NCBI RefSeq assembly: GCF_010726955.1
Contig: NZ_AP022603.1
Coordinates: 3,472,001 to 3,536,000, forward strand
From: Mycolicibacterium fallax
GTDB taxonomy: Bacteria > Actinomycetota > Actinomycetes > Mycobacteriales > Mycobacteriaceae
Length of the DNA stretch: 64,000 bases
Direction of reading: 5' to 3'
Shown one piece after another: positions 1-64,000 of the stretch (the stretch's first letter is position 1; each line of letters begins with the position of its first letter). A program made the translations under genes and the position numbers. Under the pieces are notes generated by a model. It had not been told where the DNA came from. It worked only from the letters and a program-made list of their open reading frames with translations, and ran no database searches.

Positions 1-321
1 GCGGCCAACGATCCGCGGGCGGTGTTATCGATCATCGAACTTTCGCACGCCAGCTACCGCAAGATGTGGCAGAACCTGGTGTGGGCGACCGGATACAACA
101 TCATTGCCGTGCCGTTGGCCGCTGGTGTGCTGGCCCCGATCGGGGTGGTGCTGCCGCCGGCTGCAGCCGCAGTGCTGATGTCGATCTCGACGATCGTCGT
201 CGCGCTCAATGCCCAGTTGTTGCGCCGCCTCGATCTGGACCCCGCCCGCTTGGCCAGCTCCCGACAGGCCACTGGCCGCACCTGCGCGAGCAGAGACGCC
301 GTAGTGAATACCCATGGCTAG
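1..321 (+). CDS. Heavy-metal (copper-type) P-type ATPase, C-terminal end only
   Basis: The reading frame is open from the first base, so this is the tail of a gene that begins outside the window. The visible 106 residues include the segment after the hinge domain ([12 protein letters not shown]) and the last pair of membrane helices ([17 protein letters not shown] and a second helix near [19 protein letters not shown]). This ending is characteristic of mycobacterial CtpA/CtpB/CtpV-like P1B ATPases, which export or load copper at the cytoplasmic membrane. Metal specificity cannot be read because the CPx helix is outside the window. The stop overlaps the start of the next gene by 8 bases, so the two are probably one operon. 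Confidence 0.85.
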
Positions 322-1159
322 ATGGTCCTTTCGTGGCTGGGCGGGTGCCGTCATCGCGGTCACGGTGGTGATGCTGGGGGCCTGCACTAGCCCGCCACCG
401 TCGGCGCCGACTCTGCAAGAGCCGGCATCCAGTGTGTCCCCGTCGGCACCTAGTGTGGCTTTGACGCCGGCGCTCGACCATGTGCACGGTCTGCATCTCG
501 ACGCGCAGGGGACGGTGTTGGCCGGCACCCACACCGGCTTGGTAGCGATCGACACCGCCGGTCGCACCGCACGCATCGGGGAATCCGACGACGACTTCAT
601 GGGGTTGACTGGAGTGCCGGGGACCGACCACCTGTTTGCTTCCGGACATCCTGGAGCGTCGAGCTCGATGCCCAACCCGTTGGGGTTGATCGAAAGCACC
701 GATGGTGGGCGTAGCTGGGCGGCGAAGTCGCTGACCGGCGAAGTCGACTTTCACGCCCTGGCCACCGATGGCGAGGTTCTCGTCGGCTTCGACGGACGAA
801 CAGGCCTGTTGATCTCCACCAACGCCGGCATGGACTGGACCGCCGGCGCCGCATTGGCCGCCGCCGCCCTCGCCGTCACCGACACCGGAATATTGGCGCT
901 CACCCGCAATGGACTGCAGCGCAGCACCGACACCGGGCACACCTTCACCGCCGTAGTCGATGCCCCGAGCCTGGCGTTGTTGTCCGCGGCAAAAAGCGGA
1001 TCCTTGTGGGGGGTCGATACGGACGGCACTACGTGGCGCAGCAGAACCGGCCAGGTGTGGGAGCAGCGCGCGGCTGTCGGGCGGGTTGAAGCACTGTTAG
1101 CCATCGACTACGACACCGCCTACGCCGCAAACGCCCAAGAGTTCTACACGTTGGACTGA
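314..1159 (+). CDS. Lipoprotein with beta-propeller/BNR-like repeats (F510_1955-type glycosylhydrolase-like family)
   Basis: The 281-residue product has an N-terminal hydrophobic segment ending in a lipobox (VVMLGAC, Cys24), so it should be a lipid-anchored exported protein. The mature part has propeller-type repeats with Asp-box-like strands ([24 protein letters not shown]). An early DHVHGLHLD motif is typical of proteins annotated as F510_1955-family glycosylhydrolases. No enzymatic activity is established for these as far as I know. It overlaps the P-type ATPase gene by 8 bases. I infer a joint role in metal handling at the cell surface from that linkage only. Confidence 0.75.
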
Positions 1160-1230
1160 AAGCGGTCGTTGCTGTCTAGCACGCCCGTCGGCGCCTTGAG
1201 CGAGAGATCGGCGCCACGATCGCACCCCGC

Positions 1231-1246
1231 ATCTACGTAAGTAGAT
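1231..1246. promoter_or_regulatory. Palindrome ATCTAC-GTAA-GTAGAT, possible operator
   Basis: Two perfect 6-base inverted arms are separated by 4 bases, followed by TAGTATG. It lies between the lipoprotein gene and the broken YncE-like gene. The shape fits a small dimeric repressor (for example BlaI/CopY, ArsR or TetR types), but no regulator gene for it is visible in the window. It may be the leftover control region of a lost operon. Confidence 0.4.
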
Positions 1247-1259
1247 AGTATGTCCGTAG

Positions 1260-1844
1260 GCGGACGGCACGGTGTCGGTGTACCGGGCAGGTGACCTGCA
1301 GCCGATTGGGCAGATTACTGTTGGCGGGATGCCGCATGGTCTGCGGCCCTCGGCCGACGGCTCGATCGTCGTGATCGCCAACACCACGGAGGGCGCACTG
1401 GACGTGATCGACCCCGCAACTGACACGGTATTGGGTTCTGTTCCGGTGGGCGCGAATCCAGCCCAGGTGGCGGTCACGGCGGACGGGCGGTTCGCGTATG
1501 CCGGAATCACCGATCCGTCCGCGGTCGTCAAGGTGGATCTGGACGCCTACACGGTGGTCGCCGCCGCTCCGGTCCCCAGCGACCCCGTGCAGGTGTATCT
1601 GACACCCGATGAGGCCACCGTCATATCGGCTGATCAGGGCACCCGCGATGAACCAGGCAGCACGGCGTCGTCGATCGATACCGCGACAATGACGGTCCGC
1701 AGCACCGCGACCACTGGTTCAGGACCACACGGTGTGGTCGTGGATACCGCTGGAACGCGGGCATGGGCGACGGCTTCGACAACACACCAGGACGTGACAG
1801 TTCCACCTCAGCCGAGTGCTCGACCCGAAATGGCAGCGCGGTGA
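1260..1844 (+). pseudogene. YncE/YVTN-type beta-propeller protein, truncated at both ends
   Basis: The frame opens after a stop at 1257 and enters the middle of a YVTN repeat (DGTVSVYRAGDL). Repeats continue (GGMPHGLRPSADGS, VPVGANPAQVAVTADGR, TTGSGPHGVVVDTAGTRAW). Intact relatives carry more blades and an N-terminal export signal, both missing here. After about 1770 the sequence no longer resembles the family (TASTTHQDVTVPP), which suggests a frameshift or recombination joint. A GTG at 1272 could in principle start a 190-residue fragment. I judge it a remnant. Its position just left of the recombinase genes may mark the boundary of inserted DNA. Confidence 0.65.
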
Positions 1845-1903
1845 GGAGGATTGCCGTTGTGCGGCACTGCTCGCCTGTCTGGCGATACCGATAAGCTGCG
1901 TGG

Positions 1904-3043
1904 ATGCCGTCACCCGCCGTCCGCGCGGCCGGTCCGGACACGGAGCTGGATCGGCGCACACAGGACAGGATCCTGCGCGCTGCGGCGGCTGCGCAGTCCC
2001 CGGGAACACGACGGGCTTACGACAGCGGGTGGCGCCGCTTCGAGAACTGGTGCACCCGCCAGGGGCATCAATCATTGCCTGCCGCACCGGCTGTGGTCGC
2101 CGCGTATCTCGTCGACGCCGCAGACACCGTTGACAGTGACGGCCGGCACTCTTACGCCCCAGCGACGTTGAGCAAGTGGGTTGCCGCGATCTCCGACCGC
2201 CACCGCCGAGCGGGCGCCGACACCGTGCCGACGCAGCATCCCGTGGTGCTGTCGACAATCGCCGGCATCCGGCGTGAGTACGCCGCCGCGGGGGACCGTC
2301 CCCGCTCCCCGAGAGCACCGCTGCTCACCGAGGACGTCCTGAGCATCGTCTCCGCTGCTCGCGAACAGGTGCTCGGGTGGCCAGACGCCGTGCATGAGCG
2401 CCGAGATACGGCTCTGCTGCTGATGGGCTTCACCGGCGCCTTTCGCCGCAGCGAGCTGGTCGGGCTTACTGGAGCCGACGTGGTCCTGCACCCCCTCGAC
2501 GGCGTCCACGTCCACATCCGCCGCTCCAAGACCGACCAGGAAGGGCAGGGGCGGGTACACGCCCTGCCCCGCGCCGAGGACCCGAGACGCTGCCCGCCGT
2601 GCGCGTTCGCCCGCTGGGCGCAGGTGGTCGCAGCTTTCGACGACGGCGGACGCTCGGCGGTGATCGCGCTGCTTTCGGGGGAGGACTGCGGCTTGGTCGT
2701 TCACGTGTGCCAATCGCCGGGGCAGCGTGAAATCCGAGCCGGCCGTGCGATTTTCCGGGCCATCGCGCAGAACGGGAATCTGTCGGAGACGGCCATGTCG
2801 GGGGCCGCGGTGCACGCCGCGATCCGCCGCCGCGCTGCCCGAGCCGGCTTCCCGGCATCCGCGGTGGCTCGACTGGGCGCGCACAGTCTGCGTTCCGGGT
2901 TCGTGACGCAGGCGTTCCGCAACGGTGCCGATGCGCACGCGATCATGCGCCAAACCGCCCACCGAACCCCGGCCATGGTGGAGCGCTACGCCCGGGAAGA
3001 GGCGCCGTTGGTCGGCAACGCTGTCACGTCCCTGGGACTATGA
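1904..3043 (+). CDS. Tyrosine recombinase/integrase with complete catalytic set
   Basis: The 379-residue product has an N-terminal SAM-like core-binding domain (about residues 18-125) and a C-terminal catalytic domain (about 140-370). All six conserved positions can be assigned: Arg181 (FRRSEL), Lys209 (SKTDQEG), His327 and Arg330 (HSLR), His353 (TAHRTP) and Tyr362 (ERYAR). It should be an active DNA strand-exchange enzyme. Its stop overlaps the next gene as ATGA, so the two are translationally coupled. A tRNA-Ser gene lies 1.6 kb downstream, a common integration target. Its element, phage or otherwise, cannot be named from sequence alone. Confidence 0.85.
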   Translation: MPSPAVRAAGPDTELDRRTQDRILRAAAAAQSPGTRRAYDSGWRRFENWCTRQGHQSLPAAPAVVAAYLVDAADTVDSDGRHSYAPATLSKWVAAISDRHRRAGADTVPTQHPVVLSTIAGIRREYAAAGDRPRSPRAPLLTEDVLSIVSAAREQVLGWPDAVHERRDTALLLMGFTGAFRRSELVGLTGADVVLHPLDGVHVHIRRSKTDQEGQGRVHALPRAEDPRRCPPCAFARWAQVVAAFDDGGRSAVIALLSGEDCGLVVHVCQSPGQREIRAGRAIFRAIAQNGNLSETAMSGAAVHAAIRRRAARAGFPASAVARLGAHSLRSGFVTQAFRNGADAHAIMRQTAHRTPAMVERYAREEAPLVGNAVTSLGL

Positions 3044-4035
3044 CGGCCCCCGCGGATTCACGCAGTCGCGCTGTGTGGCAGCTGTTCACCGACTGGTGCA
3101 CGGCACTGGGTCACCGCGCGCTTCCAGCCGACCCGACGGTGCTGGCGCAATTCATCGCCGCCAACTACGCCGCGGAGGGAACCCAGCGGCGCCGGGTCGG
3201 CGTCGTCAACGCGGTTCACCGACGATCCGGGCATCCCGAGCCGGGACGAGCCGAGACTGTCCGACAGCTGATCGATGCCCGCCGCGGTGTGAAAGCAGAG
3301 ATGCGTGGCGCTGCCGCCGCCGAGGTGATCAGCCGCCTACCTGAAATTGGTTGGCCTACCGCGCTGTTCGCCCGCCGTGACGCGATGCTTCTCGCGCTGG
3401 CGGCCGCCGCGGTTCCCCTGCAGGCCATCGCTGAACTACGTGCCGGTGATGTCCAGGCCGACATGCTCAGTGACTGCCTGGTCATCACAGCAAACGGGGT
3501 AACGTTCAGAACGCCGGCCAGTTTGGCGCAGGGGGATGTATCGCCGAGGAAGGTTCTCGCACAGTGGCTGCGGGTCCGTGGCATTCAGCACCACATCCCT
3601 AGCCCGCGCTGGCTGGCCGCCTACCTGCGGGGCGAACCGGTGCCTCCGGTCGGTGCGGTGCCCGATGAGCTGGCGATGCTGACGCCGATCGACCGCTGGG
3701 GAGCGACGCCGTGGCTGCCCACACCGCTGCGTCCGGCCTCGGTGTCGCACATCGTGAACTCACACCTCAACGGCTGGGCCAGACCGCACCCGGCGATCAC
3801 CGGAACACCCGAACGTGACCCGATATCACCCGCACTGCCCGAGCCGCCAGCGGAGGCCGCACTACTTGATCCCGCCAGCTTCACACGTGGAGTGGCCGCC
3901 CGGCGCCGCGCGGCGGGGGTGCTTGGCGGTGTGACCGATGTGCTTGACGACGTCGAGAGTCGCGCTGACCGGATCCTCGGGGACCTACTACGTCTACTCG
4001 AGGACCCCGGCCTTTCGGAGCAGCGCCGAGGATGA
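3040..4035 (+). CDS. Catalytically dead tyrosine-recombinase-like partner protein
   Basis: The 331-residue product begins with a core-binding-like region resembling the upstream integrase (WQLFTDWCTALGHRALPADP against WRRFENWCTRQGHQSLPAAP). It continues into a degraded catalytic fold (ALAAAAVPLQAIAELRAGDV), where the Arg of the usual G-x-R-x-S-E motif is absent. No HxxR or catalytic Tyr motif is visible. The C-terminus (about 285-331) is charged and could form a helix or coiled coil (LDDVESRADRILGDLLRLLE). The 4-base overlap with the integrase suggests coupled expression and a regulatory, structural or DNA-binding role in the same recombination complex. That role is inference. Confidence 0.65.
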   Translation: MTAPADSRSRAVWQLFTDWCTALGHRALPADPTVLAQFIAANYAAEGTQRRRVGVVNAVHRRSGHPEPGRAETVRQLIDARRGVKAEMRGAAAAEVISRLPEIGWPTALFARRDAMLLALAAAAVPLQAIAELRAGDVQADMLSDCLVITANGVTFRTPASLAQGDVSPRKVLAQWLRVRGIQHHIPSPRWLAAYLRGEPVPPVGAVPDELAMLTPIDRWGATPWLPTPLRPASVSHIVNSHLNGWARPHPAITGTPERDPISPALPEPPAEAALLDPASFTRGVAARRRAAGVLGGVTDVLDDVESRADRILGDLLRLLEDPGLSEQRRG

Positions 4036-4071
4036 CGCCGAAGCCGGGGACGTGACACTGCGGGGCCGGCG

Positions 4072-4323
4072 CTAGTTGTCCTCGAGTATCCGCACGCCGT
4101 ATCCGGTGTGGCTGGTGTCGGCGCAGCCGTATCCGGCCGCCGCGACGGCGCTGAGGATGTCCTGCTCCTCTTCGCCGAGCTTGCGGAGCTCGGTGATCGC
4201 GTGCTGTTCGGCGGCTTGCCGACTGGGGTGCGCCGACCGGCCGAAATACTCACCGTTGCTGATCTTCTGGAATTCACAGATGAACATGCAGCGGACGGTG
4301 ACACGCACAGCGCCAGCCACCAC
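4072..4323 (-). CDS. Small hypothetical protein
   Basis: The frame encodes up to 83 residues. The Met at position 12 (start near 4290) may be the better start because the compositional pattern of a folded protein begins there (MFICEFQKISNGEYFGRSAH). It has no membrane segment or signal peptide and no family I recognise. It faces the recombinase pair convergently and precedes another small gene on the same strand, like the short accessory genes often found in integrative elements next to tRNA genes. Coding status rests on amino-acid composition only. Confidence 0.45.
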   Translation of the reverse strand: MVAGAVRVTVRCMFICEFQKISNGEYFGRSAHPSRQAAEQHAITELRKLGEEEQDILSAVAAAGYGCADTSHTGYGVRILEDN

Positions 4324-4337
4324 TGCGTGGCGCGACC

Positions 4338-4571
4338 CTACCCGGACAGCTCCGCGCAGGTGCTGCGGTACTGCTCGCGCCAGTGTTTGCCGATCCGGTC
4401 GTCGAGCTCACCGCTATGTGGGCGCAGTCGGTTCCAGGCGGTGTTCGCGTCGTCCCACGCGACGCCATGAGACGCCAGCAGGTCTCGCGCGTCGAAGTTG
4501 GAATGTGCTGCACGGTCGGCTTCCTCACGGAAGCGGCGCAGTACGTGGTCGGAAAGCGGGTCGCGGCGCAC
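4338..4571 (-). CDS. Small hypothetical protein downstream of tRNA-Ser
   Basis: A longer open frame runs up to 4781 but its first part is translated tRNA sequence, so I place the start at the GTG at 4571. That gives a 77-residue acidic/basic soluble protein (MRRDPLSDHVLRRFREEADR to the end). The central stretch (ARDLLASHGVAWDDANTAWN) looks like a small helical domain. No known family is recognised. It runs in the same direction as the tRNA and the next small gene, so the three could be co-transcribed. Confidence 0.45.
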   Translation of the reverse strand: MRRDPLSDHVLRRFREEADRAAHSNFDARDLLASHGVAWDDANTAWNRLRPHSGELDDRIGKHWREQYRSTCAELSG

Positions 4572-4672
4572 AGATTGTCCTGTCGGGAGAGGGGCAGCGG
4601 TTTGGCTGCAACGAGAGTGCGGTCCGTCGCGTAAACCGGCTATGCGCGGCGCGCACAGTGTGTGATGCGGCG

Positions 4673-4758
4673 CGGAGACGGCGGGACTCGAACCCGCGGC
4701 CGACATGTGTCGACTACGCCTTAGCAAGGCGCTGCATTCGCCGCTCTGCCACGTCTCC
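4673..4758 (-). tRNA. tRNA-Ser (anticodon GCT)
   Basis: Read on the minus strand, the acceptor stem GGAGACG pairs with CGTCTCC. The anticodon stem-loop CGCCTTGCTAAGGCG presents GCT, and the T-arm GCGGGTTCGAGTCCCGC is canonical. The variable arm between the anticodon and T stems is long, as expected for a class II serine tRNA. The length is 86 bases and no CCA is encoded. Its 3' end points at the small genes and the recombinase pair, so it is a plausible attachment site. I did not see a duplicate of its 3' end in the window by eye. Confidence 0.93.
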
Positions 4759-4885
4759 AATGCTGTTGCGACACTGCGCAAGTAGTGCGGGGTAGGCCGC
4801 CGGGATCAGCGGTCAGCGACTTCGCGGCGGTTGCGCGCCAGCAACATCGTGGCGGCGTCGCTGACTCGCGAGGGAGTGGTGTGGC

Positions 4886-5028
4886 TGTGACAGCCTGATT
4901 TGGCCCCGGGTGGACGGTTGGGAATGGCTCCACCTGTGTGGTCGCGGTTGTGCCGTTGTGACGGTTTGATTTGGCCCCATCTTTACGACACTCCGCGTCG
5001 GTTATGACGACGTGAAGTGGCCCCACCT
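4886..5028. repeat. Left-end transposase-binding repeats of the IS21 element
   Basis: Three copies of a roughly 22-base motif ending in TTGGCCCC or GTGGCCCC lie at 4886-4907, about 4957-4979 and about 5004-5026. They are direct repeats with spacings near 71 and 47 bases. Multiple terminal repeats of this kind are the IstA binding sites in IS21 elements. Apart from these, the stretch between the tRNA and istA holds no gene; 4759-4885 should contain the tRNA promoter. Confidence 0.65.
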
Positions 5029-5068
5029 GACAGTGATCACGTGCGGTTCCGGATAGCCCGGATCGCTG

Positions 5069-6688
5069 GTGAGAGGTGGTGGCTGGAAAGTGAGGTCAAG
5101 GGTGGAGCAGTTCGCGGCGATCCGCCGGGATTATCGGGTTGAGGGTTTGTCGATCCGGGCGCTAGCCGATAAGTATCGGGTGCATCGACGCACGGTGCGC
5201 CAGGCGTTGGAATCGGCAGTGCCGCCGCCGCGCAAGACGGTGCAGCGGGTGGCGCCCCGGTTGGAGCCGTTCAAAGCGGCGATCGATGAGATGCTGCGTT
5301 CGGATCTGGATGCACCGAAGAAGCAACGCCACACCGCCCGAAGGGTTTTGGCGCGTCTGGTCGATGAACATGACGCGGATGGTTTGTCGTATTCGACGGT
5401 GCGCGACCACATCCGGAAACGTCGCCCGCAGGTCGCGGCGGAAGCGGGCCGGGCGCTGGAAGCAGGGTTCGTGCCTCAGACATATCGCCCAGGTGCCGAA
5501 GCCGAGGTCGACTTCCACGATCTGTGGGTGGTGCTGGCTGGGGTGAAGACCAAGACCGCGCTGTTCACGATGCGGTTATCGTTCTCGGGGCGCTCTGCGC
5601 ATCGGGCGTTCGCGACCCAAGGCCAGGAGGCGTTCCTGGAAGGCCATGTCTATGGGTTCGACCGGCTCGGCGGCGTGCCGGTCGACAAGATCCGCTACGA
5701 CAACCTCAACAGTGCGGTCAAGCAGGTGCTGTTCGGACGATCTCGTCAGGAAAACGAGCGTTGGATCGCCTTCCGGTCGCACTACGGTTTCGAAGCCTGG
5801 TACTGCCAGCCCGGTCACGACGGCAGCCACGAGAAAGGTGGTGTGGAGGGCGAGGGTGGCCGATTCCGGCGCAACCACTGCGTGCCGATGCCGGTGGTCG
5901 ACTCCATTGACGAGCTCAACGCTGCGCTGGCCGCTGCTGATGACGCTGACGATCACCGTCGGATCGCCAACCGCGCCAACAGTGTTGGCCAGGACTGGGA
6001 TCTGGAAAAGCTGGCACTGCAGCCGGTCACTGACGAGCCGTTTGATACGGCGTTGACGGTGACCCCGCGGGTGGATCGGTATGCCCAGATCATGGTGCGC
6101 TGCAATCAGTATTCGGTGCCGGCCCGGTTCATCGGGCACCGGCTGCGGGTGAAATTGTCGGCTTCCCACGTCACCGTCTATGACCGCGCTACCGTGGTGG
6201 CGCGGCATCCCCGCGCGGTCGGCAAGGGCACCAAAGTGCTGGACTTGGACCACTATCTGGAGATCCTGACCCGCAAACCCGGGGCGCTGCCCGGGGCCAC
6301 CGCGTTGGCTCAGGCACGGGCAGCCAAGATGTTCACCACCGAACACGACGCCTGGTGGGCTGCCGCCCGAAAGGCCTATGGCGACGCCGCGGGCACCCGT
6401 GCTCTGGTGGAAGTGTTGCTGCTGCACCGACACTTGGATCGGGTAGATGTGTTGGCCGGCATCAGTGCAGCGCTGTCGGTGGGCTCGGCCAATGCTGATG
6501 TGGTGGCGCTGGAAGCCCGCAAGGCCGCCGAACGCCGCACCGGCGCTGACCGGCATCAGAACAGCTCCGATGTCGCGGCGCAGGCGCTCCTGCTTGCCCA
6601 CCACCACCTCGGCGCCGCGATCGTCGATGAGCGTCCGCTGCCGTCGGTGGCCCCCTACGACACCTTGCTGGGCCGGCAGAGCTCATGA
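5069..6688 (+). CDS. istA: IS21-family transposase IstA
   Basis: The 539-residue product starts with a helix-turn-helix region (SIRALADKYRVHRRTVRQAL). Its RNase H-fold catalytic core has a DDE triad: AEVDFHDLW, KIRYDNLNSAV and GGVEGEGGRF each supply one acidic residue. IstA binds the terminal repeats and catalyses strand cleavage and joining. Several GTG starts are possible. The first, at 5069, is used here, and the GTG at 5090 gives a protein 7 residues shorter. It is coupled to istB by a 4-base overlap, and the frame is uninterrupted. Confidence 0.92.
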   Translation: MRGGGWKVRSRVEQFAAIRRDYRVEGLSIRALADKYRVHRRTVRQALESAVPPPRKTVQRVAPRLEPFKAAIDEMLRSDLDAPKKQRHTARRVLARLVDEHDADGLSYSTVRDHIRKRRPQVAAEAGRALEAGFVPQTYRPGAEAEVDFHDLWVVLAGVKTKTALFTMRLSFSGRSAHRAFATQGQEAFLEGHVYGFDRLGGVPVDKIRYDNLNSAVKQVLFGRSRQENERWIAFRSHYGFEAWYCQPGHDGSHEKGGVEGEGGRFRRNHCVPMPVVDSIDELNAALAAADDADDHRRIANRANSVGQDWDLEKLALQPVTDEPFDTALTVTPRVDRYAQIMVRCNQYSVPARFIGHRLRVKLSASHVTVYDRATVVARHPRAVGKGTKVLDLDHYLEILTRKPGALPGATALAQARAAKMFTTEHDAWWAAARKAYGDAAGTRALVEVLLLHRHLDRVDVLAGISAALSVGSANADVVALEARKAAERRTGADRHQNSSDVAAQALLLAHHHLGAAIVDERPLPSVAPYDTLLGRQSS

Positions 6689-7473
6689 ACGTCCCCCGTC
6701 GCACCGTCACCGACCAAGCCGCGGTCGCGGCGATCGAACAGGGTGCCCGCATGCTGCGACTGCCCACGATCCGCGACCGCTTCTCCGAGATCGCCGCCGC
6801 CGCCGAACGCGAACAACAGTCCTACCTGGGTTTCCTCTCGGAGCTGATGATCGCTGAATGCGAGGACCGCGACCGCCGTCGGGCGCAGCGCCGCATTCAT
6901 GACGCCGGGTTTCCTCGGCTAAAACGGCTCGACGAGTTCACCTTTGAGGCCAACCCGGCAATCAACCCGGCGGTGATCGGAACCCTGGCCACCTGCGCCT
7001 GGGTCAAAGCCGGCGAACCATTGTGCTTGATCGGTGACTCCGGGACCGGCAAAAGCCACCTGCTGATCGGACTGGGAACCCTGGCCGCCGAGGCCGGCTA
7101 CCGCGTCCGCTACACCCTGGCCAGCAAGCTGGTCAACGAGCTCGTCGAAGCCGCCGACGACGCCCAACTGAGTAAGTTGATCACCCGCTACGGCCGGGTC
7201 GATCTTCTGCTGATCGACGAGCTGGGCTACCTGCAATTAGACCGCCGCGGCGCGGAGTTGCTGTTCCAGGTCCTCACCGAACGCGAAGAACGCTCGGCGG
7301 TGGCGATCGCCTCCAACGAACCGTTCTCGGCGTGGACCAAAACCTTCACCGACCCACGGTTATGCGCGGCCATTGTCGACCGGTTGACCTTCGCCGGGCA
7401 GATCATCGAAACCGGCACCAGCTCATACCGACTGGCTCATGCCCGCAAACGACGCACCGCCAGCACAACCTGA
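6685..7473 (+). CDS. istB: IS21-family ATPase IstB
   Basis: The 262-residue AAA+ protein has a Walker A motif (GDSGTGKSH, about residue 113 on) and a Walker B motif (DLLLIDELGYL, about 173 on). An N-terminal helical part contacts the transposase. IstB is the helper ATPase that selects target DNA and stimulates IstA. It overlaps istA as ATGA, the standard IS21 arrangement, and appears intact. Confidence 0.92.
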   Translation: MNVPRRTVTDQAAVAAIEQGARMLRLPTIRDRFSEIAAAAEREQQSYLGFLSELMIAECEDRDRRRAQRRIHDAGFPRLKRLDEFTFEANPAINPAVIGTLATCAWVKAGEPLCLIGDSGTGKSHLLIGLGTLAAEAGYRVRYTLASKLVNELVEAADDAQLSKLITRYGRVDLLLIDELGYLQLDRRGAELLFQVLTEREERSAVAIASNEPFSAWTKTFTDPRLCAAIVDRLTFAGQIIETGTSSYRLAHARKRRTASTT

Positions 7474-7514
7474 AGCAGGCCGCCGCGCTACGTGGCCGAT
7501 ACAGTGACCAGGTC

Positions 7515-8093
7515 ATGTTGGTCGCCGATCTGCAGCACTTCCTCGACCTGGGTCCCGAAGTCCCAGGCCCGGCACTCAAGCTCGCCGAGCACCTCACCAG
7601 CATCGCCGCCGCCGCTAGCGCCGGGGACGCCCACACCCCGTGGGAAACCGCCCTGCCGTGCCGGCGCCGACCCGCCAACCGCCGCTGCCCGGGCCGCATC
7701 ATCGTGGTCTGCCCCGATCCTGATCAATCCATCGGCTGGCGCTGCAGTCACTGCGGTGACGACGGCACCATCAGCAACTGGGCCGGATCAATCTATGACC
7801 TGCGCCGCCAGCAGTTGACCGCGGCTCAACCACGCCACGTCATCATCATCGACGCTGACACCGCTGCGATCCTGAGAACCCTGCCCCTTCTCGACAATCA
7901 CTGCCAGAGAGCAGTTTTCGCGATCCGCGGACTCAACGACGAGCTGCATCTCGCGCTGACCGACATTGAACTTGACGAACTGATCGACGCACTAGCTGCC
8001 GAATCCAACCACGAACCCAACCGGCGCCGCCAACGACAACTCGACACCGCCTACGATGTCCTGACCGCCGCCACCGACTCGCCCCGTTGGTGA
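7515..8093 (+). CDS. IS21 passenger gene: putative zinc-ribbon protein of unknown function
   Basis: An open frame extends upstream into istB, but the ATG at 7515 avoids that overlap and gives 192 residues. The protein has two paired cysteine motifs (PCRRRPANRRCPG and WRCSHCGDDG), consistent with one structural zinc site. A later hydrophobic segment (RHVIIIDADTAAIL) resembles a core beta strand. It lies between istB and a DUF3024 gene, inside the element ends. Its role could be helping transposition, regulation or host benefit. No function is known to me. Confidence 0.65.
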   Translation: MLVADLQHFLDLGPEVPGPALKLAEHLTSIAAAASAGDAHTPWETALPCRRRPANRRCPGRIIVVCPDPDQSIGWRCSHCGDDGTISNWAGSIYDLRRQQLTAAQPRHVIIIDADTAAILRTLPLLDNHCQRAVFAIRGLNDELHLALTDIELDELIDALAAESNHEPNRRRQRQLDTAYDVLTAATDSPRW

Positions 8094-8097
8094 CCAC

Positions 8098-8436
8098 ATG
8101 GCCTTACCCCACCTCGATGTCGCACGCGTTCAACGGTGGTGTGACGCACGAGTGCCCGAGCACGCACTCCACCAGGTCCGCGTCGAATGCGAGGTCGCTG
8201 CCCGACACCTGACGATCCTCGAGCGGCGTGCGCCCTGGCGGGAAGACTACGGACCAGGCTGGACCAGCCTGCCGATCGCCCGGCTACGCTACACCGCCAC
8301 CACCAACACCTGGATCCTCTACTGGCGAGACCGCAACCTCAAGTTTCATCGCTACGACCTAATCGAACCCACTCCGCACATCGAGGACTTGCTCACCGAG
8401 ATCGACCGCAACCCCTCAGGCACCTTTTGGGGCTAA
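8098..8436 (+). CDS. DUF3024-type small protein, IS21 passenger
   Basis: This 112-residue protein follows the zinc-ribbon gene by 4 bases. Motifs such as ARHLTILERRAPW and ARLRYTATTNTWILYWRD match my recollection of DUF3024 proteins in actinobacteria, several of which sit beside IS21 transposase genes. It is small, basic to neutral, and has no signal peptide or membrane segment. It ends 34 bases before the right terminal repeats. Function unknown; co-mobilisation with the element is clear from position. Confidence 0.7.
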   Translation: MALPHLDVARVQRWCDARVPEHALHQVRVECEVAARHLTILERRAPWREDYGPGWTSLPIARLRYTATTNTWILYWRDRNLKFHRYDLIEPTPHIEDLLTEIDRNPSGTFWG

Positions 8437-8469
8437 CAGCCCGCACGCCCGGCCACTCCGACGTTCACC

Positions 8470-8517
8470 GAGTGGGGCCAAAACTAGCCGTCCCAGCGGG
8501 GCCACTTCAGGTTGACA
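8470..8517. repeat. Right-end transposase-binding repeats of the IS21 element
   Basis: Two inverted-orientation copies of the end motif are present: GAGTGGGGCCAAAACTAGCC and GGGGCCACTTCAGGTTGACA. The outer copy matches the left terminus (CCTGAAGTGGCCCC against CCTGATTTGGCCCC). Two copies are seen here against three at the left end. Confidence 0.6.
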
Positions 8518-8571
8518 TTGCCAGTGGTGGCCGTTATCGCCGAAGTCTCCGTACTGATGACCTCTGATTAA

Positions 8572-8996
8572 TGGGCCAGGGCCGCTGTCGATCTGGCTGT
8601 TGGCGTCGGCGCGTCGGAGATCGCCGTGGAGGGTTTCGCGGCACACGAGATGTATCAGCGGGTCGTCAAAGACGCGATTCGCCGGACTCAGACGCCGCAC
8701 CCGATCCGCGTCACCACCTGGACTCCCAAGGGCAGCGGGCGCGGCGGCGATGCGATGGCCCGGTCGGCGGCGCTGCTTCAGGGCTTGGAGACCGGCACCA
8801 CCCGCATCGCCGGGCACCTGCCCGACCTCGAACAAGCGGCGGTCACCTGGCAAGCCGGACAACACCAGCCCGACGACCTCGCAGCACTCTCGTGGCCCAC
8901 GACGTGCTGGTGGGTGCACTCGACACCGAGCGGCGGATGCGCGATAGCCCGATCACGGAAATTCCCGAGTACCTGCGCCGCCGCGTTCCTGGATAG
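8572..8996 (+). pseudogene. Phage terminase large-subunit fragment
   Basis: The visible protein segments (EMYQRVVKDAIRRTQ, RSAALLQGLETGTTRIAGHL, AAVTWQAGQHQPDDLAAL) resemble the C-terminal nuclease region of a TerL packaging motor, where a late Pro-Asp-Asp-Leu-Ala-Ala motif is typical. The N-terminal ATPase domain is missing: an in-frame stop lies at 8569, just right of the IS21 end. Near 8888 the homologous frame shifts and continues as LVAHDVLVGALDTERRM to a stop at 8996. This is a doubly damaged prophage remnant. Confidence 0.6.
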
Positions 8997-9009
8997 CGGG
9001 CCGGGCCTG

Positions 9010-10413
9010 CTATGTCTGCTGATCACTCGCCTCATGCTGGTCGGCGAAGGCCAGGACTCTCGGATCCAGCTGGGAGAACGACGGCGTGCGAAAACGTCTG
9101 GTGAAGCCTGGCCCGGTCTGAAGTGCGTAGAGTCCGCGCCGTCCGTTGAATCGCTTGATCAGAGTGCGCACTGTCGCAGCGTCTTCGGCCACCTCGGCGG
9201 CGGGGTACATGATCGCGTCGATTTCATCCTGCAGCGGACCAAACGCGGGCTGCAGGTCTTTGATCATGTCCAGCACGCTTGGGTCTTCGGTCATAGCCTC
9301 TAGCTCAGTTCGCTTGTAGGCCTTCTTCATAACCCCGGATGACTTCGACATCCAGTAGCGGCTCATGCCGAGTTCGATGGTCGCGTCGCCGTGCAGCCTG
9401 GCAGTCATCGAGACAGTGAACGCGTCCATATTCACGTGCAACATCACATGGCGAAGTTCGATGAGCCAGCGGTAGGCGAAACAGTTGGAGTAAATGTCAT
9501 TGAACAGCTTCTTGACCGCGAGGTGCTCATCTGACCCGTCATCAAACTTGTGCTTGACCTGGTAGAGCGTCTGATCCTGATGGCTGTGCACGGCGCTCGT
9601 AAATGCGATCAGCGCCGACCGGATGCGCCGGATTCGCTTGTGCGGCTCCTCCATGTTCGAAAGTGAGAACGTCTGGTCTTGGATCTCGCGGAGCACGCTG
9701 CAAACCACGTCGACGAACGAGTCGCTCATGTCGGAGACGTAGCTGAATAGATCCTGGTCGAGCTGGCGCTTGAGCCGGTCGTAGGCCTCCGCGTATCGCT
9801 TGTGCTCGTCCTCGGTGAACTCGCATACCTGCGTGAAGATGATGTCCGCCTCAACTGCTGGGTCCTGGTATCCAAGGATCGCTCCGAACGGGTGGGCGAT
9901 CGCGTACTCGTCGTCCGCCTCGGCTTCCGCGACGCGGTTGGCCGCAGCGTCCTGGGCTTGCTTGAACGTCGCTTTGACAGCCTCGACACGGCTGGCGATG
10001 ACCTCGTCGGTCGGCGTCCCGGTGTCAAGCCATGTCTGCGCGTCATTCCGCACGCCCTCCAATGCCCCAACTAGGGATGCTTCTGCGGCTGCACGGCTGA
10101 CCCGTTCATCCAGCGCCGCTGCCATCGTCACTTGTGCAAAGGTGCGCACCACCTCAAGCACTACGAGTGACGCTGCGGAGTCGGGCACGGGAGGCCGCTC
10201 GACCAGCGCGCTCTGCCATAGATCGCCTGCCGCTTCGCAGAAGTCGATGGCCTTTTCACCGGGCAGAGCCGGGAGGTCGACGATGTTGTGTTTTGTCAAT
10301 AGGTTTCCGGCCGTTTGAGCGCTAATTTTCCGGCCATGTTGTTGGGATTTCCGGCCATGTGAGCGCTGCGGTTGGGCGATGGGCTGGGTCATGGTCGGAT
10401 TGTGTTGCGGCAC
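9010..10413 (-). CDS. HEPN-like protein of unknown function, 5' end replaced by an insertion sequence
   Basis: The frame encodes 467 residues, but about the first 42 lie within the neighbouring insertion sequence. The native part begins near residue 43 (NIVDLPALPG), so the original N-terminus is lost. The body is helical and acidic. Residues 314-326 (YRWLIELRHVMLH) contain R321-x4-H326, the RX4-6H signature of HEPN ribonucleases, in a context like the LRNY-x2-H segments of some uncharacterised HEPN-type proteins. No second domain is recognised. It sits between a terminase fragment and IS elements, where antiviral genes are common, but a defence role is inference. It may be non-functional. Confidence 0.5.
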   Translation of the reverse strand: MPQHNPTMTQPIAQPQRSHGRKSQQHGRKISAQTAGNLLTKHNIVDLPALPGEKAIDFCEAAGDLWQSALVERPPVPDSAASLVVLEVVRTFAQVTMAAALDERVSRAAAEASLVGALEGVRNDAQTWLDTGTPTDEVIASRVEAVKATFKQAQDAAANRVAEAEADDEYAIAHPFGAILGYQDPAVEADIIFTQVCEFTEDEHKRYAEAYDRLKRQLDQDLFSYVSDMSDSFVDVVCSVLREIQDQTFSLSNMEEPHKRIRRIRSALIAFTSAVHSHQDQTLYQVKHKFDDGSDEHLAVKKLFNDIYSNCFAYRWLIELRHVMLHVNMDAFTVSMTARLHGDATIELGMSRYWMSKSSGVMKKAYKRTELEAMTEDPSVLDMIKDLQPAFGPLQDEIDAIMYPAAEVAEDAATVRTLIKRFNGRRGLYALQTGPGFTRRFRTPSFSQLDPRVLAFADQHEASDQQT

Positions 10414-10514
10414 TGTGGATTTGTGGTCGGAGGGGGTGGGTCAGAAGGGTGGCTGGTGGGGGTTCGGTGTCGGTGGGGGCTGGTGGCGGGGCTCCAATCG
10501 TCGAAGTTGTCGGG

Positions 10515-10643
10515 CTAGGGCGCGGGGCGGCCGGTGCCGTCGTAGAAGTCGGATTCGCCGTCGCCGGTGAGCATCGCGGTGTTGAGGCGGTCTCGTTCGG
10601 TGGCGTCGGGGACGCCGAGGTGGGCGTAGGGGTGTTCGGTCAT
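10515..10643 (-). CDS. Tiny hypothetical protein downstream of istB
   Basis: From the ATG at 10643 the frame gives about 42 residues (MTEHPYAHLGVPDATERDRL and on). Its acidic, non-repetitive composition differs from the arginine-rich translation of the region upstream in the same frame, which suggests a genuine small gene. It is inside the second IS21 element after istB, in the position where accessory genes of such elements occur. No function is recognised. Confidence 0.35.
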   Translation of the reverse strand: MTEHPYAHLGVPDATERDRLNTAMLTGDGESDFYDGTGRPAP

Positions 10644-10675
10644 CGCTGTTGGTTTTCCTGGTCCGGTGGGTGGGG

Positions 10676-11406
10676 TCATTTCATGAGGGCGTGGCTGACG
10701 CGGTAGGAGTCGCCGCGGAAGCGTAGGAGCCGTCCGTGGTGCACGAGGCGGTCGATGATCGCCGCGGCCATGTTGTCGTCTCCGAACACCGTTCCCCACT
10801 TCGAGAATTCAAGGTTGGTGGTGATGATGAGGCTGCGTTTTTCGTAGGCCTCGGAGATGACCTGGAACAGCAGCCGCGCTCCTTCGGGGTCGATCGGTAG
10901 GTAGCCGAGTTCGTCGAGGACCAGCAGCGGGATTTTGGCGAGGGTGGCCAGCTCCCGGTCGAGGCGGCCGGTGTCTTTGGCGCGGCGCAGCGTCATCACC
11001 AGGCTGGAGGTGGTGAAGTAGCGGGCCGGGATGCCGCGCTGGCAGGCTTCGGCGGCCAAGGCGGTGGCCAGATGCGTTTTGCCGGTCCCGACATCGCCGA
11101 AGAGGATCAGGTCTTGGGCGTGGTCGAGGAATTCCAGGTCGGCGAGCTGCTGGCGTCCGTAGCCGTCGGGGAACCCGACGGCGGTCCAGTCGTAGCCGTC
11201 GAGGGATTTGGCTGCGGGCAGCCGGGCGGCGGTCAGCAGCCGGGCCCGCCGGGAACGGGCCCGGGAGTCGTTCTCCGCGGTCAGCATCCCGTGGAGATAC
11301 TCACGCTGGCGCGGGTGGCCTTGGTCGCCCATTCCTGCAGCACCGCCACGGTCAGATACGCCTGCCGGCCCGCGGCGACGACATCGGCGACGCTGACCGC
11401 GCTCAC
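10676..11406 (-). pseudogene. istB: IstB of the second IS21 element, one frameshift
   Basis: The GTG at 11406 overlaps the istA stop (GTGA) and begins a normal IstB N-terminus (SVADVVAAGRQAYLTVAVLQ). Near 11310-11318 the frame breaks, and the rest continues in another frame (PRQREYLHGMLTAENDS). The later part has Walker A (FGDVGTGKTHLA) and Walker B (LLVLDELGYLPID) intact. A 218-residue product starting at 11332 could still be made but would lack part of the N-terminal helical domain. A sequencing error is an alternative, but istA beside it is also broken. Confidence 0.75.
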
Positions 11407-12904
11407 GCCGACACCTGCCCGGCGTCAGCGGCGGCCATCGCGGTTTGGTCCAGTGCTGTGGCCTCGGCGATGGCGAGGGTGTCGTAGACGCTCAGGTCCA
11501 CGGCCGAGGCCAGGGGTTCGGCGCCGGCGGCGATGCGCCGGGCCAGCATGCCGACCGCGGCTGGTTCCGCGGCGCCGGTGGCGATGACGGTCTCCGCGGC
11601 GATGATGGTGTTGCCGAAGCCCGCTGGGCCGGCCGCCGCGTGGATCGCGGCGAGCATGTCACGGCGCTCCCGGACGGCGGCGGCGTCGAGCCAGTCCCGC
11701 ACCGGGTCGCTGACCAGGGCGCGGACCGGGGAGTTGCCCCAGGTGCCGGGCTTGGCCGCCAGCAGCGGCAACAGTGCCACCGGGTCGAACACCGTCTCGG
11801 TGGTGTTGGTGTAGGCCCGCGGCAATGAGATCACCGGGTGGCCGTGGGCATCGAGGAACTCGATGCGGTCAAAACACTCCGACGGTGACCGTCTGGGCGG
11901 CCATCGCCGGCCCGGCGCAGTAGGAACGGCCCTCGACGAGCAGACTGCCGGTCTTGTCGGTGCGCCGCGCCACATAGCGCACCGGGTCGAACCCGACACC
12001 GGGCAGCGCCAGCAGCGCGGCCCGGTCGGCGTCAAACAGTTCACTGATCGGGGTCTGCTTGCGGTAATGCCCCGTGGCGGCGAGCTCCTCGCAGCGGGCC
12101 AGCAGCATCGCGTTGAGCCCGGACAAGCTCTCGGCCCGGGTTCGGGGACCATCAGGTTGCGGCGCAAGAACCCCACCGCGTTCTCCACACTGCCCTTCTC
12201 ATGCCCGGAATACGGGTTGCAGTACCGCGCCGCACACCGATAGTGCGCGCGGAACGCCAAACAGCGTCGATTCGACGACCTTCTCCCCGCGACGGCGCCC
12301 CGCCCCGGCGGCGTTGTCGAAAATCAGCTCCCGCGCCGCGCCGCCGATGTGCTCGAAGATCACCCGCAGGCCATGGCACACGCTCTCAGCAGTTTCCCCC
12401 GGATAGGCCTGGACATAGCGCATGTTGGAGTGCGGGAAGGTGACCACCAGCACGTGCAGCACCTGCATCACCCCGGCGATCACCGCTTGGGCCTGCCCGA
12501 AGTCGACCTGCCCGACCCCCGGCGGCCACACCAACTCGGAGAACCCTGCCGCGCGCGGCGCGCGGCCCGGTAGGCCTTCACATAGCGCTGCACCGCCGAA
12601 TACGACCCCCCATACCCGTGTTCGGCGACCAGCCGGTCACAGACCCGCTGGGCAGTGTGGCGCTGCTTGCGGGCCGACCCTCATCCTCGGCCAGCCACTC
12701 ATCGATCACCGACGTGAACCCGGTCAGCACCGAAGCACCCGGACGCCGATGAATCACCGGCGGCTTCGGTGAGAAATCCTGCACGGCAATGTATTTCGCG
12801 ACCGAGTCGCGGGAGATCCCCAGATCCTTGGCGATCTGGCGGGCCGAAACACCGGCAGCGTCGAGCTTCCGGATCTGTTCTTGCATCGTCATAGCTATCG
12901 TCAT
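11403..12904 (-). pseudogene. istA: IstA of the second IS21 element, multiple frameshifts
   Basis: The start (MTIAMTMQEQIRKLDAAGVS) leads into a helix-turn-helix (SARQIAKDLGISRDSVAKYI) but the frame is lost after EWLAEDEG near 12680. Homology resumes in other frames: VVTFPHSNMRYVQAYPGETA with a catalytic LIFDNAAGAG (about 12300-12534), then YSGHEKGSVENAVGFLRRN (about 12160-12210), then LFDADRAALLALPGVGFDPV (about 11990-12050), and a C-terminal part to 11403. At least four disruptions make it inactive. Confidence 0.8.
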
Positions 12905-13079
12905 CTGCTTTCCGGTTCTCCCCTTCCACGAGCCGCTGCACAACCGCAGCAGCACCGCGAGAGAACCTACGAAGGGACACACCACCGCAGCACCGACTGG
13001 CCGGATTCTTACCGCTGAAATGGCAGGAAACCAGCCGCGCAGCTGGCAGGAAAACCCCGCCGAAACGGACTACCTATAG

Positions 13080-13655
13080 ACGATCACAGACACCCGGGCC
13101 GCGGTGTTGCTCGTCGCGCCCCGCGGCACCCGTGCCGTGCTCGATGCCGCCCGTCGGCTCGCGGGCGCCGGGGCGGCCGGCCCGGCCCGGCGGCCGGCGG
13201 TTGTCGTCGTTGCGGACCCGGCGGTGGCTGCCGGGGCGGCGGGTGGGCCCGGCCTGCTGGAGGTGGCTGCCGGCCGCTGCACCCTCGCCGAGGCGATGGT
13301 GCCCGACCCGGTGGGTGGATTCGATTGGCTGCCCCTTGGCGGTTCGGACGAGTCGGCCGCCCGCCCTCGGCCCCGGCGCGCTGCGCTGAGCGCGGTGCTC
13401 GAACGATTGGCGGCCACCCGGGACGTGCTCGTCGCGGCACCGGCGGTGCTCGAATCCGTCGAGGCGCTGGATCTGAGCGGCCCGGGCCGGGTATCGGTGT
13501 TGGTGGCCGAGGCGCCGGGAACCTCGAATCAAGAGGTGCGAGAGGCCGAGCGGCTGTTGAGGATGGCGGCCGGCGAGTATCTCGGCCGGATCGTCATGGC
13601 GACCAAGGGTTCGGCGATGAACGTGGCGGCACGCGGGCCGTGGTCACGACGGTGA
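13080..13655 (+). pseudogene. 5'-truncated polysaccharide co-polymerase-like gene
   Basis: The frame opens right at the border of the decayed IS element (stop at 13077) and encodes 191 residues that start inside a domain (TRAAVLLVAPRGTRAVLD). Motifs (PAVLESVEALDLSGPGRVSV, then AERLLRMAAGEYLGRIVMAT) resemble the C-terminal nucleotide-binding-like half of the Wzz/BY-kinase-like protein encoded next. The N-terminal membrane part is absent. It ends 19 bases before the next gene. A GTG at 13104 could permit expression of the fragment, but I read it as a remnant of a two-gene co-polymerase set. Confidence 0.55.
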
Positions 13656-13674
13656 TTCGAGCATTCGGAGGACC

Positions 13675-14940
13675 ATGGAACTTTTGAAGCGCGAGCGGAT
13701 CGCACTGCGTCGGCGGTGGTGGGTTGTTGCGGCCTGCCTGCTGGTCGCGCTGGTCGGGGTGAGTGGGTACAACGCCACCGTCGACCAGAAATATCTGGCC
13801 TCGGTCGAACTCTTTCTGCGGGCACCCGATGTCAAGACCTCGGCCAGCGCCTATCAAGGCGATCTGTTCTCCCGGCAGCGGGTGCTGACCTACGCGAAGA
13901 TGTTCCAGAGCGATGATCTCGCTCAGCGGGTCATCGACCGGCTGCAACTGTCGCAGACTCCGCAGCAGCTGGTCAGCCAGGTGTCGGCGTCGTCGGTCAA
14001 AGACACCGTCCTGATGATGATTTCGGTGGCCGATTCCAGTCCGGAGCGGGCGATGAACATCGCCAACGCCTACGGCGATGTGCTGGCGTCCTACGTGGCG
14101 AAGATTGAGTTCGTCGACAACAACCCCGACTTCCCGCCACTGGTCCAGGTGGTGACCCGGGCGAACCCCGCCAGCACGGTCCCGGCCGGACTGCCGTTGT
14201 GGCAGGTCGGAACGCTCGCGGCCCTGGGTGCCCTGGTCGTCGCGCTGGCGCTGATCCACCTGCTCGAGCAGTTCGACACCAGGGTCCGCTCACGCGGCGC
14301 GGTGCAGGCGATCGCCGGATCCCCAGTGGTCGCGGAGTTTGCCCGCAACAAGGCGTTGGCGCGAAACGCCGATCCGGACCGGGTTTTCGATTCCGACGAG
14401 GGGCTGCGGCAGGCGGGCCTGCGGCTGAGCGTCAACGTCGAATCGGCCCTGCGGGGCCTGGCCGACCTGAGCAAACCGCCGGTGCTGGCGGTGGTCGCAC
14501 CCGGCCGTGGTGATGGTGCGAGCGTGGTTTCCCGGACCCTTGGCCGCGCGTTCGCCGAACGCGGACGATCCGTGGTCGAACTGTGGGTCGGCCCGGACGG
14601 GCAAGAGCCGACGCCGCGGCTCGCCGAAGTGGGGTCCGTCGCGGTCATGCCGGTCAGTCCGGTGGCGCTGCTCACCGCGGAATCGTTCGACTTTCGCCTC
14701 GATGCGGCCAAAGATGGGGCCGACATCGTCATCGGGGACTGCCCGGCGTTTTCCGAATGCGTCGAGGCCCAGGTGCTGATCGGGGCCGCCGACGCCGTCG
14801 TGCTCGTGGTCGCCGCCGGCGGGACCAAGCGCGCGTTGACGGAGATCGTCGCCGGGACCCGCCTCAGTGGTACGCCGGTTCTCGGAGTGGTGGTCAACTT
14901 CGTCCGAGGGTCCAGCACCGTGGACGGCCGCTATCTGTAG
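13675..14940 (+). CDS. Wzz-type polysaccharide chain-length/co-polymerase protein with BY-kinase-like domain
   Basis: The 421-residue product has an N-terminal membrane helix (WWVVAACLLVALVGVSGY, about 15-32), an extracytoplasmic Wzz-like region and a second helix (VGTLAALGALVVALALIHLL, about 179-198). A cytoplasmic domain related to CpsD-type tyrosine kinases follows (about 230-415). Its Walker A-like loop is degenerate (APGRGDGASVV rather than GxxxxGKS/T) and no C-terminal tyrosine cluster is present, so kinase activity is doubtful. Such proteins control chain length or export of surface polysaccharide. The partner upstream is broken and a glycan hydrolase follows. Confidence 0.7.
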   Translation: MELLKRERIALRRRWWVVAACLLVALVGVSGYNATVDQKYLASVELFLRAPDVKTSASAYQGDLFSRQRVLTYAKMFQSDDLAQRVIDRLQLSQTPQQLVSQVSASSVKDTVLMMISVADSSPERAMNIANAYGDVLASYVAKIEFVDNNPDFPPLVQVVTRANPASTVPAGLPLWQVGTLAALGALVVALALIHLLEQFDTRVRSRGAVQAIAGSPVVAEFARNKALARNADPDRVFDSDEGLRQAGLRLSVNVESALRGLADLSKPPVLAVVAPGRGDGASVVSRTLGRAFAERGRSVVELWVGPDGQEPTPRLAEVGSVAVMPVSPVALLTAESFDFRLDAAKDGADIVIGDCPAFSECVEAQVLIGAADAVVLVVAAGGTKRALTEIVAGTRLSGTPVLGVVVNFVRGSSTVDGRYL

Positions 14941-14974
14941 GGCGCCCAAGGGTAGAACCGCCGCGGTACGGGCG

Positions 14975-16447
14975 TTGGCGGTACGGCTGACCGCGGTCCT
15001 CGCCCTGGTGTTGGCGTCCGCGCCCGTCGGTGTCCTGGGGTCTCCCCGGCTGCGGCCGGAGCCGGTGCCGGCCGTCGAGCATCCCGTCACCGGTTACCTG
15101 CCGTTTGATCTTCCCACCGGACCGACCCCGCGCAAGGTATTCGCGCATTACATGCCGAATTTTCCCATCTCGATCGACAACCAGGACGGGGCCGCGGACT
15201 ATTACCAGCGCGAGTACCTCACCCCGGAAGGGGAAGGCGGCATCCACGCCGGCTACGGCGGGCTGCTGCGGGACCGACCGGTACCGCGTCCGCGCATCGA
15301 CCATTCGGGCTGGCAGTTGGCTGACATTGCCACCGAGATGGCTCAGGCGAAGTCGGTGGGCATAGATGGATTCGCCGTCGACGTCATCCTGGCGCGATCG
15401 CAGTCCGACACCGTTGACAACCTCCTGACGGCCGCCGCAGGAAGCGGCGGTTTCGACATCCTCGTCACCGCCGACATGGCCGGGCCGCTGCTCGGCCTTT
15501 CCTTCGATGAGTTCGTGGCGGACATCGCGGCCTACCTGATATCGCCGGCGGCGTATCGGCTTCCCGATGGCCGGCCGGTACTCGGTGCCTTCGCCGCGGA
15601 ACGTCGCCCGCCGGACTGGTGGGCTGCCGCGCTGCGCGCCCTGAACGCGAAGCTTCGCACCAGGGTTGCCTTCGTCCCGGTCTTTGTCGACGTATCGGAC
15701 AACATCGGTCAATACGATGCGATCTCCTACGGATTCTCGGCCTGGGGCGGCCGGAATCCGCTCGGCATGACCCTGTCGGATCGTGCCCGTGGGTCTCCGG
15801 GTGATCTGATCGATCAAGCGCATTCTCGCGGAAAGATCTGGATGCAGCCGATCCCCTATCAGGACAGCAGGCCCCGGAGCGGCACCTTCGAGGAGTCCTG
15901 GAACGGGACGACCAATCGAATGGCGTGGCAGCTTGCGATTGAGAAGCGGGCCGAATGGGTTCAACTGATCACCTGGAACGACTACGCCGAGTCGACGGCG
16001 ATGGCGCCGTCGGTGGCGCACGGCTGGCGAATACTCGACGTCAACGCCTACGACATCGCCAGATTCAAATGGGGCCGGCCACCCCGGATCACCCGCGATG
16101 CGCTCTTCGCCTCCTACCGCAGCCAACCGGCCGCGGCCCGTCCGGTGTATCCGGAAACGCTGTTGATGCACCCGGTTCCGGACAGCACCGCGCCGCGGGA
16201 TGCCATCGAGGTGGTGAGTTTCGCCACCGCCCCCGGCAGAATCGACATCGTCGGCGGTGATCAACGGGTGGTCTGCCAGGCCGGCGCCGGCCGTGGCATC
16301 TGCCTGGCACCGTTGCGCCCCGGTGTCTTTCGGGCAACCCTGACGCGCGGCGGCGTCGTGGTGGCCGCCGCGCGGTCCGAGATCCCGGTGACCGAACGGC
16401 CATTCGTTCAGGACCTGCAGTACCGGCTGGTGGGCGGGTTGCGGTAG
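14975..16447 (+). CDS. Secreted GH71-type glycoside hydrolase (alpha-1,3-glucanase-like)
   Basis: The frame is open from 14867, but translation from the TTG at 14975 gives a proper signal peptide (MAVRLTAVLALVLASAPVG) and no overlap with the previous gene. Neither start has a strong ribosome site. The mature protein has motifs of bacterial GH71-like proteins: KVFAHYMPNFPISIDN, EGEGGIHAGYGGLLRDRP and WVQLITWNDYAESTAMAPS. GH71 enzymes hydrolyse alpha-1,3-glucan. A C-terminal beta-rich part follows residue 400. Linkage to a Wzz-like gene suggests trimming or release of an extracellular glucan; that is inference. Confidence 0.7.
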   Translation: MAVRLTAVLALVLASAPVGVLGSPRLRPEPVPAVEHPVTGYLPFDLPTGPTPRKVFAHYMPNFPISIDNQDGAADYYQREYLTPEGEGGIHAGYGGLLRDRPVPRPRIDHSGWQLADIATEMAQAKSVGIDGFAVDVILARSQSDTVDNLLTAAAGSGGFDILVTADMAGPLLGLSFDEFVADIAAYLISPAAYRLPDGRPVLGAFAAERRPPDWWAAALRALNAKLRTRVAFVPVFVDVSDNIGQYDAISYGFSAWGGRNPLGMTLSDRARGSPGDLIDQAHSRGKIWMQPIPYQDSRPRSGTFEESWNGTTNRMAWQLAIEKRAEWVQLITWNDYAESTAMAPSVAHGWRILDVNAYDIARFKWGRPPRITRDALFASYRSQPAAARPVYPETLLMHPVPDSTAPRDAIEVVSFATAPGRIDIVGGDQRVVCQAGAGRGICLAPLRPGVFRATLTRGGVVVAAARSEIPVTERPFVQDLQYRLVGGLR

Positions 16448-16463
16448 CCGGTGCGAGTCGTGG

Positions 16464-17324
16464 TCAGCGGGCGCTGAACTCCACCCCGGCCAGTGCCACC
16501 GCGTTGTCCCGGGCCGGCACGGTCAGGGTGCCCAGGTAGCCGGCGTCGGTCTGCCAGGCCGCCAGGTGCAGGGTCTCGCCGGGGAACACCACCCCGGCCA
16601 TCCGGGCGCTGTAGGAGCCGACCGCGGCGGCGTCGCCGTCGAGCAGCGCATCGGTGAGCGCCTTGGCGGTCATCCCGTAGGTGCACAGCCCGTGCAGGAT
16701 CGGCCGGTCGAAGCCGGCCGCTGCGGCGAAGCCGGGATCGGAATGCAGCGGGTTGCGGTCACCGCACAGCCGGTAGAGCAGCGCCTGCTGCCCCAGGGTG
16801 GGGATGTCCAGCTCCAGATCCGGCGCCCGGTCCGGGGTTTCGGCGGAGGTCGACGGGCCGCGGTCGCCGCCGAAGCCGCCCTCGCCGCGGGCGAAGATGG
16901 ACCGCTTCTGGGTCCACAGCAGGGCGCCGGCCGGATCGGTGACGGTGGTCTCCGACCAGATCACCGCGGCCTTGCCCTTGTCCCAGATCTCGGTGAAGCG
17001 GGTGACGGCCACCCCGGTGCCGGTGGCCGGGATCGGGCCCGGCGCGGAGATGCCCTCGCTGGCGTGCAGCACCCGGCTCAGCTCGATGTCGATGCCGGGG
17101 AACTTCACCTCCGGCGGGGTGGTCAGGTGGAAGCTCTGCGCGACGTTGCCGAAGGTGGGCAGCACCTGCGGGGTGCCGTCGAGCAGGTAGCGCAGCTCGC
17201 GCGGATCCATCGGGTCCGCGCCGGCGCCGAGGCCGAGGTGATAGAGCTGAATGTCGCTGCTGGTCCAAGAGAATTCGACCGGCTCAAGCTCGGCGCCGAT
17301 GGCGATGTCGAGATCGATGGGCAT
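16464..17324 (-). CDS. hsd4B: MaoC-like 2-enoyl-CoA hydratase, Rv3538 (Hsd4B-type) homolog
   Basis: The 286-residue product has the double hot-dog layout. The N-terminal half lacks the catalytic motif. The C-terminal half carries the hydratase-2 motif (YRLCGDRNPLHSDPGFA) with the Asp/His pair, then FDRPILHGLCTYG. The length equals my recollection of Rv3538. In mycobacteria this enzyme is assigned to hydration of enoyl-CoA intermediates in steroid side-chain beta-oxidation. It starts 5 bases after the kstD stop, in one operon with it, and would be controlled by the KstR site upstream of kstD. Confidence 0.88.
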   Translation of the reverse strand: MPIDLDIAIGAELEPVEFSWTSSDIQLYHLGLGAGADPMDPRELRYLLDGTPQVLPTFGNVAQSFHLTTPPEVKFPGIDIELSRVLHASEGISAPGPIPATGTGVAVTRFTEIWDKGKAAVIWSETTVTDPAGALLWTQKRSIFARGEGGFGGDRGPSTSAETPDRAPDLELDIPTLGQQALLYRLCGDRNPLHSDPGFAAAAGFDRPILHGLCTYGMTAKALTDALLDGDAAAVGSYSARMAGVVFPGETLHLAAWQTDAGYLGTLTVPARDNAVALAGVEFSAR

Positions 17325-17329
17325 AGCGG

Positions 17330-19012
17330 TCAGGCCTTTCCGGCGGCGTGCAGGGCCGCCAGGTATCCGAAGGTCATGGCGGGTCCGATGGTGCCGCCGG
17401 GGCCGGGATAGGTGTGGCCCATCACCGGCGAGCTGACGTTACCCGCCGCGTAGAGGCCCTCGATCACCGAATCGTCGTCGCGCAGCGCGCGGCCGTGCAC
17501 ATCGGTGCGCACCCCACCCTTGGTGCCCAGGTCGCCGGGCACCATCTTGGCCGCGTAGTACGGCGGCTTGCCGATCTGGCCCAGGTTCGGGTTCGGCTTG
17601 TTGGTCGGGTCGCCGTAGTAGCGGTCGTAGGCGCTCTCGCCGCGGTGGAAGTCCTCGTCGACGCCGGTCTGGGCGAAGCCGTTGAACCGCTCCACGGTGG
17701 CGTGCAGCGCGCCGGCCGGCAGCCCGGTCTTGTCGGCCAGCTCGTCGAGGGTGCCGGCGGTGACGATCACCCCGGACTCCATCCACTTGCGCGGGATCCG
17801 CTGTCCCGGCTGCAGTCCGGCGAAGATGTACCGGTCGCGGTACTGCTGGTCGAAGATCAGCCAGGCCGGGATGTGCTCGCCCGGGCCGTCGCCCTGGCCG
17901 TACTGGCCGCCATACATGTGGTGCACCGCCTCCACATAGGGCATCGACTCGTTCATGAACCGGCGGCCGGACATGTCGACGATGATCGAGCCGGGCGAGT
18001 TGCGTTCGGACAGCGCGAACCACGGCGCGCCCTCCAGCGGCACCGTCGGGCCCCACCAGGAGTCCTCCATGAGTTCCAGTGCGGCGCCGAGCTTCTCGGC
18101 GGCGACGATGCCCTCACCGGTGTTGGCGGTCGCGCCGACGGTCCACTCGGTGGTGATCGGGGCGCGCTGGTACTTGCGCCGCATCTCCGCGTTGTGCTCG
18201 AACCCGCCGCTGCACAGGATCACCGCGCGGCGGGCCCGGATCAGCTCCGGCTCGGCGCCCTCGGCGGCGTTGGTGTCGCGCACGTACACCCCGCGCACCG
18301 CGCCGTCCTCGGTGTAGAGGTCGGTCAGCGCGGTGTTCAACCGGACCGGCACACCGGAATCGCGCAGCGCCATACGCAGCGGGGCGATCAGCGCGCGGCC
18401 CATCCCGACCAGGTGCTTACCGGTCGCGTTCGCCCACACCGTGCGGGCGCCGACCTTCAGGCTGCGCAGCACGCCGCGCGGGTGGCGCTTGAGCTGGTTG
18501 AGTCGCACGTAGTCCTGCTGCAGCACCACCATGTTCATCGGCACCTTGCCGTACGGCGGCTCCAGCCCGGCCAGATCCGCGCCGAGCTTCTTGGCGTTGA
18601 ACGGCTTGGGTTCCACCGACCGGCCGCCGGCCCGGCCGCCGGGGGCCTCCGGGTAGTAGTCGGAGTAGTTCGGCACCCAGCACAGCTTCAGCGGCGAGTT
18701 GGCCAGCACGAAGGACAGCATCTCCGGGCTGCGCTGCAGGTAGGTGTCGATCTTCTCGGCGGGCACCACGTCGCCGACCAGGCCGTGCAGGTACTTGGCC
18801 GCCTGCTCGGGGGTGTCGGTGACCTTGGCGCGGGCCAGCACCTCGTTGTTCGGGATCCACACCCCGCCGCCGGACCGGGCGGTGGAACCGCCGTAGTGCG
18901 CGGCCTTCTCAACCATTACTGTGGAAAGACCCTGGCGGGCGGCCGTGAGGGCGGCGACCATGCCGGCGCCACCGCTGCCGACCACCACGACGTCGTACTC
19001 CTGCATCGTCAT
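17330..19012 (-). CDS. kstD: 3-Ketosteroid delta-1-dehydrogenase
   Basis: The 560-residue flavoprotein introduces the C1-C2 double bond into ring A of 4-androstenedione-type intermediates. Together with KshA/KshB this opens ring B. The FAD-binding loop is at residues 8-30 (VVVVGSGGAGMVAALTAARQ). The C-terminus carries AAGNVSSPVMGHTYPGPGG, where the Tyr and the Gly four residues later match catalytic positions of known KstD enzymes. The start is the first ATG of ATGACGATG, just right of which lies a KstR operator. It corresponds to Rv3537. A long open frame continuing upstream to 20662 is antisense to hsaE/hsaG and not coding. Confidence 0.95.
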   Translation of the reverse strand: MTMQEYDVVVVGSGGAGMVAALTAARQGLSTVMVEKAAHYGGSTARSGGGVWIPNNEVLARAKVTDTPEQAAKYLHGLVGDVVPAEKIDTYLQRSPEMLSFVLANSPLKLCWVPNYSDYYPEAPGGRAGGRSVEPKPFNAKKLGADLAGLEPPYGKVPMNMVVLQQDYVRLNQLKRHPRGVLRSLKVGARTVWANATGKHLVGMGRALIAPLRMALRDSGVPVRLNTALTDLYTEDGAVRGVYVRDTNAAEGAEPELIRARRAVILCSGGFEHNAEMRRKYQRAPITTEWTVGATANTGEGIVAAEKLGAALELMEDSWWGPTVPLEGAPWFALSERNSPGSIIVDMSGRRFMNESMPYVEAVHHMYGGQYGQGDGPGEHIPAWLIFDQQYRDRYIFAGLQPGQRIPRKWMESGVIVTAGTLDELADKTGLPAGALHATVERFNGFAQTGVDEDFHRGESAYDRYYGDPTNKPNPNLGQIGKPPYYAAKMVPGDLGTKGGVRTDVHGRALRDDDSVIEGLYAAGNVSSPVMGHTYPGPGGTIGPAMTFGYLAALHAAGKA

Positions 19013-19013
19013 G

Positions 19014-19027
19014 TAGAACACGTTATA
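19014..19027. promoter_or_regulatory. KstR operator between kstD and hsaE
   Basis: TAGAACACGTTATA matches the KstR consensus TnnAACnnGTTnnA at every defined base. It lies between the divergent kstD-hsd4B and hsaE-hsaG-hsaF operons, 2 bases from the kstD start codon and about 57 bases from hsaE, so one repressor dimer could control both. KstR is released by steroid CoA thioesters. Confidence 0.88.
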
Positions 19028-19084
19028 GAATTGCCTGGGTCGGCGACAACTGTCCCGGTCAAACCAGTGAGGGGAATTAGCACA

Positions 19085-19870
19085 ATGCTCGATGCCCAGA
19101 CCCGTGCGGCGCTCGCCGCCCAGCTGGCCGAGGCCGAGCGCAGCCGGACGCCGATCGCGCCGCTGACCGACGCTCATCCCGACATCGACGTGGTCGACGC
19201 CTACGAGATCCAGCTGATCAACATCCGCGAGCGGGTGGCCGGCGGCGCGAAGGTGATCGGCCACAAGGTCGGCCTGTCCAGCGCCGCGATGCAGCAGATG
19301 ATGGGCGTCGACGAGCCGGACTACGGTCACCTGCTCGACGACATGGCGGTGTTCCAGGACGTCCCGGTGCCGGCCGGCCGGTTCCTGTACCCGCGGGTGG
19401 AGGTCGAGGTGGGCTTCATCCTGGCCGACGACCTGCCCGGCGCGAACTGCACCGAGGACGACGTGCTGGCCGCCACCGCCGCGTTCGTGCCGTCGATCGA
19501 GCTGATCGACACCCGGATCACCAACTGGCAGATCAAGCTGTGCGACACCATCGCCGACAACGCCTCCTCGGCCGGCTGGGTGCTCGGCGAGCAGCGGGTG
19601 TCGCCCAAGGACATCGACATCCGGGCGATCGACGCGGTGCTGCGCCGCAACGGCGAGGTGATCGCCGAGGGCCGCAGCGACGCGGTGCTGGGCAACCCGG
19701 TCACCGCGGTGGCCTGGCTGGCCCGCAAGGTCGAGAGCTTCGGCGTGCGGCTGCGCGCCGGTGATGTGGTGCTGCCCGGATCGTGTACGCGCGCCATCGA
19801 CGCGCGCCCCGGCGACGAGTTCGTCGCCGATTTCACCGGGCTGGGTTCGGTCCGGCTGTCGTTCGAATAG
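19085..19870 (+). CDS. hsaE: 2-Hydroxyhexa-2,4-dienoate hydratase HsaE
   Basis: The 261-residue product belongs to the 2-keto-4-pentenoate hydratase family. Motifs include VIGHKVGLSSAAMQQMMG and the metal-site region EVEVGFILADDL with conserved acidic residues, followed by the family-typical SSAGWVLG. It hydrates the dienoate released when HsaD cleaves the meta-ring-fission product of steroid rings A/B. It is the first gene of a three-gene operon with hsaG and hsaF and corresponds to Rv3536c in length and order. The ATG follows GGGGAATTAGCACA with a weak ribosome site. Confidence 0.93.
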   Translation: MLDAQTRAALAAQLAEAERSRTPIAPLTDAHPDIDVVDAYEIQLINIRERVAGGAKVIGHKVGLSSAAMQQMMGVDEPDYGHLLDDMAVFQDVPVPAGRFLYPRVEVEVGFILADDLPGANCTEDDVLAATAAFVPSIELIDTRITNWQIKLCDTIADNASSAGWVLGEQRVSPKDIDIRAIDAVLRRNGEVIAEGRSDAVLGNPVTAVAWLARKVESFGVRLRAGDVVLPGSCTRAIDARPGDEFVADFTGLGSVRLSFE

Positions 19871-19879
19871 GGAGAAGAT

Positions 19880-20800
19880 ATGGCTGAGAAGAAGTCGGTC
19901 GCCATCGTCGGGTCGGGCAATATCAGCACCGACCTGCTGTACAAGCTGCTGCGCTCGGACTGGCTGGAGCCGCGCTGGATGGTCGGCATCGACCCGGATT
20001 CCGAAGGTCTGGCCCGGGCCCGCACGCTGGGCCTGGAGACCAGTCACAAGGGCGCCGAATGGCTGCTCGAGCTCGACGAGAAGCCGGACATCCTGTTCGA
20101 GGCGACCAGCGCCTACGTGCACCGCGATGCCGCCCCGCGCTACGAGGAGGCCGGCATCCGGGCGATCGACCTGACCCCGGCCGCCGTCGGCCCGGCGGTG
20201 ATCCCGCCGGCCAACCTGCGCGAGCACCTCGATGCGCCGAACGTCAACATGATCACCTGCGGCGGGCAGGCGACCATCCCGATCGTCTACGCGGTCAGCC
20301 GGGCGGTGGCCGCCGGTGGCGGCGAGGTGCCCTACGCCGAGATCGTGGCGTCGGTGTCCTCGGCGTCGGCCGGTCCGGGCACCCGGGCCAACATCGATGA
20401 GTTCACCAAGACCACCAGCGCCGGGGTGCGGACCATCGGCGGGGCGCGTCGCGGCAAGGCGATCATCATCCTGAACCCGGCCGATCCGCCGATGATCATG
20501 CGCGACACCATCTTCTGCGCGATCCCCGAGGACGCCGACCGGGACGCCATCGTGACGTCGATCAAGGACGTCGTCGCCGAGGTGCAGAGCTATGTGCCGG
20601 GCTACCGGCTGCTCAACGAGCCGCAGTTCGACGAGCCGTCGGTGGTCAACGGCGGCAATCACGTCGTCACCACGTTCATCGAGGTCGAGGGCGCCGGCGA
20701 CTATCTGCCGCCGTACGCGGGCAACCTCGACATCATGACGGCCGCCGCCACCAAGGTCGGCGAGGCAATGTCGCAGCGGATGCAGGGAGTCACAGCATGA
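19880..20800 (+). CDS. hsaG: Acylating acetaldehyde/propionaldehyde dehydrogenase HsaG
   Basis: The 306-residue product has an N-terminal NAD-binding Rossmann loop ([14 protein letters not shown]) and the catalytic Cys127 in [12 protein letters not shown], both typical of BphJ/DmpF enzymes. It oxidises the aldehyde channelled from the aldolase HsaF to the CoA ester. For sterol ring A this gives propionyl-CoA. A good ribosome site (GGGAGAAG) precedes the ATG. It overlaps hsaF by 4 bases, in keeping with the aldolase-dehydrogenase complex these two form. Corresponds to Rv3535c. Confidence 0.94.
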
Positions 20801-21858
20801 CCGAGATCTTCATGAGCGACGTCTGGGACGTCCGGATCACCGACACGTCGCTGCGCGACGGTTCGCACCACAAGCGCCACCAGTTCACCGCCGACGAGGT
20901 GGTGTCCATTGTCGGGGCGCTGGACGCCGCCGGGGTGCCGGTCATCGAGGTCACCCACGGGGACGGGCTGGGCGGCTCCAGCTTCAACTACGGGTTCTCC
21001 AAGACCCCCGAGCAGGAGCTGATCAGGCTCGCCGCCGAGACCGCCCGCGATGCCAAGATCGCCTTCCTGATGCTGCCCGGACTGGGCACCAAGGAGGACA
21101 TCAAGGAGGCCCAGGGCAACGGCGGCGCGATCTGCCGGATCGCCACCCACTGCACCGAGGCCGACGTCTCCGAGCAGCACTTCGGGCTGGCCCGCGACCT
21201 GGGCCTGGAGACCGTCGGGTTCCTGATGATGAGCCACACCATCAGCCCGGAGAAGCTGGCCCAGCAGGCCCGGATCATGGCCGACGCCGGCTGCCAGTGC
21301 GTGTACGTGGTGGACTCGGCCGGCGCGCTGGTGCTCGACGGGGTGTCCGACCGGGTCGCGGCGCTGGTCGCCGAGCTCGGCGACGACGCCCAGGTCGGTT
21401 TCCACGGGCACGAGAACCTGGGGCTGGGGGTGGCCAACTCGGTGGAGGCGGTCCGCGCCGGCGCCAAGCAGATCGACGGCAGCTGCCGGCGGTTCGGCGC
21501 CGGGGCCGGCAACGCCCCGGTGGAGGCGCTGATCGGGGTGTTCGACAAGATCGGCGTCAAGACCGGCATCGACTTCTTCGACATCGCCGACGCCGCCGAA
21601 GAGGTGGTCGCCCCGGCCATGCCGGCCGAGTGCCTGCTGGACCGCAACGCGCTGATCATGGGCTACTCCGGGGTGTACTCCAGCTTCCTCAAGCACGCCA
21701 TCCGGCAGTCCGAGCGGTACGGGGTGCCCGCGCACCTGCTGCTGCACCGGGCCGGGCAGCGCAAGCTGATCGGCGGGCAGGAGGATCAGCTCATCGACAT
21801 CGCCCTGGAAATCCAGCGCGAACAGGCCGAGGGCCGGGTGGTGGCGCCTAACCGGTAA
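20797..21858 (+). CDS. hsaF: 4-Hydroxy-2-oxovalerate (oxohexanoate) aldolase HsaF
   Basis: The 353-residue TIM-barrel class II aldolase has the metal/catalytic motif [17 protein letters not shown] near the N-terminus and the metal-binding histidines in [12 protein letters not shown]. The C-terminal communication domain that contacts the dehydrogenase is present (from about residue 285). It splits 4-hydroxy-2-oxohexanoate to pyruvate and propanal and passes propanal to HsaG. It corresponds to Rv3534c. Its last 11 bases overlap the 3' end of the convergent hydrolase gene, leaving no room for a separate terminator. Confidence 0.94.
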
Positions 21859-22702
21859 GGAAGGGCAGCACGGTCCGCTGGAACGCGGCCTTGGCCTCGA
21901 TCATCACCCAGTGGCCGCAGTTCGGGAAGACGTGGAACTCCGCGTCGGGGATGGTGCGCATCGGGATCAGCGCCATGTCCAACGGGCTGACCCGGTCATC
22001 GCGGCCCCAGGTCAGCAGCGTTGGCACGGTGAGTTTGTGCATCACCGCCCACGGCATCGGGACGTCGGCGCGGCGCATCATGGCCATCATCGCGGCGAAC
22101 GCGGCCTTGCCGTACATCCGGCGGGCCGACTCCAGCGCGGCCGGGTCGCTGGCCAGCGCCCAGCGTTCCTCGATCAGCTCCTCGGTGACCAGGGCCGGGT
22201 CGTAGACCATGGCGTGCAGCCACTCGATGAGCCGCTCGCGGGTCGGGTTTTCGGTGAACTCCTGCAGCAGCCGGATGCCCTCGCTGGGCCCGGGGCTGAA
22301 GATGTTGGTCCCGATCCCGCCGATGGTGACCAGCTTGCCGACCCGCTCGGGGTTGTTGATCGCGAAGCTGATCCCGACGCCGCCGCCCATCGAATTGCCG
22401 ATGATGTCCACCCGGTCCAGGCCGAGCGTGTCGGTGAACTCCGCCACCGCGCGCTGGGCATCGAGCAGCGGATGCCCACCGAAGTCGTCGCTGACCCCGA
22501 AACCGGGGAACTCCAGCACCAGGCAGCGGAAGTGCTCGGCGAAAAACCCCAGGTTGCCGCGGTAATTGCGCCAGCCGGTCACCCCGGGCCCGGATCCGTG
22601 CAGCAACAGCAGCGGCGGTCCGTCGCCGGCCTCGTGGTAGCGGAGCACACCCGCGGGTGTGCTGACCTCTCGCAGGGTGTCCTGATGGGTGAAGGTGAGC
22701 AT
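21848..22702 (-). CDS. Alpha/beta hydrolase resembling meta-cleavage product hydrolases (HsaD-like)
   Basis: The 284-residue protein has the full catalytic triad of carbon-carbon bond hydrolases: nucleophile Ser104 (GNSMGG), Asp236 (WGRDDRVSP) and His264 (NCGHW), plus the oxyanion loop HGSGPG at 35-40. The closest characterised relatives I can think of are HsaD and BphD. In M. tuberculosis the genuine hsaD lies in the hsaACDB operon elsewhere, so this is likely a paralog or a hydrolase for another substrate. I see no KstR match upstream of it. It converges on hsaF with an 11-base overlap. Confidence 0.8.
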
Positions 22703-22838
22703 GGGCGCCTCTCTGTTTCGCGGATCCGGTTCGATCTCACACCGACCCCGAAAGTAACGCGGGCGCGGGGTCCCGACGACACACCTTCTGTAGGACTCCC
22801 GAGCCACGGGAGTGCGTTGCGCCAACAAAGGAGTGCAT

Positions 22839-23348
22839 GTGACTCGTCTCGCCGTGACCCCCGCCCGTCGTGGGCTGTTCGCCGCCGTCGCCGCGATCGG
22901 CGTGGCCGCCGGTACCGTCGCGCTGATGCCGTCGGCGGCCGCCGAGCCCACCGACACCGCCCCGACGTCGGAGGCGACCCCGTCGTCGGAGGCGACCGCG
23001 ACGTCGGAGTCCACCGCCGAATCGACCAGCACGGAGTCGACCAGCACGGAGTCGCCGGTGGCGGCCGCCGATGACTGCAACGCCGCCGAGCTGGCCCGCA
23101 CCTCGGCCGGGGTGAACAGCAAGCTGGCCGACTACCTGGACAAGCATCCGGAGACCAACGGCGCGCTGATCGAGATCACCCGGCAGCCGGCGTTCATCGC
23201 GGTCGGCCAGCTCGACGGCTACTTCAACGAGCACCCGGTCGAGGCCAACGACATCCGGGCGATCCAGGCCCCGCTCAACGACTTCAAGAACCGCTGCAAC
23301 CTGCAGGTGTCGCCCAGCGACGCGCTGAGCGCGCTGTCGGGCATCTGA
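22839..23348 (+). CDS. Secreted haemophore-like protein
   Basis: The GTG at 22839 follows AAAGGAG by 5 bases and gives 169 residues with a signal peptide (GLFAAVAAIGVAAGTVALM, cut after AAA). A Thr/Ser/Glu-rich linker with short repeats (TSEAT, TSTES) comes next. The C-terminal domain of about 80 residues has two cysteines (DDCNAAEL and KNRCNLQ) and helical motifs like the mycobacterial haem-binding (MHB, Rv0203-type) family. A role in haem capture is inferred from family only. It sits alone between the hydrolase (divergent) and the IclR gene (convergent). Confidence 0.65.
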   Translation: MTRLAVTPARRGLFAAVAAIGVAAGTVALMPSAAAEPTDTAPTSEATPSSEATATSESTAESTSTESTSTESPVAAADDCNAAELARTSAGVNSKLADYLDKHPETNGALIEITRQPAFIAVGQLDGYFNEHPVEANDIRAIQAPLNDFKNRCNLQVSPSDALSALSGI

Positions 23349-23354
23349 GGGCCC

Positions 23355-24290
23355 TCAGCGGCCGGCGCCCCCGGACAACTGCGCGGTCATCCGGTCCGCC
23401 GCGGCGACCAGCGCCCCGGCCCGCGCGGTGATCTCGGCGTCGGTCAGCGGGTGGCCGATGTGCAGCGACAGCACCATGGCCTGGCGGCGGTGCTGGTCGA
23501 ACACCGGTGCCGAGATCACGCTGATGTCGTGCCGGTCGCTGCCCGGGTTCTCGCCGGGCAGATAGACCCGCTCGCCGATGTCGGCGACGAGTTCGCGCAG
23601 CAGCGCCCGCAGCTCGTCGGGCAGCGTGCCGGACACCCCGGCCAGCAGGGCGTAGAGCCGCCGGCCCGCCGGGGTCTGGCGTTCCACCAGGTAGCCGGCC
23701 GACCGGCAGGCCGCGACGACCAGATCGAGCCGGGCCGAATCGGTGCGCAGCGGCACGGTGGGCGCCAGGGCCAGCCAGCCCCGCAGCGCCGCCGGGTCCC
23801 ACAGCACGAACATCAGCCCGACCGGCGGGGCGAACGGGTAGGACTGGCCGATCGTGACGCCGACGTCGACCCCCGGCGGCCCGATGAGATCCAGCACGGT
23901 GATCCGGTCCTCGATCACCGCGGACACCGCCGCGGCGGTGCCGAACTCGGCGGCCAGCGCGCCCAGCTCGGCGCGGGCGGCCGGGCTGACCCGCAGGGCC
24001 TCCTGGGCCCGGTGTCCCAGCGCGATCAGCGCCGGACCCAGCCGATAGGTCTTGTCCCGGCCGGTGTCGCCGTCGTCGCGGACCAGGTAGCCGGCGCCGG
24101 TCAGCGCGGTCAGGATGCCCAGGCAGGTCGGCTTGGACAGCTCGAGGCGGCGGGCCAGCTCGGACAGCCCGAATCGATCGCCCGGATGGGCGGCGAGGAA
24201 CTCCAGCACGGCGATCACCCGGTCGGTGGGTGGGGAGCCGCGCCGACCGGCCGGGCGATTGACGTCCCCGGGCACAGGTCCTACTGTCAT
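23355..24290 (-). CDS. IclR-family transcriptional regulator
   Basis: The 311-residue product has an N-terminal winged helix-turn-helix (about 22-85; RFGLSELARRLELSKPTCLG) and a C-terminal IclR effector domain (about 95-300). It is divergent from the Rv3531c homolog with 49 bases between the starts. A perfect 7-base-arm palindrome lies in that gap, so it probably controls itself and the neighbouring gene. The M. tuberculosis locus does not have this gene at the corresponding place as I recall it, so it may add local control to part of the steroid cluster. Ligand unknown. Confidence 0.85.
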   Translation of the reverse strand: MTVGPVPGDVNRPAGRRGSPPTDRVIAVLEFLAAHPGDRFGLSELARRLELSKPTCLGILTALTGAGYLVRDDGDTGRDKTYRLGPALIALGHRAQEALRVSPAARAELGALAAEFGTAAAVSAVIEDRITVLDLIGPPGVDVGVTIGQSYPFAPPVGLMFVLWDPAALRGWLALAPTVPLRTDSARLDLVVAACRSAGYLVERQTPAGRRLYALLAGVSGTLPDELRALLRELVADIGERVYLPGENPGSDRHDISVISAPVFDQHRRQAMVLSLHIGHPLTDAEITARAGALVAAADRMTAQLSGGAGR

Positions 24291-24298
24291 TACAAGAA

Positions 24299-24315
24299 TC
24301 TACCGCATCGGTAGA
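24299..24315. promoter_or_regulatory. Palindrome TCTACCG-CAT-CGGTAGA, probable IclR operator
   Basis: Perfect 7-base inverted arms with a 3-base centre lie 9 bases from the IclR start and 25 bases from the start of the divergent gene. The position would block both promoters. No KstR-type site is seen here, which suggests that the divergent gene set is under IclR rather than KstR control. Confidence 0.7.
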
Positions 24316-24339
24316 ATATTGGAACAACATGGGAGTTCG

Positions 24340-25467
24340 ATGTTTTCCCAGCCCCTGCTCGACGCCATCGCCGAGGCCGAGGCCCTGGTGGCCGCGGCGC
24401 CGCACATCGAGACCGAGGCGGACCTGGCCGAGGGCCTGCAGTACCTGGCCGGCTGCATCGCCGGCTGCCTGCACCTGGCCTTCGACTACGACCGCGACCA
24501 CCCGCACCTGCAGTCCGGCACCGGCCCGTTCACCAAGATGGGCCTGGACAATCCGGACACCCTGTACTTCGGCACCCGGGTGGTGCCCGGCCACGAGTAC
24601 GTGGTGCGCGGCCGGCGCGGGCAGACCACTGACCTGAGCTTCCAGCTGCTCGGCGGGGAGTACACCGACGCCAACGTGCCGCCGAGCCAGGCCGCGTTCG
24701 ACGACCGGGACCTGCAGGTCGCCGCGGACGGCAGCTTCGAGTGGCGGATCACCCCGGATGCCCCGTCGCAGTTGCTGATTCGCGAGGTGTACAACGACTG
24801 GTCGGCGCGCCGCGGCGTGCTCACCGTCGAGCGCACCGACACCGCGGGCACCGCGCCCGACCCGGTGACCCCGGCGCTGCTGCGGCGGCGCTACGAGGTG
24901 GCCGGCCGGCAGCTGGTGCAGCGGGTCAAGACCTGGCTGGCGTTCCCGCAGTGGTTCTATCTGAACCTGCCGGTCAACACCATGGTGGCGCCGCGGCTGA
25001 CCCCCGGCGGGCTGGCCACCCAGTACTCCTCGGTCGGGCACTACGACCTGGGCCCCGATCAGGCCATGATCATCACCCTGCCGGCGTCCGACGCGCCGTA
25101 CCTGGGCTTCCAGCTGGGCAGCCTGTGGTACATCTCGCTGGACTACATCAACCACCAGACCTCGCTGAACGGCACCCAGGCGCAGGTCGACCCGGACGGC
25201 AAGATCCGCATCGTGGTCGCCGAACGCAACCCCGGGCTGACCAACTGGTGTGAGACCACCGGGCACCGGCGCGGCTATCTGCAGTTCCGCTGGCAGCGAC
25301 TGTCCCGGGAGCTGACCGCCGCCGACGGGCCGACGGTTGCCGTGGTCGGCGCCGACGAGCTGCCCCGGGTGCTGCCGTACCACGAATCGAACCGGATTTC
25401 ACCGGAGCACTGGCGCGAGCGAATTGCCTTGCGGCAGCGACAAATCGCCGAGAGGATGTTGGGCTGA
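24340..25467 (+). CDS. Rv3531c homolog with DUF1214-like C-terminus
   Basis: The ATG at 24340 gives 375 residues, the length I recall for Rv3531c. The frame stays open further upstream but runs into the divergent regulator. The N-terminal part includes DTLYFGTRVVPGHEYVVRGR. The C-terminal part (DGKIRIVVAERNPGLTNWCE, then GYLQFRWQRL) resembles the DUF1214 end motif. No signal peptide is evident. The gene is conserved in mycobacterial steroid loci but its biochemical role is not known to me. It leads an apparent operon with an SDR gene and a sulfotransferase-like gene. Confidence 0.8.
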   Translation: MFSQPLLDAIAEAEALVAAAPHIETEADLAEGLQYLAGCIAGCLHLAFDYDRDHPHLQSGTGPFTKMGLDNPDTLYFGTRVVPGHEYVVRGRRGQTTDLSFQLLGGEYTDANVPPSQAAFDDRDLQVAADGSFEWRITPDAPSQLLIREVYNDWSARRGVLTVERTDTAGTAPDPVTPALLRRRYEVAGRQLVQRVKTWLAFPQWFYLNLPVNTMVAPRLTPGGLATQYSSVGHYDLGPDQAMIITLPASDAPYLGFQLGSLWYISLDYINHQTSLNGTQAQVDPDGKIRIVVAERNPGLTNWCETTGHRRGYLQFRWQRLSRELTAADGPTVAVVGADELPRVLPYHESNRISPEHWRERIALRQRQIAERMLG

Positions 25468-25470
25468 CCG

Positions 25471-26253
25471 ATGAGCGGACTGTTGGAGGACAAGGTCGTC
25501 GTGATCAGCGGCGTGGGGCCCGCGCTGGGCAGCACGCTGGCCCGGCGCTGCGCGGGGGCCGGCGCGGATCTGGTGCTGGCCGCCCGCACCGTGGGACGCC
25601 TGGAACAGGTGGCCGAGGAGGTCGCCGGGCTGGGCCGGCGGGCGGTCTGCGTCGGCACCGACATCACCGACGGCGAGCAGGTGGACAACCTGGTCGCCCG
25701 GTCGCTGCAGGCCTACGGCCGGGTCGACGTGCTGATCAACAATGCGTTCCGGGTGCCGTCGATGAAACCGCTGGCCGCCACCAGCTTTGAGCACATCCGG
25801 GAGGCCATCGAGCTGACCGTGCTCGGTGCGCTGCGGCTGACCCAGGGCTTCACCCCGGCGCTGACCGACACCGACGGTTCGGTGGTCAACGTCAACTCCA
25901 TGGTGATCCGGCACTCCCAGGCCAAATACGGTGCCTACAAGATGGCCAAGTCCGCGCTGCTGGCGATGTCGCAGTCGCTGGCCACCGAGCTCGGCGAGGC
26001 CGGCATCCGGGTGAATTCCGTGGTGCCCGGGTACATCTGGGGCGACACCCTCAAGGGGTACTTCGCGCATCAGGCCGGCAAGTACAACATGACCGTCGAG
26101 CAGATCTACGACGCCACCGCCGCGGCGTCGGATCTCAAGCGGCTGCCCACCGAGGACGAGGTGGCCTCGGCGGTGCTGTTCTTCGCCAGCGAGCTGTCCA
26201 GCGGCATCACCGGCCAGACCCTGGATGTCAACTGCGGGGAGTACAAGGCGTGA
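25471..26253 (+). CDS. Short-chain dehydrogenase/reductase, Rv3530c homolog
   Basis: The 260-residue SDR has the cofactor loop SGVGPALGSTLA (about 13-24), the NNA motif (LINNAF) and the catalytic Ser and Tyr-x3-Lys (VNVNSMV; KYGAYKMAKSA). The C-terminus ends ITGQTLDVNCGEYKA, typical for classical SDRs. It starts 3 bases after the upstream stop and overlaps the next gene by 4 bases. It likely oxidises or reduces a hydroxyl/keto group on a steroid or side-chain intermediate; the substrate is unknown. Confidence 0.85.
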   Translation: MSGLLEDKVVVISGVGPALGSTLARRCAGAGADLVLAARTVGRLEQVAEEVAGLGRRAVCVGTDITDGEQVDNLVARSLQAYGRVDVLINNAFRVPSMKPLAATSFEHIREAIELTVLGALRLTQGFTPALTDTDGSVVNVNSMVIRHSQAKYGAYKMAKSALLAMSQSLATELGEAGIRVNSVVPGYIWGDTLKGYFAHQAGKYNMTVEQIYDATAAASDLKRLPTEDEVASAVLFFASELSSGITGQTLDVNCGEYKA

Positions 26254-27392
26254 GTCGCACCGATGTCGGCACCGTCGAGGACCTGCACGCCTCGGCGACC
26301 AAGGTGGTCGGCCTCGACGACTTCGGCGGCGACGACGACAACTACCTGCAGGCCCTCGGCGTGCTGCTGGAGTCCTACCGCGACGAGGCCGGACTGACCG
26401 AGCTCGGCAGCAAGATGAGCCGGTTCTTCCTGCGAAATGCGTTGGTGGCCAGGCTGATGTCGGAGGCGGCCTGGAAGGCCAACCCCGGCTACGCCGCGGT
26501 GCCGATCGAGCGGCCGATCTTCGTCACCGGCCTGCCGCGCACCGGCACCACCGCGCTGCACCGGCTGCTGACCGCCGATCCGGGGCACCAGGGGCTGCAG
26601 CTGTGGCTGGCGGAGTTCCCGCAGCCGCGCCCGCCGCGGGACACCTGGGCGGCCAATCCGGTGTTCGCCCAGCTCGACGCCCAGTTCGCCAAGGCGCACA
26701 ACGAGGACCCCGAATATATGGGGCTGCACTTCATGTCGGCGGCCGAGGTGGAGGAGTGCTGGCAGCTGCTGCGGCAGTCGCTGCACTCGGTGTCCTACGA
26801 GACGCTGGCGCATCTGCCCGGCTACGCGCACTGGCTGGCCAGCCAGGACTGGACGAAATCCTATGCGCGGCACCGGCGCAACCTGCAGCTGATCGGACTC
26901 AACGACATCGGCAAGCGCTGGGTGCTGAAGAACCCCAGTCACCTGTTCGCGCTGGAGGCGCTGCTGGCCACCTACCCGGACGCGCTGGTGGTGCAGTGCC
27001 ACCGGCCGGCCGAGACGATCATGGCGTCGATGTGCTCGCTGTCGGCGCACACCACCGCGGGCTGGTCGAACACCTTCGTCGGCGCGCAGATCGGCGCCGA
27101 CGCGATGGACACCTGGTCGCGCGGGCTGTCGCTGTTCAACACCGAGCGGGCTCGCCACGACCCGGCGCAGTTCTGTGACGTCGACTACGCCGACTTCGTC
27201 GCCGACCCGGTCGGCACGGTGGCCGGCATCTACACCCACTTCGATCTGCCGCTGACCGAGGACGCGCGGGCGGCGATGGTGGACATGCACGAGGAGAGCC
27301 GGCGCGGTCCGCGGGCCCCGCGGCACAGCTACGCGCTGGCCGACTACGGTTTGACCGCCGGCGCGGTCCGGGAGCGCTTCGCCGATCTGTGA
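26250..27392 (+). CDS. Sulfotransferase-family protein, Rv3529c homolog
   Basis: The GTG start overlaps the SDR stop (GTGA). The 380-residue product carries the PAPS 5'-phosphosulfate loop IFVTGLPRTGTTALH at about 90-104. Later motifs (WVLKNPSHLFALEALLATYP and VVQCHRPAE) fit the 3'-phosphate-binding region of sulfotransferases. It may transfer sulfate to a sterol or lipid, or have lost that activity; no substrate is established here. It closes the Rv3531c-Rv3530c-Rv3529c operon, which is conserved in the same order in M. tuberculosis. Confidence 0.82.
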   Translation: MSRTDVGTVEDLHASATKVVGLDDFGGDDDNYLQALGVLLESYRDEAGLTELGSKMSRFFLRNALVARLMSEAAWKANPGYAAVPIERPIFVTGLPRTGTTALHRLLTADPGHQGLQLWLAEFPQPRPPRDTWAANPVFAQLDAQFAKAHNEDPEYMGLHFMSAAEVEECWQLLRQSLHSVSYETLAHLPGYAHWLASQDWTKSYARHRRNLQLIGLNDIGKRWVLKNPSHLFALEALLATYPDALVVQCHRPAETIMASMCSLSAHTTAGWSNTFVGAQIGADAMDTWSRGLSLFNTERARHDPAQFCDVDYADFVADPVGTVAGIYTHFDLPLTEDARAAMVDMHEESRRGPRAPRHSYALADYGLTAGAVRERFADL

Positions 27393-27490
27393 GTTCACCC
27401 ACAACGGGCGTCATAGCCTGTCCCCGGCGTCGGATTACAGGCACAATGGATACGTAAACTTGATCGAATCCAATGAAGGAGTGTCTTCTG

Positions 27491-28078
27491 ATGCCCGTGT
27501 TGACTATCGGTGACGAGTTCCCGGCCTACACCATGACCGCCGTCGTCGGTGGCGATCTGTCCGCCGTCAACGCCGCGTCGCCCGACGACTACTTCACCAC
27601 CGTGACCAGCGATGACGCCCCCGGTAAGTGGCGCGTGGTGTTCTTCTGGCCGAAGGACTTCACCTTCATCTGCCCGACCGAGATCGCCGCGTTCGGCAAG
27701 GCCAACGAGGACTTCGAGGACCGCGACACCAAGGTGATCGGCGTCTCGACCGACAACGAGTTCGTGCACTTCCAGTGGCGTGCCCAGCACGAGGACCTCA
27801 AGACGCTGCCGTTCCCGATGGCCAGCGACCTCAAGCGGGACCTGGTCGAGGCGGCCGGCGTGCTCAACGCCGACGGGGTGGCCGACCGCGCCACCTTCAT
27901 CATCGACCCGGACAACGTCATCCAGTTCGTCTCGGTGACCGCGGGCTCGGTGGGCCGCAACGTCGACGAGGTGCTGCGGGTGCTCGACGCGCTGCAGTCC
28001 GACGAGCTGTGCGCCTGCAACTGGCGCAAGGGTGACCCGACCATCAACGTCGGTGAGCTGCTCAACGAGGCGGTGTAA
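27491..28078 (+). CDS. ahpC: Alkyl hydroperoxide reductase peroxiredoxin AhpC
   Basis: The 195-residue peroxiredoxin has peroxidatic Cys61 in FTFICPTEIAAFG and the C-terminal pair Cys174/Cys176 (DELCACNW) characteristic of mycobacterial AhpC. It reduces hydroperoxides and peroxynitrite and is recycled by AhpD. The ATG at 27491 follows AAGGAG; an ATG at 27473 in frame is less well placed. No oxyR gene is adjacent, in contrast to several mycobacteria where oxyR is divergent from ahpC. Its position inside the steroid locus is unusual. Confidence 0.96.
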   Translation: MPVLTIGDEFPAYTMTAVVGGDLSAVNAASPDDYFTTVTSDDAPGKWRVVFFWPKDFTFICPTEIAAFGKANEDFEDRDTKVIGVSTDNEFVHFQWRAQHEDLKTLPFPMASDLKRDLVEAAGVLNADGVADRATFIIDPDNVIQFVSVTAGSVGRNVDEVLRVLDALQSDELCACNWRKGDPTINVGELLNEAV

Positions 28079-28081
28079 GCC

Positions 28082-28609
28082 TTGAGCATCGACGCACTCA
28101 AGGAAGCCCTTCCCGAGTACGCCAAGGATCTCAAGCTCAACCTCGGCTCGATCGCGCGGTCGACCGAGCTCACTGAGCAGCAGCTGTGGGGAGCGCTGGT
28201 GGCCACCGCGGCCGCCACGCGCCACCCCGGCCTGCTCAAGGAGATCGCCGAGGACGCGCTGGACATCCTGTCCGCGGAGGCCTACCACGCCGCACTCGGC
28301 GCGGCCGCCATCATGGGGATGAACAACGTGTTCTACCGCGGCCGGGGCTACCTGGACGGCCGGTACGACGACCAGCGGGTCGGCCTGCGGATGAACATCA
28401 TCGGCAATCCCGGTGTGCCCAAAGAAGATTTCGAGCTGTGGTCGATGGCCGTCTCGGCCATCAACGGCTGCGAACACTGCGTCGGCGCGCACGAGGCCGT
28501 CGTCCGTGAGGCCGGGCTGTCCAAGCCGGCGATCTTCGAGGCGATTCGGCTGGCGTCGATCATCGCCGGTGTGGGCCAGGCGCTGTCGATCGTCGACGCG
28601 CTGAACTGA
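28082..28609 (+). CDS. ahpD: Alkylhydroperoxidase AhpD
   Basis: The product is 175 residues from a TTG start 3 bases after ahpC. The active-site motif CEHCVGAH gives Cys130, Cys133 and His137, with Glu118 upstream, matching known AhpD. It connects dihydrolipoamide-based electron transfer (DlaT/Lpd) to AhpC. TTG is chosen because it gives the standard N-terminus ([20 protein letters not shown]). It is followed 14 bases later by the 3' end of a convergent gene. Confidence 0.95.
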
Positions 28610-28623
28610 AGAAAGACCGAGCA

Positions 28624-29085
28624 CTACCCGTCGCCGGGGGATGGCGCACTGGAGAACGCTTCCAGGCATCCCTCGGCGACGGCGTGTTTGATGCTGTCCG
28701 CCAGTCGCGGGCAGGACCGCTCCCGGCCGCTGTCCCCGCCGGCCGCGCGCACCTCGGCGAAGTGCGCGCAGCGCGCCGCCGCGGCAGAATTCCACTGCAC
28801 GGCGGTGTATTCCGGTCCGAGCTTCTTCACCGACACTTGGGCGTGGCAGTGCCGGCAGTCCACCGGCGCCAGTCCCGCGGTCAGATAGCGCTGCCGATCG
28901 GCCGCGGTGGCGGCCTGCGCGGCCGCCGCCCGGGCCGGATCGTCGTGATAGTCCGGGGCCTTGCCCCAGGACCGTGCGCCGGGCGCCCCGTCGCCGGGGT
29001 GCTGGGGATGGGCGTGCCCGTCGTCGTGCCCGCCGGCCAGCAGTGCCATGGACCGGGCCAGGCCGTCGACGTCCGGGCCGTCCAT
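28624..29085 (-). CDS. Rv3527 homolog, cysteine-rich protein coupled to kshA
   Basis: The 153-residue product starts 2 bases after the kshA stop, so it is the second gene of that operon, as Rv3527 is in M. tuberculosis. The first 65 residues are His/Asp/Ala-rich and probably flexible. The rest has Cys77 and Cys80-His81 (CRHCH), Cys106, Cys125 and Cys140, enough ligands for a zinc or iron-sulfur site. No family function is known to me. Tight linkage suggests help with KshA assembly, electron delivery or regulation, which is inference. Confidence 0.75.
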   Translation of the reverse strand: MDGPDVDGLARSMALLAGGHDDGHAHPQHPGDGAPGARSWGKAPDYHDDPARAAAAQAATAADRQRYLTAGLAPVDCRHCHAQVSVKKLGPEYTAVQWNSAAAARCAHFAEVRAAGGDSGRERSCPRLADSIKHAVAEGCLEAFSSAPSPGDG

Positions 29086-29087
29086 CT

Positions 29088-30227
29088 CTAGGCCTCCTGC
29101 TCCTGGCGCTTGAGGTTCTCGGCCACCTCGACGTTCCACTTCGCCACCGCCGCGGTGGTGTCCACCTCGAGCTCGTAGCGGTCGGTCATCTCCGCGGTCA
29201 CGTCGGCGACGTCGACATAGAACTGCTGGTACCAGCGGCGCATCTGGTAGACCGGGCCGTCCTCCTCGACCAGCAGCGGGTTGTCGATCCGGGTCTTGTG
29301 CTTCCAGATCTCCACGTCCTGCAGGAAGCCCTTGGTCACCCCGGAGGTCATCGCCTCGGCCAGCTTCTCGGTGGTGGCCTCGTCGAGGCCCTTGGGCTTC
29401 TCCACGATGACACCCCACTGCAGCATGAAGGTGTCCTGGGTGACCGGGTAGTGGCAGTTGATCAGGATGGACTCGGCCTTGAACCCGCCGTAGGTGTTGT
29501 GCAGCCAGTTGATCATGAAGGACGGGCCGAAGTAGGACGCCTCGGACTCCAGCTTCGACTCGCCGTAGGCGGTGCCGAGGTCGGCGACGTCCGGGCGGCC
29601 CAGGTTGGTCAGGTACTGGCTGGCGATGTGGCCCTCGAAGACGTTCTTGAAGAACGTCGGCAGGCCGTAGTGGATGTAGAAGAAGTGCGCCATGTCGGTG
29701 ACGTTGTCGATGATCTCCCGGCAGTTGGAGCCCTCGATCAGCATCGAGTTCCACTTCCAGTCGGTCCACTCGCCGCCGGACCACTCCGGGATCTCCGGGA
29801 TCCGGACCTCCGGCTGCGGCGGGTTGCCCTCGTGGTCGTGCCAGACGAACAGCAGGCCGCCGCGCACGTCGGTGTGCCAGGCGCGGGTGCGGGCCAGCCG
29901 CGGGGTGCGCTTGGCGTACGGCACCAGCTTGCACTTGCCGTCGCCGCCCCAGCGCCAGTCGTGGAACGGGCAGGCGATGTTGTCGTCCTTGATGGTGCCC
30001 TGGGACAGGTCCCCGCCCATGTGCCGGCAGTAGGCGTCCAGGATCTTGATCTCGCCGGCGGAGTCGGCGAAGACCACCAGCTTGGTGCCGAAGGCGTGCA
30101 CGCTGTGCGGCTCGCCGTCCTGGAAGGTCGTCACCGGCCCCAGGCAGTGCCAGCCGCGTGCGTAGCGGTCCGGCAGGTCCCCGGTGTCGATCTCACGAAT
30201 GCTGCTGTGGGCTGTTTCGGTGGTCAT
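29088..30227 (-). CDS. kshA: 3-Ketosteroid 9-alpha-hydroxylase oxygenase KshA
   Basis: The 379-residue Rieske oxygenase has the [2Fe-2S] ligands Cys67, His69, Cys86 and His89 (YCRHMGGD and ACPFHDW). The mononuclear-iron ligands His181 and His186 follow Asn175 (NVTDMAHFFYIHYG). With the reductase KshB (not in this window) it hydroxylates C9 of androstadienedione-type CoA esters or ketones. This causes ring-B opening when combined with KstD. A KstR operator lies 24 bases upstream. It corresponds to Rv3526. Confidence 0.96.
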   Translation of the reverse strand: MTTETAHSSIREIDTGDLPDRYARGWHCLGPVTTFQDGEPHSVHAFGTKLVVFADSAGEIKILDAYCRHMGGDLSQGTIKDDNIACPFHDWRWGGDGKCKLVPYAKRTPRLARTRAWHTDVRGGLLFVWHDHEGNPPQPEVRIPEIPEWSGGEWTDWKWNSMLIEGSNCREIIDNVTDMAHFFYIHYGLPTFFKNVFEGHIASQYLTNLGRPDVADLGTAYGESKLESEASYFGPSFMINWLHNTYGGFKAESILINCHYPVTQDTFMLQWGVIVEKPKGLDEATTEKLAEAMTSGVTKGFLQDVEIWKHKTRIDNPLLVEEDGPVYQMRRWYQQFYVDVADVTAEMTDRYELEVDTTAAVAKWNVEVAENLKRQEQEA

Positions 30228-30250
30228 CGCGCCTCCCTGATGCTCTTAAC

Positions 30251-30264
30251 TAGAACACGTTACA
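30251..30264. promoter_or_regulatory. KstR operator upstream of kshA
   Basis: TAGAACACGTTACA matches TnnAACnnGTTnnA exactly. It lies in the 70-base gap between the end of ltp3 and the start of kshA, so kshA can be induced separately from the ltp operon although both read leftwards. Confidence 0.88.
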
Positions 30265-30297
30265 GTTTTGTCCGCGTTATGTGCAACGATTGGCGGG

Positions 30298-31479
30298 TCA
30301 GCTGGGGGATTTCGGCTTGTCGGCCGACACCACCCACATGGAGAAGTACTGCGCGCCGCCGCCGTAGGCGTGCCCGAGGGCCTTGCGGGCGCCCGGGACC
30401 TGGTGGTCGCCGCCCTTGCCCATCACCTGGATCGCGGACTCGGCGAACCGGATCATCCCGGAGGCGCCGATCGGATTCGACGACAGCACGCCGCCGGACG
30501 GGTTGAACGGGATCTTCCCGCCGATCGCCGTCTCGCCGGCCTCGGTCAGCTTCCAGCCGTCGCCCTCGGCGGCGAACCCGAGGCTCTCCAGCCACATCGG
30601 CTCGTACCAGGAGAACGGCACGTACACCTCCGCGACGTCGATCTCCTCGATCGGGTTGGTGATGCCCGCGTCGCGCCACAGCGCCGCCGCGGCGTCCCGG
30701 CTGGCCTGCGGGTTGACCTGGTCGCGGCCGGCGTACGCCAGCGGTTCGGTGCGCAGCGCGGTGGCGTTGATCCAGGCCACCGGGTGGCCGTCGGCGATTC
30801 GGGCGTCGGCCGCGGCCTCGTCACCGATCACCATGGCCGCCGCGCCGTCGGAGGACGGGCAGGTCTCGTCGTAGCGGATCGGATCCCACAGCATCGGCGA
30901 GGCCAGCACCTTCTCCACGGTGATGTCCGGCTGGTGCAGATGCGCCAGCGGGTTGCGGGCGCCGTTGAGCCGGTCCTTGACCGCCACCATCGCGCCGATG
31001 TGAGTCGGCGCGCCGGAGCGGCGGATGTAGGCCCGCACGTGCGGGGCGAAGTAGCCGCCCGCGCCCGCGCCGACCGGCTTGGTGAACGGCACCGGGATGC
31101 TCAGCGCCCACATCGCGTTGGACTCGGACTGCTTCTCCCACGACATGGTCAGCACCCGGCGGTACTTGCCGGCCTGCACCAGGCTGGCCGCCACGATCGC
31201 CGTGGTGCCGCCCACCGAGCCGGCGGTGTGCACCCGGATCAGCGGCTTGTTCGTCGCGCCGGTGGCATCGGCCATGAACAGCTCGGGCATCATCACGCCC
31301 TCGAAGAAGTCCGGTGCCTTGCCGACCACCACCGCATCGATATCGGCCATGGTGACCCCGGCGTCGGCCAGCGCGGCGTCGATCGCCTCGCGCACCAGGC
31401 CGTTCATCGACACGTCCTTGCGCTTGGCCACGTAGCGGGTCTGCCCGGTGCCCAGCACCGCCGCGAGTTGCTTGCTCAC
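30298..31479 (-). CDS. ltp3: Thiolase-like lipid-transfer protein Ltp3
   Basis: The GTG at 31479 overlaps the ltp4 stop (GTGA) and gives 393 residues, the size of Rv3523. The fold is the thiolase/SCP-x type: TAGSVGGTTAIVAAS near residue 89 and a C-terminal region GGVLSSNPIGASGM followed by HAYGGGAQYFSMW. At the place of the usual thiolase nucleophile Cys there is Ser (GSVGG), as in the retro-aldolase Ltp2 group. It probably cleaves or processes a side-chain CoA intermediate together with Ltp4 and the OB-fold protein encoded first in this operon. Confidence 0.85.
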   Translation of the reverse strand: MSKQLAAVLGTGQTRYVAKRKDVSMNGLVREAIDAALADAGVTMADIDAVVVGKAPDFFEGVMMPELFMADATGATNKPLIRVHTAGSVGGTTAIVAASLVQAGKYRRVLTMSWEKQSESNAMWALSIPVPFTKPVGAGAGGYFAPHVRAYIRRSGAPTHIGAMVAVKDRLNGARNPLAHLHQPDITVEKVLASPMLWDPIRYDETCPSSDGAAAMVIGDEAAADARIADGHPVAWINATALRTEPLAYAGRDQVNPQASRDAAAALWRDAGITNPIEEIDVAEVYVPFSWYEPMWLESLGFAAEGDGWKLTEAGETAIGGKIPFNPSGGVLSSNPIGASGMIRFAESAIQVMGKGGDHQVPGARKALGHAYGGGAQYFSMWVVSADKPKSPS

Positions 31480-32537
31480 TTGTCCCGACCTTCCATCACG
31501 GCGACCAGATTCTGTTGCAGCGCGGGCCCGCTGGTGGCGTGCGCCAGCGTCCGTTGCGCCGAGCCCGACCAGATGGCCCGGGCGGCGTAGCCGATCCGCT
31601 CCAGCCCGGCGGCGAACATCGGGTTGCCGGCCAGCGCGCCGCCGGACGGGTTGATCCGGGTGTCCGGCCCCAGCCCGATCGCCTCGCGCAGGATCAGCTG
31701 CTGATGAGTGAACGGCGCGTGCAGCTCGGCGACCTGCACCGAGCCGGCGTCGCCGCCGAGGGCCGCGGCCGCCGAGGCCGCGGTGGACGGGGACACCGTC
31801 AGGTCCCGGGCGCCCAGGATCGGGGTCTCGATGCGGTGCTCGAACCCGGTGATCCAGGCCGGGTTCTCCCGCAGCTCGCGGGCCCGGTCGCCGGCGGCCA
31901 GCACGATCGCGGCCGCGCCGTCGGTGATCGGGGCGATGTCGTGGCGGCGCAGCGGGTCGGCGAAGAACGGCCGGTCCAGCAGCTCGGCCACCGAATCGGC
32001 GGGCTCGACCGAGTCCGGCCGGGGGGCGGCGGCGAACGAATCCAGCGCCACCTGGGCCATCTGCTCGGCGGTCCAGGTCCCGGCGTCCAGCCCGGCCCGG
32101 GCCTGCAGGCCGGCCATCGACACCGAGTCCGGCCACAGCGGGGCCACCGTGTACGGGTCGGTCTGCAGCGCCAGCACCCGGCGCAGGGTCCCCGCGCTGG
32201 ACTTGCCGAAGCCGTACACCAGCGCGGTCTCGACCTGGCCGGTCATGATCTTGATGTAGGCCTCGTACAGCGCCCAGGCGCCGTCCATCTCGACGTGCGA
32301 CTCGTTGATCGGCGGCACCGCGCCGATCGAGTCGATCGCGGAGATGAACGAGAACGCCCGTCCGGCCAGGTAGTCCGAGGAGCCCGAGCACCAGAAGCCG
32401 ATGTCGCGCTGGGTGATGCCCAGCTCCTGCTTGAGCTCGGTGAAGCACGGCATCAGCATCTCGACGCCGTTGGTGGTGCCCTCGGTGCGGCGCACGTGCG
32501 GGGCGTGGGCGAAGCCCACCACTGCAATGTCGGTCAC
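31476..32537 (-). CDS. ltp4: Thiolase-like lipid-transfer protein Ltp4
   Basis: The 353-residue product is close to Rv3522 in length. Thiolase-superfamily features include GFWCSGSSDYLAGRAF, ITDGAAAIVLAAGDRA and the late RINPSGGALAGNPMFAAG. The segment that normally holds the nucleophilic Cys reads HVEMDGAWALYEAY, so classical thiolysis is unlikely. Lacking the usual Cys, it may be a structural or substrate-binding subunit that pairs with Ltp3. It is the middle gene of the operon that begins with the DUF35-like gene. Confidence 0.85.
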   Translation of the reverse strand: MTDIAVVGFAHAPHVRRTEGTTNGVEMLMPCFTELKQELGITQRDIGFWCSGSSDYLAGRAFSFISAIDSIGAVPPINESHVEMDGAWALYEAYIKIMTGQVETALVYGFGKSSAGTLRRVLALQTDPYTVAPLWPDSVSMAGLQARAGLDAGTWTAEQMAQVALDSFAAAPRPDSVEPADSVAELLDRPFFADPLRRHDIAPITDGAAAIVLAAGDRARELRENPAWITGFEHRIETPILGARDLTVSPSTAASAAAALGGDAGSVQVAELHAPFTHQQLILREAIGLGPDTRINPSGGALAGNPMFAAGLERIGYAARAIWSGSAQRTLAHATSGPALQQNLVAVMEGRDK

Positions 32538-32550
32538 GATCGCAATCCCC

Positions 32551-33558
32551 TTACAGGTGGTGCTTGTAGCTGTCGTAGTCGGCGTCGGGTTCGCCGCTGG
32601 GCCGGAAGTAGTCGATGTTGTCGATGCCCAGGCCCCACTGCTCGCGCGGCTTCCACACCGCGGCGACCCGCATGCCCATCCGCACCTGATCGGCGTCGAT
32701 CTCGGTGACCAGGTGCAGGAACGGGATGTCGGCGCCGTCGAGCAGCACGTAGGCCGCCACGTACGGCGGCTTGATCCGCTGCCCGGGGAACGGGATGTTG
32801 ATGATCGCGAAGGTCGTCACGGTGCCGGTGTCGGGCAGCTCGACGAACTCGGTCATGGTGGTGCCGGTGACCGGGTCGGCCTCCCGGGGCGGGAAGTAGG
32901 TCGGCCCGGGGGTGCCGTCGGCGGCCACCGAGCGCCCGCCGAGCAGCTTGCCCTGCTGCAGCGCGCGCAGGTAGGCGCTTTCCGGCTGCGAGGCCGAATG
33001 CTGGATCTCGATCGAGGACGGGCACACCAGCAGGGTCACCGGGTCCCGGTCGTCGTCGGCCTCGGCGACCGGCTCGGCGTCTTCGCCGGGCCGAAAGCAG
33101 GCGATGTCGGTGATCGCGCCGACCGGTTCGTCGACCCAGTGCGCGTGCACCCGGGCGCCGGTCAGGTCGCCGGGGTGCTCGCCGTCGGTGTCCACGGCGT
33201 GCAGCAGCGCGATGTCGGCGCCGTCGAGCCGGATCAGCGCCCAGGCGAACGGCCGATCCAGCGGCTGGCCCTCCAGCGGCTCGGGCTGCCAGGTCCACGA
33301 CACCACGGTGCCCACCGCGGACACCGGGACCACCTCGGTCAGCGCCTGGTAGGTCACCGGGTCATACTCGGCCGGTGGGACGAACACCCGGCCGTCGGAA
33401 CCGCGGGTGCCGACGATGCGGCGCGAGCGCAGCGCGGTGAAGAACGCGCCGAGCACCGGACCCACCGAACGGGTGTAGTCAAAGGACAGCTTCAGCGGGG
33501 CCGAAAGCGGAGGTTCACGGTCATCGATCAGCGACGGGCCGGTATGACGGGCATTCAC
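32551..33558 (-). CDS. Tandem OB-fold (DUF35-like) protein, Rv3521 homolog
   Basis: The 335-residue product contains two related halves. The first has GTVVSWTWQP and ALIRLDGADIALLHAVD; the second has GTVTTFAIIN and AYVLLDGADIPFLHLV. The repeat indicates an internal duplication of the OB-fold. Only one cysteine is visible in the linker, so the usual DUF35 zinc ribbon with four Cys appears lost. DUF35 proteins are obligate partners of thiolase-like aldolases, and this gene heads the ltp4-ltp3 operon. The GTG start sits 9 bases from the KstR site. Rv3521 is somewhat shorter, so a later start is possible. Confidence 0.8.
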   Translation of the reverse strand: MNARHTGPSLIDDREPPLSAPLKLSFDYTRSVGPVLGAFFTALRSRRIVGTRGSDGRVFVPPAEYDPVTYQALTEVVPVSAVGTVVSWTWQPEPLEGQPLDRPFAWALIRLDGADIALLHAVDTDGEHPGDLTGARVHAHWVDEPVGAITDIACFRPGEDAEPVAEADDDRDPVTLLVCPSSIEIQHSASQPESAYLRALQQGKLLGGRSVAADGTPGPTYFPPREADPVTGTTMTEFVELPDTGTVTTFAIINIPFPGQRIKPPYVAAYVLLDGADIPFLHLVTEIDADQVRMGMRVAAVWKPREQWGLGIDNIDYFRPSGEPDADYDSYKHHL

Positions 33559-33567
33559 GGCATCGAG

Positions 33568-33581
33568 TAGAACAGGTTCTA
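33568..33581. promoter_or_regulatory. KstR operator between the ltp operon and the LLM oxidoreductase gene
   Basis: TAGAACAGGTTCTA matches the consensus at all defined bases and is a palindrome apart from its centre. It lies 9 bases from the start of the Rv3521-like gene and 44 bases from the divergent Rv3520c-like gene, so it should control both directions. Confidence 0.88.
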
Positions 33582-33625
33582 ACTATCGCCGCAAGGACGG
33601 GTCCCCGCAACGAAAGGGCGCACGC

Positions 33626-34657
33626 ATGAAACTGGGTCTGCAACTGGGGTACTGGGGTGCGCAGCCGCCCACCGATCACGCCGAGCTGGTCGCCGCCGCC
33701 GAGGACGCCGGCTTCGACACGGTCTTCACCGCCGAGGCGTGGGGCTCGGACGCCTACACGCCGCTGGCCTGGTGGGGTCGGCAGACCTCCCGGCTGCGGC
33801 TGGGCACCTCGGTGGTGCAGCTGTCCGCGCGCACCCCGACCGCCTGCGCGATGGCCGCGCTGACCCTGGATCACCTGTCCGGCGGCAGGCACATCCTGGG
33901 CCTCGGGGTGTCCGGGCCGCAGGTGGTGGAGGGCTGGTACGGCCAGCGCTTCCCCAAGCCGCTGGCCCGCACCCGCGAGTACGTCGACATCATCCGGCAG
34001 GTCTGGGCCCGGCAGGCGCCGGTGACCAGCGCGGGCCCGCACTACCCGCTGCCGCTGACCGGGGCGGGCAGCACCGGCCTGGGCAAGGCGCTCAAGCCGA
34101 TCACCCACCCGCGCCGCGCCGACATCCCGATCATGCTGGGGGCCGAGGGCCCGAAGAACATCGCGATGACCGCCGAGATCGCCGACGGCTGGCTGCCGAT
34201 CTTCTACTCGCCGCGGCTGGCCCCGATGTACAACGAGTGGCTCGACGAGGGTTTCGCCCGGCCGGGCGCGCGCCGCAGCCGGGCCGACTTCGAGATCTGC
34301 GCGACCGCGCAGGTGGTGGTCACCGATGACCGGCCCGCCGTGCTCAGCGCGATCAAGCCGTTCCTGGCGCTCTACATGGGCGGGATGGGCGCCGAGGACA
34401 CCAACTTCCACGCCGACGTGTACCGCCGGATGGGCTACGCCGAGGTGGTCGACGACGTCACCCGGCTGTTCCGGGCCGGCCGCAAGGACGAGGCCGCCAC
34501 CGTCATCCCCGACGAGCTCGTCGACGACGCCGCGATCGTCGGCACCGTCGACTACGTGCGCGAACAGATCGCCGCCTGGGAGGCCGCCGGGGTGACCATG
34601 ATGGTGGTCGGCGCGAAATCGGAGCAGCAGATCAGGGACCTGGTCGCGCTGGTGTGA
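33626..34657 (+). CDS. LLM-class, probably F420-dependent oxidoreductase, Rv3520c homolog
   Basis: The 343-residue product has the luciferase-like monooxygenase TIM-barrel pattern: KLGLQLGYWG at the start, FTAEAWGSDAYTPLAWWG, LRLGTSVVQLSARTP, and GLGVSGPQVVEGWYG. These are typical of actinobacterial F420-linked members. The ATG follows AAAGGGCG. It is divergent from the ltp operon across a shared KstR site and belongs to the conserved cholesterol regulon. Its substrate is unknown; a hydride transfer on a side-chain or ring intermediate is likely. Confidence 0.85.
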   Translation: MKLGLQLGYWGAQPPTDHAELVAAAEDAGFDTVFTAEAWGSDAYTPLAWWGRQTSRLRLGTSVVQLSARTPTACAMAALTLDHLSGGRHILGLGVSGPQVVEGWYGQRFPKPLARTREYVDIIRQVWARQAPVTSAGPHYPLPLTGAGSTGLGKALKPITHPRRADIPIMLGAEGPKNIAMTAEIADGWLPIFYSPRLAPMYNEWLDEGFARPGARRSRADFEICATAQVVVTDDRPAVLSAIKPFLALYMGGMGAEDTNFHADVYRRMGYAEVVDDVTRLFRAGRKDEAATVIPDELVDDAAIVGTVDYVREQIAAWEAAGVTMMVVGAKSEQQIRDLVALV

Positions 34658-34676
34658 CCCCGGCTGCCCGGGTGAT

Positions 34677-34690
34677 TAGAACGCGTTCTA
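34677..34690. promoter_or_regulatory. KstR operator upstream of the Rv3519 homolog and cyp142
   Basis: TAGAACGCGTTCTA is a perfect 14-base palindrome that matches the KstR consensus. It lies 10 bases before the ATG at 34701 and only about 20 bases after the preceding stop. The downstream transcript must be almost leaderless. Confidence 0.9.
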
Positions 34691-34700
34691 GATTGGCGTG

Positions 34701-35411
34701 ATGGAGGACACACCGGCGCCGTCCAGGCACACCATCGCGGGCACCGAGCTGACCATGCCGGTGCGGGTCCGCCGGGCCCGGCAGTGGACGGCGATGTTCG
34801 CCGTCGACGCCGCGGCCGCGCAGGCGATGATCGACTACAGCGGGCTGCGGGTCGCCCGGGCGCTGCCCGGCCGGGCGGTGGTGGTGCTGATGCTGATGCA
34901 GTACCTGGATTCCGATCTGGGCCGCTACTACGAGTACGGCACCAACGTGCTGGTGAAATCGCCGGAGGGACCGACCGGGGCGTTCATCCACCACCTGCCC
35001 GTCGACCAGGCCTTCACCTGCGAGGCCGGCCGCAGCATCTGGGGCTACCCGAAGGTGCTGGCCGACTTCGACGTGCGCGAGCGCGGCCGCCGGCTGGCCT
35101 TCGACGTCCGGCACGACGGCCGGCTCATCGTCGACATGGAGTTCGCCGCCGGGCAGCCGCTGCCCGCCGTGCTCGGCGAGCGCGAGCAGGTGTACCGGAC
35201 CTATTCGCACACCGACGGGATCACCCGCGAGACGCTGGGGCACTCCCGCCCGAGCGCGGTGCGGGTCCGGCCCGGCGGGGTGCGACTGCGCCTCGGGGAC
35301 CACCCGTACTCCGACGAACTGCGCGCCCTCGGCCTGCCCAAGCGCGCCTTTGTGTGCCAGACCGCCGACAACGTCGACATGACCTTCGGTGACGCCCGAG
35401 AGATTGGATGA
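34701..35411 (+). CDS. Acetoacetate-decarboxylase-like protein, Rv3519 homolog
   Basis: The 236-residue product equals Rv3519 in length as I recall it. It shows the acetoacetate decarboxylase fold pattern. The segment AGRSIWGYPKVLADFDV contains the lysine that forms the Schiff base in the characterised enzyme, so beta-keto acid chemistry is possible. A GTG three bases upstream (34698) is an alternative start. It overlaps cyp142 by 4 bases and is the first gene after a perfect KstR palindrome. Its substrate in steroid breakdown is not established. Confidence 0.82.
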   Translation: MEDTPAPSRHTIAGTELTMPVRVRRARQWTAMFAVDAAAAQAMIDYSGLRVARALPGRAVVVLMLMQYLDSDLGRYYEYGTNVLVKSPEGPTGAFIHHLPVDQAFTCEAGRSIWGYPKVLADFDVRERGRRLAFDVRHDGRLIVDMEFAAGQPLPAVLGEREQVYRTYSHTDGITRETLGHSRPSAVRVRPGGVRLRLGDHPYSDELRALGLPKRAFVCQTADNVDMTFGDAREIG

Positions 35412-36616
35412 CCATGACCGCCAACGTGCTTGACATCGACCTCACCGACGGCACCTTCTACGCCGACGGCGGGGCCCGCGAGGCCTACGCCTGGATGCGG
35501 GCCAACGCCCCGGTGTTCCGGGACCGCAACGGCCTGGCCGCGGCCACCACCTACCAGGCGGTCATCGACGCCGAGCGCAACCCGGAGGTGTTCTCCTCGG
35601 CCGGTGGCATCCGGCCCGAGCACCCGGCCTTCCCGTACATGATCGACATGGACGACCCGGCGCACCTGCTGCGCCGCAAGCTGGTCAACACCGGCTTCAC
35701 CCGCAAGCGGGTGATGGACAAGGTGCCCTCGATCGAGCGGCTGTGCGACACCCTGATCGACGCGGTGATCACCGACGGGGCGTGCGACTACGTCCGGCAG
35801 ATCGCCGCCCCGCTGCCGATGGCCGTCATCGGCGACATGCTCGGGGTGCTCCCCGAGGAGCGCGACATGCTGCTGACCTGGTCCGACGAGCTGGTCTGCG
35901 GGCTCAGCTCGCACCTGGACGAGTCGGCGATCGGAGCCCTGATGGCGACGTTCGCCGCCTACACCGAGTTCACCATGAAGGTGATCGCCGACCGCCGCGC
36001 CAACCCGTCCGACGACCTGTTCTCGGTGCTGGTCAACGCCGAGGTCGAGGGCCAGCGGATGACCGACGACGAGATCGTGATGGAGACCCTGCTGATCCTG
36101 ATCGGCGGCGACGAGACCACCCGGCACACGCTGTCCGGCGGCACCGAGGCGCTGCTGCGGCACCGCGACCAGTGGGACGCGGTGGTCGCCGACCCCGAGC
36201 TGCTGCCCGGCGCGATCGAGGAGATGCTGCGCTGGACCTCCCCGGTGAAGAACATGTGCCGCACCCTGACCCAGGACATCGAGTTCCACGGCACCGAGCT
36301 CAAGGCCGGCGAGAAGATCATGCTGATGTTCGAGTCGGCCAACTTCGACGAGTCGGTGTTCGGCGATCCGGAGAACTTCCGCATCGACCGCGATCCCAAC
36401 AGTCACCTGGCCTTCGGCTTCGGCACGCACTTCTGCATGGGCAACCAACTGGCCCGGCTGGAGCTCAAGCTGATGCTGTCGCGGGTGATCGCCCGGATGC
36501 CGGATCTGCGGCTGGCCGACGCCTCGGCCCGCCCGGCGCTGCGCGCGGCCAACTTCGTCTCCGGCCTGGAGGCGATGCCGGTGCTGTTCAGCCCCGGCCC
36601 GCGGGTGCTCGGCTGA
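35408..36616 (+). CDS. cyp142: Cytochrome P450 CYP142, sterol C26 hydroxylase/oxidase
   Basis: The 402-residue P450 has the I-helix oxygen-activation motif GGDETTRH (233-240), the ExxR motif (EEMLRW, 271-276) and the haem loop AFGFGTHFCMGNQLAR with Cys343. The N-terminal sequence and gene context match CYP142 (Rv3518c), which oxidises C26/C27 of cholesterol or cholestenone to the carboxylic acid that FadD19 then activates. It is translationally coupled to the Rv3519 homolog (ATGA). No cyp125 gene lies in this window. Confidence 0.94.
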   Translation: MTMTANVLDIDLTDGTFYADGGAREAYAWMRANAPVFRDRNGLAAATTYQAVIDAERNPEVFSSAGGIRPEHPAFPYMIDMDDPAHLLRRKLVNTGFTRKRVMDKVPSIERLCDTLIDAVITDGACDYVRQIAAPLPMAVIGDMLGVLPEERDMLLTWSDELVCGLSSHLDESAIGALMATFAAYTEFTMKVIADRRANPSDDLFSVLVNAEVEGQRMTDDEIVMETLLILIGGDETTRHTLSGGTEALLRHRDQWDAVVADPELLPGAIEEMLRWTSPVKNMCRTLTQDIEFHGTELKAGEKIMLMFESANFDESVFGDPENFRIDRDPNSHLAFGFGTHFCMGNQLARLELKLMLSRVIARMPDLRLADASARPALRAANFVSGLEAMPVLFSPGPRVLG

Positions 36617-36629
36617 GCCGCCGGTCGGG

Positions 36630-37604
36630 CTAGGCCCGCTCGAAGCAGTCGATGATGGCCGCGGTGGGGGAGCGCCAGGTCAGGTCCAGGTCGGCCAGCG
36701 TGCGGGAGTCGTCGGTCGGGGTGGCCGAGGTGAGCAGCCAGGCCGCCTCGTAGCTGAACTCCGCGCTCAGCGGCAGGAAGCGGCCGGCCAGGTCGGCGAG
36801 CCGGCCGGCGCCGCGGAACAGCGCCGGGTTGATCGGCAGCCGGCGGACCGGCGCGCCGATCCCGGTCTGCACCGCGTCGACCATCTCGTCGAAGGTGACC
36901 AGCGGGCCGCCGCAGACGTAGCGGTGCGGGCCGCGGCCGGGCGTCATCGCCCGGGCGTGCACCTCGGCGACGTCGCGGACGTCGATCATCGCCATCCCGC
37001 CGCGCACGCTGGGGGCCACCCGATGCCGGGCGATCAGCCCCCAGCCCTGCTCGGTCACCCCGGGCGCGGTGTGAAACGCCGGCCCGACCACGCTGGACGG
37101 GTAGGTGATCACCACCGGTGCGCCGTCGTCCTGCAGTCGCCGCGCCACCCGGTCGGCGTAGGCCTTGGTGCGGGCGTACGGGCTGCGGCCGTCCACGGTG
37201 GGCGAGTCCGGGCCGATCACCCCGTCCGGCGGCGGGAACATCGCGCTGTAGCTGCTGACCGCGATGATCGGGTCCAGTCCGGCGGTCGCCGCGCGGGTCA
37301 GGATGGCCTCGGCGGCGTGCGCGTTGACCTCCCACATCAACTGCTCGCGCCGGGCGTCGGTGCCGACCACCCCGGCCGCGTGCAGCACCGCGTCGGCGCC
37401 GTCGAGCAGCGCGGTGACGGTGTCGGCGGCCCGGATGTCACCGTCGAGGGTGTCCAGCTCGCCGAGTTCGGCGAGCTTGCCGATCACCGGTTCGTCGGCG
37501 CAGCCCGGCGCCACCAGCAGCCGGACGCTGTGCCCGGCCGACAGCAACGCGCGCACGGTGTGCGCGCCGACGTAGCCGGTGCCGCCGGTGACCGCGATGC
37601 GCAT
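36630..37604 (-). CDS. NAD-dependent epimerase/dehydratase (extended SDR)
   Basis: The 324-residue product has the extended-SDR nucleotide loop (VTGGTGYVGAHTVRAL, residues 5-20). Its Tyr-x3-Lys is recognisable as SPYARTKAYADRV, with Ser in AVSSYSAM. Its stop lies 14 bases after the convergent cyp142 stop, and it starts 2 bases downstream of the echA19 stop, so it is the second gene of the echA19 operon. This is an addition compared with the M. tuberculosis order I know. A sterol-dehydrogenase or 3-beta-hydroxysteroid-like reaction is possible. Substrate unknown. Confidence 0.78.
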   Translation of the reverse strand: MRIAVTGGTGYVGAHTVRALLSAGHSVRLLVAPGCADEPVIGKLAELGELDTLDGDIRAADTVTALLDGADAVLHAAGVVGTDARREQLMWEVNAHAAEAILTRAATAGLDPIIAVSSYSAMFPPPDGVIGPDSPTVDGRSPYARTKAYADRVARRLQDDGAPVVITYPSSVVGPAFHTAPGVTEQGWGLIARHRVAPSVRGGMAMIDVRDVAEVHARAMTPGRGPHRYVCGGPLVTFDEMVDAVQTGIGAPVRRLPINPALFRGAGRLADLAGRFLPLSAEFSYEAAWLLTSATPTDDSRTLADLDLTWRSPTAAIIDCFERA

Positions 37605-37605
37605 C

Positions 37606-38403
37606 TCAGCGCCCCTGGAAGTTCGGCGCGCGCTTCTCCAGGAAGGCCTTCGGGCCCTCCTTGGAGTCGGCGGACAGAAACACCGGGATGCCGTTGGCGG
37701 TGTCCGGCTTGAAGGCGTCGTTCTCGTGCATGCCCTCGGTCTCCCGGATCGTCTTGAGGATCGCCTGCACCGCCAGCGGGCCGTTGGCGTTGATCACCTC
37801 GGCGATCTCGCATGCGCGCTCCAGCGCGGTCCCGTCGGGCACCACGTGGCCGATCAGGCCGAACCGGGCGGCCTCCTCGGCGGTGATGTGCCGACCGGTC
37901 AGCAGCAGATCGCAGGCGATGGTGTACGGGATCTGCCGGACCAGCCGCACCGCCGAGCCGCCCATCGGGTACAGGCTCCACTTCGCCTCGGAGATACCGA
38001 ATTTCGCGCTCACCCCGGCCACCCGGATGTCGGTGCCCTGCAGGATCTCGGTGCCGCCGGCGATGGCCGCGCCCTCCACGGCGGCGATCAGCGGCTTGGT
38101 CAGCCGGCGGCCCTTGAGCAGGCCGTCGATCCGGGTCGGGTCGTAGCCGGCCTTGAAGGTGTCGCCGGGGGCCTGCTTGTCGGCGCTCTTGAGGTCCATC
38201 CCCGCGCAGAACGCGCCGCCGGCGCCGGTCAGAATGCAGGACCGGATCTCCGGATCCTGGTCCACCCGGTCCCAGGCGTCGACCATGATCGAGAGCATCT
38301 CACCGGTGAGCGCGTTGCGCCGCTCGGGCCGGTTCATCGTCACGATGAGGGTGTGTCCGCGCTGTTCAACCAGGGCGTGGGGCTGGGAATCGGAGTCGCT
38401 CAC
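37606..38403 (-). CDS. echA19: Enoyl-CoA hydratase EchA19
   Basis: The GTG at 38403 gives 265 residues, close to the 263 of Rv3516; an upstream frame to 38445 would run through the operators. Crotonase features are present: [14 protein letters not shown], the oxyanion-hole region [13 protein letters not shown] and [20 protein letters not shown]. It hydrates the unsaturated cholesterol side-chain CoA ester formed by FadE-type dehydrogenases. It diverges from fadD19 across a KstR site and a second palindrome. Confidence 0.92.
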
Positions 38404-38430
38404 GGGCGCGCGCCTTCCTGCTGGAATGCC

Positions 38431-38444
38431 TGAGACTTGTCTCA
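38431..38444. promoter_or_regulatory. Palindrome TGAGAC-TT-GTCTCA, possible operator of another regulator
   Basis: Perfect 6-base inverted arms with a 2-base centre lie 3 bases from the KstR site in the echA19-fadD19 gap. The sequence does not fit the KstR consensus, so a different dimeric (TetR- or GntR-like) repressor is suggested. No other KstR promoter in the window shows it. Confidence 0.5.
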
Positions 38445-38447
38445 AAA

Positions 38448-38461
38448 TGTAACACGTTCTA
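38448..38461. promoter_or_regulatory. KstR operator between echA19 and fadD19
   Basis: TGTAACACGTTCTA matches TnnAACnnGTTnnA at each defined base. It ends 11 bases before the fadD19 ATG, so fadD19 mRNA must be nearly leaderless, and lies 44 bases upstream of echA19. Confidence 0.88.
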
Positions 38462-38472
38462 ATTTAGGTGCC

Positions 38473-40110
38473 ATGGCCCTGAACATCGCCGACCTCGCCG
38501 AACATGCCATCGATGCCGTGCCGGATCGGATTGCGCTGATCTGCGGGGCGGAGGAACTCACCTTCGCCCAGCTGGAGGAGCGCGCCAACCGGTTCGCGCA
38601 CTACCTGATCGACGCGGGCGTCAAAAAGGACGACAAGGTCGGCCTGTACTGCCGCAACCGCACCGAGATCGTGGTCGCGATGCTCGGCACCATCAAGGCC
38701 GGCGCGATCCTGGTCAACGTCAACTTCCGCTACGTCGAGGGCGAACTGCGCTACCTGTTCGACAACTCCGACATGGTGGCGCTGGTGCACGAACGCCAGT
38801 ACTCCGACCGGGTCGCCAACGTGATCGGCGAGCTGCCGAAGCTGCGCACCGTGCTGGTCGTCGAGGACGGCTCGGACGCCGACTACTCGGGCTACGGCGG
38901 CGTCGAGTTCGAGGCCGCGCTGGCCCAGGGCGCCCCGGACCGCGACTTCGGCCCGCGCAGCGCCGACGACATCTACCTGCTCTACACCGGCGGCACCACC
39001 GGCTTCCCCAAGGGCGTGATGTGGCGCCACGAGGACATCTACCGGGTGCTGTTCGGCGGCACCGACTTCGCCACCGGCGAGCCGCTGGCCGACGAGTACG
39101 ACCTGTCCCGGCAGGCCGTGGCCAACCCGCCGATGGTGCGTTACCCGATCCCGCCGATGATCCACGGCGCCACCCAGTCGGCCACCTGGATGGCGCTGTT
39201 CGCCGGCCAGACCACCGTGCTGACCCCGGAATTCGACCCCGAGGCGGTCTGGCAGACGATCGCCGACCGCAAGGTCAACCTGCTGTTCTTCACCGGCGAC
39301 GCGATGGGCCGGCCGCTGCTCGATGCGCTGCTGGCCGCCCACGACCGCGGCGCCGAGCCCGACCTGTCCTCGCTGTTCCTGCTGGCCAGCACCGCCGCGC
39401 TGTTCTCCGCCAGCATCAAGGAGAAGTTCCTTGAGCTGCTGCCGAATCGGGTCATCACCGACTCCATCGGCTCCTCGGAGACCGGCTTCGGCGGCACCAG
39501 CATCGTGGCCAAGGGCGCCTCGGCGGCCGGCGGCCCGCGGGTCACCATCGACCGCAACACCGTGGTGCTCGACGAGGACGGCAACGAGGTGGTGCCCGGC
39601 TCCGGGGTCCGCGGCATCATCGCCAAGCGCGGGCACATCCCGGTCGGCTACTACAAGGACGAGGTCAAGACCGCCGAAACCTTCCGCACCATCAACGGCG
39701 TGCGCTACGCCATCCCCGGCGACTACGCCGAGGTGGCCGCCGACGGCAGCGTCACCATGCTGGGCCGCGGCTCGGTGTCGATCAACTCCGGCGGGGAGAA
39801 GATCTACCCCGAGGAGGTCGAGGCCGCGCTCAAGGGCCACCCGGACGTGTTCGACGCCCTGGTCGTCGGGGTGCCCGATGAGCGCTACGGCCAGCACGTG
39901 GCCGCGGTGGTGGCCCCGCGTCCCGGCGCGGCGCCCACCCTGGCCGAGCTGGACGGGTTCGTCCGCTCGGAGATCGCCGGCTACAAGGTGCCGCGCAGCC
40001 TGTGGGTCGTCGACGAGGTGAAGCGGTCCCCGGCGGGCAAGCCGGACTACCGCTGGGCCAAGGACCAGACCGAGGCCCGCCCGGCCGACGAGACGAAGGC
40101 GAGCCGCTGA
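38473..40110 (+). CDS. fadD19: Steroid-26-oyl-CoA ligase FadD19
   Basis: The 545-residue acyl-CoA synthetase has the AMP-binding P-loop YLLYTGGTTGFPKGVMWRH, a core motif GSSETGFGG and the hinge region ending in GRGSVSINSGGEKIYPEEVE. The C-terminal catalytic lysine motif is KRSPAGKPDYRW. It activates the C26 acid of cholestenone made by CYP142/CYP125. The ATG at 38473 is preferred over the in-frame TTG at 38437 because the latter would translate the KstR operator. Corresponds to Rv3515c. Its stop overlaps the next start (TGATG). Confidence 0.94.
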   Translation: MALNIADLAEHAIDAVPDRIALICGAEELTFAQLEERANRFAHYLIDAGVKKDDKVGLYCRNRTEIVVAMLGTIKAGAILVNVNFRYVEGELRYLFDNSDMVALVHERQYSDRVANVIGELPKLRTVLVVEDGSDADYSGYGGVEFEAALAQGAPDRDFGPRSADDIYLLYTGGTTGFPKGVMWRHEDIYRVLFGGTDFATGEPLADEYDLSRQAVANPPMVRYPIPPMIHGATQSATWMALFAGQTTVLTPEFDPEAVWQTIADRKVNLLFFTGDAMGRPLLDALLAAHDRGAEPDLSSLFLLASTAALFSASIKEKFLELLPNRVITDSIGSSETGFGGTSIVAKGASAAGGPRVTIDRNTVVLDEDGNEVVPGSGVRGIIAKRGHIPVGYYKDEVKTAETFRTINGVRYAIPGDYAEVAADGSVTMLGRGSVSINSGGEKIYPEEVEAALKGHPDVFDALVVGVPDERYGQHVAAVVAPRPGAAPTLAELDGFVRSEIAGYKVPRSLWVVDEVKRSPAGKPDYRWAKDQTEARPADETKASR

Positions 40111-41228
40111 TGCGTACCGCGCTGTGCGACCGGTTCGGGATCGACTACCCGATCTTCGTGTTCACCCCGTCGGAGAAGGTGGCCGCCGCGGTCAGCCGGG
40201 CCGGTGGCCTCGGCGTGCTGGGCTGCGTCCGGTTCAACGACGCCGCCGACCTGGACGCGGTGCTGGACTGGATGGACGCCAACACCGACGGGCGGCCCTA
40301 CGGCGTCGACGTGGTCATGCCGGCCAAGATCCCCACCGAGGGCAGCGCCGTCGACATCGACAAGCTGATCCCGGCCGGCCATCGCGACTTCGTCGCCAAG
40401 ACCCTGGCCGACCTCGGGGTGCCGCCGCTGCCGGCCGACGAGGACCGCAACGACGGCGTGCTGGGCTGGCTGCACTCGGTGGCCCGCAGCCACGTCGAGG
40501 TCGCGCTGCGGCACCCGATCAAGCTGATCGCCAACGCGCTGGGCTCCCCGCCGATCGACGTGATCGAGCAGGTGCACGCCGCCGGGGTCCCGGTCGCCGC
40601 GCTGGCCGGCAGCGCCAAACACGCGCTGGCGCATGTGCGCAACGGCGTGGACATCATCGTCGCCCAGGGCCACGAGGCCGGCGGGCACACCGGCGAGATC
40701 GGCTCGATGGTGCTGTGGCCGGAGATCGTCGACGCGGTCGGGGACACCCCGGTGCTGGCCGCGGGCGGGATCGGCACCGGCCGCCAGGTCGCCGCCGGGC
40801 TGGCGCTCGGCGCGCAGGGCGTCTGGATGGGCTCGGCGTTCCTGACCGCCGCCGAATACGACCTCGGGGTGCGCACCGCCGCCGGCACCACCGTGGTCCA
40901 GGAGGCCATGCTGGCCGCCACCTCCGCGGACACCGTGCGCAGGCGGATCTACACCGGAAAGCCGGCCCGGCTGCTCAAGAGCCGCTGGACCGACGCCTGG
41001 GACGCCGACAACGCGCCCGAGCCGCTGCCGATGCCGCTGCAGAACATCCTGGTCAGCGAGGCCCACCAGCGGATGAGCGAGGGCACCGACCCGACCGCGG
41101 TGGCGATGCCGGTCGGCCAGATCGTCGGCCGGATGAACGAAATCCGCCCGGTCGCCGAGATCATGGCCGAGCTGGTGGCCGGATTCGAGCAGGCCACCCG
41201 GCGGTTGGACGACATCCGCGACCGGTAA
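40110..41228 (+). CDS. Nitronate monooxygenase-like flavoprotein
   Basis: The 372-residue TIM-barrel flavoprotein shows the NMO/2-nitropropane dioxygenase pattern: SRAGGLGVLGCVRF near the start, AQGHEAGGHTGEIGSM in the middle, and the FMN-phosphate loop VLAAGGIGTGRQVAAGLALG with GVWMGSAFL. It resembles Rv1533-type proteins more than the ring C/D enzyme IpdC in my reading. It is coupled to fadD19 by a 1-base overlap, so it should be induced with it. A flavin reductase or oxygenase step on a steroid CoA is possible but unproven. Confidence 0.8.
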   Translation: MRTALCDRFGIDYPIFVFTPSEKVAAAVSRAGGLGVLGCVRFNDAADLDAVLDWMDANTDGRPYGVDVVMPAKIPTEGSAVDIDKLIPAGHRDFVAKTLADLGVPPLPADEDRNDGVLGWLHSVARSHVEVALRHPIKLIANALGSPPIDVIEQVHAAGVPVAALAGSAKHALAHVRNGVDIIVAQGHEAGGHTGEIGSMVLWPEIVDAVGDTPVLAAGGIGTGRQVAAGLALGAQGVWMGSAFLTAAEYDLGVRTAAGTTVVQEAMLAATSADTVRRRIYTGKPARLLKSRWTDAWDADNAPEPLPMPLQNILVSEAHQRMSEGTDPTAVAMPVGQIVGRMNEIRPVAEIMAELVAGFEQATRRLDDIRDR

Positions 41229-41229
41229 C

Positions 41230-41263
41230 CCGGCCCGGGCGCTTAGCCGGGCCGGGCGCTTAG
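41230..41263. repeat. Two-copy 17-base tandem repeat in a short gap
   Basis: CCGGCCCGGGCGCTTAG is followed directly by CCGGGCCGGGCGCTTAG, with one mismatch. It sits between the flavoprotein stop and the ilvX-like start. It may be a simple slippage duplication, or a doubled binding site, since it lies just 5' of a start codon. Confidence 0.6.
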
Positions 41264-41271
41264 ATGGAGCC

Positions 41272-42828
41272 ATGAACGGCGCGCAGTCCCTGCTCGACAC
41301 CCTGGTGGCCAACGACGTCGAGGTTTGTTTCGCCAACCCCGGCACCTCCGAGATGCATTTCGTCGCCGCGCTGGACCGGGTGCCGGCCATGCGCGGGGTG
41401 CTGGCGCTGTTCGAGGGGGTGGCCACCGGCGCCGCCGACGGCTACGCCCGAATGGCGGGCAAACCCGCCGGGGTGCTGCTGCACCTGGGCCCCGGCCTGG
41501 GCAACGGGCTGGCCAACCTGCACAACGCCCGGCGCGCACACACCCCGATGGTGGTCGTCGTCGGCGACCACGCGACCGGCCACAAGCGCTACGACGCGCC
41601 GCTGGAATCGGACATCGACGCCGTCGCGCGGACCGTGTCGGGCACCGTGATCCGCGGCGCCGACACCGCGGCGCTGGCCGCCGACACCGCCGCGGCGATC
41701 GGCGCCGCCCGCGCCGGGGCGGTGGCCACCCTGATCCTGCCCGCCGACGTGTCCTGGTCCGACGGCGGCGCGCCGCCGGTGACCGCCGCGCCGGCCACCG
41801 AGCCCGGCGTGGACCACGGGGCGCTGCGCCGCGCCGCGGAGATCCTGACCTCCGGGGCGCCCACCGTGCTGCTGATCGGCGGGGACGCCACCGGCGAGGA
41901 CGGGCTGGCCGCGGCCGCGGCGATCGCCGCGGGCACCGGCGCGCGCCTGCTGGTGGAAACCTTCCCGGCCCGGCTGCGCCGCGGCGCCGGGGTGCCCGCG
42001 CCGGAGCGGCTGGGCTACTTCGCCGAGGCCGCGACCGCGCAGCTGGCCGGGGCCGAGCAGCTGATCCTGGCCGGCGCGGTGTCACCGGTGTCGTTCTTCG
42101 CCTACCCGGGCAAACCGAGCGACCTGGTGCCCGAGGGCACCGCCGTGCACACCCTGGCCGGCCACCGCGGCGCCGCCGCCGCGCTGGCCGCGCTGGCCGC
42201 CGAGGTCGCCCCCGGGATCGTCGGCCCGGTCGCACCGGCCGGCCGCCCCGAACTGCCCGGCGGCCCGCTGACCGCGCTGTCGGCCGCGGCGGTGCTCGGT
42301 GCGCTGCTGCCCGCCGAGGCCATCGTCGTCGACGAGGCCAACACCGCCGGGGTGACGCTGGCCGCCGCCACCGCCGGGGCACCGGCCCACGACGTGCTGA
42401 CCCTGACCGGCGGCGCCATCGGCTACGGGCTGCCCGCCGCCGTCGGCGCCGCGATCGCCGCCCCGGACCGGCCGGTGCTGGCCGTGCAGGCCGACGGCTC
42501 GGCGATGTACACCATCTCCGCGCTGTGGACCCAGGCCCGCGAGCGGCTCAACGTCACCACCGTCATCCTCAACAACGGTGCCTACGACATCCTGCGCATC
42601 GAGCTGGCCCGGGTCGGCGCCGCCGACGCCGCGTTCGGCCCGAAGGCCGCCGAACTGCTCGACCTGACCTCCCCCGGCCTGGATTTCGTCCGGATCGCCG
42701 GGGGCATGGGGGTTCCGGCCCGGCGCGTCGAGACCGCCGAGTCGCTGGCCGAAGCGCTGCGCGCGGCGTTCGCCGAACCCGGCCCGCACCTGATCGACGC
42801 GGTGCTGCCGTCTCTCTTCGCGAGCTGA
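41272..42828 (+). CDS. ilvX: Thiamine-diphosphate-dependent enzyme, IlvX (acetolactate synthase-like) homolog
   Basis: The 518-residue product has all three ThDP-enzyme domains. The N-terminal part has ANPGTSEMHFVAALDR and the activating Glu in LFEGVATGAADGYARMAG. The C-terminal cofactor motif is ADGSAMYTISALWTQA...NVTTVILNN. Rv3509c (IlvX) is similar in length and lies in the same neighbourhood. The sequence also resembles benzoylformate-decarboxylase-type proteins, so true acetolactate synthesis is uncertain. A carboligase or decarboxylase acting on a 2-oxo acid from the pathway (for example pyruvate from HsaF) is an alternative. Confidence 0.82.
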   Translation: MNGAQSLLDTLVANDVEVCFANPGTSEMHFVAALDRVPAMRGVLALFEGVATGAADGYARMAGKPAGVLLHLGPGLGNGLANLHNARRAHTPMVVVVGDHATGHKRYDAPLESDIDAVARTVSGTVIRGADTAALAADTAAAIGAARAGAVATLILPADVSWSDGGAPPVTAAPATEPGVDHGALRRAAEILTSGAPTVLLIGGDATGEDGLAAAAAIAAGTGARLLVETFPARLRRGAGVPAPERLGYFAEAATAQLAGAEQLILAGAVSPVSFFAYPGKPSDLVPEGTAVHTLAGHRGAAAALAALAAEVAPGIVGPVAPAGRPELPGGPLTALSAAAVLGALLPAEAIVVDEANTAGVTLAAATAGAPAHDVLTLTGGAIGYGLPAAVGAAIAAPDRPVLAVQADGSAMYTISALWTQARERLNVTTVILNNGAYDILRIELARVGAADAAFGPKAAELLDLTSPGLDFVRIAGGMGVPARRVETAESLAEALRAAFAEPGPHLIDAVLPSLFAS

Positions 42829-42867
42829 CCCGGCTGGGCTACCGTGGGTGCCACGGGAGGAGTGCGG

Positions 42868-43791
42868 ATGGATCTGGCGACCGAATATCTGGGGCTGCGG
42901 CTGCGTAATCCGTTGGTGGCAGGCGCCTCGCCGCTGAGCCGCACCGCCGACGGGGTGCGCCGGCTGGCCGACGCCGGGGTGGCCGCGGTGGTGCTGATGT
43001 CGCTGTTCGAGGAGCAGCTGCGCGACGGCGACGACGACGCCGCCCGGCGCTACCGGCGGCTGCTGGAACGCTCGGTGTCCACCGTCGACGTCCCGGTGAT
43101 CGCCAGCCTGAACTGCGCCACGGTCGGATCCTGGACCGACTATGCCCGCACCCTGGCCGACGCCGGGGCGGCCGCGCTGGAATGCAACATCTACTACCTG
43201 CCCGCCGACATCGACGTGGACGGCCGCGACGTCGAGGACCGCTACCTCGACATCGTCGCGGCGATCCGGGCGGCGGTGGACATCCCGGTGTCGGTGAAGC
43301 TCGGCCCGTACTTCAGCTCGATGGGCCAGATGGCCCGGCGGCTGGCCGACGCGGGCGCCGACGGGCTGGTGCTGTTCAACCGGTTCCTGCAGCCCGACAT
43401 CGACATCGAGGACATGACCCGGCTGCTCGGGCCGACGCTGTCCTCGGCCGCCGAGATGCGGCTGCCGATGACCTGGATTGCGTTGCTGCACGGTCGAACC
43501 CGGCTGGCGCTGGCCGCCAGCACCGGGGTCCGCGGCGGCGACGAGGTGATCAAGTACCTGCTGGCCGGCGCCGATGTGGTGGAGGTGGCCTCCGCGCTGC
43601 TGCGCAACGGTCCGGACTACGCCGCGGTGCTGCTGGACGGGCTGACCGCCTGGCTCAACCGCAAGAACCACGCCGGCGTCGCGGAGATCCGCGGCCGGCT
43701 CGCGGTCCCCGACGACGGCGTCGCGCACGAGCGGGACGGCTACGTCGGCGGCATGCGGGCGGCCGACGAAACCCCTTACGGCGCTTGGTGA
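42868..43791 (+). CDS. Dihydroorotate-dehydrogenase-like flavoprotein
   Basis: The ATG at 42868 follows GGGAGGAG and gives 307 residues. The TIM-barrel frame of class 1 dihydroorotate dehydrogenases is clear: LGLRLRNPLVAGASPLSR, VIASLNCATVGSW, VSVKLGPYFSSM, and the FMN loop region AASTGVRGGDEVIKYLLAGA. It belongs to the uncharacterised DHOD-like group that accompanies catabolic enzymes rather than pyrimidine genes. It follows the IlvX-like gene in the same direction, and its end overlaps the convergent KstD-like gene by 16 bases. Substrate unknown. Confidence 0.8.
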   Translation: MDLATEYLGLRLRNPLVAGASPLSRTADGVRRLADAGVAAVVLMSLFEEQLRDGDDDAARRYRRLLERSVSTVDVPVIASLNCATVGSWTDYARTLADAGAAALECNIYYLPADIDVDGRDVEDRYLDIVAAIRAAVDIPVSVKLGPYFSSMGQMARRLADAGADGLVLFNRFLQPDIDIEDMTRLLGPTLSSAAEMRLPMTWIALLHGRTRLALAASTGVRGGDEVIKYLLAGADVVEVASALLRNGPDYAAVLLDGLTAWLNRKNHAGVAEIRGRLAVPDDGVAHERDGYVGGMRAADETPYGAW

Positions 43792-45338
43792 CCGGGGCCG
43801 GCGTCGCGTAGGTGGCAGACCGCGCGGTGCGCGAACACCATCGAGGTGCCGATCGGGTTGCCGCCGCCGGGGTAGACGGTGCCGCTGGGGGCGGCCATGG
43901 TGTTGCCCGCCGCGTACAGCCCGGGGATCACCGCGCCGGTGGTGTCCAGCACCCGGCCGTGCGCGTCGGTGCGCAACCCGCCCTTGGTGCCCAGGTCCGA
44001 CACCCCGAACGCCGCCGCGTGGAACGGGGCCCGCCGGATCGGGTACAGCGGCGGCCGGCCGCCGGAGAACGCCCGGTCGTAGGGTTCCTCGCCGCGGCCG
44101 AAGTCCTCGTCGACGCCGCGGGCGGCGAAATCATTGAACCGGGCGACGGTTTCGCGCAGGTTCGCCGCGGGCACCCCGATCTCGGCGGCCAGGCCGGCCA
44201 GGGTTTCGGCGCTGCGCCACAGCCCGGCCGCCCGGTACTCCTGGGCCGCGGCCATCGACACGTTGGTGGCCTTGACCGGCGGGATGCCGCCGTCGGCGTC
44301 GTCGTAGATCATCCAGTACCGCTGGCCGACCCGGCCGGCGGCCTGCGCGGTGAGGATCTCCCGGCCCAGCCGGTCGTAGGCCGCCGATTCGTTGACGAAC
44401 CGGCGCCCGTCGGCGTCGACGAAGATGCCGCCGGTGAACCACAGCGCGAACGCCGACCGGCCGTCCGGGTGGGTCAGTCCCGGCGACCACCAGGCCTGGT
44501 CCATCAGGTCGGTGTCGGCGCCGGCGGCAATCCCGGCCAGGTGCGCCAGGCCCCGATTCCCGCTCGGCCCCATGGTGTCTCGGGAGGACCCCGGCACCCG
44601 GTAGCGGGCCCGCAGCTCGTCGTTGTGCTCGAACCCGCCGGCGGCCAGCAGCACCCCGCGCCGGGTCCGGACCCGGGTCCGGACGCCGTCGCACTCCAGC
44701 ACCGCGCCGCACACCCGGCCGCCCTCCAGCACCAACTCGACCAGCGCGGTGCCGAGGCGCCGCTGGGCGCGCGGGCCGACCGGGGTGGCGGCCAGCAGCC
44801 GGGCGATCAGCGCCCGGCCGCCGACGAAGTAGTCCTCGGGCACCGCGGCGCCGCGCCGGTCGACGTCCAGCGGGCCGCGGACCAGCTCGCGCAGTTCCGG
44901 GGCGGCCGACACCCGCAGTGGCTTGGCGCAGATGTGCCGCATCCCGTCGGCGCGGGCCTTGGGCGCCGTGCCGAAGTAGTCCGGCCAGGGCAGCGGGCGA
45001 AACCGCAGGCCCTCGTCGCGCTCCAGGTATTCGATCAGCGGGGCGCCGCCGCGGACGAACGCCTCCTGCAGCGGCGCCGGGGTGCGATCGCCGACCACCG
45101 CGCGGTAGTACTCCAGGGCGTCCTCGACGGTGTCGTCGGTGCCGGCCCGGGTCAGCACCGGGTTGGCCGGGAACCACATGCCGCCGCCGGCCGAGTACGC
45201 GGTGGTGCCGCCGAACCGGTCGGTGGCCTCCACCAGCAGCACCTCCAGGCCCTCCCGGGCGGCGGTGTACGCGCCGGTCGCCCCGCCCGCGCCGGACCCG
45301 GCCACCAGCACGTCGGTCTCGGTATCCCACTGGGCCAT
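43776..45338 (-). CDS. FAD-binding dehydrogenase of the KstD/fumarate-reductase superfamily
   Basis: The 520-residue flavoprotein has the FAD loop VLVAGSGAGGATGAYTAARE (10-29). Its C-terminus AAGNTMAAPSGTVYPGGGN resembles KstD, with Tyr followed four residues later by Gly. Motifs in between (GGFEHNDELRARY, FVNESAAYDRLG) parallel the kstD product in this window, but the middle part differs and the protein is shorter. It is the last gene of the fadE26-fadE27-fadD17 operon. It may desaturate a modified steroid or a side-chain-degraded intermediate. Substrate unknown. Confidence 0.85.
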   Translation of the reverse strand: MAQWDTETDVLVAGSGAGGATGAYTAAREGLEVLLVEATDRFGGTTAYSAGGGMWFPANPVLTRAGTDDTVEDALEYYRAVVGDRTPAPLQEAFVRGGAPLIEYLERDEGLRFRPLPWPDYFGTAPKARADGMRHICAKPLRVSAAPELRELVRGPLDVDRRGAAVPEDYFVGGRALIARLLAATPVGPRAQRRLGTALVELVLEGGRVCGAVLECDGVRTRVRTRRGVLLAAGGFEHNDELRARYRVPGSSRDTMGPSGNRGLAHLAGIAAGADTDLMDQAWWSPGLTHPDGRSAFALWFTGGIFVDADGRRFVNESAAYDRLGREILTAQAAGRVGQRYWMIYDDADGGIPPVKATNVSMAAAQEYRAAGLWRSAETLAGLAAEIGVPAANLRETVARFNDFAARGVDEDFGRGEEPYDRAFSGGRPPLYPIRRAPFHAAAFGVSDLGTKGGLRTDAHGRVLDTTGAVIPGLYAAGNTMAAPSGTVYPGGGNPIGTSMVFAHRAVCHLRDAGPGHQAP

Positions 45339-45354
45339 TTGGCGTCCCCTGTTG

Positions 45355-46863
45355 TCAGCGAGCGGTGATGGTGAAAACCGGGTCGGCGCAGTCGATGCCC
45401 TCGGCGGACAGCTGACGCTTGATCACCTTGAAGGTCTCGGTGCGCGGCAGCTCGGCGGCCACCCGGACATACGACGGCCACTGGATCGGCCCGAGATCGG
45501 TTTGCGCTTCGAGGAATTCGGTGAAGGCGGCCACGTCGAAGGCCGCCGGATCGTCGAGCACCAGCGCGGCCATCACCCGGTCACCGACCACCGGGTCGGC
45601 GACCGCGTACACCGCGGCGTCGAGCACCGCCGGATACCGGGCCAGCACCCGCTCGATCGGGGCGGTGCCCAGGTTCTCGCCGTCCACCCGCATCCAGTCG
45701 CCGAGCCGGCCGGCGAAGTGCGCGAAGCCCGCGGCGTCCCGGTAGGCCAGGTCGCCGGAGTGATAGTGGCCGTCGCGCATCCGGTCGGCGTCGGCGTCGG
45801 GATCGTTGTAGTAGCCGCGGAACTGCCCGGCGCCCGCGGTGTTCACCAGCTCGCCGACCACCCCGGGTGCGCACCGGGCGCCGGTGTCGGGGTCCAGGAT
45901 GTCGATGCCGTCGGGCAGCGGGCCGAGCGCGCCGGCCGGGGTGTCCGGGGTGCGGGCGATCGCCACCCCGCCCTCGGTGGAACCGAAGCCGTCGACCACG
46001 TTCACGTCGAACCGGCGGGCGAACTCGGTGAGGTCGGCCGCCGCGCCCTCGTTGCCGTACAGCACCCGCAGCGGGTTGTCCGCGTCGTCGGGGGCCGGCG
46101 GGGCGGCCAGGATGTAGGACAGCGGCTTGCCGACGTAGTTGGCGTAGCCGGCGCCGAACCGCCGGGTGTCCGGGATGAACCGGGACGCGGAGAACCTGCG
46201 CCGCAACGCGATCGACGCACCGGCGGCCACCGCCACCGACCAGCCGGCCATGATCGCGTTGGAGTGGAACAGCGGCATCGCCAGGTAGCAGGTGTCGGCC
46301 GGGCACAGCCCGAACCGCTGCGACAGCATCACGCCCGGCCCGGCGACCTTGGCGTGTGTGCAGCGCACCGCCTTGGGATCCCCGCTGGTGCCGGAGGTGA
46401 ACAGCAGCATGAACAGCTCGTCGGGGTCGGGGCCTGGGAACAGCACCGGGGCACCGGCGAATTCGGCCAGCTCGGCGGCGAACTCGGGCGACTCGACGTC
46501 GAGCACGCCGGGCAGCAGCCCGGCGCCGGTGCGATCGCCGAGCACCAGCTGGCAGTCGGCGTGCGCGACGTCGCGGGCCAGCGCCGCCCCGCGCCGGGTC
46601 GGGTTGAGCCCGACGGTCACCAGCGAGCCGAGCGCGGCGGCCACCAGCATCCGGGAGAAGAACTCGGTGTTGCCCAGCAGCACCCCGACATGCGGTGGCC
46701 GGGCCGGATCCAGCCGGGCCCGCAGCGCCGCGGCCAGCGCCGCGGCATCCCGAATGTGGTTGCGCCAGCTGACAAACGCGCCGTCGGGGGCCTCGGCATC
46801 GTAGATGCCGCGGTCCTCGACGTCGGCCAGCGCCGCCAGCAGGCCGGTGACCGTCGCGGTCAC
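45355..46863 (-). CDS. fadD17: Steroid acyl-CoA ligase FadD17
   Basis: The 502-residue product equals Rv3506 in length. It has the P-loop ELFMLLFTSGTSGDPKAV, the motif GFGSTEGGVAI and the C-terminal GRLGDWMRVDGENLGTAPIE. The late lysine motif is RTETFKVIKRQL. FadD17 activates carboxylic acids of shortened sterol side chains. The gene overlaps fadE27 as ATGA and is therefore co-translated with the dehydrogenase it feeds. Confidence 0.93.
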   Translation of the reverse strand: MTATVTGLLAALADVEDRGIYDAEAPDGAFVSWRNHIRDAAALAAALRARLDPARPPHVGVLLGNTEFFSRMLVAAALGSLVTVGLNPTRRGAALARDVAHADCQLVLGDRTGAGLLPGVLDVESPEFAAELAEFAGAPVLFPGPDPDELFMLLFTSGTSGDPKAVRCTHAKVAGPGVMLSQRFGLCPADTCYLAMPLFHSNAIMAGWSVAVAAGASIALRRRFSASRFIPDTRRFGAGYANYVGKPLSYILAAPPAPDDADNPLRVLYGNEGAAADLTEFARRFDVNVVDGFGSTEGGVAIARTPDTPAGALGPLPDGIDILDPDTGARCAPGVVGELVNTAGAGQFRGYYNDPDADADRMRDGHYHSGDLAYRDAAGFAHFAGRLGDWMRVDGENLGTAPIERVLARYPAVLDAAVYAVADPVVGDRVMAALVLDDPAAFDVAAFTEFLEAQTDLGPIQWPSYVRVAAELPRTETFKVIKRQLSAEGIDCADPVFTITAR

Positions 46864-47921
46864 ACCGGGGCGTCGGCCAGCAGAGCGCCGAGCCCGAGCA
46901 GCTGGCCGGTGGCGCCGCCCAGGTTGAACTCGATCTGCTTGGCGGCCAGGAAGTACCGGTGCACCGGATGATCCATGTCGATGCCGACGCCGCCGTGCAC
47001 GTGCACCGCGGTGTGCGCCACCCGGTGCCCGGCCTCGGCCGCCCAGAACGCCGCCGAGGCGATGTCGGTGGCCGCGCCGCTGAACGCGGCCTGGGTCAGC
47101 GTCAGCCGCAGGCCCTTGACGTCGATGTAGCCGTCGGCCAGCCGCTGCGCGACGGCCTGGAAGCTGCCGATCGGCCGGTCGAACTGCTCGCGCTCGCGGG
47201 CATACAGTGCGGTCAGCTCCAGCGCGCGCTCCAGCACGCCGAGCTGAAATGCGCTGTAGCCCAGGGCCAGCCGGTCACGCAGCCAGGCCGACGCGCCGTC
47301 GCCGAGCCGGGCCGCGGCGGTCACCGAAGCCAGCGTCAGGGCCGCCACCGGGCCGCGCCCGGTGGTGTCCAGGTCGGTCCTGGTCAGCCCGGCCGCGCCG
47401 GCCTCGATGACGAAGACCGCGGGGCCGGAACCGGTTTCGGCGACCACCAGGAAGGCGTCGGCCACCGAACCGTAGGCCACCTGGGTCAGCGCCCCGGTCA
47501 GCACGTTGCCCTCGGCGCGCACCGGCGGGCCGCCCACCTCGGGGGTGGCCGCGACGGCGAGCAGCTGCTCGCCGGCCACCGCGGGGGCGGCCCAGCGGGC
47601 CCGGGCGTCGTCGTCACCGAACTCGGCGAGCGCGCCCGCGGCGGCGACCACCGACTCCAGGTAGGGCACCGCGGCCAGCTGCCGGCCCAGTGCGGTGAGG
47701 ATCGCGGTCTGCTCGGCGACGCCGTAGCCGCCGCCACCGATCGACTCGGGGGCGGCCGCGCTGAGCACGTCGGCGCCGATCAGCTTGGCCCACAGCGCGC
47801 GGTCGAAGCGCTGTGGCGCGGCGTCCAGGGCGCGCTGATGATCGTTGGTGCAGATCGACTCGGTGATGGTGCGGACCAGGCCGCCGAGGTCGACGGAGGC
47901 TTCGGACTGGGTGAAATCCAT
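46860..47921 (-). CDS. fadE27: Acyl-CoA dehydrogenase subunit FadE27 (ChsE5)
   Basis: The 353-residue product shows the acyl-CoA dehydrogenase C-terminal domain (RPIGSFQAVAQRLADGYIDV and VHVHGGVGIDMDHPVHRYF) but a reduced N-terminal half. It is known to form an alpha2-beta2 heterotetramer with FadE26 that desaturates the 3-oxo-cholestenoyl-CoA side chain. It starts 21 bases after fadE26, consistent with stoichiometric production of both subunits. Corresponds to Rv3505. Confidence 0.93.
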   Translation of the reverse strand: MDFTQSEASVDLGGLVRTITESICTNDHQRALDAAPQRFDRALWAKLIGADVLSAAAPESIGGGGYGVAEQTAILTALGRQLAAVPYLESVVAAAGALAEFGDDDARARWAAPAVAGEQLLAVAATPEVGGPPVRAEGNVLTGALTQVAYGSVADAFLVVAETGSGPAVFVIEAGAAGLTRTDLDTTGRGPVAALTLASVTAAARLGDGASAWLRDRLALGYSAFQLGVLERALELTALYAREREQFDRPIGSFQAVAQRLADGYIDVKGLRLTLTQAAFSGAATDIASAAFWAAEAGHRVAHTAVHVHGGVGIDMDHPVHRYFLAAKQIEFNLGGATGQLLGLGALLADAPV

Positions 47922-47942
47922 GGGGGGTTCCTCGTTCTCGCG

Positions 47943-49121
47943 CTAGCGGTTGGCTCGGGGCAGGCCGAGCGCGACCATGCCGATGATGTCGCGCTGGATC
48001 TCGTTGGTGCCGCCGCCGAAGGTCAGGATCAGCGCGGAGCGGTGCATCCGCTCGATCCGGCCGCGCAGCAGCGCGCCGGGGGAGCCGGCGCGCAGCGTGG
48101 CCGCCGGTCCCATCACCTCCATCAGCAGCCGGTAGGCCTCGGTGGCCAGCTCGGTGCCGAACACCTTGGCCGCCGAGGCGTCCGCCGGCGACGGCGAGGA
48201 GTCGGCCGAGGCCAGCTCCCAGTTGATCAGCTTGAGCACCTCGGCCTTGGCGTGCACCCGGGCCAGGTTCAGCTGCACCCACTGCGAGTCGATCAGCGGC
48301 TTGCCGTGCACATCGGTGGTGTGCTGCGCCCACTCCCGGACGCCGTCGAGCGCCACGTAGATCGGCTGCGCGGAAACCAGCGCCACCCGCTCGTGATTGA
48401 GCTGGTTGGTGACCAGCTTCCAGCCGGCGTTCTCCTCGCCGACCAGGGCCGAGGTCGGCACCCGCACGTCGGAGTAGTAGGTGGCCGAGGTGTCCACCCC
48501 GCTCACGGTGTGCACCGGGGTCCAGGAGAACCCCTCGGCGGTGGTCGGCACGATCAGCATCGAGATGCCGCGGTGCTTCTTGGCCTCGGGGTTGGTGCGC
48601 ACCGCCAGCCACACGTAGTCGGCGTAGGCGATCAGCGAGGTCCACATCTTCTGGCCGTTGATGACGTAGTCGTCGCCGTCGCGGACCGCGCTGGTGCGCA
48701 GCGCGGCCAGGTCGGTGCCGGCCTCCGGCTCGGAGTAGCCGATCGCGAAATGCAGTTCACCGGCGGCGATCTTGGGCAGGAAGAACTTCTTCTGCTCCTC
48801 GCTGCCGAACGCCATCAGGGTCGGCGCGACGCTGTTGATGGTCAGGAACGGCACCGGCACGCTGGCGATGGCGGCCTCGTCGGTGAAGATCAGCGCGTCC
48901 ATCGGGCCCCGGCCCGCGCCGCCGTACTCGGTCGGCCAGTTCAGCGTCAGGTAGCCGTCCCGGCCCATCTGCGCCACGGTTTCCCGGTAGACGTTGCCGC
49001 GGCCCATCTCGCCCTCGTTGGACGCCAGCGCCTCGGCGCGCTCGGGGGTCATGAGCTTGCCGAAGTACGCGCGCAACTCGCGGCGCAGGTCCTCCTGCTC
49101 AGGGGTATAGCCGATACGCAT
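47943..49121 (-). CDS. fadE26: Acyl-CoA dehydrogenase subunit FadE26 (ChsE4)
   Basis: The ATG at 49121 gives 392 residues (MRIGYTPEQEDLRRELRAYF). An upstream in-frame GTG near 49166 lacks conservation in my judgement. It has acyl-CoA dehydrogenase FAD/substrate motifs such as FAIGYSEPEAGTDLAAL and the C-terminal FGGGTNEIQRDIIGMVALG. It is the partner of FadE27 in the heteromeric side-chain dehydrogenase. Its promoter region shares a KstR operator with the divergent fdxD gene. Corresponds to Rv3504. Confidence 0.94.
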   Translation of the reverse strand: MRIGYTPEQEDLRRELRAYFGKLMTPERAEALASNEGEMGRGNVYRETVAQMGRDGYLTLNWPTEYGGAGRGPMDALIFTDEAAIASVPVPFLTINSVAPTLMAFGSEEQKKFFLPKIAAGELHFAIGYSEPEAGTDLAALRTSAVRDGDDYVINGQKMWTSLIAYADYVWLAVRTNPEAKKHRGISMLIVPTTAEGFSWTPVHTVSGVDTSATYYSDVRVPTSALVGEENAGWKLVTNQLNHERVALVSAQPIYVALDGVREWAQHTTDVHGKPLIDSQWVQLNLARVHAKAEVLKLINWELASADSSPSPADASAAKVFGTELATEAYRLLMEVMGPAATLRAGSPGALLRGRIERMHRSALILTFGGGTNEIQRDIIGMVALGLPRANR

Positions 49122-49181
49122 CCGTGCGTCCTCGCTTCTAGTGGCCGTTGGACCGATCCGGCCCATCCTCTTCCCCCCGGT

Positions 49182-49195
49182 TGTAACACGTTCTA
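49182..49195. promoter_or_regulatory. KstR operator between fadE26 and fdxD
   Basis: TGTAACACGTTCTA fits the consensus exactly and is identical to the site between echA19 and fadD19. It separates the fadE26-fadE27-fadD17-KstD-like operon from fdxD-hsd4A-mce4. Confidence 0.88.
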
Positions 49196-49251
49196 GTCTT
49201 GGGGTCTACAGTCGGGGGCCAAGGTGCCCGTTTGGTGGAGGGAGTGGCAGG

Positions 49252-49443
49252 ATGCGCGTGGTAGTCGATCGTGACCGTTGCGAGGGCAATGCGATTTGCG
49301 TGGGAATCGCCCCGGACCTGTTCGAACTCGACGATGACGAGTTCGCCGTAGTGACCGTGGACGAGATCCCCGCGGACCGGGAGGCGGCGGCCGAACAGGC
49401 CATCGCCGACTGCCCCCGCGCCGCCCTGAGCCGCAAAGACTAG
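49252..49443 (+). CDS. fdxD: Small [3Fe-4S]-type ferredoxin FdxD
   Basis: The ATG at 49252 gives 63 residues, the size of Rv3503c; the frame is open further upstream through the operator but that is not used. Cysteines 10, 16 and 54 (DRCEGNAICVG and ADCPRAAL) are arranged for a single cubane cluster. The usual fourth Cys position is occupied by Asn13, which points to a 3Fe-4S or non-Cys-ligated cluster. It most likely donates electrons to a P450 or oxygenase of the pathway; its partner is not determined. Confidence 0.9.
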   Translation: MRVVVDRDRCEGNAICVGIAPDLFELDDDEFAVVTVDEIPADREAAAEQAIADCPRAALSRKD

Positions 49444-49456
49444 AGGTATTCATAAA

Positions 49457-50365
49457 GTGACATCCGAAACAGCAGCCACCGACCTCGCCGGACGGGTGGC
49501 GGTCGTCACCGGTGCCGCCGCCGGGCTGGGCCGCGCCGAGGCGATCGGCCTGGCCCGCTCCGGGGCGACCGTGGTGGTCAACGACATGGCCGCCGCGCTG
49601 GCCAATTCCGACGTGATCGACGCGGTTGCCGCGGCCGGTGGCAAGGCGGTCGCGGTCGCCGGTGACATCAGTGCCCGCAGCACCGCCGACGAGTTGGTCG
49701 CCACCGCCGACCGGCTCGGCGGGCTGGCCGTGGTGGTCAACAACGCCGGGATCACCCGGGACCGGATGCTGTTCAACATGTCCGACGAGGACTTCGACGC
49801 GGTGCTCGCGGTGCACCTGCGCGGCCACTTCCTGCTGACCCGCAACGCCGCCACCTACTGGCGCGACGCCGCCAAGGCGGCCGGCGGCACGGTGTACGGC
49901 CGGCTGATCAACACCTCCTCGGAGGCCGGGATGGCCGGCCCGCCCGGGCAGGCCAACTACGGCGCCGCCAAGGCCGGCATCACCGCGCTGACGCTGTCGG
50001 CCGCCCGCGGCCTGGCCCGCTACGGGGTGCGCGCCAACGCGATCGCCCCGCGGGCCCGCACCGCGATGACCGCCGACGTGTTCGGCGACGAACCGCCCGC
50101 CGGCGAGGTCGACCCGCTGTCGCCCGAGCACGTGGTGGAACTGGTGCGCTACCTGGCCTCGCCGGTCTCCGAGCAGGTCACCGGCCAGCTGTTCGTGGTC
50201 TACGGACCGGCCGTCACGCTGGTCGCGGCCCCGGTGGCCGCCGCGCACTTCCGCGCCGCCGGCCCGGCCTGGGACGCCGGCGAACTCGGCGATAACCTCG
50301 GATCGTACTTTGCTGAGCGGGAGCTTGGGGTAGGGTTCTCGGCGATGGGGCTGATGGACGAATAG
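49457..50365 (+). CDS. hsd4A: Short-chain 17-beta-hydroxysteroid/3-hydroxyacyl-CoA dehydrogenase Hsd4A
   Basis: The 302-residue SDR from a GTG start has the cofactor loop VTGAAAGLGRAEA (about 18-30), NNAG, and the catalytic Ser and Tyr-x3-Lys (NTSSEAGMAGP; NYGAAKAG). Hsd4A (Rv3502c) oxidises hydroxyacyl-CoA intermediates of the sterol side chain and 17-beta-hydroxysteroids. It follows fdxD by 13 bases and precedes yrbE4A. A further KstR-like site in the gap could give mce4 an additional promoter. Confidence 0.9.
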   Translation: MTSETAATDLAGRVAVVTGAAAGLGRAEAIGLARSGATVVVNDMAAALANSDVIDAVAAAGGKAVAVAGDISARSTADELVATADRLGGLAVVVNNAGITRDRMLFNMSDEDFDAVLAVHLRGHFLLTRNAATYWRDAAKAAGGTVYGRLINTSSEAGMAGPPGQANYGAAKAGITALTLSAARGLARYGVRANAIAPRARTAMTADVFGDEPPAGEVDPLSPEHVVELVRYLASPVSEQVTGQLFVVYGPAVTLVAAPVAAAHFRAAGPAWDAGELGDNLGSYFAERELGVGFSAMGLMDE

Positions 50366-50400
50366 CCGTGGACGGGGGGCTGCGGGTCCCCGCACGACTG

Positions 50401-50414
50401 CTGAACGTGTTCTA
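50401..50414. promoter_or_regulatory. KstR-like operator upstream of the mce4 operon
   Basis: CTGAACGTGTTCTA agrees with TnnAACnnGTTnnA except for the first base. It lies 176 bases before yrbE4A, and about 67 bases before the -35 of the promoter I can recognise. So either that promoter is not the KstR target or another start site lies close to the operator. KstR control of mce4 is known in related species. Confidence 0.7.
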
Positions 50415-50480
50415 GTTTGAGGCCAAAACGCTACCTTTGACCTGGGAAAACACTTTTTTGACCGGTCGATTGTTTGCGCT

Positions 50481-50509
50481 TTGACTCAAAATTGCAATCC
50501 AGTTAGTAT
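50481..50509 (+). promoter_or_regulatory. Sigma-70-like promoter for mce4
   Basis: TTGACT and TAGTAT are separated by 17 bases in an AT-richer stretch, unusual for this GC-rich window. Transcription would start near 50516 and leave a leader of about 74 bases before the TTG start of yrbE4A. Confidence 0.55.
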
Positions 50510-50589
50510 GATCCGGCTCACGGTGATATCGCCAGCCGGTGGAGAGATAGCTGTCGGGGCGACGTTCGCGCCGGGAAGGGAATGCTGAG

Positions 50590-51351
50590 TTGCTTTCACA
50601 ACTTGCGGTCCCGGCCCGCGCCGTGGGCGGGTTCATGGACATGTCGCTGGAGACGTTCCGGGAAACCTTCCGCAGGCCCTTCCAGTTCCGCGAGTTCCTC
50701 GACCAGACCTGGATGATCGCGCGGGTCTCGCTGGTCCCCACCCTGCTGGTGGCCATCCCGTTCACCGTGCTGGTGGCCTTCACCCTCAACATCCTGCTGC
50801 GTGAGCTCGGCGCGGCCGACCTCTCCGGTGCGGGCACCGCCTTTGGCACCGTCACCCAGCTCGGCCCGGTGGTCACCGTGCTGGTGGTGGCCGGCGCCGG
50901 CGCCACCGCGATCTGCGCGGACCTCGGGGCGCGGACCATCCGCGAAGAGATCGACGCCATGCGGGTGCTGGGCATCAACCCGATCCACCGGCTGGTGGTG
51001 CCCCGGGTGCTGGCCTCGATGTTCGTCGCGCTGATGCTCAACGGCCTGGTCTGCGCCATCGGCCTGGCCGGCGGGTACGTCTTCTCGGTCTTCCTGCAGG
51101 GGGTCAACCCCGGCTCGTTCATCAACGGCCTGACCGTGCTCACCGGGCTCGGCGAGCTGGTGCTCGCCGAAATCAAGGCCCTGCTGTTCGGCGTGGTCGC
51201 CGGGCTGGTCGGCTGCTACCGCGGGCTGACCGCGGGCGGCGGCCCCAAGGGTGTCGGCAACGCGGTGAACGAGACGGTGGTGTACGCCTTCATCTGCCTG
51301 TTCGTCATCAACGTGATCATGACGGCCATCGGAGTGAGGGTGCTCGACTGA
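50590..51351 (+). CDS. yrbE4A: Mce4 transporter permease YrbE4A
   Basis: The 253-residue integral membrane protein belongs to the MlaE/YrbE family. It has about five helices and the cytoplasmic motif GARTIREEIDAMRVLGI that couples to an ABC ATPase. TTG is taken as the start because it yields the conserved N-terminus (LSQLAVPARAVGGF) and follows GGGAAGGGA; the nearby ATG at 50582 is out of frame. With YrbE4B it forms the channel of the Mce4 sterol importer. The ATPase MceG is encoded elsewhere. The stop overlaps the next start (TGATG). Confidence 0.95.
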   Translation: MLSQLAVPARAVGGFMDMSLETFRETFRRPFQFREFLDQTWMIARVSLVPTLLVAIPFTVLVAFTLNILLRELGAADLSGAGTAFGTVTQLGPVVTVLVVAGAGATAICADLGARTIREEIDAMRVLGINPIHRLVVPRVLASMFVALMLNGLVCAIGLAGGYVFSVFLQGVNPGSFINGLTVLTGLGELVLAEIKALLFGVVAGLVGCYRGLTAGGGPKGVGNAVNETVVYAFICLFVINVIMTAIGVRVLD

Positions 51352-52193
51352 TGTCCTTCGACGCCACGCTGAAATTCCGCCGGCTGTTCACCGGCCTGCC
51401 CCGCGCCTTCGACAACTTCGGTGAGCAGGCGCTGTTCTACGGCGAAACCTTCCGGTACGTGCCCAACGCGGTCACCCGGTACCGCCGCGAGACGATCCGG
51501 CTGGTCGCCGAGATGACGATGGGCACCGGCGCGCTGGCCATCATCGGCGGCACCGTCGGCGTCGCGGCGTTTCTGACGCTGGCCTCCGGCGGCGTCGTCG
51601 CCGTCCAGGGCTTCGCCTCGCTGGGCAACATCGGCATCGAGGCGCTGACCGGCTTCCTGTCGGCCTTCCTCAACGTCCGCATCATCGCCCCGGTGGTCGC
51701 CGGCATCGCGCTGGCCGCCACCATCGGCGCGGGCACCACCGCGCAGCTCGGCGCCATGCGGGTTGCCGAGGAGATCGACGCCGTCGAGGCGATGGCCGTG
51801 CACGCGGTGTCCTACCTGGTGTCCACCCGGCTGATGGCCGGGATGATCGCGATCATCCCGCTGTACTCGCTGTCGGTGCTGGCCTCGTTCTTCGCCGCCC
51901 GGTTCACCACGGTGTTCATCAACGCCCAGTCCGCCGGCCTCTACGACCACTACTTCAACACCTTCCTGATCCCCACCGACCTGTTGTGGTCCTTCCTGCA
52001 GGCCATCGTGATGAGCGTGGCGGTCATGCTGATCCACACCTACTACGGCTACAACGCCACCGGCGGCCCGGTCGGCGTCGGCATCGCCGTCGGCCAGGCG
52101 GTGCGAACCTCGCTGGTCGTCGTCGTGGTCATCACCCTGTTCATCTCGCTCGCCGTCTACGGCGGGTCCGGCAACTTCAACCTGTCGGGGTAG
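51351..52193 (+). CDS. yrbE4B: Mce4 transporter permease YrbE4B
   Basis: The 280-residue partner of YrbE4A has the same MlaE-type fold, with MRVAEEIDAVEAMAVHAV as the coupling motif, a hydrophobic GTVGVAAFLTLASGG helix and a glycine-rich GGPVGVGIAVGQAVR loop near the C-terminus. It begins within the yrbE4A stop codon, and mce4A follows after 7 bases. Confidence 0.95.
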   Translation: MSFDATLKFRRLFTGLPRAFDNFGEQALFYGETFRYVPNAVTRYRRETIRLVAEMTMGTGALAIIGGTVGVAAFLTLASGGVVAVQGFASLGNIGIEALTGFLSAFLNVRIIAPVVAGIALAATIGAGTTAQLGAMRVAEEIDAVEAMAVHAVSYLVSTRLMAGMIAIIPLYSLSVLASFFAARFTTVFINAQSAGLYDHYFNTFLIPTDLLWSFLQAIVMSVAVMLIHTYYGYNATGGPVGVGIAVGQAVRTSLVVVVVITLFISLAVYGGSGNFNLSG

Positions 52194-52200
52194 CGCGGCG

Positions 52201-53418
52201 ATGTCAGAACACGCAGCAAAGGGCACCGGGATGTCCCACACCGTCGCCGTCCGGCTGGCGGGGACCATCCTGGCCGTGATCCTGCTGGCCGGGGTGACGC
52301 TCACCTATCTGGGCTACACCGCGGCGTTCACCGCCACCGACCCGGTCACCGTGGTGTCCCCGCGGGCCGGCCTGGTGATGGAGAACGACGCCAAGGTGAA
52401 GTACCGCGGCATCCAGGTCGGCAAGGTCCGCAAGATCAGCTACGACGGGCAGCAGGCCCGGCTGCAGCTGCAGATCGACCGTGCCATGCTCGGCTACATT
52501 CCGGCCAACGCCGACGTGAAGATCGCCGGCAACACCATCTTCGGTGCCAAGTCGGTGGAGTTCCTCCCCCCGCAGAACGCCATCGGCGGTCTGCAGCCCG
52601 GCGCGGTCAAGGACGTCTCCTCGGTGCAGCTCGAGGTCAACACGCTGTTCCAGACGCTCAACAACCTGCTCACCGAGATCAACCCGGTGCACCTCAACGG
52701 CACCCTGTCGGCGCTGGCCGAGGGCCTGCGCGGCAACGGCGACAACCTGGGTGCCACGCTGGCCGGGCTCAACGGCTACCTGGCCAAGATGAACCCGACG
52801 CTGCCCGCGCTGGAATCCGACATGGCCAAGGCGGCCGTGGTCGCCGACATCTACGGGGACGCCGCGCCCGGGCTGTCCACCATCTTCGACAACGTCCCGG
52901 CGATCACCGACACCGTGGTCAGCCAGGAGCGCAACCTCAACAAGACGCTGCTGGCGGCCACCGGCCTGGCCAACAACGCCTACGAGACCCTGGAGCCGGG
53001 CGCCGAGGACTACATCTCCGCCATCCAGCGGTCCCGGGCGCTGACCAAGGTCACCGGTGAGTACTCCCCGGTGATCGGCTGCGTGCTGCAGGGCACCGCC
53101 GACGCGGTGGAGCGGTTCGCCCCGATCATCGGCGGCATCCGGCCCGGCCTGTACGTGTCCTCGGGCTTCCTGCCCGGCGTGCCGGCCTACACCTTCCCGG
53201 AGAGCCTGCCCATCGTGAACGCCAGCGGCGGCCCGAACTGCCGCGGCCTGCCGAACATCCCCAGCAAGCAGTTCGGTGGCTCCTGGTGGCGCGCGCCGTT
53301 CCTGGTCACCGACAACGCCTACGTGCCGTTCCAGCCGAACACCGAGCTGCAGTTCGACGCGCCCTCGACCCTGCAGTTCCTGTTCAACGGGTCCTTCGCG
53401 GAACGGGATCGATACTGA
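52201..53418 (+). CDS. mce4A: Mce family protein Mce4A
   Basis: The 405-residue protein has one N-terminal membrane/signal helix (LAGTILAVILLAGVTLTYLG), the MCE/MlaD domain at about 40-125 (VKYRGIQVGKVRKISYDG) and a long helical region. The C-terminus contains two cysteines (VIGCVLQG and GPNCRGL). Mce4A-F assemble as a hetero-hexameric tunnel that carries cholesterol across the periplasm. The stop overlaps the mce4B start (TGATG). Confidence 0.94.
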   Translation: MSEHAAKGTGMSHTVAVRLAGTILAVILLAGVTLTYLGYTAAFTATDPVTVVSPRAGLVMENDAKVKYRGIQVGKVRKISYDGQQARLQLQIDRAMLGYIPANADVKIAGNTIFGAKSVEFLPPQNAIGGLQPGAVKDVSSVQLEVNTLFQTLNNLLTEINPVHLNGTLSALAEGLRGNGDNLGATLAGLNGYLAKMNPTLPALESDMAKAAVVADIYGDAAPGLSTIFDNVPAITDTVVSQERNLNKTLLAATGLANNAYETLEPGAEDYISAIQRSRALTKVTGEYSPVIGCVLQGTADAVERFAPIIGGIRPGLYVSSGFLPGVPAYTFPESLPIVNASGGPNCRGLPNIPSKQFGGSWWRAPFLVTDNAYVPFQPNTELQFDAPSTLQFLFNGSFAERDRY

Positions 53419-54458
53419 TGACGCAGCGTTCAACCCTGATCAAGGTCTCGGTCTTCACCGTCGTGATGGTGCTGGTGGCCGCCGGCCTGGTGCTGGTGTT
53501 CGGCAAGTTCAAGTTCAGCGCCTCGAACGTCTACCACGCGACCTTCGCCGACGCCTCCCGGCTCAAGTCCGGCGAGGACGTCCGGGTGGCCGGGGTGCCG
53601 GTCGGCACCGTCCGCTCGGTGAAGCTGGCCTCCGACAACAACGTCGCGGTCACCTTCGACGTCGACAAGCGCTACCAGCTGTACACCTCGACGCGGGCGG
53701 CGATCCGCTACGAGAACCTGGTCGGCGACCGCTTCCTGGAGATCAGCACCGGCCCCGGCGATCTGGTGAAGCTGCCCGCCGGCGGCGCGATCGACCTGGA
53801 GCACACCGAGCCGGCGCTGGATCTCGACGCCCTGCTCGGCGGCCTGCGCCCGGTGCTCAAGGGCCTCGACGGCGACAAGGTCAACGCGGTCAGCGGCGCG
53901 ATGATCGAGATGCTGCAGGGCCAGGGCGGCGCGCTGTCGTCGGTGCTGGCCAGCACCGGGGCCTTCACCCAGGACCTGGCCGACCGGGACCAGCTGATCG
54001 GCGACGTGATCACCAACCTCAACGTGGTGCTCAAGACCGTCGACGCCAAGGGCGCCCAGTTCGACGCCACCGTCGACCAGCTGCAGCAGCTGATCAGCGG
54101 GCTGAACGAGGGCCGCGACCCGATCGCCGGCGCGATTGAGCCGCTGGCCACCGCGGAGGCCGGGCTGACCACCATGCTGGAGCAGGGCCGCCGGCCGCTG
54201 CAGGGCGTGCTGGAGAACGTCCGCCCGCTCACCGGCTACCTCTACGAGCGCCGCGAGGACGTCAACTATGTCGTCGAGCGGCTGCCGGAGAACTACCTGC
54301 GGCTCAACGGCCTCGGCGCGTACGGCTCGTTCTTCAACATCTACTACTGCTCGGTGCGGCTGAAGTTCAACGGCCCGGCCGGCAGCGACATCCTGATCCC
54401 GTTCGGGGGCCCACCCGACCCGTCTAAGGGGAGGTGCGCTCCTGCCCCCGACAACTGA
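53418..54458 (+). CDS. mce4B: Mce family protein Mce4B
   Basis: The ATG at 53418 gives 346 residues. An N-terminal helix (VSVFTVVMVLVAAGLVLVFG) is followed by the MCE domain (KSGEDVRVAGVPVGTVRSVK) and an extended helical part that ends in YLYERREDVNYVVERLPENY. Two C-terminal cysteines are visible (YYCSVRL and GRCAPAP). Overlap with mce4A implies coupled translation. Confidence 0.94.
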   Translation: MTQRSTLIKVSVFTVVMVLVAAGLVLVFGKFKFSASNVYHATFADASRLKSGEDVRVAGVPVGTVRSVKLASDNNVAVTFDVDKRYQLYTSTRAAIRYENLVGDRFLEISTGPGDLVKLPAGGAIDLEHTEPALDLDALLGGLRPVLKGLDGDKVNAVSGAMIEMLQGQGGALSSVLASTGAFTQDLADRDQLIGDVITNLNVVLKTVDAKGAQFDATVDQLQQLISGLNEGRDPIAGAIEPLATAEAGLTTMLEQGRRPLQGVLENVRPLTGYLYERREDVNYVVERLPENYLRLNGLGAYGSFFNIYYCSVRLKFNGPAGSDILIPFGGPPDPSKGRCAPAPDN

Positions 54459-54474
54459 TTCCGAGAACAACCCG

Positions 54475-55506
54475 TTGCGGACCGGCATCTTCGGCATCGT
54501 CTTGGTGGCCTGCCTGGTGCTGGTGTCCTTCGGGTACACCGCCCTGCCGTTCTGGCCGCAGGGCAAGGTGTATTCGGCGTATTTCGCCGACGCAGCGGGC
54601 ATTGCGCCCGGTGACGACGTCAACGTGTCCGGCATCAACGTCGGCAAGGTGAAGTCGATCGCGCTGGCCGGCACCGCGGCCAAGGTGGACTTCACCGTGG
54701 ACCGCGGCGTGCGGGTCGGTGACGCCTCGCTGGTCGCGATCCGCACCGAGACGGTGCTGGGGCAGAAGTCGCTGGCCGTCACCCCGCTGGGGGCGGGCTG
54801 GACGACCGACATTCCGCTGGAGCGCACCACCACGCCGTACACCCTGGCCACCGCGCTGCAGGACCTCGGCGGCAACGTCGCCGCGCTGGACAAGCCCCAG
54901 CTGGAGACCGCGCTGAGCACCCTCACCGAGTCGATGGCGGCCGCCACGCCCGCGCTGCGCGGGACGCTGGACGGGGTGGCGAACCTGTCGCGCACCATCA
55001 ACGCCCGGGACGAGGCGCTGGGCCAGTTGCTCGGCCACGCCCAGTCGGTGACCAAGTCGCTGGCCGGCCGCTCCGAGCAGGTCAACAAGCTGATCCTGGA
55101 CGGCAACCAGCTGTTCGGCGCGCTGAACCAGCGGCGCCAGGCGCTGAGCACCCTGATCGCCGGGATCGACGACGTCTCGGCGCAGCTGTCCGGCTTCGTC
55201 GCCGACAACAAGCGCGAGTTCGGGCCTGCGCTGGAGAACCTGACCAAGGTGCTGGACCAGATGCTGGAGCGGCGCGACTACATCAGCGAGGCGCTCAAGC
55301 GGCTGCCGCCGTATGCCACCACGCTCGGTGAGGTCGTCGGCTCGGCGCCCGGTTTCCAGATCAACCTCTACGGCCTGCCGCCGGCCACCATGGCCGAGGT
55401 GCTGATGGACGCCTACTTCCAGCCCGGCAAGCTCCCCGACAGCCTCTCGGATTACCTGAAGGGCATGATCTCCGAACGACTCATCGTGAGGCCGAAGTCA
55501 CCATGA
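54475..55506 (+). CDS. mce4C: Mce family protein Mce4C
   Basis: The 343-residue product from a TTG start has a signal/membrane helix (IFGIVLVACLVLVSFGYTAL), the MCE domain (GDDVNVSGINVGKVKSIALA) and long amphipathic helices. No ATG or GTG lies in frame between the mce4B stop and residue 1, so TTG at 54475, or a CTG 11 codons earlier, must be the start. It is the only mce4 junction in this operon without a stop-start overlap (16 bases apart), apart from yrbE4B-mce4A. It overlaps mce4D by 4 bases. Confidence 0.9.
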   Translation: MRTGIFGIVLVACLVLVSFGYTALPFWPQGKVYSAYFADAAGIAPGDDVNVSGINVGKVKSIALAGTAAKVDFTVDRGVRVGDASLVAIRTETVLGQKSLAVTPLGAGWTTDIPLERTTTPYTLATALQDLGGNVAALDKPQLETALSTLTESMAAATPALRGTLDGVANLSRTINARDEALGQLLGHAQSVTKSLAGRSEQVNKLILDGNQLFGALNQRRQALSTLIAGIDDVSAQLSGFVADNKREFGPALENLTKVLDQMLERRDYISEALKRLPPYATTLGEVVGSAPGFQINLYGLPPATMAEVLMDAYFQPGKLPDSLSDYLKGMISERLIVRPKSP

Positions 55507-56849
55507 CCGAGCGCACCATCTCCGGACTCCGGCTGGGCCGCGGCGCGCGGCTGGCGGTGATCGCCGCCCTGGTGGCGATCCTGGTCGCCGCCGCGGCACT
55601 GCTGTGGCCGGGCCGCGGCGGCACCAAGGTCGTCGGGCTGTTCAGCTCGGCGGTCGGCATCTACCCCGGTGACGAGGTTCGGATGCTCGGCGTGCCGGTG
55701 GGCCGGATCACCGCCATCGAGCCCCGCGCCGAAGACGTCAAGATCACCATGATGGTGGACAAGTCGGTGCAGATCCCGGCCGACGCGCGGGCCATCGTCA
55801 TCTCGCCCAACCTGGTCGCCGCCCGATTCATCCAGCTCACCCCCGCCTACGACGGCGGCCCGGAGCTGGCCGACGGCGCGGTGCTGGACCTCGACCACAC
55901 CGGGGTGCCGGTGGAATGGGACCAGGTCAAGGAGGAGCTGACCAAGCTGTCGGCGCAGCTCGGCCCCGGCCCGGGCGGACTGTCCGGCCCGGCCGCGGAG
56001 TTCATCGACCAGGCGGCGAGCACCCTGGACGGCAACGGCGACTCGTTCCGCACCGCGCTGCGGGAAATGTCCCAGGTGGCCGGCCGGCTCGGGGACTCCC
56101 GGACCGACCTGTTCGGCACGGTGCGCAACCTGCAGGTGCTGGTGCACGCGCTGTCCGAGAGCAACGAGCAGCTGGTGCAGTTCTCCGGACACGTCGCCTC
56201 GGTGTCGCAGGTGCTGGCGGACAGCTCCGTCGGCCTGGACACCACCCTGGCCAGCCTGAACACCGCGCTGGCGGACGTGCGCGGGCTGCTCGGTGAGCAC
56301 AACCAGTCGCTGATCACCTCGGTCAACAAGCTCACCGAGTTCTCCACGCTGCTGTCGAACCAGTCCGACGACATCGAGCAGGTGCTGCACGTCACGCCCA
56401 ACGGCCTGGCCAACTTCTACAACATCTACAACCCGGCCCAGGGCACCATCGCCGGCGTGCTGTCGTTGCCGAACTTCGCCAACCCGGTGCAGTTCATCTG
56501 CGGCGGTACCTTCGACATCGGTGCCACCCCGGACAACTACAAGCGCGCCGAGATCTGCCGTCAGCGGATGGCCCCGGTGCTGCGCCGGTTGACGATGAAC
56601 TTCCCGCCGGTGACCTTCCACCCGGTCAACAGCATCACCGCCTACAAGGGGCAGATCATCTACGACACCCCGGAGACCGAGGCCAAGGCCCGGACGCCGG
56701 TGCCGTACCTGCAGTGGCAGCCCGCCGACGGCGTCACCCCGCCGGTCATCCCGCCGGGCACCACCCTCGGCGACATGGTGCTGCCGCCGGCGGAGAATCC
56801 CGGCCAGATCTCACCCGGACCGCCGTTCATCATGGGAGGTGGGCGGTGA
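55503..56849 (+). CDS. mce4D: Mce family protein Mce4D
   Basis: The 448-residue protein starts with ATGA overlapping mce4C. It has a membrane helix (LAVIAALVAILVAAAALLW), the MCE domain (GDEVRMLGVPVGRITAIEPR), helical repeats, and a proline-rich C-terminal tail (about 400-448) with TPPVIPPGTTLGDMVLPP. One cysteine pair (FICGGTF and EICRQRM) is visible near residues 338-352. It overlaps mce4E as GTGA. Confidence 0.94.
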   Translation: MTERTISGLRLGRGARLAVIAALVAILVAAAALLWPGRGGTKVVGLFSSAVGIYPGDEVRMLGVPVGRITAIEPRAEDVKITMMVDKSVQIPADARAIVISPNLVAARFIQLTPAYDGGPELADGAVLDLDHTGVPVEWDQVKEELTKLSAQLGPGPGGLSGPAAEFIDQAASTLDGNGDSFRTALREMSQVAGRLGDSRTDLFGTVRNLQVLVHALSESNEQLVQFSGHVASVSQVLADSSVGLDTTLASLNTALADVRGLLGEHNQSLITSVNKLTEFSTLLSNQSDDIEQVLHVTPNGLANFYNIYNPAQGTIAGVLSLPNFANPVQFICGGTFDIGATPDNYKRAEICRQRMAPVLRRLTMNFPPVTFHPVNSITAYKGQIIYDTPETEAKARTPVPYLQWQPADGVTPPVIPPGTTLGDMVLPPAENPGQISPGPPFIMGGGR

Positions 56850-58024
56850 TCAGGCCAACCATCAGCCGGCTGACCCGCGCGCTGGCGCTCGGCTCGGTGG
56901 CCACCGTGCTGGCCGGCTGCTCCTTCGGCGGGCTGAACTCGCTGAACATGCCGGGCACTCGTGGCCACGGACCCGGCTCGTTCACCATCTCGGTGCAGCT
57001 GCCCGACGTGGCAACGCTGCCGCAGAACTCGCCGGTGCTGGTCAACGACGTCACCGTCGGCAGCGTGTCGGGCATCGCCGCGGTGCAGGACGCCGACGGC
57101 AGCTTCCACGCCACCGTGCAGCTGTCGCTGGACGCCGAGGTGAACCTGCCCGCCAACGCGACCGCGACGGTCGCCCAGACCTCGCTGCTGGGCTCCCAGC
57201 ACGTCGCGCTGTTGCCGCCCAACGGCCCCGCCGACGAGCGCAGGCTGAGCCAGGGCGACGTCATCGAACTCGGCTCCACCGGGCGCTACCCGACCACCGA
57301 AGAGGTGCTGTCCTCGCTGGGCATGGTGGTCAACAAGGGCAACATCGGTGCGCTGGAGGACATCACCGAGGAGCTCTACGCGGGGGTGGCCAACCGGTCC
57401 GGCAGCTTCGTCGACCTGATCCCGCGGCTGGCCGAGCTGACCGGTTCGCTGCAGCGCCAGACCACCGACATCCTGGCCGCCGCCGACGGGCTCAACCGGT
57501 TCTCCGGCATCCTGGCGCGCAACCGGGAGAACCTCGGCCGCGCACTGGAGACGATGCCCGACGCGCTGCGGGTGCTCAACAAGAACCGCGCGGAGTTCAT
57601 CGCGGCGTTCGCCGCGCTGGGCCGGGTCGGCACGGTCGCCGCCAACATGCTGGACAAGACCAAGGAGGACTTCGGGGCGAACCTGAAGGATCTGTACCCG
57701 GTGGTCAAGGCGCTCAACGACAACGCCGAGGACTTCGTCAAGGACCTGACCTTCCTGCCGACGTTCCCGTTCCACACCAAGTACCTGCGCCAGGCGGTCC
57801 GCGGTGACTACCTCAACGTGTACGCCACCTTCGACATGACCGCGCGCCGGATGGGTGAGGCGATGTTCGGCACCTCCGGATTGGACCCGAACATGAAGCA
57901 CATGAGCGAGATCCTCAACGCCCCCGACTTCGTGGTGGGCGCCTCGGCGAACCTGTCCGGGCAGGCCGCCGACCCGTTCAAGATTCCGGCGGGGACCGCG
58001 ACCCAGTGGGGAGGAGACCGGTGA
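56846..58024 (+). CDS. mce4E: Mce lipoprotein Mce4E (LprN-type)
   Basis: The GTG at 56846 overlaps the mce4D stop. The 392-residue product has a lipobox ending SVATVLAGC (Cys25), as expected for the E subunit of every mycobacterial mce operon, so it is anchored by lipid instead of a helix. The MCE domain follows (PVLVNDVTVGSVSGIAAVQ). An upstream open frame to 56714 is only the continuation through mce4D and is not used. Confidence 0.94.
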   Translation: MIRPTISRLTRALALGSVATVLAGCSFGGLNSLNMPGTRGHGPGSFTISVQLPDVATLPQNSPVLVNDVTVGSVSGIAAVQDADGSFHATVQLSLDAEVNLPANATATVAQTSLLGSQHVALLPPNGPADERRLSQGDVIELGSTGRYPTTEEVLSSLGMVVNKGNIGALEDITEELYAGVANRSGSFVDLIPRLAELTGSLQRQTTDILAAADGLNRFSGILARNRENLGRALETMPDALRVLNKNRAEFIAAFAALGRVGTVAANMLDKTKEDFGANLKDLYPVVKALNDNAEDFVKDLTFLPTFPFHTKYLRQAVRGDYLNVYATFDMTARRMGEAMFGTSGLDPNMKHMSEILNAPDFVVGASANLSGQAADPFKIPAGTATQWGGDR

Positions 58025-59721
58025 GGCTCGATCGGCTCGCCCGCATCCAGCTGGCGATCTTCGCGGCGGTGACGCTGCTGACGGTGACCGCCATCGCGGT
58101 GTTCTATCTGCATGTGCCGGCCAAGCTCGGCTTCGGCAGCTACCAGGTCAACGCCGAGTTCGACGCCGGCGGGGGCATCTACCGCAACGCCAACGTCACC
58201 TTCCGCGGCGTGACCGTCGGCCGGGTGGAGAACGTCGGGCTCAACGACGCCGGCGTGGTCACCGAGCTGCGGCTCAACAGCAACGTCGAGGTGCCGGACA
58301 ACGTCGAGGCGACCGTCAAGAGCGTCTCGGCGATCGGCGAGCAGTACATCGACCTGGCGCCGCCGACCTCGGAGGATGGCGTCGCCACCCCGGCCGCGGG
58401 TGTGCTGGCCGACGGCGCGATGATCGGCAAGGACCGTACCTTCATCGGCCAGGACATCGCCGGCATGCTGGCCCAGGCCCAGGAGCTGGTCAGCACCGTC
58501 GACAACAGCCGGCTCAAGGAGATGCTGAGCGGGGCGTTCAAGGCGTTCAACGGGAGCGGCCCGGAACTCAACCGGTTGCTGCGCTCGGCGCGCGGCCTGG
58601 TCGATGAGGCCAACGCCAGCGCCGATCAGACCATCGCGCTGGTCGAGGAGGCCGGCCCGATGCTGGACGCCCAGATCCGCAGCGGCCAGGACATCCGCAC
58701 CCTGTCGGACAGCCTGGGCCGGTTCACCACCGAGTTGCGCGGCGCCGACCCGTCGCTGCGCAGCCTGCTGGCCACCGCCCCGGCCACCGCCGACGTCGCC
58801 AACACCGCGTTCACCGGCATCCGGCCGGACTTCCCGGTGCTGGCGGCCAACCTGGCCAACCTGAGCCGGATCGGGGTGATCTACCACAAGTCCATCGAGC
58901 AGGCGCTGGTCATCTTCCCGGCGCTGATCGCGGCGCTGAACACCGTGGCCGGCGGCGTGCCCGCCGACGAGGGCGGCAAGCTGGACTTCAAGGTCGACCT
59001 CGGCGACCCGCCGACCTGCAACGTCGGCTTCCTGCCCGCCACCCAGATCCGCAGCCCCGCCGACGAGACGCTGCGCAACCTGCCGACCGACCTGTACTGC
59101 AAGGCCGCGCAGAACGATCCCACCGCGGTCCGCGGCGCGCGCAACTACCCCTGCATGGAGTTCCCCGGCAAGCGCGCCCCCACCGTGCAGCTGTGCCGTG
59201 ACCCGGCCGGTTTCATCCCGATCGGCGCCAACCCGTGGCGCGGGCCGCCGATCCCGTACGGCTCGCTGCCGGTCACCGACGGGCGCAACATCACCCCGCC
59301 GAACAAGTTCCCGATGATCCCGCCGGCGGCGGACTACGACCCGGGCCCGCCGGTGGTGTCGCTGCCGCCGGGCACCCCGCCGGGCCCCGGCCCGGCGCCG
59401 CACGCGCCGTTCCCGCTGCCGCTGCCGCCGGTCGACGGGCCCGCTCCCGCGCCGTGGCCGTACTTCGCCCCCGAGGACCAGGTGCTGCCGCCGTACGCGC
59501 GTCAGCCCGCCGGACCGCCGCCGGGACCGGCCGAGCAGCCGGCCGCCGAGCAGCCGGCCGCCGAGCAGCCGCAGGCCGCCGGGCCGGTGTACGGCAGCTA
59601 CGACAGCAATGGCCGGTTCGCCGACGGCGAGGGCGGCACCGCGGTGTTCACCGGCGGCGATGCCGGGCTGGCGCCCGCGGAGAACCTGGTCGACCTGATG
59701 CTGGGGCCGAGGGCACTGTGA
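58021..59721 (+). CDS. mce4F: Mce family protein Mce4F with proline-rich tail
   Basis: The GTG at 58021 overlaps the mce4E stop. The 566-residue protein has a helix (IQLAIFAAVTLLTVTAIAVF), the MCE domain (NANVTFRGVTVGRVENVGL), the helical needle region with four later cysteines (TCNVGF, LYCKA, YPCMEF, QLCRD), and a C-terminal tail of about 120 residues rich in Pro, Gly and Ala. The tail contains a repeated AEQPA unit and ends GLAPAENLVDLMLGP. A long proline-rich tail is usual for F subunits; the AEQPA repeats make this one slightly longer. Confidence 0.94.
   Translation: MRLDRLARIQLAIFAAVTLLTVTAIAVFYLHVPAKLGFGSYQVNAEFDAGGGIYRNANVTFRGVTVGRVENVGLNDAGVVTELRLNSNVEVPDNVEATVKSVSAIGEQYIDLAPPTSEDGVATPAAGVLADGAMIGKDRTFIGQDIAGMLAQAQELVSTVDNSRLKEMLSGAFKAFNGSGPELNRLLRSARGLVDEANASADQTIALVEEAGPMLDAQIRSGQDIRTLSDSLGRFTTELRGADPSLRSLLATAPATADVANTAFTGIRPDFPVLAANLANLSRIGVIYHKSIEQALVIFPALIAALNTVAGGVPADEGGKLDFKVDLGDPPTCNVGFLPATQIRSPADETLRNLPTDLYCKAAQNDPTAVRGARNYPCMEFPGKRAPTVQLCRDPAGFIPIGANPWRGPPIPYGSLPVTDGRNITPPNKFPMIPPAADYDPGPPVVSLPPGTPPGPGPAPHAPFPLPLPPVDGPAPAPWPYFAPEDQVLPPYARQPAGPPPGPAEQPAAEQPAAEQPQAAGPVYGSYDSNGRFADGEGGTAVFTGGDAGLAPAENLVDLMLGPRAL
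59531..59575 (+). repeat. 15-base in-frame tandem repeat in the mce4F tail
   Basis: CCGAGCAGCCGGCCG occurs twice in a row and a third time with changed last bases. It encodes AEQPA repeats in the proline-rich tail of Mce4F. Copy number is likely to vary between strains through replication slippage. Confidence 0.75.
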
Positions 59722-60422
59722 GCGCGGACTCCGAACGCCGGCCACGCCGGCGGGCGGCCCGCGCCGCGGGCCCGACCGGCGCGGCGGGCACCGTCGTGAA
59801 GACCGCCGTCGTGCCGGCCGCGGTCGAGCCGGTGGACGTCACAGACGAGGCCGCCGGGCCGGCCCGGCCGAAGACCCCGGCGCCGCCGGTCCGCGGCCGC
59901 CGGGCCCCGAACCGGCGGCTGGTGGGCATCCTCACCCTGGTGGTGGGGCTGCTGGCGACCGCGGGGCTGGGCGGCGCGGTGGCCCTGGCGGCGATCGACC
60001 GGCACGACATCACCGCGACCGTCGACCGCCAGCAGCGCTTCGTCGACACCGCCCGGCAGTTCGTGGTGAACATGTTCAGCTACACCCAGGAAAATGTCGA
60101 CGAAAGCGTGGAACGGTTCGTCGGCAGCACCAGCGGCCCGCTGCGGGACATGTTCAGCCAGAACAACAACGCCGAGACGCTCAAGGCGCTGTACCGGGAC
60201 ACCAACGCGAGCTCCGAGGCGGTGATCAACGGTGCCGCGCTGGAGGACATCGACGAGACCGCGGGCAACGCCTCGGTGCTGGTGGCGGTGCGGGTCACCG
60301 TCACCGACCTGGACGGGGTGAACAAGCCGTCCCAGGCGTTCCGGCTGCGGGTGGTGGTGCACGAGGACGACGACGACGTCATGACGGCCTACGACCTGAA
60401 GTACCCGGAGGGCGGCAACTAG
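59718..60422 (+). CDS. Mce-associated membrane protein (Rv3493c-type, Mas4A/Mam4A)
   Basis: The GTG at 59718 overlaps the mce4F stop and gives 234 residues. A long basic/proline-rich cytoplasmic N-terminus (about 1-66) is followed by one membrane helix (LVGILTLVVGLLATAGLGGAV) and a small extracytoplasmic domain (RQFVVNMFSYTQENVDESVE to the end) typical of mycobacterial Mce-associated proteins. These proteins are thought to stabilise the Mce complex. No enzymatic motif is seen. The next gene follows immediately. Confidence 0.88.
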   Translation: MSADSERRPRRRAARAAGPTGAAGTVVKTAVVPAAVEPVDVTDEAAGPARPKTPAPPVRGRRAPNRRLVGILTLVVGLLATAGLGGAVALAAIDRHDITATVDRQQRFVDTARQFVVNMFSYTQENVDESVERFVGSTSGPLRDMFSQNNNAETLKALYRDTNASSEAVINGAALEDIDETAGNASVLVAVRVTVTDLDGVNKPSQAFRLRVVVHEDDDDVMTAYDLKYPEGGN

Positions 60423-60917
60423 ATGTCCGACACACGAGGGCTGCTGACCCGGCTGGCGGCCGCCGTCGCGGTACCGGTGCTGATCGGCGCGGCGGGCACC
60501 GCCGGCTGGCTGTACTGGGACGCCAGCTCCACCCGGGCCGCCCAGGACACCAGCGTGCAACTGCGCAAACTGGCCACCGAAGAGGTGCCCAAGGTGTTCG
60601 GTTTCGACTACCAGACCGTGGAACGCGCCATGATGGACGTCGGCACGCTGCTCACCCCGGACTACCGGCGCGAGTTCGCCGACCGGGCCAAAAAAGACAT
60701 CATCCCGGCCGCCCGGGAACGCCAGCTGGTCACCCAGGCCAACGTGACCGGCGCCGGTGTGCTCGAAGCCGGACGCAACTCGGGATCGGTGCTGGTGTTC
60801 CTGAACCGCACCGTGACCGACAAGTCCAAGCAGTCCAGCTACGACGGCAGCCGGCTGCGGGTGGACTACCAGCGGGTCGACGGCGACTGGCTGATCAGCT
60901 ACATCGCGCCGATCTAG
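60423..60917 (+). CDS. Mce-associated membrane protein (Rv3492c-type, Mas4B)
   Basis: The 164-residue product directly follows the first Mce-associated gene. An N-terminal helix ([20 protein letters not shown]) is followed by a domain related to that of its neighbour ([20 protein letters not shown] and [19 protein letters not shown]). It ends the mce4 operon. Its stop overlaps the convergent otsA stop by 4 bases, so Rv3491, which I recall lying between these genes in M. tuberculosis, is absent here. Confidence 0.87.
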
Positions 60918-62353
60918 GCGCCGCGCACCGATCCGAGCGCGGCCAGAAACGCCCGCGCCCAACGGTTGACGTCGTGGGTCAGCACCTGACGGCGGAGCGC
61001 CCGCATCCGCAGCCGGCCCTGCTCCGGGGACTGGCTCAGCGCGGCGGCCATCGCGTCCTTCACGTCGTCCAGGTCGTGCGGGTTGACCAGGTAGGCCTGC
61101 CGGAGCTCGGCGGCGGCGCCGGTGAACTCACTGAGCACCAACGCGCCGCCCAGATCACCGCGGCAGGCGACATACTCCTTGGCGACCAGGTTCATCCCGT
61201 CGCGCAGCGCGGTCACCAGCATTACGTCGGCCGCGGCGTAGTAGGCGATCAGCTCGTGCTGCGGCACCGCGCGGTGCAGGTAGCTGACCACCGGGTGGGC
61301 GACCCGGCCGAACTCGCCGTTGATCCGGCCCACCTGCCGCTCGATGTCGTTGCGCAGCAGCCGGTAGGAGTCCACCCGCTCCCGGCTGGGGGTGGCCAGC
61401 TGGATCAGCACGGTGTCCGCGGGATCGACGCGGTCCTCGGCGAGCAGCTCGGCGAAGGCGCGCAGCCGCACGTCGATGCCCTTGGTGTAGTCCAGTCGGT
61501 CCACCCCGAGCAGGATCTTGCCGGGGTTGCCCAGGTCGGCGCGCAGCTCCCTGGCGCGCCGGCGGACCTCGCGGGCCCGGGCGGCCTGGTCCAGCGCCGC
61601 CGCATCGATGGAGATCGGGAAGGCGCCGACCTTCACGGTGTGCGAGGCGGTGCGCACGGTGCCGAACCGGCCGCGCACCCCGACCGTGCCGCGGGAGACC
61701 TCGGCGGCCAGCAGCTTGCGGGCCAGGATCATGAAGTTCTGCGCGCCGCCGGGCAGGTGGAAGCCGACCAGGTCCGCGCCGAGCAGGCCCTCGATCAGCT
61801 CGGTGCGCCAGGGCAGCTGCATGAACAGCTCGACCGGCGGGAACGGGATGTGCATGAAGAAGCCGATGGTGACGTCGGGCCGCAGCTCCCGCAGCATCCG
61901 CGGCACCAGCTGCAGCTGGTAGTCCTGCACCCACACCGTGGCGCCGGGCGCGGCGGTCGCCGCGGTGGCCTGCGCGAAGCGGCGGTTCACCGCGACGTAG
62001 CGGTCCCACCACGGCCGGTGGTACTCCGGGCGGACGATCGCGTCGTGGTACAGCGGCCACAGCGTGGCGTTGGAGAAGCCCTCGTAGTACTGCGCGACGT
62101 CGGTGCCGTCCAGCCGGACCGGGCGCATCTCGATGCCGTCCAGGAACACCGGTTCGTCGACGGCGGCGGTGTCGTCCTGGGCGATGCCGGGCCAGCCGAT
62201 CCAGGCGCCGCGCTGCTGGCGCAGCAGCGGTTCCAGGGCGGTGACCAGGCCGCCGGGGCTGCGTTTCCAGCCGGTCTCGCCGCCGGGGCCGATGACCTGG
62301 TCGACCGGCAGCCGGTTGGCGACAACGACGAAGTCAGCCGACCCGGGGGCCAC
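60914..62353 (-). CDS. otsA: Trehalose-6-phosphate synthase OtsA
   Basis: The 479-residue GT20 glycosyltransferase has the N-terminal glucose-phosphate site ([12 protein letters not shown] with [10 protein letters not shown]), the nucleotide-sugar site [20 protein letters not shown] and the C-terminal [20 protein letters not shown]. It couples glucose from a nucleoside diphosphate to glucose 6-phosphate in trehalose synthesis, an essential mycobacterial disaccharide pathway. The start is a GTG directly after the stop of a small upstream gene with which it forms an operon. Corresponds to Rv3490. Confidence 0.95.
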
Positions 62354-62515
62354 CTACGCCTCGGGTTTGGCGGGGTCGATGCCGAGCATCGACAGGAACA
62401 CCCGGCACTCGTCGGCGTCGGTGGCGTAGGCCGCCACCACCCGGCTGGCCTGGATGGCGGTGTCGTCGCCCAGGGGCTGCACGTCGTCGAGGTCGGAATC
62501 AGTTTTCGCGGGCAT
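62354..62515 (-). CDS. Small conserved protein (Rv3489-type) upstream of otsA
   Basis: The 53-residue acidic protein (MPAKTDSDLDDVQPLGDDTA, then AIQASRVVAAYATDADECRV) abuts otsA without a gap. The same small gene precedes otsA in M. tuberculosis. There is no known domain. Possible roles are a translational leader or a regulator of OtsA, both inference. Confidence 0.8.
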   Translation of the reverse strand: MPAKTDSDLDDVQPLGDDTAIQASRVVAAYATDADECRVFLSMLGIDPAKPEA

Positions 62516-62558
62516 AACCCCAGCATAGGCACTTGGCCCGCCGCAACGGACCCCGGCA

Positions 62559-62586
62559 TTGACACAAACCGGCCAAGACGTAAAGT
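62559..62586 (+). promoter_or_regulatory. Promoter-like TTGACA/TAAAGT pair
   Basis: TTGACA and TAAAGT are separated by 16 bases. The start codon of the enoyl-CoA hydratase lies 7 bases after the -10, so the transcript would be leaderless, a common mycobacterial arrangement. No KstR match is seen here. Confidence 0.55.
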
Positions 62587-62593
62587 CTGGCCC

Positions 62594-63526
62594 ATGGCAA
62601 CGCCACCGCACCCCGAACCCGCCGCCGAGGCGGGCGCCGCCGAATTCGTCAGCTACGAGACCCTGGACTCCGGCCGGATCGCCCGGATCTGGCTCAACCG
62701 TCCGGAGGCGCACAACGCCCAGAACCGGACCCTGCTGGTCCAGCTCGACGACGCGTTCCGCCGGGCCGAGGCCGACGACGAGGTCCGGGTGGTGATCCTG
62801 GCCGCCCGCGGCAAGAACTTCTCCGCCGGCCACGACCTGGGCTCGGAGGCCGCGATCGCCGAGCGCACCCCGGGTCCGGGCCTGCACCCCAGCTACACCC
62901 GCGACGGCGCCACCCGCAAGGGCATGGTCGAGCAGCTGATGCTCCAGGAGTGGCACTACTACTTCGACAACACCTGCCGGTGGCGTGACCTGCGCAAGAT
63001 CACCATCGCCCAGGTGCAGGGCAACGCGATCGCCGCGGCGCTGATGCTGATCTGGGCCTGCGACCTGATCGTGGCGGCCGACGACGCCCGGTTCTCCGAC
63101 GTGGTGGCGGCGCGACTGGGCATGCCGGGCGTCGAGTACTTCGCCCACCCGTGGGAGTTCGGGCCGCGCAAGGCCAAGGAACTGCTGCTGACCGGCGACG
63201 CGATCGACGCCGAGGAGGCCTATCGGCTCGGCATGGTGTCCAAGATCTTCCCGGCCGAGGAACTGGCCGACAAGACCCTGGAGTTCGCCCGCCGGATCGC
63301 CGACCGGCCCACCGTGGCCGCGCTGCTGGTCAAGGACTCGGTCAACGCCGCCTCCGACGCGATGGGGTTCAGCGAGGCGCTGCGGCATTCCTTCCACATC
63401 CACGAACTCGGCCACGCGCACTGGGCGGCCTACAACGAGAACCGGTTCCCGGTGGCGCAGCCGCCGGATGTGCCGGACTGGCGCAAGGCCGGGCCCACCG
63501 AGTTGGCCCGCCCCGACGTACCGTGA
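62594..63526 (+). CDS. Enoyl-CoA hydratase/isomerase family protein
   Basis: The 310-residue crotonase has RIARIWLNRPEAHNAQNRTL, the oxyanion-loop region ARGKNFSAGHDLGSE and AQVQGNAIAAALMLIWACDL. An insertion after the first oxyanion loop (about residues 92-128) includes MLQEWHYYFDNTCRWRDL and makes it longer than standard 260-residue members. It is outside the KstR-controlled segments and may serve general fatty-acid or branched-chain metabolism. Substrate not determinable. Confidence 0.88.
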   Translation: MATPPHPEPAAEAGAAEFVSYETLDSGRIARIWLNRPEAHNAQNRTLLVQLDDAFRRAEADDEVRVVILAARGKNFSAGHDLGSEAAIAERTPGPGLHPSYTRDGATRKGMVEQLMLQEWHYYFDNTCRWRDLRKITIAQVQGNAIAAALMLIWACDLIVAADDARFSDVVAARLGMPGVEYFAHPWEFGPRKAKELLLTGDAIDAEEAYRLGMVSKIFPAEELADKTLEFARRIADRPTVAALLVKDSVNAASDAMGFSEALRHSFHIHELGHAHWAAYNENRFPVAQPPDVPDWRKAGPTELARPDVP

Positions 63527-63530
63527 CCGG

Positions 63531-64000
63531 ATGAGCCGCGCGCTGGGACTGGTCGTCGCGCTGACGGCCGCCCTGGCCACCGCGCCGGCGGCCGTCGCCG
63601 ACCCGCAGCCGTGGCCGAACATCCGGTTCTTCGCGGCCGCCGAGCCGGCCGCGTTCACCGTGGCCGGCGCCGACGGGGTCTGGTTCCGTGCGCCCGGCGG
63701 GCAGAACTGCGGCATCTGGGGCCCGGGCAGCTTCGGCTGCGCCGGGGACATCCCCGGGGCGCCGCCGGGCACCGCCGCGCTGGGCTGGGTGGCCGGCGAC
63801 CGGGCCGTGCACTACGACTGGACGGTGCCGTGGCGGATGCCGCAGACGCCGGCCCAGGCGCCGCTGCCGCCGCGGCAGCTGCTCACCCACCGGGGCAGCA
63901 GCTGCGCGGTGACCGACGACGGCCACACCTACTGCGAGCGCGGGCCGCTGCGGTTCCTGCTCTCCCCGGTCGGCAGCCGGCTCAGCCCGCCGTGGCTGGA
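63531..64000 (+). CDS. Secreted protein, 3' end beyond the window
   Basis: From the ATG 4 bases after the hydratase stop, 156 residues are visible before the window ends. A clear signal peptide (LGLVVALTAALATAPAAVA, cut before DPQPW) is followed by a beta-rich, Trp/Gly/Pro-rich domain with four cysteines in two pairs (GQNCGIWGPGSFGCAG and SSCAVTDDGHTYCERG), suggesting two disulfides. This looks like the small exported proteins common in mycobacteria. No function is known to me. Confidence 0.7.
   Translation, partial: MSRALGLVVALTAALATAPAAVADPQPWPNIRFFAAAEPAAFTVAGADGVWFRAPGGQNCGIWGPGSFGCAGDIPGAPPGTAALGWVAGDRAVHYDWTVPWRMPQTPAQAPLPPRQLLTHRGSSCAVTDDGHTYCERGPLRFLLSPVGSRLSPPWL

What the first reader, a model, noticed from the sequence alone, without database searches (positions are those of the whole stretch)
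1904..4035. Two-gene recombinase module: active tyrosine integrase coupled to a catalytically dead sister
The first protein keeps all six catalytic positions (R181, K209, H327, R330, H353, Y362). The second shares the N-terminal core-binding region but lacks the Arg, HxxR and Tyr motifs and has a charged helical tail. The ATGA overlap suggests they act together. A dedicated non-catalytic partner could confer site choice or directionality, and I do not know a described system of this composition.
Basis: partly seen in the sequence, partly recalled or inferred. Interest (0 to 1): 0.72.

Follow-up and report, generated by a model that had tools for sequence, protein, structure and literature searches.

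The report
Active recombinase with a dead partner
Two neighbouring genes encode a DNA-cutting recombinase and a shortened relative that can no longer cut but is kept by evolution beside it, mostly on plasmids of soil actinobacteria, where the pair probably helps to separate joined DNA circles.

Summary
In detail: 1904-3043 (I) is an intact tyrosine recombinase and 3040-4035 (D) is its paralogue without R, K, HxxR or Y. D is neither decaying nor private to this genome: 43 related proteins, 113 plasmid records, 81 of 401 family genomes. It directly follows I in 54 of 68 loci I selected and is under purifying selection (median dN/dS 0.26, 61 pairs). Both proteins are Cre-like; D keeps the core-binding domain and the first half of the catalytic domain, then a long helix. 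In many relatives a candidate core site (covarying inverted arms, 6-nt spacer) lies upstream of I. In two Rhodococcus transposons the order is repeat-tniABQ-site-I-D-repeat, so site-I-D stands where Tn5053 has res-tniR. Best reading: a Cre-type resolution module in which D is a non-cutting DNA-binding or assembly subunit. Dead tyrosine-recombinase-fold partners are already described (Tfp of SE elements, GinC of GInts), so this is a new variant of a known kind. Against: 28 of 97 genomes with I have no D, and the window copy has no detectable site; it looks like the end of a tRNA-array element beside an IS21. D's role and the site's use are untested.

The parts
1904..3043 (+). I: active-type tyrosine recombinase, 379 aa, Cre-like
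   Evidence: catalytic residues invariant in 30 of 30 aligned relatives; Cre first in PDB sequence search
3040..3043 (+). ATGA overlap of I stop and D start
   Evidence: NTGA-type overlap in 26 of 54 compact loci
3040..4035 (+). D: catalytically dead, truncated paralogue of I, 331 aa
   Evidence: 43 homologues
3052..3786 (+). D residues 5-249: core-binding domain and first half of catalytic domain
3871..4002 (+). D residues 278-321: long predicted helix replacing the catalytic C-terminal half
1..1903 (.). Upstream region: NO recombination site of the kind found in relatives; holds two ORFs (314-1159; 1272-1844, weak YncE-like beta-propeller match below the curated cut-off)
   Evidence: negative
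4072..4323 (-). 83-aa ORF; 4079-4287 is 73.9% identical to DNA in the tRNA-array loci L160 and L161
4672..4758 (-). tRNA-Ser(gct), probably last remaining tRNA of an array element
   Evidence: 89-94% identical to the tRNA nearest D in L004/L162, L160, L161
5069..7473 (+). IS21-type element (istA-like 5069-6688, istB-like 6685-7473) that follows the tRNA
   Evidence: PF22483 and PF01695

Best explanation
I and D form a two-gene, Cre-type site-specific recombination module. I does the cutting; in most relatives it is taken to act on a core site just upstream of its own gene (arms CGnnAA and TTnnCG around six nucleotides, with a conserved GTCAC-containing stretch to the left). D is a duplicated I that lost the catalytic half and gained a helical tail; it binds DNA and/or I in the synaptic complex as a non-cutting subunit that sets assembly or direction. 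The task is most likely resolution: of plasmid multimers, and of cointegrates of the Tni transposons that carry the module in the res-tniR slot. SHOWN: paralogy, loss of catalytic residues, conservation and order of the pair, purifying selection on D, the conserved site and its covarying arms, the Tni position. INFERRED: that I acts on this site, that D joins the complex, that the outcome is resolution. The window copy has intact I and D but no recognisable site.
For: D directly follows I in 54 of 68 selected loci and keeps order and strand when 1.5-13 kb separates them (18 loci). D dN/dS 0.17-0.42, median 0.26, in 61 pairs; I and D identities correlate 0.80, 0 of 2000 permutations as high. 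D and I both find Cre, a plasmid-prophage dimer resolvase (role recalled), first in the PDB (fold). Site upstream of I on the same strand: within 300 nt in 53 of 94 I genes, farther in 12; no hit at E <= 0.01 in 1.85 Mb of reversed sequence. Arms covary: 19 double-change cells against 6.0 in shuffles, 0 of 500; slid controls lower. D is on 113 plasmid records of 72,556 (some of the weakest are ordinary integrases). tni genes stand directly before I on its strand in 15 of 68 loci (my count); L006 and L050 read repeat-tniA-(B)-Q-site-I-D-repeat with the serine resolvase outside; Tn5053/Tn402 read tniABQ-res-tniR (PMC7765201, passages).
Against: Nothing shows recombination, binding or I-D contact. 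28 of 97 genomes with I have no D at the cut-offs used, and solo I genes can carry the site, so D is not needed for whatever they do. 29 of 94 I genes have no site upstream by the model, including the window, and L010 and L047 have it after D in the other orientation. In one search two of five measures show no excess (pairs with double change 2 against 1.9; pair types 6 against 5.9) and one pair is unpaired in 21 of 30. A serine recombinase gene cluster occurs in 12 loci, so the pair need not be the resolvase there. No 5-bp target duplication was seen. In the split clade dS of I (0.7-1.0) exceeds that of D (0.25-0.5) for most of the same pairs, so their histories are not fully shared. The Cre superposition has rmsd 9.9.
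Confidence: 0.55

Rival explanations
1. I-D is the integration and excision module of a mobile element (as in SE, GInt or Tn554-like elements), D being needed for excision or integration, and resolution is not its job.
For: Many plasmid records listed share with L069 only a block of about 2.3 kb from the D stop to the left end of the site, in other surroundings; genes lie between I and D, or between site and I, in many loci; in mycobacteria the pair sits beside tRNA arrays on likely mobile DNA; dead partners are known in SEs and GInts.
Against: No pair of ends, no empty site and no target were found (attempt failed); the site is usually single and next to I; contexts are mostly plasmids, which need no integrase.
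Confidence: 0.22
2. D is a transcriptional regulator, like the phage repressor MrpR: it binds the palindromic region upstream of I and controls I, taking no part in recombination.
Confidence: 0.15
3. D is a decaying recombinase with no function.
For: All catalytic residues are gone; some copies elsewhere are broken (internal stops and fragments among the matches).
Against: dN/dS 0.17-0.42 in all 61 pairs; 29 invariant positions in 42 sequences; co-occurrence; retention across long insertions.
Confidence: 0.03

Closest known systems
Tfp of SE elements and GinC of GInts (PMC10214605, passages read)
   Same: A tyrosine-recombinase-fold protein without the RHRY residues, encoded in an operon with active recombinases.
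   Different: There two active recombinases and an auxiliary protein (Srap or GinD) go with it; hosts are Gamma- and Betaproteobacteria. Here one active recombinase, actinobacteria, an upstream core site. No sequence of Tfp or GinC was at hand, so homology was not tested.
Cre recombinase
   Same: Closest solved structure and sequence for both I and D.
   Different: Cre works alone; here a dead paralogue accompanies the active enzyme, and the candidate core has a 6-nt spacer (loxP has 8, recalled).
res-tniR of Tn5053/Tn402 transposons (PMC7765201, passages)
   Same: Site and recombinase genes follow tniABQ inside the terminal repeats.
   Different: TniR is a serine resolvase (recalled); here a tyrosine pair. 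In four loci the tniA-side end, not the opposite end, is next to the serine recombinase.
MrpR / YopR phage repressors (PMC10516654, passages)
   Same: Tyrosine-recombinase fold that no longer recombines and binds DNA.
   Different: Full-length fold with K and Y kept, a phage master repressor; D is truncated and sits with an active paralogue.
BIM and RIT elements, Tn554-related elements (PMC3414803, passages)
   Same: Tyrosine recombinases in fixed gene pairs or trios.
   Different: RIT and Tn554-type proteins are reported with catalytic motifs; the second BIM protein is not a tyrosine recombinase.

Membership tests
Tyrosine recombinase (I) | R, K, HxxR, H/W, Y catalytic set | tested here: met
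   Invariant in 30 of 30 aligned sequences; PF00589
Tyrosine recombinase, catalytic (D) | R, K, HxxR, H/W, Y catalytic set | tested here: not met
   region from HxxR on absent
Tyrosine-recombinase fold (D) | Core-binding domain plus catalytic-domain fold | tested here: met
SE / GInt element | Two active recombinases plus dead TR-fold protein plus Srap/GinD | tested here: not met
   In the 54 compact loci one I and one D are adjacent; no second active recombinase is part of the conserved pair
SE / GInt element | D homologous to Tfp or GinC | not tested
   Sequences not at hand; accession lookup failed
Tn5053/Tn402-type transposon (some carriers of the pair) | tniA, tniB, tniQ genes | tested here: met
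   Pfam Mu-transpos_C, TniB, TniQ for L006; same gene clusters in other loci
Tn5053/Tn402-type transposon (some carriers of the pair) | About 25-bp inverted terminal repeats | tested here: met
   Both ends in L006 and L050; one end before tniA in 13 loci, allowing up to 7 mismatches of 26, without its own null; the 6-mismatch pattern gave 0 in reversed sequence
Tn5053/Tn402-type transposon (some carriers of the pair) | 5-bp target duplication | tested here: inconclusive
   None seen in L006 or L050 (inner repeat compared by eye); the literature notes it can be absent
Tn5053/Tn402-type transposon (some carriers of the pair) | res plus serine resolvase tniR | tested here: not met
   In L006 and L050 site-I-D is in that place and the serine recombinase lies outside
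Resolution system | Recombines two direct copies of a core site | not testable with these tools
   needs an assay

The most novel reading that the evidence does not exclude
I and D assemble as a mixed tetramer in which D always occupies one arm of each core site, so only one strand per site is cut. The exchange stops at a half-completed junction that replication must finish, which makes resolution one-way without any excisionase. A built-in dead subunit would then be a general means of making a reversible recombinase irreversible.
Probability: 0.12. Interest if true: 0.8.

Novelty: new variant of a known kind. Interest (0 to 1): 0.57.

Why it matters
It offers a minimal system, one active recombinase and one dead paralogue, for asking what dead tyrosine-recombinase partners do; for Tfp a deletion could not be obtained (PMC10214605, passages). 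It supplies a candidate site to test. It gives a candidate function to plasmid tyrosine recombinases, for which a 2012 survey said it could not find the families that resolve cointegrates and multimers (PMC3414803, passages). And it shows Tni transposons in which a tyrosine pair stands in the place of the serine resolvase.

Tried and rejected
tRNA attachment site: not a general feature. Of 60 loci scanned only L004 has tRNA genes and L058 a tmRNA; the mycobacterial ones are clusters. I did not search for attachment repeats.

Junction palindrome: GGAATTGCATCnGATGCAAC (up to 3 mismatches) lies 15 nt after the I stop in five of 73 loci scanned (L040, L064, L075, L082, L134) and nowhere else in 1.2 Mb. 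In L075 and L082 a pair of recombinase-like genes follows it that resembles by size the Tn554-related elements of PMC3414803; the longer one has no Pfam hit. It may be an insertion target. Unexplained; not taken as the site of I.

Phage origin: no D in 50,697 phage records. Defence system: no PADLOC hit.

Sphingomonad plasmid hits: the two of three that were listed cover residues 13-91 and are annotated as integrases.

Wider class: 46 of 394 genomes matched the D profile, but in 23 of 25 loci from other families the match scores better, or only, as an I-type integrase; L180 and L189 have a D-like gene next to I.

Orphan sites: two in G290 are one, duplicated by contig overlap; L209, L212, L213, L216 and L217 have no I or D in the DNA held. 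Unexplained.

Empty site: L207 shares L069's flank but the match starts 34 nt outside the block, so it does not show an insertion.

I structure: folded without an alignment by my choice, pLDDT 35.7, discarded.

Full report
WHAT IS THERE. The window holds two overlapping genes, I (1904-3043) and D (3040-4035). D has no match in four family libraries. Profile comparison makes it a paralogue of I over I residues 38-308, E 4.4e-18. It has lost the first arginine (41 of 42 sequences), the lysine hairpin and everything from HxxR on.

CONSERVATION. D has 43 homologues at E <= 1e-3. tblastn finds it in 113 of 72,556 plasmid records, 96 of them Rhodococcus, at E <= 1e-5, of which at least two are ordinary integrases, and in none of 50,697 phages. 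Of 401 genomes of the family, 125 match at E <= 1e-8; many weak ones may be I genes, so I use 1e-12 afterwards: 81 have D, 97 have I at E <= 1e-60, 69 have both, 12 D alone, 28 I alone. In the genus 4 of 148 genomes, the window's included, have D. In 2 of 25 loci from other families (L180 and L189, the latter identical to a protein named Agromyces subbeticus) a D-like gene lies next to I.

ARRANGEMENT. Of 68 loci that I selected, 54 are compact, 6 split, and 8 have no complete I in the DNA held; 26 of the 54 have an NTGA-type overlap. With further loci fetched, 18 split ones (two of them the same locus) have I and D on one strand, in one order, 1.5-13 kb apart, and most of the genes between have no relative in another split locus. 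On a tree of 79 distinct I proteins 48 are compact, 18 split, 13 without D in the DNA held; split ones fall in about seven places, and D-less ones are nested among paired ones. Where a close compact relative exists, the insertion lies at the I/D junction (L075, L141, L142, L143, L092; for L082 the I side only).

SELECTION. In 61 pairs with D identity 0.70-0.97 the median dN/dS is 0.26 for D (range 0.17-0.42) and 0.12 for I (12 loci dropped; pairs not independent; simple counting method). I and D identities correlate at 0.80 and 0 of 2000 permutations reach this. Against simple joint descent: in the split clade I has dS 0.7-1.0 where D has mostly 0.25-0.5.

SITE. A conserved block stood out upstream of I. 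A profile from 17 seeds, iterated once, finds it on the same strand within 300 nt upstream in 53 of 94 I genes, farther in 12, and not in 29 (near-identical copies are counted; L053 is counted as without although its hit precedes the true start; L010 and L047 have it after D in the other orientation). Reversed sequence gave no hit at E <= 0.01 in 1.85 Mb. In 30 aligned sites the core reads CGnnAA, six nucleotides, TTnnCG. Cells with double changes number 19 against 6.0 +/- 1.9 in shuffles (0 of 500), cells paired 86.7% against 76.8%, covariation 0.28 against 0.11, and slid controls are lower; but two of five measures show no excess, and pair 32-45 is unpaired in 21 of 30. A model of the site gives 63 matches in 20 of 22 chosen genomes, one of them a contig duplicate. 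Solo I genes can have it, so the site goes with I. A looser pattern tried on 16 loci finds four, two of them new (L042, L091), where one or two would be expected by chance.

TRANSPOSON CONTEXT. In 15 of the 68 loci tni genes stand directly before I on its strand (my count; some are near-identical). Thirteen have a terminal-repeat-like sequence 50-128 nt before tniA, at up to 7 mismatches of 26. In L006 and L050 an inverted second copy lies 39 nt after D: repeat-tni genes-site-I-D-repeat, with the serine recombinase outside. Tn5053 and Tn402 are described as tniABQ-res-tniR, resolved by res-TniR (PMC7765201, passages). Differences: no 5-bp duplication was seen, and in L007, L046, L056 and L060 it is the tniA-side end that lies by the serine recombinase.

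THE WINDOW COPY. Neither the profile nor the bare core pattern finds a site upstream of the window's I. I-D and the tRNA-Ser match L004, a Mycolicibacterium austroafricanum contig with tRNA genes, and L160/L161, where tRNA-Ser(gct) is the tRNA nearest D and 10 or 20 tRNAs are held. An IS21-type element follows at 5069. So the window copy looks like one end of a tRNA-array element that has lost its site and most tRNAs; mycobacterial tRNA arrays are described in PMC5966550 (passages). L160 and L161 lack the site as well. The only site found in this genome lies about 207 kb away, upstream of a second I with no D.

MECHANISM AND NOVELTY. I favour a resolution module with a non-cutting subunit; integration/excision and regulation remain open. 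The nearest described cases in kind are Tfp and GinC (PMC10214605, passages). I did not find the combination of one active recombinase, one dead paralogue, an upstream site and the tniR slot in the listings, of which I read passages of eight papers; these cover an open-licence library only. Related sightings without this interpretation exist: R. [quoted passage not shown]

Noticed in passing
L040, L064, L075, L082, L134, 15 nt after the I stop: A palindrome GGAATTGCATCnGATGCAAC found nowhere else in 1.2 Mb, in both compact and split loci; perhaps an insertion target.
   Followed up: partly
this genome, C1:3682943-3684067 (L159): A second I gene with its site upstream and no D; the only site found in the genome, about 207 kb from the window pair.
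   Followed up: partly
L209, L212, L213, L216, L217: Copies of the site without I or D in the DNA held.
   Followed up: partly
L181-L199: I-type genes of other actinobacterial families are followed, in many loci, by a conserved gene with the motif LGWLREKGDG..MVDEFRAAFQELIDAS and no D.
   Followed up: no
window 10676-12985: Minus-strand ORFs that look like a second, possibly broken IS21-type element; 10676-11332 clusters with the istB-like gene.
   Followed up: no
L007, L046, L056, L060: A serine recombinase gene lies next to the tniA-side terminal repeat, reminiscent of the res-site preference of Tn5053-type elements.
   Followed up: partly
window 9010-10413: 467-aa minus-strand ORF in a stretch of lower G+C (59.7% for 9001-10000).
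   Followed up: no
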